The notes under the pieces were generated by a model. The model ran no database searches and was not told the origin of the DNA. It was given only the letters and a program-made list of their open reading frames with translations. A DNA stretch of 32,117 bases, from contig NZ_JAGGLM010000025.1 of NCBI RefSeq assembly GCF_017874415.1, forward strand, positions 1 to 32,117. The letters run 5' to 3'. This stretch comes from Clostridium algifaecis. GTDB lineage: Bacteria > Bacillota > Clostridia > Clostridiales > Clostridiaceae. This document shows positions 1 to 32,117 of this stretch, in pieces. The first letter of the stretch is position 1; each line of letters starts with the position of its first letter. The translations under genes were made by a program, and so were the position numbers.

Positions 1-6
1 AATAAC

Positions 7-27
7 GCGGCTATGGCCGCTTTTTTA
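7..27 (+). terminator. Intrinsic terminator at the left edge
   Basis: A perfect 5-bp GC stem (GCGGC/GCCGC, 4-base loop) is followed directly by six T. It would end a plus-strand transcript from a gene to the left of the window. The rest of 28-217 holds no convincing gene. Confidence 0.75.
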
Positions 28-217
28 CCGTCAAAAATATTATTTCTTATTTTGGGTACAGTATTAATGGAACAATTCTCTATTATTAATTTTTTCTAAA
101 AAAATAGAGATATGAAATGTTATATTTAAAAATATAAAAAGGAGCTGTGATCTAATTGTTTAAAACTGTCTACTATAAATGGAGCATATCATCCTATACT
201 AGTGGTTTATTATTTTG

Positions 218-1309
218 CTAGCTCGTTGAATTATTTGATTTTAATTTTATCTGTGCAATAATTAATATTACTATTGGTAAGATTACTTGAAACGGAATAG
301 CATAATACATATATATATTATTAGCCCAATAAAACATTTCCATAGTATTACTATATAGTATTTGTGATAAATTTATCATAAGAAGCCCTATTGGAGCAGC
401 AATTATCTCATAATTGTTTATATTGAAAATTTTAGCAGTGCCGACTGATGTTGCATACAAGCATACACTTACCTTAACAAATCCCATGAGTACAAATATC
501 GATGCAACAATAATTTCAAATCTTCCAATAAAATCACTTATTTTAATCGTTCTTATGGATGTATATGGAGGAAAATATAAATCTGTAGTTGTTTGAACTC
601 CTAGAACAATTACATTGTTCATAGAAGATAATAAAAGATATATACCACTTATTAATAGTCCTGCAAGAAATACCTTGAATATTTTCTTTTTATTTCTCAG
701 TGAATGAAAAACTGTAGTAAAAATAACCGACTCAGTAAATGGAAAAGAAAAAGAAGATAATGTTCCTAATAAAACTTGTTTTGTATCATTATACAATATG
801 GGTTTTAAATTTATAAAGTGGGCATTAGTATAGAGAAGAGCTATAATAATTACTGTAATCACAATAATTAAAGGTAAAAAAAACATGGCTAAACGGCCCA
901 ATACTTCAATTCCAGATTTTACAACCCAAATGCACAATAAGCCAAGAGAAATAGCAAAAATAGATTGAGGCGTTTCGGGAAATGAAACAATATTTACAAA
1001 TTCTGAAAAAGTTCTTATTACTAAAGCTCCAAGGTGAAATATATACCAGATAAATAATGCTGAAATTATTTTACCAATTTTTTTACCAAATACATACTGG
1101 AAAATATCATATAGATCTTTTCCCGGGAAATTATTAAGCAACTTTGAATAAACAACAATCATAGGTAATGATATAATTATTCCTAGTGCAATAGATATCC
1201 AAGCATCTTGTTTTGCATTTTTAGCAACTCCTAGCACGATGGAAGTACCAATTAAGAACATAGTCATTATACATATTCCTTGAGAATTAGATATTACTTG
1301 TTTATTCAC
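218..1309 (-). CDS. gerKB: Germinant receptor B subunit (GerAB/GerKB family permease)
   Basis: Integral membrane subunit of a GerA-family spore germinant receptor, located in the inner membrane of the dormant spore and thought to bind or admit the germinant. The 363-aa product is almost entirely hydrophobic, with about ten membrane segments as in the APC-like GerAB/YndE family. The N-terminus is a NKQ-type start followed by an unbroken helix, and the length is normal. The open frame could begin at a TTG at 1330, but a perfect AGGAGG lies just upstream of a GTG at 1309, so I choose GTG. It is the last gene of the A-C-small protein-B operon. Forespore expression is expected from the family, but no sigma-G promoter is visible directly upstream. 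Confidence 0.9.
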   Translation of the reverse strand: MNKQVISNSQGICIMTMFLIGTSIVLGVAKNAKQDAWISIALGIIISLPMIVVYSKLLNNFPGKDLYDIFQYVFGKKIGKIISALFIWYIFHLGALVIRTFSEFVNIVSFPETPQSIFAISLGLLCIWVVKSGIEVLGRLAMFFLPLIIVITVIIIALLYTNAHFINLKPILYNDTKQVLLGTLSSFSFPFTESVIFTTVFHSLRNKKKIFKVFLAGLLISGIYLLLSSMNNVIVLGVQTTTDLYFPPYTSIRTIKISDFIGRFEIIVASIFVLMGFVKVSVCLYATSVGTAKIFNINNYEIIAAPIGLLMINLSQILYSNTMEMFYWANNIYMYYAIPFQVILPIVILIIAQIKLKSNNSTS

Positions 1310-1332
1310 ATGTTCCCTCCTTTCAATCAACC

Positions 1333-1545
1333 TTACAATTTGAATATAAATTCAATGATATTTTTTATAGGTACTGCTGGGCTAGGTACTTTAATATGAA
1401 AGACAGACAATACATCAAGTACAAAAGAGAATATTATAAAAATTGTATAAACAATAAAGACCTTCCAATTTTTCATGTTAATTATTGGGATAAGATCATA
1501 TATAATAAAAAGTGTGATTATAAATAAATATAAGGCTAATAACAT
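1333..1545 (-). CDS. Small two-helix membrane protein within the germinant receptor operon
   Basis: A 70-aa protein with two predicted membrane helices (about residues 1-22 and 28-52) and a short C-terminal tail. It lies between the C and B subunit genes: 6 bases after the gerKC stop and with a purine-rich ribosome-binding site inside the gerKC end. Tight packing shows it is translated with the receptor. I do not recognise a named family. Small two-helix proteins (GerD-independent 'D subunits') accompany some Bacillus receptors and modulate them, so an accessory role is a reasonable inference but unproven here. Confidence 0.7.
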   Translation of the reverse strand: MLLALYLFIITLFIIYDLIPIINMKNWKVFIVYTIFIIFSFVLDVLSVFHIKVPSPAVPIKNIIEFIFKL

Positions 1546-1551
1546 TATATT

Positions 1552-2712
1552 TTACATTCCTTTTTTAATAGTTTTTGAATCAATTCCGCTGTTTCTAAGC
1601 TGAATTTCAACATTTATATTTACATGCATGTTTCTGAAGGTGTCATCCCATTTATCCTTAACATCACTCCAAGCTGAAGGTATATCAGATTTTATATGTT
1701 TGGCAAATCCGAAAATATCTGCGTCATACTTATTTTGAACCTTATTAATTGTATTTCCTATCGATACTTTTAGTGATTCTTCAGCTGCTTGTTTAAGGCT
1801 TTTGCATCCACTTTCCTGAATAAAATCTTTACTTTCATCGATTTCTGCTATTGATGCATCTACTCTAATATTCATATTGATACTGAGTTTTCCATCTTTA
1901 TATATGGGTTTTATTTTTGTTTTGCTTTCAAATACTTCTAAAGTTACCTTGGCCATCTGATCACCATGCAAAATTTTTTCGACCAATAGTCCTTTATCAA
2001 TCTGATTAGTTGCAAAAAGAAAATATTTTGACTCCTCTGTATTTAAAGATCCAACAAGTTTATCTGATTTAAACACGGCTGTACCAATTAATTCTACAGT
2101 TTGCTTATCATCACTTGTCTTTATATCGCAAAGTGGTAGAACTGGTGATACATCATTTTCTTCAATATTATTGATGAGTTCATAAACTCTAACTATAGGT
2201 GCATTTGCAAGTGTTTTCTGATTTTCTACTATTTTATCAATTTCAAAACACCTTAAATTTGAGGTTATAGGCTTATTCTGTAGTATTTCTTTTGCTGTGT
2301 TTTTATTTGAAATTAATACATGCATTTCCTCTCTTATTTCAGCATCTCTGTAAGGTAAATCAAGTGCTTGAGTAATACCTTCTTCTGCTATATCCTTACT
2401 TATAATAAAAATTTTTGCATGACCCCAATATAACCTCTTACCAGTAATATTTATCATATTTCTTATTGCATCAAATATAGTATTTCCCTTGGATTCAATG
2501 ATATTCGTTACTGCTTTAGATCCATTTCCTGACATTCGAAAATCCAGAACTTCTGCATTTACTATATACTTATTATTCTTTTTATCTTTATCCAGCGAAA
2601 ATCCTGTTACAAGTGAATACTTTTCAATATCTGTATAATTCCAACAACCAGATAATATTACTGGAAGTAAGAACAATAGTAAAATAAGAAGTATTCTTCT
2701 TTTGATTTTCAA
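1552..2712 (-). CDS. gerKC: Germinant receptor C subunit, lipoprotein (GerAC/GerKC family)
   Basis: A 386-aa lipoprotein subunit of the germinant receptor, anchored to the outer face of the spore inner membrane. The N-terminus has positive residues, a hydrophobic stretch and the lipobox L-S-G-C with the modified Cys at residue 23, followed by the family-typical W. The remainder is soluble, with Ger(x)C domains and a normal length. The start is TTG: it overlaps the gerKA stop as TTGA and is preceded by GGAGG nine bases upstream, so translation is coupled to gerKA. Order A-C-B is common in clostridial gerK-type loci, whereas Bacillus operons usually run A-B-C. Confidence 0.92.
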   Translation of the reverse strand: MKIKRRILLILLLFLLPVILSGCWNYTDIEKYSLVTGFSLDKDKKNNKYIVNAEVLDFRMSGNGSKAVTNIIESKGNTIFDAIRNMINITGKRLYWGHAKIFIISKDIAEEGITQALDLPYRDAEIREEMHVLISNKNTAKEILQNKPITSNLRCFEIDKIVENQKTLANAPIVRVYELINNIEENDVSPVLPLCDIKTSDDKQTVELIGTAVFKSDKLVGSLNTEESKYFLFATNQIDKGLLVEKILHGDQMAKVTLEVFESKTKIKPIYKDGKLSINMNIRVDASIAEIDESKDFIQESGCKSLKQAAEESLKVSIGNTINKVQNKYDADIFGFAKHIKSDIPSAWSDVKDKWDDTFRNMHVNINVEIQLRNSGIDSKTIKKGM

Positions 2713-4247
2713 TTTTTCTTACCTCCAGTTGATTGCCTTATTAAATTATTAGTAGCAATGAATTTTGGACGGTATTTCATATAAAACCATGGTGCTCTTA
2801 TAGCCGTATCTTTTAAATCTTCAGGCTTTAATGTCATGAGACCGAGCATAAAAGGTACTCCAAAAGAACGCATTTTAAATAAATGAATCATTAAACCTAT
2901 GATTCCAAATACAAAACCATATAGTCCCAATATAGAAGAAAGTATTAATAATATTATTCTTAATAAAATGGAAGCTCCTTTAACTTTTGGAATTGCAAGC
3001 CCTGTTATTCCTGTAAGTGCTATGACGATTATCATTGGTGCACTTACAAATCTTGCATCTACTGCTGCCTGCCCTAATACCAATGCACCAACTATGCTAA
3101 AAGCCTGCCCAATTTGATTTGGCATTCGCACACCAGCTTCCCTGAGAATTTCAAATACAATCAACAATCCAAAAGCTTCTACCGTAGTTGGAAATGGTAT
3201 GTCTTGTCTTGCTGCAGATATACTTATAGCTAATGGTGTTGGTATTGTTTCAATGTGAAATGTAGTTAATGCTACAAAAAGTGAAGGCAAACTTATAGTT
3301 ATTATAAAACTCAGTATTCTTAGTAATCTGCTTATTGAAGCAAAATAGAAATTAATATAATAATCTTCGTTAGCCTGAAAAAGTTCAATAAAAATGTGTG
3401 GAAGAGTTAATGCAACAGGATTACCATCTATTATGATTGCAATGCGCCCCTCCAATAATTTTGCTGCAACAATATCTGGTCTTTCAGTGCTGCCTATTGT
3501 CTTAAATGGCGAAAAAGGTTCATCATTAATAAACTCTTGTATATAGTTAGAAGCTAGAATACCATCGATATCAATCTTGTCTAGTCTTTTATTTAACTCA
3601 TTAAGTATTTTGTTATTGACGATACCATCTATATAACATAAGCAAATTTTTGTTTTTGTTTGTGTACCTAATACTCTAAATTTAAACTTTAAGTTAGGAG
3701 TTAACAACTTTCTTCTTATCATCGAAATATTCATCATAAGAGATTCTGTAAATCCTTCTCTTGGCCCTCGTAATGCTTTTTCCCCTTCTGGTTCTTTAAT
3801 ATCTCTAGTTTTCCACCCAATGGTACTTATAATTAAAGCTTTTGATTCGCCTTCTAAAAAAAGAACTGTATTGCCATTTAATATTGATTCACTGATTTTA
3901 TTAACATCATTACTCTTATTAGCATCATTTGAAAAGATTACATGACTTAAAATATTTTCAATATTATTATTTTCTTCGCTTAAATATCTACTTTCAATTA
4001 TTGGCTTTATGATATTTGTGTTTATTGTTTCACCATCTATCATTTCTTGAAAAAAAATTATACAACATTTAATATTATTGTTTTTTTGGTTCTCGAAATA
4101 TCTTACAATAAGTGTCTCATCATCATTAAAAATCTCTTTAATTAGACTTATATTTGACTGAAGAGAATTACTAAGTATGTAATTTTCCGTATAGCTTTTG
4201 TTCTCAATTTTCTTATTAGCTTTCATGATTTTATTACGCATATTCAT
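2709..4247 (-). CDS. gerKA: Germinant receptor A subunit (GerAA/GerKA family)
   Basis: First gene of the germinant receptor operon, 512 aa. It has a hydrophilic N-terminal half (about 1-290) followed by a membrane region of four to six helices (about 300-460). Family landmarks are the PFPTTVEA segment, the GVRMPNQIGQ segment and a C-terminal APWFY motif. The first 50 residues are charged and poorly conserved, as usual. The ATG at 4247 follows GGTGG at a suitable distance. The subunit works with the C lipoprotein and B permease to start germination; the germinant cannot be read from sequence. Confidence 0.93.
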   Translation of the reverse strand: MNMRNKIMKANKKIENKSYTENYILSNSLQSNISLIKEIFNDDETLIVRYFENQKNNNIKCCIIFFQEMIDGETINTNIIKPIIESRYLSEENNNIENILSHVIFSNDANKSNDVNKISESILNGNTVLFLEGESKALIISTIGWKTRDIKEPEGEKALRGPREGFTESLMMNISMIRRKLLTPNLKFKFRVLGTQTKTKICLCYIDGIVNNKILNELNKRLDKIDIDGILASNYIQEFINDEPFSPFKTIGSTERPDIVAAKLLEGRIAIIIDGNPVALTLPHIFIELFQANEDYYINFYFASISRLLRILSFIITISLPSLFVALTTFHIETIPTPLAISISAARQDIPFPTTVEAFGLLIVFEILREAGVRMPNQIGQAFSIVGALVLGQAAVDARFVSAPMIIVIALTGITGLAIPKVKGASILLRIILLILSSILGLYGFVFGIIGLMIHLFKMRSFGVPFMLGLMTLKPEDLKDTAIRAPWFYMKYRPKFIATNNLIRQSTGGKKN

Positions 4248-4392
4248 AGTAGACCACCTTAATATACAACTTTATAATATTATTTATCAAAGTTATCCGT
4301 AATATGTGTATTTTGCAATAATATAATACAAAAATATAACATTCCACTTACTAACCTCAATCTTTGTATTTATTATAAGGCTCCTTCTTTCA

Positions 4393-4420
4393 TAACATGA
4401 TATTATTATTACCTTATGCA
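4393..4420 (-). promoter_or_regulatory. Weak candidate forespore (sigma-G-like) promoter for the ger operon
   Basis: On the minus strand TGCATA is followed 15 bases later by CATGTTA, which resembles sigma-G elements (GnATR and CATnnTA). The spacer is shorter than the usual 17-18 bases and the site is about 145 bases before gerKA, so this is only a candidate. The remainder of 4248-4480 shows nothing else. Confidence 0.2.
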
Positions 4421-4479
4421 GCAACTTTGATCCTTTATTTATTTTAAGAATTTTTTCAATATACCAATTTTACATATAA

Positions 4480-4512
4480 AAATGCCAGGATACAAAAGGT
4501 GGTAGTATCCTG
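4480..4512 (-). terminator. Terminator downstream of the SDR gene and kinase scrap
   Basis: An 8-bp perfect stem (CAGGATAC/GTATCCTG, 11-base loop) is followed on the minus strand by GCA and five T. It sits about 300 bases after the dehydrogenase stop and before the ger operon, and would separate the two minus-strand units. Confidence 0.6.
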
Positions 4513-4694
4513 ACATCAAAAATCTTTTAATGTATTATTTTAGAATTTTTTCTAACTTCACAAACAATACATTTATAAATGAATATATATCAATCTTATT
4601 ATACATAAGTATCTTTTTTATAGTTATCTATTCGTATTATTGATCTGGATTTACTATTAACTATTGAATCAAATTTCATTTTATAATTGAGATA

Positions 4695-4811
4695 CTATTC
4701 TAAACTTTTATCATATAAAGTATATATTTTAATTTCCTTGTTACTTTTAATAATTGCCCAATTATTTTGATGCCTGTCAGGATTTTCAATTAAAAAATCA
4801 AATATTTTATT
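4695..4811 (-). pseudogene. Remnant of a HipA-like / PI3-4-kinase-fold protein kinase
   Basis: Directly after the dehydrogenase stop, in the same frame, about 37 codons read through a segment containing NPDRHQNNW and then YDKSLE, ending in TAG. The NxDRHxxNW catalytic-loop signature followed about 25 residues later by a (Y/F)DxxxSL metal-binding signature is the hallmark of HipA-C/CtkA-like kinases found in Firmicutes. There is no start codon and the rest of the kinase is absent, so this is a dead scrap. It shows that a gene was lost from this spot. Confidence 0.55.
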
Positions 4812-4814
4812 CTA

Positions 4815-5627
4815 TCACTTATTAATTATAGATATAATAATTTTATCAAATATCTTATCTGGTATAATCCTTTTCAAAATCAACAAAGCTTTCGCATCTT
4901 TGCCTATAGTATACCTTGCTTTAGCTTTCCTTGAAAAAATTGCTCTTTGTATAGTTTTAGCTACAACAATAGGTTGTAATCCTACTATACCTTTTGCCTT
5001 TTCAAGCATTTTAATATGTGATGTTATACTGTCTTTGTATGCAGAATGTTTTGAAACAGATTTAAAATGTTCTATTGCTACACTTATCCATTCACTTATT
5101 ACACTTCCAGGTCTAATAAGAATAACATCAATTCCAAACTCTTTTACTTCCATCCTTAAACTATCACTTAATCCCTCAACAGCATATTTTATAGCATGAT
5201 ACCATGAAGCATGTGGTTCTCCAAAAAAACCTCCACTTGAAGAAATATTAATTATCTTCCCACTATGCTGTTTTCTCATTTGAGGTAAAACTAATTGTAT
5301 CAGTCTTGCCATTCCAAAAACATTCACTTGAAATTGATGTCTTGCCTCTGATATTGAAACATCTTCAAGTGCTCCCAATGAACCATAGCCAGCGCTATTT
5401 ATAAGTACATCTAATTTATTTTCTTTTCTCAGTATCTCATTTATAGCACTTGTCATACTTTCATCATCTGTTAAATCCATTGATAATAATTTCACATCAT
5501 AAGTTCGTAAATCATCCATTTTTTCAATTCTACGCGCAGCTCCATATACAACATGTCCCTTCGACGATAATAGCCTTGCTGTTTCTTTTCCTATACCAGA
5601 TGATGCTCCAGTAATCAAAATTACCAT
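4815..5627 (-). CDS. Short-chain dehydrogenase/reductase (SDR) family oxidoreductase
   Basis: NAD(P)-dependent oxidoreductase with a Rossmann fold, 270 aa, cytosolic. The nucleotide-binding TGASSGIG motif is at residues 6-13, NSAG at 77-80, the catalytic Ser near 129-131 and the Y-x3-K pair at Y143/K147, so the active site is complete. The basic residues after the first helix (ARRIEK, 31-36) suggest NADPH preference. Length is typical of classical SDRs. The ATG at 5627 follows a TAGGAGG-like site. Substrate is unknown. It is the only intact gene in the decayed 4.7-9.0 kb stretch. Confidence 0.88.
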   Translation of the reverse strand: MVILITGASSGIGKETARLLSSKGHVVYGAARRIEKMDDLRTYDVKLLSMDLTDDESMTSAINEILRKENKLDVLINSAGYGSLGALEDVSISEARHQFQVNVFGMARLIQLVLPQMRKQHSGKIINISSSGGFFGEPHASWYHAIKYAVEGLSDSLRMEVKEFGIDVILIRPGSVISEWISVAIEHFKSVSKHSAYKDSITSHIKMLEKAKGIVGLQPIVVAKTIQRAIFSRKAKARYTIGKDAKALLILKRIIPDKIFDKIIISIINK

Positions 5628-5718
5628 CTATTATTACCTCCTAATTACAATAATAAAGTAATCAACTGAACTTCAATTACTCTATTACTATTTTAAATAC
5701 AATTGAAATCTTTTTACT

Positions 5719-6564
5719 CTATATAGATTTTTGCTTCCAAAGTAGATTGCATTGTTTAGAAACAATACAGCCAATGCTTGTTAATATAATGGGAATAAGA
5801 TAATTAACTAATTTTAAATTAATTTGAATAAAAAACCAGCAACAGTTGATCCAAAGAAAAAACCGAGAAATGTCATAGTCTGTAATATACCATTTGCTGC
5901 ACCACAATTTTCTTTCGAGACTAATTTGTTCATTTCAGATGGTATCCCTGCAGTAAGGCACATAAATCCTGATAGACTCAGAATGGTTCCTATTGTCGTA
6001 AATGCAAGCAGTATTAAAATAAATAAACCAAAACATAAAAACCTCTATCACTTAAAGCTGTCGTAAATTTCATTGCAAATATGCCACCTATGATAGCTGG
6101 CAAAAATACCATCCACATATTGCTTGCACCAATCGTATTCTTCAGTATTGTAGGTACAATCATAAAAAGTTCTGAATTCTGATAATTTATGATAAAACCA
6201 CAAAGTGATACAAGTAAAACCTGTTTTGAACGAGCAGAAACTTCATCTGTTTTCTTAACCCAATAGTTTTAGCATCTGCATCAGGATGTGTCTGCTCTTT
6301 TGTAAGGTATAGTATCATTAAAAATGAACAGGCACTCAGCACAGTACACCCTATGAACAATACTTTACTGAAATAATCTTATAGAGCAGTGGTCCCACTA
6401 CAAATGCAATAACTGCACAGATAGCCACAATCACTCCGGCAATTCCCATTGCACTACTTTTTTTGTCATTTTCGATGTCATCACCAATCCATGAATAAGC
6501 AATTGTCATAACAGCACCACTACCTTGCAGTGCACGGGCTACAATAAGCATATAGATCTCGATT
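5719..6564 (-). pseudogene. Broken MFS transporter (middle and C-terminal parts)
   Basis: Minus-strand translation gives a drug-efflux-type MFS protein in several frames. There is an ARALQGSGA motif in helix 4 and SMAGIAG-like helix 5 near 6420-6540, then a frameshift near 6370. After that come FIGCTVLSACS and a charged loop, a second frameshift near 6268, a good stretch including VPTILKNTIGASN near 6130-6230, and a stop near 6020. The last frame holds LSGFMCLTAGIPSEMN and GAANGILQTMTFLGFFFGS (5820-6000) before an end at 5719. At least three frame breaks and the missing N-terminal helices make it non-functional. It joins upstream to an ArsR-like fragment without a frame break. Confidence 0.85.
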
Positions 6565-6770
6565 CCTTGATAGGGCAGACCAGAAACTTTTTGTAAAAAT
6601 TTTTTGCTGTTTGCAGAAAGCTGTATTGATAAATTTTTAACTTCTTTTTGAACTGAAGCATGGTGTTTTGGATCTGCCAAAACATTTATAATGGCAATTA
6701 ATTCTACTATGTTTGAATATAATATACTAACTTTAGGATTTTCAATATTTGAAGTCACTTCTAATGACAT
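6565..6770 (-). pseudogene. N-terminal fragment of an ArsR-type regulator (DUF5937-like) fused to the MFS remnant
   Basis: The 139-aa open frame 6351-6770 starts with about 69 residues that are not MFS-like: a YSNIVELIA helix followed by NVLADPKHH. This is the pattern at the start of DUF5937/ArsR-family regulators, which contain a (F/Y)SN-VELL-ALHVL-(N/D)P-HH segment. From about residue 70 the frame becomes helix 4 of an MFS transporter. The winged-helix domain of the regulator and the first MFS helices are missing, which points to one deletion that fused the two neighbouring genes in frame. ArsR-type regulators often lie beside the efflux pump they control, so the pair was probably one cassette. 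Confidence 0.6.
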
Positions 6771-6937
6771 TTCACATCAACGCCTTACGTTTAAATTAAT
6801 ATGATTGTAGCTTTAAGTAAAAAATGTTTCAATACTTCTACTTTATGCTAATATAAAATTAAGTATATATGTAATTTAGCAACAAATTTTTAGAATTTTT
6901 ACTGATAAGCACTTTTAGAGGAGTGGAGTATTGAGAA

Positions 6938-7618
6938 ATGAGTAGAGAATTATGTATATCAGATGCCAGATATAAGTTATCTTCTAAAGATATGATTAAA
7001 AATGTTGAAACTACAGATAATAAAACAATTTATTACTATAATGAGAATTATATTCAAGGAAAAACAGTTCAATATGAAATATTTGATGGTGTATGGATTG
7101 TATACGATGATGTAGTGATTAAGACATCCGAGCAACTGTTCCCTGTAGAAGAAACAGGATTAATCGAAATGAATTATTGTATTTCAGGAAGATATGAATT
7201 TAATTTTTTAAACCACAAAGTATTTTATATGGGAACAGGAGATTTTGTAGCAGCACTTTCAAATAATGAATGTCATAAATATAATTTCCCATTAAGCAAT
7301 TATAAAGGTATTTCAATTATTACCAATTCCAAAAGTTTGGATGGTTTTCTTAAAACCATATTTCATGATACTGATATTACTAGTAATTTATTAGTAAGTA
7401 AAATGAGACAGTACAGTAAGTATAAGTATATAATTTTATTAAATAATAGCATTGTACAAAATATAATAAAAGAAATTATTTTACCAGATAATATATTTTG
7501 GAAAGAAGAGTCAATTCTTAAATTTGCGGAGCTTGTTTTACTGTTAATTAATGATGATATAGAAGCAGTTAAAGTTAGAGAAAAGTATTTTGACAGGCAC
7601 CTTGTAGACAAGGTAAAA
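6938..7618 (+). pseudogene. AraC-family regulator sensor domain without its DNA-binding domain
   Basis: The first 227 residues of the open frame starting at 6938 (ATG after GGAGTGGAG) look like the N-terminal cupin-like sensor part of a clostridial AraC-type regulator. Landmarks are an NYCISGRYEF strand and then MGTGDFVAAL. The two HTH motifs that should follow residue about 225 are gone. The frame runs straight into the start of an ABC exporter half (MRKKKTSPF at 7619). The fusion keeps frame, but the downstream partner is also broken, so the product cannot act as a normal regulator. Confidence 0.65.
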
Positions 7619-9018
7619 ATGAGAAAAAAGAAAACGAGTCCTTTTAAGAGATTGTTGTCATTTGCATCTGAATGCAAATGTAAAATGACATCTTCGGTAC
7701 TTTTGGCGGTACTTGGTGTTGCCTGCGGTATGATACCTTATTTTGCTATTGCAGAAATTACTGTAGAAATTGTAAATGAAAATTATACTTTTAATGAACT
7801 TGCTTCCATAACGCTTATTGCATTAGCAGGTTATACTGGAAAGGTGGTTTTAACTGCCATATCTACGTCACTGTCTCATAGTGCAGCATATGCGATACTT
7901 GGAAACATACGCAGAAAGCTGACTTTAAAACTTTCAAAAGTTCCGCTTGGTTATGTACTTAAGACTTCATCAGGTGAGTTAAAGACAATAATGATAGATA
8001 CAGTGGAAAAGCTGGAAGAGCCACTTGCACATATTATTCCTGAGATGATATCAAATCTATTAATTCCAGTATGCGTACTTGTCTATTTGTTTTATCTGGA
8101 TATACACATTGCAATAATTTCACTCATAACTATCCCCATAGGAATGATTTTGTATAAAATCATCATGAAGAAATACGTATACTATTACAAGAAGTATGTT
8201 GCAGCTGGAAATGTGATGAATTCAACTGTAGTATAATATGTAAATGGTATTGAAGCAATTAAGGCTTTCAATCAATCTGCTGCTTCTTATGAAATATACT
8301 AACGCTGTAAATAATAATTGCAGTGCAGTGACTTCGTTTTTCAAAAATACCTTGTTATTATATACTGCGATCATGTATATTACTCCCGAAGCCATGCTTT
8401 TTGTACTACCTGCAGGATTGTATTTCTATATGAATGGAACACTTACACTTGCACATTTTATTACATGTATAATATTGTCTTTTGGACTTTTGTCACCATT
8501 GATACAGGCAATGACATACACGGATGGTATTGCTTCTATGGGAACTATTATTAATTAGGTATGTGAAATACTGGATTCAGATGAGTTAAAACGTCCAGTA
8601 GAATACCAAAAATTACAGGATTACAAGATAAGATTTAAAGATGTAACTTTGGGCTATAATAATACGGAAGTTTTGCACGGCATATCTTTTGAAACAATTC
8701 CACATGGAATGACTGCAATTGTAGGGCCTTCAGGTTCAGGCAAATCAACTGTTGCAAAGCTTCTGGCAAATTTTTGGGATGTTAAAAGCGGAAGCATAAC
8801 TATAGGCAGCGTAGATGTAAAAAATATTCCACTAAAAAGAGATAAGTGATATTATTTCCTATGTATCTCAGGAAAATTTTCTATTTAATATGTCCATAAA
8901 GGAAAACATACGTATAGGTAAAAAAGGCGCCTCACATGAAGATTTAATTAAGGAAGATGATGTTTATAGTAAATTTATAGATGTTCGAAAAAAAGCAATT
9001 GGATGGAGTATTGGCTAG
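7619..9018 (+). pseudogene. Broken ABC exporter half-transporter (TMD-NBD)
   Basis: Remnant of a fused membrane-ATPase exporter of the type encoded beside AraC regulators in clostridia (siderophore/peptide exporter class). Membrane segments run from 7680 to 8230, then an in-frame TAA at 8234-8236, a frameshift near 8290, more membrane helices (8300-8550) and an in-frame TAG at 8556-8558. The NBD follows with Walker A GPSGSGKST near 8727-8753, another frameshift near 8846, and a Q-loop region YVSQENFLFN. The sequence then jumps from IRIGKKGA to SHEDLIKEDD and the family-typical C-terminal tail ending RKKAIGW. Signature LSGGQ, Walker B and H-loop are deleted. It cannot be functional. Confidence 0.88.
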
Positions 9019-9081
9019 AATGAAAGTATAGAGTACAAATAACAAATTTTTTATTTAATTTGAATAGTTTACTTTTATGTT

Positions 9082-9246
9082 ATGTGTATGTATATTTATA
9101 TGTATGAAACGCTAGAAGAATTAAGAGATAGCTTAAACATAATGGTAGATCCAAATGAATATACAAGAGAAGAACTATTAAAAATAAGTGTTCAATTGGA
9201 CAATCTAATTGTATTTTATTACAAATCGCCAAAGAATAAAGTCTAA
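9082..9246 (+). CDS. Small Spo0E-like aspartyl-phosphate phosphatase
   Basis: A 48-54 aa protein (ATG at 9082, or at 9100 in the same frame) with a two-helix pattern. Helix one is LEELRDSLN, and helix two carries the Spo0E signature S-x-x-L-D-x-L-I in SVQLDNLI, followed by an aromatic/basic end. Spo0E-family proteins remove phosphate from the sporulation regulator Spo0A~P and delay sporulation. There is no strong ribosome-binding site, so the exact start and expression level are uncertain. It lies between the dead ABC exporter and agrD, in the same direction as the agr genes. Confidence 0.65.
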   Translation: MCMYIYMYETLEELRDSLNIMVDPNEYTREELLKISVQLDNLIVFYYKSPKNKV

Positions 9247-9345
9247 TTTTATAATAAAACATATTTTCAATTACAATTAATTTTTTTTTACATATTATGC
9301 AGGAAAAATTAAACTATTGTAGAATATATATAAAATATAATCTAA

Positions 9346-9371
9346 TTAATTACAAAGTATTTAATTACAAA
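9346..9371 (+). repeat. Direct repeat upstream of agrD
   Basis: TTAATTACAAA occurs twice (9346-9356 and 9361-9371), start to start 15 bases, just before the agrD ribosome-binding site. A related CAATTACAATTAA lies near 9267. It could be a regulator site, although A/T-rich DNA yields such repeats by chance. Confidence 0.35.
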
Positions 9372-9398
9372 AATATAATTTTATAGGAGGTTGTCAAA

Positions 9399-9542
9399 AT
9401 GAAAATTTCTAAGAATTATTTACTAAAAAAAGCTATGAAAATGGTAGGTTCTTTATCATTACTTTTAGCAGCATTGGTTATAGTACCAACATCAACACTG
9501 GGTGGATATCAGCCAAAATGTCCTGATGAGCTTTTAAAGTAA
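9399..9542 (+). CDS. agrD: AgrD-type cyclic autoinducer peptide precursor with a Ser at the ring position
   Basis: A 47-aa prepeptide read from a strong RBS (TAGGAGG, ATG at 9399). It has a basic amphipathic N-terminus (KISKNYLLKKAMK), a hydrophobic stretch (17-30), a predicted signal core PTSTLGG (30-36) and the acidic tail YQPKCPDELLK (37-47). AgrB cuts before such a tail and closes a five-residue ring. Clostridial AgrD peptides normally have Cys five residues before the aromatic-Q-P tail; here that position is Ser32. A Ser lactone is known from the Staphylococcus intermedius peptide, which also contains P-T-S-T. The only Cys (41) is inside the removed tail. Adjacent agrC and agrB support the identity. 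Confidence 0.85.
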   Translation: MKISKNYLLKKAMKMVGSLSLLLAALVIVPTSTLGGYQPKCPDELLK

Positions 9543-9555
9543 TACAGCTAAAGTA

Positions 9556-9634
9556 TTTTTCGCAGAGATTATAAAAGAAAAGCGTTATAAAAAGAACTAG
9601 AAACATAAGTACTTATTATGATCTCTGTGAAAAA
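9556..9634 (+). repeat. 19-bp imperfect inverted repeat between agrD and agrC
   Basis: Positions 9556-9574 and 9616-9634 pair along 19 bases, with two positions being G-U-type mismatches in RNA. The loop is 41 bases and holds the small palindrome AAGTACTT. No T-run follows, so it is not a standard terminator. It could stabilise the short agrD message, reduce read-through into agrC, or be a processing site. The agrC ribosome-binding site lies just downstream and is not inside the stem. Confidence 0.6.
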
Positions 9635-9657
9635 CTTGGGAATAAAGGAGACAACAT

Positions 9658-10986
9658 ATGAATGCTCTAAGGGAAATAATATTGGATTGTATTGAATCCC
9701 TTCTTCTTTTAGGGATTTTTGAAGCATTGTACAACAAAAAAAAATTTATAGTAAAAAACAAATTGAGATCAATTTTATTTTGCATAATATTTGTTTTTGC
9801 AACTTACTGGAGTACATTTAATCTGCCTAATGCATATCATTCATTATTTATATCGGTATTTGATATTTTATTATTAGCTTGTATTACAAGAATAAAAATA
9901 TTTACTTCAGCAATTATACTTTCTGTATTTATTATAATGCTTTCTGTTACAGAATATTCTACTCAAACCGTTGAGATGTTCTTGTTTAATATAAATTTAG
10001 ATCAAATTTTTTTAAATCCAAAATACTTGGCAACTTTTTTAATAATTTCTAAAATGTTACAGATACTTATTGTATTACTGCTTTTTAAATTTAGTAAATA
10101 TTTTGCTAAATTTAAATTATTTCAACAAAAAAGTATTCTTTTTTCTAATTTGATAATTCAAGCTGGAATATTAAGTCTTTTTATATTTAGTATCAATTAC
10201 GGTATTTTTAATATAAAGAATGCTAAGATATTTAATATACTTATTTTTATTTTATATTTTATACTTTTAGTAATGGGATTTAAAGAATTAAAAGAATGGG
10301 AAAAAGTTATAAATATAGAATCCAGTTATAAAGTTCAAGAACATCAAATTAAAAATATGGAAGAAATAATAAGCATAATTAGACAAGAAAAACATGATTT
10401 TGCCAATCATGTTAATGTTATATGGGGTTTATGTCTGTTAAATAAACCAAATACTGTTGAAAGGATAAAAAATTATGTAACTGGAATTTCAGATAACATA
10501 CATTCAGCATTTAAATTTTTTAATACTGGAAATGAATATTTAGATGGATTATTATCTATAAAAAATAATTATGCTATGAAAAATAATATAGATTTTAATA
10601 TCACAATTGATGAACCATTTAGCTCAATTAAAATTAAAGAAAATGAATTAATAAGTATTATCAGTAATCTTGTAGATAATGCATTTGAAGCATTTCAACT
10701 TAAAGCTAACATTGAAAATAAAAAAATATCTGTTAATACTTTTATTAAGGATGAAAATTTTTACGTTAAAATATCTAACAATGGAGATATGATTCCTCAA
10801 AATATTAAAAGTAAAATCTTCGATAAAGGTTTTTCTACAAAAACTAAAAAATCAAGTGATCATGGATTTGGTCTATATATTACTAAACAATTAATTGAAC
10901 AAAACAAGGGGTGTATAACTTTAGAAAGTACCTCAGAAAAGACTAAATTTTTGATCAAATTTGAAATAAAGGAGACAGATATATGA
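9658..10986 (+). CDS. agrC: AgrC-like membrane sensor histidine kinase
   Basis: Receptor kinase for a cyclic peptide signal, 442 aa. Residues 1-220 hold about six or seven membrane helices, followed by a linker helix. The H-box is R-Q-E-K-H-D-F-x-N-H with the phospho-acceptor His at 246. The GHKL-type ATPase has N-box NLVDNAFEA (337-345) and G-box DHGFGLYI (401-408). This is the HPK10 layout of AgrC and related kinases. ATG at 9658 follows AAAGGAG. It overlaps agrB by ATGA. No cognate LytTR response regulator is in the window, so the phosphate partner must be elsewhere or absent. Confidence 0.88.
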   Translation: MNALREIILDCIESLLLLGIFEALYNKKKFIVKNKLRSILFCIIFVFATYWSTFNLPNAYHSLFISVFDILLLACITRIKIFTSAIILSVFIIMLSVTEYSTQTVEMFLFNINLDQIFLNPKYLATFLIISKMLQILIVLLLFKFSKYFAKFKLFQQKSILFSNLIIQAGILSLFIFSINYGIFNIKNAKIFNILIFILYFILLVMGFKELKEWEKVINIESSYKVQEHQIKNMEEIISIIRQEKHDFANHVNVIWGLCLLNKPNTVERIKNYVTGISDNIHSAFKFFNTGNEYLDGLLSIKNNYAMKNNIDFNITIDEPFSSIKIKENELISIISNLVDNAFEAFQLKANIENKKISVNTFIKDENFYVKISNNGDMIPQNIKSKIFDKGFSTKTKKSSDHGFGLYITKQLIEQNKGCITLESTSEKTKFLIKFEIKETDI

Positions 10987-11537
10987 ATAAACTTATATCT
11001 TGTTTAGTTGAAAAAATTTCTGAATCCAATCCCCAATTTTCAAATTTAGAATTAAAAAAAATGGAATATGGATTACTTTGTACTTTTGATGAGATTACAA
11101 AGTTTGTTCCATATTTTTTTATATTTTGGCTGTTCTCTCTTCAAAAATATTATCTGGTTACTCTTATGTTTTTTTGTCCTATAAGGTTATTTTCAGGCGG
11201 ATATCATGCAAACACTTACTGGGGATGTTTTTTTATTAGTTTTATTATATTTGGAATAATTATTATATTAGGTAAATACATATTAATTGCTAAGAACCTC
11301 TTAATAATATTAGCAATTGCTTCTCTTGTACTTATTTGTATTTTTTCTCCTGTAGATAATATTAACAAAAGAATAAAAAGCCAAGAGCGAAGAATAAAGC
11401 TCAAACACTTTTCTATATTAATTACCTTATTATTATGTATATCCTGTTACTTTATTCCAAGCAAGTTCTTAAATACTTCTGTAATCTCAATTGTTAGTGC
11501 AACAATAATGATGATGGTTGGAAAAATAGATATATAA
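10983..11537 (+). CDS. agrB: AgrB-type membrane peptidase that processes AgrD
   Basis: Membrane cysteine endopeptidase that cuts the AgrD tail and makes the ring intermediate, 184 aa. The catalytic motif GGYHANTYWGC is intact, with His75 and Cys82 matching the spacing of the S. aureus pair (His77/Cys84). Several hydrophobic helices follow. Its start overlaps the agrC stop (ATGA) and is preceded by GGAG, so it is coupled to agrC. Gene order D-C-B differs from the usual B-D or B-D-C-A. Confidence 0.92.
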   Translation: MNKLISCLVEKISESNPQFSNLELKKMEYGLLCTFDEITKFVPYFFIFWLFSLQKYYLVTLMFFCPIRLFSGGYHANTYWGCFFISFIIFGIIIILGKYILIAKNLLIILAIASLVLICIFSPVDNINKRIKSQERRIKLKHFSILITLLLCISCYFIPSKFLNTSVISIVSATIMMMVGKIDI

Positions 11538-11570
11538 ATATAAAAATATATAAATTTATTTAAAATTCGT

Positions 11571-11611
11571 AAAACAGAAGGCAGATTCTAAAAAGAATCC
11601 GCCCTGTTTTT
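11571..11611 (+). terminator. Terminator after agrB
   Basis: A long hairpin (AACAG-GGC-GATTCT paired with AGAATC-GCC-CTGTT, one mismatch and a two-base bulge) is followed by a T-run. It closes the agrDCB unit 34 bases after the agrB stop. The following 11612-11891 has no supportable gene; one start-less open stretch on the minus strand is listed as rejected. Confidence 0.85.
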
Positions 11612-11891
11612 ATCTTTTACTTTTAAATATATTGTTTTGTTTTTAAATACAGCTTTAAAATTGTTTACTCTAATTTTAGAAAAATCCATGTGTCCAAAAA
11701 ATTTCAGCATTTGAGAAAACGACTTTTGAATCAATATATGCTCAACTATTCTAAACTTTTTAGTATTAAGTACAGTTCTTGAAAATCATTTATATTATTA
11801 CTAATAGTGAAACATTATACAGAATGATATAATCTGCAAACAAATAGTACTTTGTTGGAACATAATTTATATTAGAGTGATGGTGGTACAA

Positions 11892-12092
11892 ATGAGGAAT
11901 ATTCCCAACTTAATTACAATAACAATAATATTAGGAACAACGGTTTTGATGTTTATAAAATCATTTTCAGAACTATTGTTTATCATATATTTTATATGTG
12001 GTATCAGTAATGTTGTACCCAAAATAAGAAATAATATTATAAACATTTTTACCATAAAAGAAAAAGTAACTCACTTCTTGTTAAAATCTTGA
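11892..12092 (+). pseudogene. Truncated CDP-alcohol phosphatidyltransferase (PgsA-like) fragment
   Basis: A 66-codon frame with ATG at 11892 after GGTGG begins MRNIPNLITIT, the classic start of phosphatidylglycerophosphate synthase-type enzymes, followed by a membrane helix and FICGISN. In intact enzymes this point leads into the catalytic D-x2-D-G-x2-A-R motif. Here it ends in NVVPK and about 25 unrelated residues, so the active site and the remaining helices are absent. It is therefore a remnant rather than a working lipid enzyme. Confidence 0.7.
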
Positions 12093-12139
12093 TTTTTATT
12101 TGATATTCTTCTTTTGTAAACAAAAAAGGAGTGTCAATT

Positions 12140-12915
12140 ATGCAAACAGATTATTTATTAGAAACTAAAAAATTAGCGAAAATATTTAAAAAGGAATACG
12201 CTGTAGATGAGCCTACTAACGGACTAGACCCCATTGGCATTAAAGATTTGCGAAGATTAATAAAATCTTTTCCAGAAGAAGGAATGACCGTAATTATATC
12301 CAGTCACATTTTAGCCGAAGTAGAACAAGTTATAGACTATGTTGGAATTATGAGTCATGGTATTTTAGGTTATCAGAGTAAAATCAATCCAGGTGAAGAT
12401 TTGGAAGCTTTATTTATGGATGTTGCAGAAAATTTAAAAACAAAAAGAACTATGCTTCGTAAAATGTTAATTTTTATGCCCATATTATGCGTGGTACTTG
12501 CATCTATTGGAAATCGTGATATTTATTTTGAACTTGATAATCATATGCCAAAAGGAGTAATATGGTACATTGATTATGCCTCAATGAAACGTGCTTTTAT
12601 GAATATTATTATAAACGCACTTGAACATACTCCAGATAAAGCATCATTAAATTTAGATGTATCCTTGAAAAATAATTTAGCTTCTTTTGTAATTACTGAC
12701 TCCGGAAAAGGATTTTGTTCCGAATCATTAAAAAAAGCTACAGAATTATTTTATACTGATAATAAAAGTCGAAGTCAAACAGGTCATTATGGCATTGGAT
12801 TATCTTTTGCAGATAAAATAATTAAGGCTCATAATGGTACTCTTCGTATACAAAACAATCAGATACAGGCGGTGGACAGGTTGTAATTCTATTGCCTGTA
12901 GAGTTAAATGATTAA
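12140..12915 (+). pseudogene. Three-gene chimera: ABC ATPase + ABC permease + histidine kinase fragments
   Basis: One open frame (ATG at 12140 after AAAGGAG) contains pieces of three genes. Codons 1-23 are the start of a bacitracin/lantibiotic-immunity ABC ATPase (LETKKLAKIFKKEYAVD). It jumps to that ATPase's Walker B/D-loop region DEPTNGLDP and H-loop SSHILAEVEQ, so Walker A and signature are lost. Near codon 96 it becomes the N-terminus of a permease (LKTKRTMLRKMLIFMP). Near codon 125 it joins a histidine-kinase ATPase domain with N-box NIIINALEHTPD and G-box GHYGIGLSFA. A frameshift near 12858 moves the natural kinase end (GGGQVVILLPVE) to another frame, stopping at 12915. Such loci normally run ATPase-permease(s)-kinase/regulator, so this is an operon collapsed by internal deletions. 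Confidence 0.85.
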
Positions 12916-12922
12916 TAATTTT

Positions 12923-12951
12923 TTGACGTATTTTTTAAAATGTAGTATTAT
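12923..12951 (+). promoter_or_regulatory. Sigma-A promoter of the queuosine-precursor operon
   Basis: TTGACG, a 17-base spacer and TATTAT match the housekeeping consensus closely. The -10 box ends 17 bases before the riboswitch stem, a suitable distance for a start near 12958. Confidence 0.85.
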
Positions 12952-12968
12952 AAGTACTCGGAGACAAT

Positions 12969-13017
12969 AAGAAGTGTTCCTTGCCTAACCACTTCTTAAA
13001 ATAATAAAACAAGGGGG
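12969..13017 (+). promoter_or_regulatory. preQ1-I riboswitch (translational type)
   Basis: An H-type pseudoknot is readable: P1 stem AAGAAGTG (12969-12976) pairs with CACTTCTT (12990-12997). P2 forms between CCTTG (12979-12983) in the loop and CAAGG (13010-13014) after an A-rich linker. A C directly after CCTTG (12984) sits where preQ1 pairs. The tail AAAACAAGG is the same as I recall for the Thermoanaerobacter tengcongensis aptamer. The 3' strand of P2 runs into the ribosome-binding site GGGGG (13013-13017), seven bases before the ATG at 13025. Ligand binding should therefore hide the site and turn off the two downstream genes. Confidence 0.88.
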
Positions 13018-13024
13018 AATTAAT

Positions 13025-13729
13025 ATGATTCGCTATAGTACTGTTACAGAAAAAAATCAAAGAGAAATTATACTTTTAAAATCTTCTCCATGTATCTGGG
13101 GTAAGTGTTCTTTTTGCGACTATATTGATGACAATGATTCAGATTTAAAAAAAGACATTTCTCTAAACAAAAGAATTTTAAAAAAAATTACAGGCAAGTA
13201 TAAAACTCTCGAGGTAATAAACTCAGGAAGCTGTTTTGAACTTCCAAAAGAAACTCTAAATGATATCAAATCAGTAGTAATTTCTAAGGACATTAAAAAA
13301 CTATTTTTTGAAAGTCACTGGATATATAGGGACAAACTATCTGAAATAGAAACCTTCTTTAATATTCCAATAATATTTAAGTGTGGAATCGAAACTTTTG
13401 ACAATGATTTTAGAAACAAAATTTTAAACAAAGGTGCTATATTTAAAAATCCTTTAGAAGTATCAAAATATTTTAAGTCTGTATGCCTTTTAGTAGGAAT
13501 AAAAGGTCAAACTAAAGAAATGATAAAAAATGATATTGATTATTTACTTAAATACTTTGAATACGGATGTGTAAATATATTTGTAGAAAACTCTACAAAT
13601 ATAAAAAGAGATGAAAATTTAATACATTGGTTTCACAAAAATTTTTCTTTTTTAGAGAAAGAAAAAAATATAGAAGTTCTTTGGAATAATACTGATTTTG
13701 GAGTTGGTGGTGATTCGTATGAAATTTAG
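13025..13729 (+). CDS. Radical-SAM-like protein in a preQ1-controlled operon, candidate queuine lyase (QueL-like)
   Basis: A 234-aa protein with a Cys cluster C23-x4-C28-x2-C31 followed by D-Y, the look of an iron-sulfur/SAM site of the Elp3/MiaB-like type, although the spacing is not the classic C-x3-C-x2-C. The rest fits a partial TIM barrel, for example the strand-rich FESHWIY and CGIETFD segments. It is the first gene after a preQ1 riboswitch and overlaps queT. Radical-SAM queuine lyases (QueL) that release a queuosine precursor are reported for Clostridioides difficile beside precursor transporters, so QueL is the best guess from context. Another radical-SAM reaction on a 7-deazaguanine is possible. 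Confidence 0.6.
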   Translation: MIRYSTVTEKNQREIILLKSSPCIWGKCSFCDYIDDNDSDLKKDISLNKRILKKITGKYKTLEVINSGSCFELPKETLNDIKSVVISKDIKKLFFESHWIYRDKLSEIETFFNIPIIFKCGIETFDNDFRNKILNKGAIFKNPLEVSKYFKSVCLLVGIKGQTKEMIKNDIDYLLKYFEYGCVNIFVENSTNIKRDENLIHWFHKNFSFLEKEKNIEVLWNNTDFGVGGDSYEI

Positions 13730-14192
13730 TATTAAATTTATAACAAAAACAGCAATAACAGCAGCAATATATGCAGTAGCTACAATGGCCATAGCTCCCT
13801 TAAGTTATGGTGCAATTCAATTTAGATTTTCTGAGATTATGACTTTGCTTGCTTATATAGATCCTGTATATATACCAGGTCTCGTTCTTGGATGTGCATT
13901 ATCAAATTTATATAGTCCACTTGGTATTATAGACTTACTGGTAGGTACATTTGCTACCCTTTTAAGTGTAATTATGGTAAGCAAAACAAAAAATTTATTT
14001 TTAGCTTCCCTATGGCCTACTATAAATTGTGTATTTGTAGGTGCAGAATTATTCTTTGTACTACATCAGCCTTTTTGGATTTCTACCATATATGTAGCTC
14101 TTGGTGAATTTGTAGTAGTGTCCTGCATAGGTTATCCCTTATTTAAATTTTTACTTCATAGAGAAGATGTAATTAAAATACTAAAATATTAG
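13719..14192 (+). CDS. queT: Queuosine precursor ECF transporter S component QueT
   Basis: Substrate-binding membrane subunit of an energy-coupling-factor importer for queuosine precursors (preQ0/preQ1 or queuine), 157 aa with five or six helices. The family segment YGAIQFRFSE followed by LAYIDPVYIPGLVLGC is present. The open frame could begin at TTG 13698, but ATG 13719 is preceded by GGTGG, so I choose it. The gene overlaps the radical-SAM gene by 11 bases, and both sit under the preQ1 riboswitch. The shared ATPase/T subunits are not in the window. Confidence 0.9.
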   Translation: MKFSIKFITKTAITAAIYAVATMAIAPLSYGAIQFRFSEIMTLLAYIDPVYIPGLVLGCALSNLYSPLGIIDLLVGTFATLLSVIMVSKTKNLFLASLWPTINCVFVGAELFFVLHQPFWISTIYVALGEFVVVSCIGYPLFKFLLHREDVIKILKY

Positions 14193-14197
14193 GAAAA

Positions 14198-14240
14198 AGA
14201 GAATATACTTTAATTTCTAAAGTATATTCTCTTCATTTTT
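14198..14240. terminator. Bidirectional terminator between queT and the EAL gene
   Basis: A 14-bp perfect stem (14198-14211 with 14219-14232, 7-base loop) is flanked by a T-run on the plus side and A-rich DNA on the other. It ends queT transcription and also overlaps the last codons of the converging minus-strand gene. Confidence 0.88.
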
Positions 14241-16037
14241 TAAAACTATACCAGCATCTTTTGCAGTCATAGGCTTTCCAAAATAATATCCTTGAATCTT
14301 ATTACAATTTTTTATCTTCAGTGACCTAAACTGTTCTTCAATTTCAACTCCTTCTGCTATTACATCCAATTTCATCTTGTGGGCCAGATCTATTATCTGC
14401 TCAGTTATTATATTTTCATATGAGTTTTTACATATTCCATCTATAAAAGTCTTATCAATCTTAATAGTGTTTATTGGTATACTTTTCAGATAATTCAGGG
14501 ATGAATATCCACTTCCAAAATCATCTAGTGCTACCCTTATTCCCATCTTTTTTAGCTCATCGATTATTTTTAAATTTTTCTCTAAAGATTCCATTACAAC
14601 ACTTTCGGTTATTTCAATCTCAATTAGCTTAGGGTCCGCACCAGTTTCCTTAAATATACTTTTCACCATATCTATAAAATTATTTTTCCTAAGCTGAACA
14701 GTTGAAACATTTATTGATATAAAATCATAGTCATATCCTTCATTTTTCCACTTTATGCTTTGCTCGCATGCCTCTCTAAATACCCATTCCCCTATTGGTA
14801 CTATTAAGCTTGTTTCTTCCGCTAAACTTATAAATTCACCTGGCATAACCCATCCTAATTTAGGACTGTTCCATCTAATTAAAGCCTCAAAGCTGACTAT
14901 CCTGTGCAACTGTATATCCATTTGTGGTTGATAATATAATACAAACTCTTCATTTTTTAGTGCCTTTCTAATTTCTTTTTCTAGTTGGCTTTTTTTTAAA
15001 ATATCATCATACATAGACTTTTTAAAAACTTTATAGGAATTTCTTTCTCCACATTTAGACTTATTTAAAGCTATGTCCGAATTTCTGTATATATCTAATA
15101 TATCTGTACCATCATCCGGATATACACTTATACCTATATTTACCGATATAGGAACTTCATTTCCATTTAAATACCATATGCCATTTAAGTTATCTAATAA
15201 AATTTCAGCTTCTTCATTTAAACTTTTAGAGTCATCCTTAGTTTTAAAAACTAAAAACTCTTTTCCACCAACTCTAGCAACTATTCCATTTTCATAATAT
15301 AACTTTTTTACTTCATTCCCTATTTTCGTCAAAAGCTTATCTCCATATTCATAACCATATATATCATTTACATTCTTAAAATCATTCATTTCAACATAAA
15401 ATAAAATAAATGTTTTTTCTGGATTTAAATTTATCTGTCTTTCCATTTCATGTTTTAAATAATTACGGTTTGGGAGATTAGTAAGTTCATCATAGTATGC
15501 AATCTTTTTTACATTATTATAATCATCAGTTAATTTATTGAAGTTTTCAATTAATTTTAAATTACTATTAATATCTTTAATATGATTGCTTATCATATTC
15601 TCAATTAAACTAGATGTATTACACATAATCTTTATTATTTCAGTAATTTTTTCATTAGAATAAACAGGAATATCTTTTATAAAATTTGAAGATTTTAAAC
15701 TATTTAAAAAATCCGAATCAGGTTCTTTATAAAATATAGCACTAGTAAAAATTGTAATAAAAGATTCTTTTTCTACATATATAGGTAGACCTATATACAT
15801 TAATCCACTTTTACTTTTAGCTATTCCATATTTCTTCTTGTTCTTGATTTGTTTAATTATGTACTTATCATAATCATCAAATCTAAACCTAATTAATTCA
15901 TTATTATATTTAGGAAATAAGTTAATAATCTTTTCATTATGCTCTATCAGACATATTATACCTGTTAAGTCATAAAAATTTTTAATTAAAGCCTTAAATT
16001 TAGGTAAATCAATAAATTCTGAGAATTTGAATTCCAT
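14217..16037 (-). CDS. PocR-GGDEF(degenerate)-EAL c-di-GMP signalling protein
   Basis: A 606-aa cytosolic protein with three parts. An N-terminal PocR-like sensor covers about 1-145. A GGDEF domain covers about 165-325 with YDELTNLPNR and the product-loop motif read as V-G-G-K-E-F. An EAL domain covers about 345-600 with intact FEALIRW, EITES, DDFGSGYSS and EGVE. The EAL metal and base residues look complete, so c-di-GMP phosphodiesterase activity is expected. The GG(D/E)EF acid is Lys (codon AAA at 15261-15263), so cyclase activity is probably lost and the domain may only bind GTP. I favour ATG 16037 over ATG 16055, which lacks an RBS. The neighbouring genes do not explain the signal sensed. 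Confidence 0.85.
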   Translation of the reverse strand: MEFKFSEFIDLPKFKALIKNFYDLTGIICLIEHNEKIINLFPKYNNELIRFRFDDYDKYIIKQIKNKKKYGIAKSKSGLMYIGLPIYVEKESFITIFTSAIFYKEPDSDFLNSLKSSNFIKDIPVYSNEKITEIIKIMCNTSSLIENMISNHIKDINSNLKLIENFNKLTDDYNNVKKIAYYDELTNLPNRNYLKHEMERQINLNPEKTFILFYVEMNDFKNVNDIYGYEYGDKLLTKIGNEVKKLYYENGIVARVGGKEFLVFKTKDDSKSLNEEAEILLDNLNGIWYLNGNEVPISVNIGISVYPDDGTDILDIYRNSDIALNKSKCGERNSYKVFKKSMYDDILKKSQLEKEIRKALKNEEFVLYYQPQMDIQLHRIVSFEALIRWNSPKLGWVMPGEFISLAEETSLIVPIGEWVFREACEQSIKWKNEGYDYDFISINVSTVQLRKNNFIDMVKSIFKETGADPKLIEIEITESVVMESLEKNLKIIDELKKMGIRVALDDFGSGYSSLNYLKSIPINTIKIDKTFIDGICKNSYENIITEQIIDLAHKMKLDVIAEGVEIEEQFRSLKIKNCNKIQGYYFGKPMTAKDAGIVLKNEENIL

Positions 16038-16120
16038 ATTTACACCAACTCTCATTTATATAATTAAATATCTGTTTGAAATATTTTTTCCAATTAGAGT
16101 ATTATATCTTAAAATTCATA

Positions 16121-17284
16121 TTACTTAATATCCATATTTCTAAATATTTCTCTTAGTGAAAAACCTTCTTCTTTATCAGTATATTTATTATAATCTTCCT
16201 CTAAATTTCCTGCTGCATCTTTTATACTCAAAGATAATCTTTTTCTATTTTTATCTATATTAAGTATTTTTACGCTTACAGCATCACCAATTTTAACCAC
16301 GTCTGTAGGTTTTGCAATATTTTCATTAGACATCTCAGAAATATGTACTAGTCCCTCTATTCCATACTCTATCTGTACAAAAGCACCTATATCTATTAAT
16401 TTTACTACTTTACCTCTAACAATATCTCCTATACTATATTTTTTATCAATTTCATCCCATGGATTATCTTGAACATCTTTAAGAGAAAGTGAAACCTTTG
16501 ACTTTTCTCTATCTACATTAAGCACATATACTTCTACTTCATCGCCTACTGAAACTACATCTCCAGGATTTTTAACTCTATTCCATGAAAGTTCAGATAT
16601 ATGTATAAGTCCATCTATTCCTCCCAAATCTACGAAAGCACCGAACTTAGTAAGTTTATCTACTTTTCCCTTTACTTTTTGGCCAGCTTTTATAATGTTT
16701 AAAAACTTTTTTCTTTTTCTTTCGATTTCTATTTTTTCTACTTCTTTTCTTGATAAAATAACTCTATTCTTTTCTTCATCAAATTCTATTATCTTTACTT
16801 CTAAATCTTTACCCACAAATTCCTTTAAATCATCTACATATTTTGCAGAAAGCTGTGATGCCGGTATAAATGCTCTAATGTCATTTAAATAAGCTATTAC
16901 TCCACCCTTTACTATTTCATTTACTGTAACTTTAATATATGTACCATTTTCGAAATTACTTTTTAATTTATTCCATCGTAGAATTTTATCAGCTTCAATT
17001 TTTGATAAAAGTACGTTTCCATCTTCATCTCTCATTTTTAATACATACACATCTATTTCATCATTTATTTCAAATATATCTTTTATATTTAAATTACAAG
17101 CCTTAGTTATTTCAGACTTTTTAACTATTCCATCAGTTATATATCCAATATTAACTATTATTTCTTTGTCTGTTATAGAAATTACTTTGCCTTTTACTAC
17201 GTCTCCAACTTTAACATTAGTCATAGAAGAATCTATATCATCAATGACATCTTGCATTAAATTAAGTTCATTATCATGTTCCAT
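16121..17284 (-). CDS. Ribosomal protein S1-like RNA-binding protein with four S1 domains
   Basis: A 387-aa RNA-binding protein with four OB-fold S1 repeats at about 15-85, 100-170, 188-258 and 273-343. The third and fourth show the best S1 signatures: KFGAFVDLGGIDGLIHISELSW and IGAFVQIEYGIEGLVHISEMS-like patterns (each quoted only in outline). Clostridia carry this short S1 form, which is lacking two repeats compared with E. coli S1. The longest frame starts at GTG 17293, but GAGGTG lies over that codon and serves the ATG at 17284, so I use 17284. It may aid translation initiation or RNA turnover. It is often next to ispH in this group, but not here. Confidence 0.85.
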   Translation of the reverse strand: MEHDNELNLMQDVIDDIDSSMTNVKVGDVVKGKVISITDKEIIVNIGYITDGIVKKSEITKACNLNIKDIFEINDEIDVYVLKMRDEDGNVLLSKIEADKILRWNKLKSNFENGTYIKVTVNEIVKGGVIAYLNDIRAFIPASQLSAKYVDDLKEFVGKDLEVKIIEFDEEKNRVILSRKEVEKIEIERKRKKFLNIIKAGQKVKGKVDKLTKFGAFVDLGGIDGLIHISELSWNRVKNPGDVVSVGDEVEVYVLNVDREKSKVSLSLKDVQDNPWDEIDKKYSIGDIVRGKVVKLIDIGAFVQIEYGIEGLVHISEMSNENIAKPTDVVKIGDAVSVKILNIDKNRKRLSLSIKDAAGNLEEDYNKYTDKEEGFSLREIFRNMDIK

Positions 17285-17358
17285 ATATTTCACCTCTTAC
17301 TCAATAATTCTATAAATATATTCTACCACAAATATTATCCATAAAATAGCTTATAATA

Positions 17359-17391
17359 ATAGAAATATATATACCAAATATATATTTCTAT
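17359..17391. repeat. 13-bp perfect inverted repeat upstream of the S1 gene
   Basis: Positions 17359-17371 and 17379-17391 are perfect complements around a 7-base loop (TACCAAA). It lies between the P1 peptidase gene and the S1 gene, both minus strand. No T-run follows, so it may be a weak terminator, a protein site or a leader hairpin. Confidence 0.55.
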
Positions 17392-17455
17392 CATTATATA
17401 CATATTTTATATATAATTGATTAAATTGGAGTTAATTTTTTAACAACTATAAACT

Positions 17456-18427
17456 TTAGCTGTTATGCTTAAGTTCACTATATGATTTATGACCTGGAAT
17501 TGAATCCGCATTTCTTACCGCTCTTAAGATAGCCTTTTCTACAACTTCTGCTGCCAAAAATCCAAATACATTTATATCTGCTTCTATCTTTCCTGTAGCC
17601 ATAGTAAAAATAGTATCACCATCAAATATAGAATGAGCTGGTCTCATAGTTCTAGCATAACCATTGTGGGCCATAGAAGCAACTTTATTCATTTGTGATT
17701 TTGTAAACTTTCCATTAGTAACTACAACTCCAATAGTCGTGTTTCCACTGAATAAATTTTTCTTTTCATTATACCTTTCAAGCATTACTTTCTGTGTATC
17801 TACAAATGATTTTCCATCTTCTTTAAGTGCACCAGCTATTATTTCTCCAGTGCTCGGATCAACTATATCTCCAAGGCAGTTTACTGCAATAACTGCTCCA
17901 ACTTTTAAGTCTCCTACCTGAACAGCAAAAGTTCCAAGTCCACCCTTCATAGAATGTTCAAGACCAAGTATTTTACCAATAGTAGCACCAGTTCCAGCTC
18001 CTATATTTCCATTTTTACATATATTTAACTCAGAATTTTTACAGGCTTCATAGCCCATATCTTTATTAGGCCTTATCCTATAATCCCCTACAATTAAATC
18101 AAACAAAACCGCACTGCAAACTATAGGAACCTTTGTAACTGTTACATCAAATCCAATTTTTCTTTCTTCAAGATACTCCATTACGCCTCCTGATGCATCA
18201 AGTCCAAAAGCACTCCCACCAGATAGTACAACTGCATGAATTTTATCTACAAAATTAACAGGATTTAAGAGATCCGTCTCTCTTGTTCCCGGTGAACCAC
18301 CCCTCACATCAACTCCTGCAGATGCACCTTCTTTACAAATCACAACAGTACATCCTGTTTGTCCCTCTAAGCTTTGGGCATTTCCTATATTTATCCCATC
18401 TATACTGCTAAAAGAAATTTCTTTCAT
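17456..18427 (-). CDS. P1-family (S58/DmpA-like) peptidase
   Basis: A 323-aa Ntn-fold aminopeptidase of the DmpA/BapA group, which cuts itself into two chains and then trims peptides or beta-amino acids. Typical segments are an N-terminal TGCTV strand, SGGSAFGLDA(S/A)GGV (about 68-82), GAGTGATIGK, an N-T-T-I-G-V segment in the region where the processing Gly/Ser or Thr nucleophile sits, and a C-terminal DGDTIF(T/A)MATG block. Length is typical for the bacterial cytosolic members. The ATG at 18427 follows AAGG. Substrate is not known. It forms no operon with clear partners. Confidence 0.85.
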   Translation of the reverse strand: MKEISFSSIDGINIGNAQSLEGQTGCTVVICKEGASAGVDVRGGSPGTRETDLLNPVNFVDKIHAVVLSGGSAFGLDASGGVMEYLEERKIGFDVTVTKVPIVCSAVLFDLIVGDYRIRPNKDMGYEACKNSELNICKNGNIGAGTGATIGKILGLEHSMKGGLGTFAVQVGDLKVGAVIAVNCLGDIVDPSTGEIIAGALKEDGKSFVDTQKVMLERYNEKKNLFSGNTTIGVVVTNGKFTKSQMNKVASMAHNGYARTMRPAHSIFDGDTIFTMATGKIEADINVFGFLAAEVVEKAILRAVRNADSIPGHKSYSELKHNS

Positions 18428-18483
18428 ATGTATACCTTCTTTTATATTTTCTAATTTTCAAATTTTTAAATATTTTATACAAA

Positions 18484-18507
18484 AACCCTAAGCTTTAACT
18501 TAGGGTT
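18484..18507 (-). terminator. Terminator after the ECF S-component gene
   Basis: A 9-bp perfect stem (AACCCTAAG/CTTAGGGTT, 6-base loop) is followed on the minus strand by TTTTTGT. It begins nine bases after the stop of the gene at 18516. Confidence 0.8.
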
Positions 18508-18515
18508 AATTTACA

Positions 18516-19106
18516 TTATTTGTGTCTTATTTTAACTACTGCAGTTACAACGGCGGCTGTAATAATTACAGATAATATAGCCTCAGGAATACCATTTATA
18601 ACTCCTACCGTAATTATTCCATTTCGTGCTGCAGATACACTTATATTCAAAGCCTTAGCATATGGTTTTAAATATATAATAAAAATAGCTCCTAAAACAC
18701 CTACAGTATTTACAATAGATCCAACAGCTGCAGCTGCCATTATAGGTATCACTTTCTTATTAGTTTTTATTGCAGAATAAACATAATAAGATGCTACTCC
18801 AATTAATATTCTTGGCAAAACAGATACTATCGGATTCATAAATACAAATGAAACTGGTGTTGGCGTTGTAATTGACTGGATTATACTGAACACTCCAAAT
18901 ATAAGTCCAACAAGTCCACCTACTAAAGGTCCTTCAAGAATTGCTCCTATTATAACAGGTATATGCATTATAGTAGCTTTAACTGGTGGAATTGGTATAA
19001 AACCAAGTCCAGTGATTCCTAGTACAATTGAAATAGCAGACAACATACCTATTATTGTAAGCTGTCTAACCCCAATCTTAGATTTAAAATTTCTTGTTTT
19101 CTCCAT
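18516..19106 (-). CDS. ECF transporter S component, vitamin or cofactor type
   Basis: A 196-aa membrane protein with six predicted helices that acts as the substrate-capture subunit of an ECF vitamin importer. The segment IPIPPVKATIMHIPVIIGAILEGP (shown here only by its start and end: IPIPPVKA, then EGP) and GGLVGLIFG are typical of the pantothenate/folate-like S-component group. The substrate cannot be settled by eye. The gene is monocistronic: a promoter at 19200-19227 and a terminator at 18484-18507. The ATG at 19106 follows GCGGAG. The leader contains an additional perfect RBS far upstream. Confidence 0.8.
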   Translation of the reverse strand: MEKTRNFKSKIGVRQLTIIGMLSAISIVLGITGLGFIPIPPVKATIMHIPVIIGAILEGPLVGGLVGLIFGVFSIIQSITTPTPVSFVFMNPIVSVLPRILIGVASYYVYSAIKTNKKVIPIMAAAAVGSIVNTVGVLGAIFIIYLKPYAKALNISVSAARNGIITVGVINGIPEAILSVIITAAVVTAVVKIRHK

Positions 19107-19144
19107 AATCTTTTCTCCGCTATTATTCCATAAAGGATATAATT

Positions 19145-19227
19145 CGGAACCTCCTTTTTTTATAATTAGTTCAGTTTTATATTAAATACTGACATTTTTA
19201 TTTTATCACATTTAATTATATTTTCAA
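19145..19227 (-). promoter_or_regulatory. Promoter and leader of the ECF S-component gene
   Basis: On the minus strand TTGAAA (19222-19227), a 16-base spacer and TAAAAT (19200-19205, with an upstream TGTG) form a plausible sigma-A promoter. The leader then has A7 followed by GGAGG (19145-19161) about 40 bases before the ATG. A weak hairpin (ATTAT-TCC/GGA-ATAAT) sits between, with TCCG/CGGA able to pair across it and cover the real RBS. I recognise no known riboswitch class. Confidence 0.5.
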
Positions 19228-19257
19228 TAAAAATTAGTTAAAAAAAGCACAATCATA

Positions 19258-20775
19258 TTATCTTTTTATAGGAAATCCTTCTTTAAAGTATTTTTTAGGA
19301 TATAGCAAATCTATTACTTTTTCCATACTACAATTTCCATTTTCCATAAATATATCTGGTATTCCTTTAAGGGACACTCTTACATTTTGAATATCAAACA
19401 TATTACAAATATTTTTTATACATTGTACCGTAGATTTATTTTGACTGTTATTTATATAATTTATTATATCCTTACCTTCAAGCCACTTTTCGCTTCCAAT
19501 ATAATTTTTATCATGATTTATAACTGTGCATTTTAGATTTTTTTTGTCGTTTGCAGCTATAGAAGACATAAAAAAAGTTTTTACCATAATGTCATCCATA
19601 GGTAAGCTATATCCTAAAAACACTATATGTTTTGCATTTTTCATAAGTAAGCCCATTTCCATTTTAATTTCGTAAAGAGACAATATATTAGTGTCTTTCT
19701 CTAGTGTCTGCATTATAATAGGCATATCATATGGATAAGTTATCTGCCCACAATAAGGACATTCTATAGCTCCACGCTTATACATTTTTTCTTTTTCTGT
19801 TTTATAATTCCAATTTTTTTGAAGTTCTTTCAAAATTGATGGTCCAAACGCTTCTGTAGATAACCTGCTGCAATTTTCTGAAAAACTTAATATTGATTTT
19901 CCACATTCAGGACAAATTCTAGAACCAAACATACCATGTGGAAATAATAGTTTCCCCTCTCTAAGTATTCTAGATGGATAATTATCATCATTTACCCCTT
20001 TACATGTGGATTCATCAATTCCATAATATATTTCAGAATCGTTACTATTCCTTCTATCAATAGCTACCTGTGTGCCAAAATCATTAAATAGTTGTAATGT
20101 TATCCCATCGTGCAGTTCTATTTTTTTTATATTTTCTTCTTTATGTGCATTATATAAATTCCAAAGTAAAACAGGATCCCAATTAAAAGATATTATTCCA
20201 TAAGAATATAAATAAAATTTTCTTGTATCCCTTTTATATCCTCTTTTATCAAATTCCTTTGCTTCTTCTACCATAAGCTGTGTTAAAATTTTCGAAAGTT
20301 TAAAATATGGTTCGATTTTTGACTTATCAAAATATCCAGGTTTATCCTGAACACTAATTCTTTCAAGTTCTTCAATAATTAATACAAGACATCGCTTTGC
20401 ACCTCGAATCCTTTCAACCCTTAAAAATTTTGCCTTTCCTTCAAAAAATGCATTAAAACCCTTATTATTATTTATAAGCTGATCCATCATTGTAAATAGA
20501 TCATGTATATTAAATTTGGTATTAGTATTCATTATAATTTCAAGAGCCTTTAAATCATATATTTCAGCTAATTTTTCATCTTCTACCAAATCATAAGTTA
20601 TTAATTTTTTAAAATACTTTGCTAAATGTTTATCTTTTCCCTTTAAAAAAGAAAAGTCATTTTGAATTGTTTTAAAAACTAATTCTATTAATTCGCTGGT
20701 TGCATGAAGTCCTAGAGATTTAGTAGCTCCTGCACCCCACAATATAATAGTTTCAGGCCAATATTTTTCAGGCAT
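19258..20775 (-). CDS. SIR2-like domain protein with a zinc-ribbon insertion
   Basis: A 505-aa protein with an N-terminal SIR2-type nucleotide loop (LWGAGATKSLGLHATSEL, residues 12-29) and a late Rossmann strand HIVFLGYSLPMDD, as in SIR2-like NAD-binding proteins. Two CxxC pairs (CPECGKS and CPYCGQ), about 60 residues apart, form a zinc site between them. The sequence is much longer than sirtuin deacetylases. SIR2-like proteins of this size often act as NADases in phage defence, but here no defence partner lies beside it, so a role in NAD-dependent stress response is open. ATG 20775 follows GAAGGGAAG. Confidence 0.75.
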   Translation of the reverse strand: MPEKYWPETIILWGAGATKSLGLHATSELIELVFKTIQNDFSFLKGKDKHLAKYFKKLITYDLVEDEKLAEIYDLKALEIIMNTNTKFNIHDLFTMMDQLINNNKGFNAFFEGKAKFLRVERIRGAKRCLVLIIEELERISVQDKPGYFDKSKIEPYFKLSKILTQLMVEEAKEFDKRGYKRDTRKFYLYSYGIISFNWDPVLLWNLYNAHKEENIKKIELHDGITLQLFNDFGTQVAIDRRNSNDSEIYYGIDESTCKGVNDDNYPSRILREGKLLFPHGMFGSRICPECGKSILSFSENCSRLSTEAFGPSILKELQKNWNYKTEKEKMYKRGAIECPYCGQITYPYDMPIIMQTLEKDTNILSLYEIKMEMGLLMKNAKHIVFLGYSLPMDDIMVKTFFMSSIAANDKKNLKCTVINHDKNYIGSEKWLEGKDIINYINNSQNKSTVQCIKNICNMFDIQNVRVSLKGIPDIFMENGNCSMEKVIDLLYPKKYFKEGFPIKR

Positions 20776-20826
20776 ATTATTTTCTTCCCTTCTTAATATC
20801 TAATGTATATACTTATTTTACATTTA

Positions 20827-20860
20827 ATAAAAAACTGGATGACATTAGCCACCCAGTTTT
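20827..20860 (-). terminator. Terminator after the SASP gene
   Basis: On the minus strand ACTGGgTG ... CAtCCAGT forms a stem (20834-20856) with one mismatch, followed by six T. It ends the SASP message 30 bases after its stop. It is flanked by runs on both sides, so it may also act on plus-strand transcripts. Confidence 0.75.
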
Positions 20861-20888
20861 TTATTAATTTTTATACTTTATTGCCTTG

Positions 20889-21086
20889 TTACTTTAAGTT
20901 ACTTTCATATGACTCTATCATTTTTTTTACCATCTGTCCGCCTACAGATCCGGCTTCCCTTGATGTTATATCTCCATTGTAACCATCTTTTAAATTAACT
21001 CCAACTTCTTTAGCTGCTTCTGTTTTAAATCTATCCAGACCTGCCTTTGCCTCTGGAACTAATACTCTATTTCCTTTATTTGACAT
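20889..21086 (-). CDS. Alpha/beta-type small acid-soluble spore protein
   Basis: A 65-aa DNA-binding spore protein that coats and protects chromosome DNA in the dormant spore. Characteristic blocks are the GPR cleavage region (KTEAAKEVGV, about 22-31) and the DNA-contact half GDITSREAGSVGGQMVKKMIE (shown by its ends GDIT and MIE). Length is typical. ATG 21086 follows AAGGAGG. It is monocistronic, with a terminator downstream. Forespore sigma-G control is expected for the family, but I could not assign a clear promoter in 21087-21240. Confidence 0.93.
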   Translation of the reverse strand: MSNKGNRVLVPEAKAGLDRFKTEAAKEVGVNLKDGYNGDITSREAGSVGGQMVKKMIESYESNLK

Positions 21087-21240
21087 AATTAATTCCTCCT
21101 TCGATTTCGACAGATTTTAAATTTAAATATTTAATTTGATTTGTGTTACATCTAAAGTTTGTGCATTTTTTGAATTTATAAACTATAAAATTAATTGAAA
21201 ATTAACCATTTTTTGAATCAATAATAATATTTTGTTTTTA

Positions 21241-21756
21241 CTAAAGTTGTTTTATAGCGCTTCTTTTTAAAGCTATATTTATAACATTAAATAAGCAAAA
21301 GCCTACTATAGTATTTACAACTGTTGCTGGTAAAACTACTGCAAAGAAAAGAGACCTAAAACTTGTACTAAGTCCAACTGTAAGTAAAACTGCTGTTAAA
21401 AATACAGATCCACTAACTATTGTTCCAATAGCAGTAGTTATTACTATATTTATCTGGTTGTTTATTCTATCTCTAAAAGGTTTTAAAACTAAAAACATTA
21501 CATTTACTGTTACAAACTTGTCTATTACATTTGCAAGTTGTCCACCAGGGAATGTAGTAGTTGCTGCTGCTAATAATCCTGCTACTATACCTGCACAAAG
21601 GCATGTTTTGTATTCTTTATTAAATATAAGTATTATGAAAAGCATCGCAAGAGACATATCTGGCTTCATTCCAAACAAAAATGGTGGTACAATTTGATGT
21701 AACATTGCTCCTATAGCAAGTAATATGGAATTTATAATCATTTTTTTTAAATTCAT
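21241..21756 (-). CDS. trpP: Tryptophan transporter TrpP
   Basis: A 171-aa membrane protein of the TrpP family (COG-type tryptophan ECF-like transporter) with five or six helices. Typical features are HQIVPPFLFGMKPD (14-28), LAAATTTFPGGQLANVIDK and a final helix with NVINIAL. The upstream T-box with a UGG specifier agrees with tryptophan supply. The longest frame starts at GTG 21765, but AGGAG lies only one base before it; ATG 21756 has a better spacing, so I choose that. The gene is about 150 bases after the T-box terminator. Confidence 0.9.
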   Translation of the reverse strand: MNLKKMIINSILLAIGAMLHQIVPPFLFGMKPDMSLAMLFIILIFNKEYKTCLCAGIVAGLLAAATTTFPGGQLANVIDKFVTVNVMFLVLKPFRDRINNQINIVITTAIGTIVSGSVFLTAVLLTVGLSTSFRSLFFAVVLPATVVNTIVGFCLFNVINIALKRSAIKQL

Positions 21757-21912
21757 AATAAACACTCTCCTAATTATTTTTTAATTATTCAGTCTTAATT
21801 TAATTTTCTTTAAATTATTAATATACATATTATTAGTACAATTCACTACATATAAATTATTGCAACTATTTCATAACATAGCATACACCACCTACATAAA
21901 AAATCTATATAA

Positions 21913-22175
21913 CATAAAAAACCCATCCTAAAAAAATTAGGACGGGATATCCGCGGTACCACCTAAGTTGTGCTATATAAAGCACCTCTCAATTTCAGAC
22001 ACTAGCATGTCCTATCTGTTATAACGTACAGCCTACGGTAACTACTACTCTCTATAAGATTTCGTTTTACTCCTCAAAGGTCCATTCACTATTTGTTATT
22101 GTGCTTAGATTTCACCATCCTAAACTCTCTTCAACTAAACTAAATAGTTACTCTTCCTTGTCAAAGGATATTATA
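21913..22175 (-). promoter_or_regulatory. T-box riboswitch (tryptophan) upstream of trpP
   Basis: The minus strand carries a full T-box leader. It ends with the signature AGGTGGTACCGCGGA (21950-21964) and a terminator (CCCGTCCTAA with TTAGGATGGG and six T, 21916-21946). Stem I occupies roughly 22060-22165, with the CTATTT/AAATAG base pairs and the GATGGTGAAA loop. TGG followed by A at 22081-22084 is the likely specifier codon, which agrees with trpP as the target. Uncharged tRNA-Trp would pair and stop termination. Confidence 0.92.
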
Positions 22176-22185
22176 AATTATTTAT

Positions 22186-22214
22186 ATAATAACATTAAAT
22201 TTATATATTGTCAA
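22186..22214 (-). promoter_or_regulatory. Sigma-A promoter of the trpP T-box
   Basis: Minus strand: TTGACA (22209-22214), a 17-base spacer and TATTAT (22186-22191). This is nearly consensus and places the start just before Stem I of the T-box. Confidence 0.88.
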
Positions 22215-22225
22215 CAAATTTATTT

Positions 22226-22654
22226 TTAGATACTTTCCACTTTTTCTTTGGTGTTAAATATTTTTTTGTAGCAATAATCTATTATGTCGCTTCTTTTTAT
22301 AATTCCTATAAATATTTCATTATCATCAACTACAGGCACAAAATTTTGATTCACAGCAAGAGATATCAAATCTTTCATATCAGAATCAATGTGAACAGGC
22401 ATATTATTCATATGTGTAGGTATGTCTTTTAAGAATACTTTACTTGTATTTTTGAAATTTAAATCAGGTGTATTTTTAAGTTTCCATAGTAAATCTCCCT
22501 CTGTTAAGGTTCCTACATATTTACCGCTCTTATCTATTAGAGGAACTGCTGTATACCTATGTCTTTCCATTCGCTCTAATGCCTGTCTCATAGTAGAATT
22601 AGGTGTTTCATAAATTACATCTTTTTTTGGTGTAAGAAAAAATGCTATATTCAT
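22226..22654 (-). CDS. Two-CBS-domain protein
   Basis: A 142-aa protein made of two CBS motifs, at about 8-65 (with LTPKKDV, RYTAVPLIDKSGKYVG and TEGDLL) and 75-135 (with NFVPVVDDNEIFIGIIKRSDII). CBS pairs bind adenosine nucleotides and sense energy state. This stand-alone form, starting with MNIAFFLTPK, is common in clostridia. The function is unknown; no enzyme is fused to it. The ATG at 22654 follows AAGGAG. It is encoded 12 bases upstream of the trpP promoter, as a separate minus-strand unit. Confidence 0.85.
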   Translation of the reverse strand: MNIAFFLTPKKDVIYETPNSTMRQALERMERHRYTAVPLIDKSGKYVGTLTEGDLLWKLKNTPDLNFKNTSKVFLKDIPTHMNNMPVHIDSDMKDLISLAVNQNFVPVVDDNEIFIGIIKRSDIIDYCYKKIFNTKEKVESI

Positions 22655-22708
22655 ATAGTTTAATTCTCCTTAATATTTTATGCTTTGTAATATATAACTA
22701 TAATTTTA

Positions 22709-22738
22709 AATTTAGAGAAGCTTAAGCTTCCCTAAATT
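22709..22738. terminator. Near-perfect palindrome, possible terminator
   Basis: AATTTAG-A-GAAGCTT pairs with AAGCTTC-C-CTAAATT without a loop, 14 of 15 positions matching. It lies between the 59-aa gene and the CBS gene, both minus strand. No strong T-run follows, so terminator action is uncertain. Confidence 0.5.
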
Positions 22739-22763
22739 GTAGTTTTCTCTATTCAATAAATAC

Positions 22764-22943
22764 TTATCTAGAACATTCAGCCTCAACCTGAAGTAATTTT
22801 TTAAGTACATCTTCTATATTATTCTCCAGTTCATCATCTATTTTTGTATTTCCCTGTGATACTGAATCTACAGCAATCTTTAATCCCTTTGTAATATTGC
22901 TTATTTCCTCTAATGTTAGTAACATGAGTATGTTCTCTTTCAT
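22764..22943 (-). CDS. Short conserved-looking hypothetical protein (59 aa)
   Basis: An ATG at 22943 after AAGGGGG opens a 59-aa frame. The product is acidic and helical: an N-terminal MKENILMLLTLEE start, a middle KGLKIAVDSVSQG, and an acidic DDELEN end with a final Cys near residue 57. I recognise no family. It has a good RBS, codon use like its neighbours and a palindrome behind it, so it is probably real. It is monocistronic or cotranscribed with the HNH gene 96 bases upstream. Confidence 0.65.
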   Translation of the reverse strand: MKENILMLLTLEEISNITKGLKIAVDSVSQGNTKIDDELENNIEDVLKKLLQVEAECSR

Positions 22944-23038
22944 AATTAAACAACCCCCTTCATCTAACTAAAATTAAATCTTAAATAAAAATATTGATTT
23001 TGAAAAACATATAAATCAATATTATATTTCAAAATACT

Positions 23039-23434
23039 CTAACACCTTGCTATAAAATCATAATATTCTTCTAGCATATATTTTGTGTATTTTTTCCTTC
23101 CCATAAGCCTAAATACTACATCTGATTTTTTATAACCTTCTTTATATAATTTATATTCTTTTAGAAGTTTTTTTAGCATACCTTTATTTATCTTAAGTAA
23201 CTTTACTAATTCATCCAAAGTATAAAATTGTTTATTAAGTAATTTTTCAAGTCTGCCCTGCATTTCAAGTTTATACTCAAGATCAATTTTCCTATTTTTG
23301 TGAGGTCCATTAACTCCCCTATGATGTTCTGAACAAAGATATTTGAAATTTAATGGGAAATCAACCCCTCCTTGACTTCTATAAACTATATGATGTTTGT
23401 CAGCTAGTTTACCACAAATCTCACAATTCAGCAA
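23039..23434 (-). CDS. HNH-type endonuclease-like protein with a C-terminal helix-turn-helix
   Basis: A 131-aa protein. The N-terminal half has a zinc-bound HNH fold: C4-x2-C7, the HHIV catalytic His pair at 14-15, N29 and C34-x2-HH, then NGPHKN. Residues about 65-130 contain a helix-turn-helix-like region (FYTLDELVKLLKIN). A TTG at 23434 after TAGGAGG is the start. Similar HNH-HTH proteins are common as free-standing clostridial genes, without evidence for a mobile-element role. The target is unknown. Confidence 0.78.
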   Translation of the reverse strand: MLNCEICGKLADKHHIVYRSQGGVDFPLNFKYLCSEHHRGVNGPHKNRKIDLEYKLEMQGRLEKLLNKQFYTLDELVKLLKINKGMLKKLLKEYKLYKEGYKKSDVVFRLMGRKKYTKYMLEEYYDFIARC

Positions 23435-23573
23435 TAGTCGCCTCCTAATTTTAAAATTAAATTATATAAATAGTGCCTGTCTTTTATATTATCAATTATA
23501 AATACTTTAATTATATTATACAATAGATAAATGTTTATTTCCAAATTTTAATTAAACTATTTTTTATTATAAT

Positions 23574-23602
23574 TTGCTTTGATTTTGGCAATGTGATATA
23601 AT
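23574..23602 (+). promoter_or_regulatory. Promoter of the glycine riboswitch
   Basis: TTGCTT, a 17-base spacer and TATAAT, with TGTGA before the -10 as an extended element. The transcript would start near 23609. Confidence 0.8.
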
Positions 23603-23659
23603 TTTTCGTATAAAAAATTTATAACTATCGGATGAAAGTAATTGGATTTATTAAAACTA

Positions 23660-23800
23660 TTATTTGACGAAACTCTGGAGAGACTCTTTTTGAGCGCCGA
23701 AGGGGAAAACTAGAATCTAGTGAAACTCTCAGGTAAAAGGACGGAGACTTTATATAAAAATTGATTTTTCAGAGACTAATATCTTTTAGTCTCTTTTATT
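23660..23800 (+). promoter_or_regulatory. Glycine riboswitch (single aptamer) with terminator
   Basis: The core matches the glycine (gcvT-type) motif. It has CTCTGGAGAGA (23674-23684), GCGCCGAAGGGG (23694-23705), AAACTCTCAGG (23723-23733) and AAAAGGACGGAG (23735-23746). Only one clear aptamer is seen; 23625-23660 may be a vestigial partner. An intrinsic terminator follows (AGAGACTAA with TTAGTCTCT, 23771-23794, and a T-rich tail). The usual clostridial logic is that glycine allows read-through. It controls the UPF0237/UPF0210 pair. Confidence 0.92.
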
Positions 23801-23827
23801 TTAATAATTAAGACAGGAGATGTAATA

Positions 23828-24097
23828 ATGAAATCATTTATAACCGTACTTGGAAAAGACAAAGTTGGAATTATACACGAGGTAACATCTGTATTATCTG
23901 AAAACAGCATAAATATTTTAGACATAAATCAAACCCTTATGCATGAATATTTTACTATGATAATGCTAGTAGATATGTCTAAAATGACTACGGACTTTAA
24001 AGCTTTAAAAAATATACTTGAAGCCAAAGCAGCTGAACTTGATGTCTCCATTAAAATTCAACGTGAAAACATCTTTACTTCCATGCATCAAATTTAA
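23828..24097 (+). CDS. ACT-domain protein (UPF0237 family)
   Basis: An 89-aa protein consisting of one ACT domain, which is a small-molecule, usually amino-acid, binding fold. Signature features are KDKVGIIHEVTSVLSENSINILDINQT (shown by its ends KDKVGI and DINQT) and the strand FTMIMLVDM. Stand-alone ACT proteins of this family are nearly always encoded beside a UPF0210 gene, as here with a 50-base gap. The ATG at 23828 follows CAGGAG. Because it is behind a glycine riboswitch, the ACT ligand may be glycine or a related compound. Confidence 0.9.
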   Translation: MKSFITVLGKDKVGIIHEVTSVLSENSINILDINQTLMHEYFTMIMLVDMSKMTTDFKALKNILEAKAAELDVSIKIQRENIFTSMHQI

Positions 24098-24147
24098 AAT
24101 TTATTTAATTGCATTAAAATTTAATTATTATCCGGAGGAAAAATGCT

Positions 24148-25506
24148 ATGATTAATTCTAAGAATATAATGGAAACAATAAACATGATTGAGAAAGAAAA
24201 TCTTGATATAAGAACAATTACCATGGGAATATCCCTATTAGACTGCATAGACAGCGATGGCAAAAAATGCAGGGACAAAGTTTATGATAAAATAACCAAA
24301 TACGCTGAAAATTTAGTTAGAACTGCAGAAGAAATTGAAACAGAATATGGGATACCTATAATACATAAAAGAGTATCTGTAACGCCTATTTCACTTATCG
24401 CCCAGGCAAGTTCTGATACTAACTATGTAGAATTTGCAAAAACACTTGATAAAGCTACAAAAACTTTAGGCATAGATTTTATTGGAGGTTTTTCAGCTCT
24501 TGTACATAAAGGTTGTACCAAAGGAGATAAAATACTTATAAATTCGCTGCCTGAAGCTCTAGCTTCAACTGAAAAAGTATGTTCTTCTGTAAATGTAGGA
24601 AGTACAAAAGCAGGAATAAATATGAATGCAGTAAGGGATATGGGAGAAATAGTTAAGAAAACTGCCTATCTCACAAAAGATAATGAGAGTATAGGTTGTG
24701 CTAAACTTGTAATATTTGCAAACGCAGTTGAGGATAATCCCTTCATGGCAGGCGCATTCCACGGCATTGGTGAAGCTGATTCCATAATAAATGTAGGTGT
24801 AAGCGGACCTGGTGTTGTAAAATGTGCACTTGAAGAAGTAAAAGGTCAGAGTTTTAATGTGGTAGCAGAAACTATAAAAAAGACTGCTTTTAAAATAACA
24901 AGAATGGGTCAATTAGTTGCAGGAGAAGCTTCAAAAAGACTAGGAGTACCTTTTGGTATAGTAGATTTATCACTTGCTCCAACACCTGCTGTAGGTGATA
25001 GTGTGGCAAGAGTTCTAGAAGAAATCGGTCTTGAAAGCTGCGGATGCCCGGGAACTACCGCTGCCCTTGCTATGTTAAATGATGCTGTTAAAAAAGGTGG
25101 AATAATGGCAGCATCCCAGGTTGGAGGGCTAAGTGGTGCTTTCATTCCTGTAAGTGAAGATGAAGGCATGATAAATGCAGTAAATGCCGGTTCTCTTAAT
25201 TTAGAAAAATTAGAAGCTATGACCTGTGTATGCTCTGTTGGTCTTGACATGATAGGAATACCAGGAGATACACCAGCATCAACAATATCTGCCATAATTG
25301 CAGATGAAGCTGCCATTGGAATGATAAACAACAAGACAACTGCTGTAAGGGTAATCCCTGTTTACGGTAAAAAGGTTGGAGATGAAGCAAACTTTGGAGG
25401 ACTTCTTGGAATGGCTCCTATAATGCCTGTAAGTAAGTTTTCAAGTGAAGCTTTTATTAAAAGAGGTGGAAGAATACCTGCTCCAATTCACAGCTTTAAG
25501 AACTAA
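24148..25506 (+). CDS. UPF0210 (DUF711) family protein
   Basis: A 452-aa cytosolic protein of the UPF0210 family. Family blocks include [14 protein letters not shown] near residues 20-33, [21 protein letters not shown] and a C-terminal [10 protein letters not shown] end. [10 protein letters not shown] and the late [13 protein letters not shown] segments resemble the glycyl-radical/PFL-like alpha-beta barrel fold that has been noted for the family, but the reaction is unknown. ATG 24148 follows GGAGG. It is the distal gene of the glycine-responsive operon and ends at a strong terminator. Confidence 0.88.
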
Positions 25507-25555
25507 AAATATAGCCAGTTTACATTTCTCTAATGTAAACTGGCTATATTTTTAT
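25507..25555. terminator. Strong bidirectional terminator between UPF0210 and folBK
   Basis: A perfect 20-bp stem (25507-25526 with 25532-25551, 5-base loop) lies between converging genes. T-runs follow on both strands, so it serves both. Confidence 0.95.
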
Positions 25556-26382
25556 AATAATGTTTGTTTTTTAGATACTTCATCGTATAATTCAATTATT
25601 CTTTTTCTTAAAATAGGATGAATCACATATGGTGCTATTTCAGAAAGTGGTTTTAATACAAATAGTCTCTCATGCATTCTAGGATGTGGAATTATTACTT
25701 CCCTTGAGCTTGAAATTACATCGTCATAAAGGAGTACATCCAAATCTATAGTCCTTGGACCCCATCTAATATTTCTTTCTCTTTTTAAATTTTTTTCAAC
25801 TTTCATAAGGAAACTTATAAGTTCCTCAGGAGTAAGCAACGTTTTAATCTTTACAGCACAATTTACGAAATTGTCCTGGTCTAAATATCCTACAGGTTTT
25901 GTTTCATAGTAACTGGATACATCTACAACTTTACAATAGCTTGAATTATTTACTATTTCAATTGACTTATTTATGTTATCAGATTTATTTCCTATATTAG
26001 AACCTATGCCAATATATGCTTCATGCCAGCATCTATAAAACTTTACAGCTGCATAGGATACAGGCTTTCCAATTGGTGCCCATGGCTTTTTTATAATAAG
26101 TTCTACTCCATTTATAAAATCATATTTCAACAAAATAAACTCAGTTAATTTTTCTCCTGCAGTTTCAATTAAATCATACTTACATCTTTTAAATTCACTT
26201 TCCACTTCTTCACAAAGTTCTGCATAGTTAACAGTTTTTGATATGTCATCATCTTTAACAGCTTTTCTTAAATCCATATATATTTTAATAGATATCAAGA
26301 ATTTCTGTCCAAGTTCCTTTTCCTGTTGATTCACGCCGTGAAATGCATATACCTCAAGATCTTTTATTATTATATTATCCAT
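25552..26382 (-). CDS. folBK: Fused dihydroneopterin aldolase / HPPK (FolB-FolK)
   Basis: Bifunctional folate enzyme, 276 aa. FolB (about 1-120) has FHGVNQQE, VNYAEL and the KKPWAP end with the catalytic Lys; it cuts dihydroneopterin to hydroxymethyl-dihydropterin and glycolaldehyde. FolK (about 122-276) has YIGIGSNIGNK, RWGPRTIDLD and HPRMHERLFVL; it transfers pyrophosphate from ATP. The fusion joins two consecutive steps and is known in other clostridia. It starts eight bases after folP and is the last gene of the operon. Start ATG 26382; the RBS overlaps the folP stop. Confidence 0.93.
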   Translation of the reverse strand: MDNIIIKDLEVYAFHGVNQQEKELGQKFLISIKIYMDLRKAVKDDDISKTVNYAELCEEVESEFKRCKYDLIETAGEKLTEFILLKYDFINGVELIIKKPWAPIGKPVSYAAVKFYRCWHEAYIGIGSNIGNKSDNINKSIEIVNNSSYCKVVDVSSYYETKPVGYLDQDNFVNCAVKIKTLLTPEELISFLMKVEKNLKRERNIRWGPRTIDLDVLLYDDVISSSREVIIPHPRMHERLFVLKPLSEIAPYVIHPILRKRIIELYDEVSKKQTLL

Positions 26383-26390
26383 ATTGCATC

Positions 26391-27209
26391 CTATCCTCTC
26401 AAAATAGCATCAGTCATAAGACATACCCTTTTATTTTCAAGAACATCATGCACTCTTACAAAATCACAGCCTTTCATTATTCCCACTACAGTAGTAGCTA
26501 ATGTGCCTTCAACTCTTTCCTCCACGGGTAAATCCAGGGTCTTCCCAATCATGGATTTTCTAGAAGTTCCAAGAAGTACAGGATATCCAAGCTTTTTTAA
26601 TTTTTCCAGGTTATTCATAAGTTTTAAATTTTGATTATAATCTTTTGCAAAACCTATACCTGGGTCTACAATTATATTTTCTTCTTTAACTCCTGCATTT
26701 AAAGCTATATCTACAGACTCCTTCAAATCCCAAAGTACATCATCTACAAAGTCTTTATAGCTGGTATCTTCTCTATTATGCATCAGGCAGCATACAGCAC
26801 CTGATGCTGCTGCAACTTTTCCCATATTTTTATCTTTTTTAAATCCCCAAACATCATTGATTAAGTCTGCTCCAGCCTGAACAGAAATTCTGGCTACTTC
26901 ACTTTTATAGGTATCAATTGAAATTGGTATATCAAATTCCTTTCTAAGTGCCTCAATTACAGGTACAACTCTATGTATTTCTTCATCCTGCTCTACAGGA
27001 GTATGATTTGGTCTAGTTGATTCTCCTCCTACATCTATAATATCTGCACCTTGTTTAATCATACTATCTGCATGCTTTAGTGCTCTATCAATGTTGTTAA
27101 ATTTTCCTCCATCTGAAAAGGAATCAGGAGTTACATTTAAAATTCCCATAATATAAGTCCTTTTTCCAATTTCAAAAACTTTCTTCCCGATTTTTATATT
27201 TCTATTCAT
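26391..27209 (-). CDS. folP: Dihydropteroate synthase FolP
   Basis: A 272-aa TIM-barrel enzyme that joins hydroxymethyl-dihydropterin pyrophosphate with p-aminobenzoate; it is the sulfonamide target. Motifs are ILNVTPDSFSDGG (near 22-34), IDVGGESTRP, DPGIGFAKD and LLGTSRKSMIG. Length and order are normal, with no insertion in the drug-binding loops noticed. ATG 27209 follows GAGGTG. It is the third gene of the folE-HD-folP-folBK operon, 18 bases after the HD gene. Confidence 0.95.
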   Translation of the reverse strand: MNRNIKIGKKVFEIGKRTYIMGILNVTPDSFSDGGKFNNIDRALKHADSMIKQGADIIDVGGESTRPNHTPVEQDEEIHRVVPVIEALRKEFDIPISIDTYKSEVARISVQAGADLINDVWGFKKDKNMGKVAAASGAVCCLMHNREDTSYKDFVDDVLWDLKESVDIALNAGVKEENIIVDPGIGFAKDYNQNLKLMNNLEKLKKLGYPVLLGTSRKSMIGKTLDLPVEERVEGTLATTVVGIMKGCDFVRVHDVLENKRVCLMTDAILRG

Positions 27210-27227
27210 ATGTGCACCTCAACTTTA

Positions 27228-27716
27228 CTAGTATTTCAATCTATTGTTTTTCTTTTCTTCACTCCATTTGCATTCGCCATAGGAAGAACAATAAAAACAA
27301 TTCCTAGACAACTTATCACCTAAATAAATAATTTCAGATAATTTGCTTCTTTTTATATTATTATCCCTGTGCTGGCTAATTGACTCAATTATTTGAGAAG
27401 TATCATCTTCTTTAAAATTACATTGAGAAAGTATAGTACTTGCTAATCTTACACTTGCAATATGGTGAGGAATTCCTTCTTTGTATTCCATCCATCTTCC
27501 AATATCGTGTAAAATTGCCGCAGCATAAATCACTTCTTTTTTCAAATTAAACTTGTTTTCAAGATTTACTATATATGCAATTCTTGCCACATCTAAAAAA
27601 TGCGTTAAATCATGGCAGCAAAATTTTCTATGCTCTTCGCACTCCATATTCTTCATTAAGGCATCTTTAAAAATTTTATTTTGGAGTATTAAATTAACGT
27701 TATCCATAAAATCCAT
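27228..27716 (-). CDS. HD-domain phosphohydrolase in the folate operon
   Basis: A 162-aa HD-superfamily protein. The metal-binding set is visible: H36 (HDLTH), HD in ILHDIGRW (near 70), a double His in IPHHIAS, and a distal Asp in QHRDNN. A C-terminal cluster C-x2-C-x5-C-K-W follows (FYCSSYGECKW). It is cotranscribed with folE (5-base gap) and folP. Folate synthesis needs dephosphorylation of dihydroneopterin triphosphate, and this step has no standard gene here, so a role in it is an attractive inference. The Cys cluster could bind metal or iron-sulfur. The ATG at 27716 is not certain; ATG 27707 is an alternative. Confidence 0.82.
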   Translation of the reverse strand: MDFMDNVNLILQNKIFKDALMKNMECEEHRKFCCHDLTHFLDVARIAYIVNLENKFNLKKEVIYAAAILHDIGRWMEYKEGIPHHIASVRLASTILSQCNFKEDDTSQIIESISQHRDNNIKRSKLSEIIYLGDKLSRNCFYCSSYGECKWSEEKKNNRLKY

Positions 27717-27721
27717 TTAAA

Positions 27722-28285
27722 TCATTTTCCTATATCTATCATTCGATAGACTTCTTCCTTTAGTTTTGCATTTCCACTAAATTCTCCAAGTGTGACTACC
27801 GTTACAGTTTTACTTCCCGGCTTTTTTACACCTCTCATGGTCATACAGAGATGCTCTGCCTCCACAACAACCATAACACCCTTTGCATTCAAGTATTTGC
27901 TTATAGCATTGGCTATCTGTCCTGTCATCCTTTCCTGAAGTTGAGGACGTTTTGCAAACACTTCAACCGTTCTTGCAAGTTTACTCAAGCCAGCGACCTT
28001 TCCTGATGGAATATAGGCTATATGTGCCTCTCCATGAAACGGTAAAAAATGATGTTCGCACATTGAATAAAATTTTATATCTTTTTCTAATACGATATCA
28101 TCATCCTCTACAGTAAAAACTTTTTTCAAATGTTCCTCAGGGCTTTCATTAAGCCCTGAAAAAATTTCCTTATACATTCTAGCTATCCTATCAGGAGTTT
28201 CTACAAGTCCCTCTCTATTTGGATCTTCACCAATTGCTTCAATTATCATTTTAACTGCTTTTCTAATCTTACTCTCATCTATCAC
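27722..28285 (-). CDS. folE: GTP cyclohydrolase I (FolE)
   Basis: A 187-aa enzyme that converts GTP to dihydroneopterin triphosphate, the first step of folate synthesis. Zinc and active-site blocks are present: MCEHHFLPF (Cys and His zinc ligands), [21 protein letters not shown] and HLCMTMRGV with the second zinc Cys. I choose GTG at 28285 because GGGAG lies eight bases before it; the longest frame would begin at 28294. It is first in the folE-HD-folP-folBK operon; a TGGTATAAT extended -10 is 57 bases upstream. Confidence 0.95.
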
Positions 28286-28341
28286 TAAAAACACTCCCGC
28301 TTATAATTATTGCATTATTATATAATAATTTAATTTTATCT

Positions 28342-28350
28342 ATTATACCA
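28342..28350 (-). promoter_or_regulatory. Extended -10 promoter element for the folate operon
   Basis: On the minus strand GTGGTATAAT (-10 at 28342-28347) resembles an extended -10. The -35 region is T-rich and does not match the consensus, so the promoter may rely on the TG element. The remaining intergenic DNA to 28536 is A/T-rich with one inverted repeat. Confidence 0.6.
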
Positions 28351-28498
28351 CGACTATAAAAAAATAAATATAATCACATCATAATTAATAATTTCATATC
28401 GATTTTAATATAAATATAAATACAGCTTAATTTTCATTTAAATATCTTTAGGAATTTAGAAAGCATACGATAATATATACATAGTTGCTATATATTAC

Positions 28499-28518
28499 TA
28501 CTAATCAGTTTATTAGTA
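28499..28518 (+). repeat. 7-bp inverted repeat before the HD-GYP gene
   Basis: TACTAAT and ATTAGTA, six bases apart, lie just before the ribosome-binding site (GAGGTGG, 28523-28530). It could be an operator or an RNA hairpin. Confidence 0.4.
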
Positions 28519-28536
28519 TATACGAGGTGGATAAAC

Positions 28537-29601
28537 ATGTTATTGAAAAAAAAATTATTGCCTATTAGCGAATTAAAACCAGGGATGATACCTGCAAATG
28601 ATATTTTTTCTGAAGGCAAAATGCTACTAGCTAAAGATATTGCTATTACAGAATCAGGTATAGATAAGCTAAAACAGCAATATATCGTTGATAAAGTTGA
28701 AATTTATTTAGAAAATAATTCTGAAGAAGCTTTGACTTTCAAAATAAAAACAGCAAAAGAAATTGAAAATACTTTCAATGAATTCTCTTCCAATTTAAAA
28801 GATATATTTAAAAGTATATCAAAGTTAAAAGCTCCTGAAATACAGGAAGTACGTGCATTCTCAGAAAAAATACAAAAGGAATTTAATGAGACTGGAGCAA
28901 TCATTAAAAATGTAGTCTTCTACGGAAGTGGGAATGACACTATTTACAGACATAGTGTAAATGTAGCTGCTATCAGTTTTATACTAGGTAAATGGATAGG
29001 CCTTGACAATAAGAATATAAATTTGCTAACATATTCTGCAGTATTACACGACTTTGGTAAAATAAAAATAGACAAAGATATACTTGACAAAGAAGGATCA
29101 TTTATACCTGGCTCTTCAGAATATGAAACATTCAAAACACACCCTGTAATAGGTTATAATTTTGTTAAAGAAATTCCATATTTGGATTATTCAGTAAGCT
29201 ATGGTGTATTAATGCATCATGAAAGACTTGACGGCTCAGGTTACCCATTAGGAGTTAAAGAAGATAAGATTCATAAATTTGCTAAAATAATAGCTATTGC
29301 AGATTTATTTGATGAGGTTAATTCCAACAGATATAATGAAAAAGTTTGCGGTCCACTTGATGCTTTGAGAATTGTTCAGGAGCAAAGTCTTGGCAAATTA
29401 GATTGCAATTATTGTAATATATTTTTAAATCATATATTAAATTATTACATGGGCGAAAATGTACTTTTAAATAATGATAAATCATGTAAAGTTATACAAA
29501 TTAACATTAATGATCTTACAAATCCACTTTTACTTGCCGATGAAGGTTTTCTAGACTTAAAAAAAGAGAAGGATTTATATGTAAAAAAACTGGTTATTTA
29601 G
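28537..29601 (+). CDS. HD-GYP domain cyclic-di-GMP phosphodiesterase
   Basis: A 354-aa cytosolic protein. Residues 1-70 resemble a DUF3391-like N-terminal domain (LPISELKPGM, then a regular strand pattern), followed by a helical linker. The HD-GYP domain covers about 130-300, with the HD pair H171-D172 (LLHDFGK-like VLHDFGK), HHERLDGSGYP (227-237) and DLFDEV. The signature residues are intact, so it likely degrades c-di-GMP. Together with the EAL protein at 14217 it makes two phosphodiesterase candidates in the window. ATG 28537 follows GAGGTGG. Confidence 0.9.
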   Translation: MLLKKKLLPISELKPGMIPANDIFSEGKMLLAKDIAITESGIDKLKQQYIVDKVEIYLENNSEEALTFKIKTAKEIENTFNEFSSNLKDIFKSISKLKAPEIQEVRAFSEKIQKEFNETGAIIKNVVFYGSGNDTIYRHSVNVAAISFILGKWIGLDNKNINLLTYSAVLHDFGKIKIDKDILDKEGSFIPGSSEYETFKTHPVIGYNFVKEIPYLDYSVSYGVLMHHERLDGSGYPLGVKEDKIHKFAKIIAIADLFDEVNSNRYNEKVCGPLDALRIVQEQSLGKLDCNYCNIFLNHILNYYMGENVLLNNDKSCKVIQININDLTNPLLLADEGFLDLKKEKDLYVKKLVI

Positions 29602-29616
29602 TAGCCAGCTTTTTTT
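29590..29616 (+). terminator. Terminator at the end of the HD-GYP gene
   Basis: A 7-bp stem (CTGGTTA/TAGCCAG, 5-base loop) overlaps the stop codon and is followed by C and seven T. Confidence 0.75.
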
Positions 29617-29666
29617 ATTTTTATCATAAATCCAACTTTATTCAATTTTCTTTAGGCCATAATTCT

Positions 29667-30560
29667 TTATTTATTCTTTTTAGCTGCTTTTTTAAGTATC
29701 TCAAGTGCTTGAAAATGTCTTACAGACCTAATATCAGGAAATGCTTTAATAAGCCTTCTTTGAAAAATACTCCTCTTGGCAGTAAGAATAACATATTTTC
29801 CTGTAAGCTGGCTTAACTCTTTCTTATATTTATTTTTAATTTCAATTAAATCATTCTCATATCGTCTTCTAATATCAATAGAATGAGTATTGTATTTCTG
29901 CTTAAATTCAAATGATTCCTTTTCGTATTTTTCTTTAAGCTTGATAGTATCTCTTGATATATTGCTTCCAAGAAAATCAGATCTTTGCTTTATTTTAGCT
30001 GATATTTTATGAATCTTCTCTAAACGAACATTAAGTTTCAATACTGTATCAATTGTAGATATAATGTCAATAATAAAGCAAATTATAGTAATTGCCAAAA
30101 TTATATTTCCTATAAGAATAGGAACAAGTTTCACAATATCTGAAACAGTTGGATGTATTATTTTTATAACAAAAATACAAAATACTCCCCATGCTAAAGA
30201 AAATTTCAAACATATATAACCACTTATATTAAACGGCTTATCTGAATAATCCCACCATCTATGATAAAATATTTTTTCTAGTAAATATCCTGTAATATAT
30301 TCAAGCATAGAAGCTAAAACTACAGAGCCTAAAAATAATAAAAATAAATTATTTTCAACTGATTTCAACAAAAATATTATCAGAATCATCCCAAAACCAT
30401 ATATTGGACAAACAGGTCCATTTAAGAACCCTCTGTTTACAAAAGTGCCTGTATTTACAGTATTATAAACTACCTCTAAACACCAGCCTAAAAAAGCATA
30501 AATAATAAAATAGAATAAAGCATTATACATTTGTAAATTCAAAATTGCTATATCTTTCAT
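29667..30560 (-). CDS. CmpB-family membrane protein with a coiled-coil C-terminus
   Basis: A 297-aa protein. Residues 1-165 match the PF06541 'ABC transporter type IV/CmpB' family: FLGWCLEVVYNT, NRGFLNGPVCPIYGFG and LEYITGYLLEKIF(Y/H), with about five membrane helices. From about 175 to 290 it is strongly charged and helical with repeated K/E patterns, an extension that may bind partners. No ATPase gene is nearby, so a true ABC transport role is unsupported. ATG 30560 follows AAGGAG. Monocistronic, minus strand. Confidence 0.78.
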   Translation of the reverse strand: MKDIAILNLQMYNALFYFIIYAFLGWCLEVVYNTVNTGTFVNRGFLNGPVCPIYGFGMILIIFLLKSVENNLFLLFLGSVVLASMLEYITGYLLEKIFYHRWWDYSDKPFNISGYICLKFSLAWGVFCIFVIKIIHPTVSDIVKLVPILIGNIILAITIICFIIDIISTIDTVLKLNVRLEKIHKISAKIKQRSDFLGSNISRDTIKLKEKYEKESFEFKQKYNTHSIDIRRRYENDLIEIKNKYKKELSQLTGKYVILTAKRSIFQRRLIKAFPDIRSVRHFQALEILKKAAKKNK

Positions 30561-30758
30561 GATTTCTCCTTAGTAAATAGTCTTATATCCATTTTATCAT
30601 AATTATAAATTAATATCCTCATTCATCAGCAAGCCTATATCGAACTCCAACTTCCGTATAAATATATTCTAAATAAAGCGCCCCATATTTTACAACGTAT
30701 AGTAACTATAAATTCAAATATTCATAAAATATATAATAATCAATTTTGTGGAGAAATT

Positions 30759-31259
30759 ATGAAATATAGAAACCCTTTATCATATTCTAGAGAAAAGGCA
30801 GTGCTTTATGCTGAAAAATATGCTCTCAATCCAAATCCTGAGTATAAGTATTTTTCTATATATAATAATATTGGAGGAGATTGCACAAATTTTACTTCCC
30901 AATGCTTAAGAGCAGGAAATGCTCAAATGGTGTTCTCCGGAAGAAATTCATGGTGGTATTCTGGAAAAAAATGGTCACTTTCCTGGTCAATAGCTCATTC
31001 TCTTTACTGGTATTTAAAAATCAATGCTCAGAACAAATCATATGGTCCAAAAGGCACAGAAGTGTTCTCAATTAACCAGCTTGAGATTGGCGATCTGATA
31101 TTTTATGAAAATAGCAAAAGATTAATAGCCCACTCAGCCATAATTACATCCTTTTATGACAACTATCCAATGATATCCCAGCACACTTTTAATGCTTTAA
31201 ATATACCTTATATAAAAGATTGGGCAGCTAAAATGCATTTTATAAAAATATCATTATAG
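30759..31259 (+). CDS. Amidase-like (amidase_6, CHAP/NlpC-type fold) protein
   Basis: A 166-aa protein with the cysteine-peptidase-like pattern of amidase_6 proteins: GGDCTNFTSQC with the likely nucleophile C42, His125 in HSAII, and a later ISQH (H142). The usual targets are cell-wall or peptide amide bonds, but there is no signal peptide, so it is probably cytosolic or acts during spore/mother-cell events. The gene has GGAG before ATG 30759, stands alone, and ends at a shared terminator. Confidence 0.8.
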   Translation: MKYRNPLSYSREKAVLYAEKYALNPNPEYKYFSIYNNIGGDCTNFTSQCLRAGNAQMVFSGRNSWWYSGKKWSLSWSIAHSLYWYLKINAQNKSYGPKGTEVFSINQLEIGDLIFYENSKRLIAHSAIITSFYDNYPMISQHTFNALNIPYIKDWAAKMHFIKISL

Positions 31260-31269
31260 TTTTTCATAA

Positions 31270-31310
31270 AAATAGAAGACCTATAATTTATAACTATAAG
31301 TCTTCTATTT
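31270..31310. terminator. Terminator shared by the amidase and HAD genes
   Basis: AAATAGAAGAC (31270-31280) pairs with GTCTTCTATTT (31300-31310); inner bases extend the stem partly. It lies just after the amidase stop and inside the end of the converging HAD gene. Confidence 0.75.
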
Positions 31311-31998
31311 CATCTTCAATATCGCTGAATTTGCTTATTCTTTTGCAATTTGCTTTTTTATCTTTTCCTTTGTCCAGAAGTATAGCTTCAAGTCCAACTT
31401 TTTCAGGAGCTTTATAATCATTTTCAAAGCTATCTCCTAGAAACAATATATGATTTTTTGAAAAACCTGATTTTTTTATTGCAATATTATACAATTTAGA
31501 ATTCGGTTTTCGAACCCCCTCATTAATTGAAACCACAATAAAACTGAAAAGACGGTATATTCCTTCACTCTTAAGCAAATCCTCTATTCCACCAATAAAC
31601 TTGAAATTTGAAACAATACCTAATGTATATTTGGAATTTAAATATGTCAGTGTATTTATTATACTTTTATCAACATAACATCTTCTTTTATAGTTTCGCC
31701 AATAATTTTCTGAAAGCAAATTTATAATATTTTTCTGATCATCTTTATAAATATTTTTGTATTTTAAAATATACTCATAAATATATTCAAAGCTATATTC
31801 CTTATAATCTGGATTTTGATATAAAATATCTTCATTTGCTTTTTTATAAAGATCATAAAATTCATCAAAGTCTTTAAAATATTTTTCACATCCAGAGCCT
31901 TGAAAAGCCCAAAGTGCATAATCACTTTTACATGGAAGCTCACTCATATCTACAATAGTTTCCATACAGTCAAACATTATACATTTAATTTTTCCCAC
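31294..31998 (-). CDS. HAD-superfamily hydrolase
   Basis: A 234-aa haloacid-dehalogenase-type hydrolase of subfamily IA. Motif I is FDCMETIVD, with nucleophile Asp9 but Met at the position of the second acidic residue (usual DxD). Motif II T/S is in IVSNF; motif III Lys is in RKPNSKLY; motif IV is LGDSFENDYK. The lack of the second acid resembles dehalogenase-like members rather than sugar-phosphate phosphatases, so the reaction is uncertain. A GTG start at 31998 is supported by GGGGGG six bases upstream. The segment from 31999 to 32117 has no gene. Confidence 0.85.
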   Translation of the reverse strand: MGKIKCIMFDCMETIVDMSELPCKSDYALWAFQGSGCEKYFKDFDEFYDLYKKANEDILYQNPDYKEYSFEYIYEYILKYKNIYKDDQKNIINLLSENYWRNYKRRCYVDKSIINTLTYLNSKYTLGIVSNFKFIGGIEDLLKSEGIYRLFSFIVVSINEGVRKPNSKLYNIAIKKSGFSKNHILFLGDSFENDYKAPEKVGLEAILLDKGKDKKANCKRISKFSDIEDEIEDL

Positions 31999-32117
31999 AT
32001 ATATCCCCCCAAAGTTATATATAAAGTAACCGTCAAATAAGAAAGTGGATAGAAAGTGTTAGAAAATTATGAGATAATCTTCTAAAATAAGTTTTTAAAG
32101 TTTTTCAAGTTAACTTT

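Follow-up and report, generated by a model that had tools for sequence, protein, structure and literature searches.

Results

An agrD-agrC-agrB operon with serine at the ring site

The window, by which we mean the whole stretch of 32,117 nucleotides analysed from Clostridium algifaecis (contig NZ_JAGGLM010000025.1), holds an operon in the order agrD-agrC-agrB, all three genes on the plus strand, with agrD first and without agrA. Its features are the following.

9082 to 9246, plus strand: small Spo0E-like ORF of 54 aa upstream of agrD (PF09388, 7e-08, 32.8 bits, cut-off 23)
9399 to 9542, plus strand: agrD, encoding a precursor of 47 aa whose ring site is Ser (TIGR04223, 33.7 bits, cut-off 19)
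9492 to 9506, plus strand: predicted ring Ser32-Thr-Leu-Gly-Gly36 (from the ring sites of 40 relatives, 32 with Ser and 8 with Cys, and from column entropies)
9507 to 9539, plus strand: C-terminal tail YQPKCPDELLK, the part that AgrB is predicted to cut off, with Cys41 in it (Gln/Glu-Pro-x-Cys in 40/40 relatives)
9556 to 9634, plus strand: RNA hairpin with arms 9556-9573 and 9617-9634 (z -4.58)
9658 to 10986, plus strand: agrC, 442-aa membrane histidine kinase and predicted receptor (HATPase_c 61.2 bits, SPOB_a 35.3 bits)
10983 to 11537, plus strand: agrB, 184-aa processing endopeptidase (PF04647, 131.1 bits)
11578 to 11605: terminator-like hairpin after agrB, called on the minus strand, the plus strand having, by eye, a T run behind it as well

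The agrD frame has an AGGAGG site directly 5' of it, and the TIGR04223 (AgrD) model matches residues 10-47 of the peptide above its curated cut-off. The N-terminal half is hydrophobic and positively charged, the core reads Pro-Thr-Ser-Thr-Leu-Gly-Gly and the tail Tyr-Gln-Pro-Lys-Cys-Pro-Asp-Glu-Leu-Leu-Lys. As in other AgrDs, a candidate nucleophile, Ser32 (codon 9492-9494), stands five residues ahead of the conserved tail. What the peptide lacks is the Cys before the tail that defines a classical thiolactone autoinducing peptide (AIP), its sole Cys being Cys41 (9519-9521); the Ser at the ring site is that of the lactone precursors of the S. intermedius and C. thermocellum type. The ORF and the TIGR04223 score thus bear out the preliminary description, which had reported a 47-aa AgrD with Ser32 at the ring site and its only Cys in the tail.

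In AgrB, the predicted catalytic pair is His75 (11205-11207) and Cys82 (11226-11228), whose roles we assume to be those of the S. aureus AgrB residues; a sequence search for solved AgrB structures found none. AgrC has the domains of a receptor kinase (HATPase_c and SPOB_a), and the NCBIfam staphylococcal AgrC model aligns with its residues 28-432 at 38.9 bits, under a cut-off of 500. AgrA is the component of a complete agrBDCA system that is missing: within this genome LytTR domains were found only on contigs C8 and C11 and the agr loci lie on C2, C16 and C25, and no LytTR domain was found within 4 kb of the 24 loci with a QPKC-type tail that seven searched genomes contain.

At 6938-9018 an ABC transporter permease/ATPase gene is split by stops into several open frames and looks decayed, and several short overlapping frames on the minus strand at 5814-6770 resemble, by eye, the remains of a membrane transporter. 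A chimeric ORF at 12131-12886 joins part of an ABC ATPase of the lantibiotic-protection type to a C-terminal piece of a histidine kinase, and is probably a deletion scar. Farther away, the window holds a T-box leader (21935-22173, minus strand, 122.1 bits) and a glycine riboswitch aptamer (23665-23754, plus strand, 64 bits).

The same precursor at a second, diverged locus

The C. algifaecis genome (2.96 Mb in 53 contigs) encodes four AgrBs and four AgrDs. One of these AgrDs, at a locus on contig C2 (L095), is identical to that of the window over all 47 residues, the two genes differing by five nucleotides, all of them synonymous. The duplicated block spans 2.6 kb and is 89.8% identical, with AgrC 87% and AgrB 90% identical between the copies, so that the two loci share one precursor sequence though their AgrCs differ at 13% of positions. 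The third AgrD is of the same kind, with the ring Ser-Ile-Ile-Gly-Ser, and the fourth (contig C16) is of the ordinary Cys type. The identical peptide at a diverged second locus, together with a ring site restricted to Ser or Cys in the relatives described below, indicates that the agrD of the window is more than a chance ORF.

Only serine or cysteine at the ring site of close relatives

A model built from 12 window-type peptides gave 58 listed rows in 35 of 206 Clostridiaceae genomes. We kept as relatives the 40 rows at E <= 7.6e-12, from 21 genomes and including the window itself; one further row fetched with them (L130) is of another kind and was dropped. Ser32 aligns with the ring Cys of those relatives that have one, and the ring site is Ser in 32 rows, Cys in 8 and nothing else, a count to be read in the knowledge that the profile searches behind it include the ring column and could favour Ser, Cys or Thr. 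With that column masked and AgrB as the anchor, one Ser (L264) and one Thr (L263) were added beside two more distant AgrBs. These two are among the four that we read of the 18 weaker rows, the others being L217, with Cys, and L265, with apparently a Cys and a six-residue ring.

The four positions after the ring site are hypervariable, with 35 distinct rings among the 40 relatives. Over the 37 distinct full-length rows, column entropy is 2.36-2.58 bits at positions 33-36, 0.70 at position 32 and 0-1.2 at positions 37-47. Two neighbours of Ser32 were considered as nucleophiles and rejected because their columns are not limited to nucleophilic residues, column 31 (Thr31) being Ala in 7/37 and that of Thr33 hypervariable. 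Cys41 was rejected too. Its equivalent is found in all 40 relatives, including the eight with Cys at the ring site, so it is a constant of the tail and no stand-in for the ring Cys; a further Cys occurs in 12/40 at another, unconserved place. The preliminary description had proposed Ser-Thr-Leu-Gly-Gly as a five-residue ring, had set Cys41 aside and had suggested looking across Clostridium for Ser/Cys exchange at the ring site: the exchange is there, relatives that use Cys41 were not seen, and the predicted five-residue ring is the best reading of the alignment.

At 39/40 loci there is an AgrC row scoring 400 bits or more, and at 26/40 an AgrB row scoring 100 bits or more lies within 4 kb downstream, 14/40 having none; in all 26 AgrB rows the motif GG[YF]HAxTYxxC is present, beside Ser and Cys types alike. 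A same-strand Spo0E-like ORF was found within 4 kb at 15/40 loci by an HMM built for this analysis, which missed at least one more (L094, whose ORF scores 49.6 bits against PF09388). We considered whether the choice between Ser and Cys is tied to the loss of the adjoining AgrB, which is present at 24/32 Ser loci and at 2/8 Cys loci (Fisher p 0.014); this association is only suggestive because of the kinship among the rows and because stops interrupt two of the AgrBs in the count (L119 and L122). A mobile origin was also considered and discarded, window-type AgrB not being found in the plasmid and phage collections searched. Two window-type AgrDs (L266 and L267) do occur on an IMG/VR contig (IMGVR_UViG_2718218017_000006), which is probably a provirus or a mis-called piece of host DNA, as L266 is identical to the chromosomal L102.

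Inferred switches between serine and cysteine

When 39 AgrCs are placed on a maximum-likelihood tree and labelled Ser or Cys after the adjoining precursor, the label requires five changes, at least three of which are forced by well-supported branches, and between four and six over the bootstrap trees. The label is nevertheless clustered, only 7 or 8 of 500 shuffles being as low. Ser is found throughout the window clade and in every one of the outermost rows, and all Cys rows fall inside one group of 21, a pattern that suggests, on a tree without a true root, that the direction of change was from Ser to Cys.

Some genomes hold both types. In G006, a single PF04647 match coexists with one Cys-ring precursor (L091) and two Ser-ring precursors (L093 and L116), so that the three seem to share a single processing AgrB, with the caveat that this is a draft (70 contigs, 99% complete) in which a second AgrB could be missed. 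G011 has one Ser and four Cys window-type precursors; the AgrB that accompanies the Ser type is intact, one that accompanies a Cys type is interrupted, and a third adjoins an AgrD from a different family. G003 carries three Ser precursors and two Cys precursors; one of its AgrBs is close and two belong to other families.

Serine at the ring site is common in Clostridia

A TIGR04223 search of the class Clostridia matched 114 of 391 genomes. Our class sample consists of the best 130 of the matches listed, leaving out rows from the genus of the window and those of G312:C429 and G553:C342. Ring sites could be parsed in 125 of these AgrDs: Cys in 87, Ser in 33, Thr in 4 and one other, with a Cys at -7, shares that are approximate because high-scoring rows weigh more heavily in the sample and the ring column is part of the model; the five unparsed rows have, by eye, Cys. 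By ring register, the Cys types divide into 73 of five residues, 13 of six and one of four. Ser types come from 22/61 genera and 25/83 genomes, nine of the latter also having a Cys type. Ser-type AgrD is therefore widespread in Clostridia and no rarity, and these counts suggest that roughly one in four of the clostridial AgrDs sampled may be of the lactone type. The novelty implied by the preliminary description was thus set too high, all the more so as a lactone from a clostridial AgrD has been published before (PMC5322536). Thr at the ring site (L171, L183, L210, L215 and L263) possibly marks a threonine lactone type. A Cys in the tail is found in 7/37 Ser or Thr rings versus 5/87 Cys rings, rows being counted regardless of kinship.

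Ring ends without bulky hydrophobic residues

The hydrophobic ring end of the S. aureus peptides is needed for binding to AgrC. In the clade of the window, none of 38 distinct cores ends its ring in two bulky hydrophobic residues, versus 67/110 in the class sample, and 7/38 versus 88/110 have one at the last position alone; 26/38 of the clade cores end in Gly or Ser. Since 21 of 31 Ser or Thr rings across the class do have the hydrophobic pair, its absence is a trait of the clade and not of Ser. AgrC recognition, or part of the register, could accordingly differ here from the textbook case: either the AgrCs of the clade read another feature, or retained N-terminal residues supply the hydrophobicity.

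A covarying hairpin between agrD and agrC

The 3' end of the RNA hairpin in the window falls just ahead of the agrC ribosome site. Structure at this place is general among the relatives, the 100 nt after agrD reaching z <= -2 in 38/40 loci and z <= -3 in 30/40; in the control, the 100 nt upstream of agrD, the counts are 7/40 and 2/40. Changes on both sides that keep the pairing were seen at 8/18 pairs in a set of five sequences and at 7/25 pairs in a set of ten, and a few pairs are broken in single rows. No Rfam family matched the hairpin at E <= 1. A likely role for this putative element would be to fix how much signal is made relative to receptor, through termination or cleavage of the message.

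Discussion

We consider it very likely, from comparison of sequences, that the product of agrD is the precursor of a cyclic autoinducing peptide of the agr type, a five-residue lactone closed by Ser32 and sensed by AgrC. In such a scheme, AgrB would act as a Cys82/His75 protease and cut between Gly36 and Tyr37. The N-terminal fragment would stay bound as an acyl-enzyme until its acyl group passed to the Ser32 hydroxyl, forming the lactone ring Ser-Thr-Leu-Gly-Gly. A second protease would then cut on the N-terminal side and release the peptide, to be sensed by the AgrC encoded next door. We infer the processing, the closure by Ser, the lactone rather than a rearranged ring, and the recognition by AgrC. 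As for the output of the kinase, the Spo0E-like neighbours make Spo0A a candidate target, and that AgrC acts through Spo0A is a guess.

Other fates of the peptide have to be weighed against this one. Cys41 could be the ring nucleophile, closing a thiolactone from the tail part, as it is the only Cys available in the window peptide and never varies among the relatives; the eight relatives that keep it next to a ring-site Cys argue against this, and so does its position in the conserved, non-variable tail, with only six residues following it, where a ring would miss the hypervariable block altogether. We find this reading extremely improbable. Nearly as hard to sustain is the idea that the peptide is uncyclised, either decayed or a linear signal. 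The broken ABC transporter pieces nearby (6938-9018) lend it some colour, but the two agrD copies have accumulated five synonymous changes and no amino-acid change, the operon is intact and the ring site has stayed Ser or Cys in 40/40 relatives.

A subtler alternative, unlikely but less so than the previous two, accepts that AgrB makes the Ser lactone and adds that the free peptide then turns, by an O-to-N shift, into a cyclic pentapeptide closed head to tail. Such a rearrangement, to homodetic cyclopeptides, is described for tail-less pentameric thiolactone AIPs from Listeria and from other species (PMC11297923), and residue 31 is small in 40/40 relatives (Thr, Ala, Asn or Ser), so that a cut directly before Ser32 is possible. 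Against this, the product of the C. thermocellum AgrD is reported as a lactone (PMC5322536), and an N-terminal tail, if retained after the second cut, would block the rearrangement. The Ser32 lactone stays our preferred product.

Lactone AIPs are usually presented as rare exceptions. The Ser-type ring is instead a known and fairly common clostridial variant, and what looks new lies at the level of the clade: rings without a hydrophobic end, inferred switches between Ser and Cys, a genome with a single AgrB for both, and a covarying hairpin. For the alternation of Ser and Cys in this Clostridium group, we found no description in the literature searched, a search in which most subscription papers and all supplements were beyond reach. 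Taken together, these traits could describe a lineage with non-hydrophobic ring ends, in which O and S are freely swapped and lactone and thiolactone signals come from one AgrB within one cell, to be read by paired AgrCs, a proposal that we hold to be evenly poised between right and wrong. If it is right, G006 is the cleanest case, with its single AgrB for one Cys-ring and two Ser-ring precursors. More generally, these Clostridium relatives offer natural pairs of a Ser and a Cys type whose precursors hardly differ and whose AgrBs hardly differ either, making the choice of nucleophile by AgrB and the discrimination between lactone and thiolactone by AgrC directly testable in industrial strains that are harmless. 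Lactones resist thiols better than thiolactones do, and one may speculate that this matters to organisms living in reducing, thiol-rich settings.

Among known systems, the AgrD pentapeptide of C. thermocellum has been identified as a lactone between Ser25 and Phe29 by targeted LC-MS/MS of supernatant, with a synthetic standard for comparison (PMC5322536). Like the window peptide, its precursor has Ser at the site of a five-residue ring and a tail beginning with Tyr, with Pro five residues further on; it differs in that its gene is described as lacking a surrounding agr operon (PMC5322536), whereas the window has the full D-C-B operon. The comparison with RIPTSTGFF drawn in the preliminary description finds its counterpart in print as RIPT[STGFF], given there under S. 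pseudintermedius (PMC12312760). The peptide of S. intermedius and S. pseudintermedius shares with the window the Pro-Thr-Ser-Thr around the ring site and is a Ser lactone (PMC12312760, PMC3673130), but its ring ends in Phe-Phe instead of Gly-Gly and its operon is an agrBDCA with AgrA. GBAP/FsrD of E. faecalis is likewise a lactone closed by Ser and made by an AgrB homologue (PMC12312760), as is predicted for the window, its ring having nine residues instead of five. The agr2 AIP of C. difficile, listed as NSA[SSWVA], is another clostridial case with Ser at the ring site (PMC12312760), from an agrB2D2C2A2 operon which, unlike that of the window, includes AgrA; the table in that source gives the peptide without its basis.

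In gene content the window operon resembles system 1 of C. autoethanogenum, which consists of agrD1-agrC1-agrB1 and a spo0E-like gene (PMC8748961), sharing with the window the D-C-B order, the absence of agrA and the adjoining Spo0E-like gene. In the window this ORF lies upstream of agrD, and in the relative L094 (genome G005) the order is D-C-B-Spo0E, as in C. autoethanogenum system 1, with the Ser ring STGGA. Joint deletion of agrD1 and agrD2 in C. autoethanogenum changed gas metabolism, agrD1 complementing in part, and control through Spo0A was also raised as a guess by those authors (PMC8748961). The word serine does not occur in the main text of that paper. If the agrD1 of C. autoethanogenum carries the ring Ser of L094, genetic evidence for a working Ser-type AgrD already exists.
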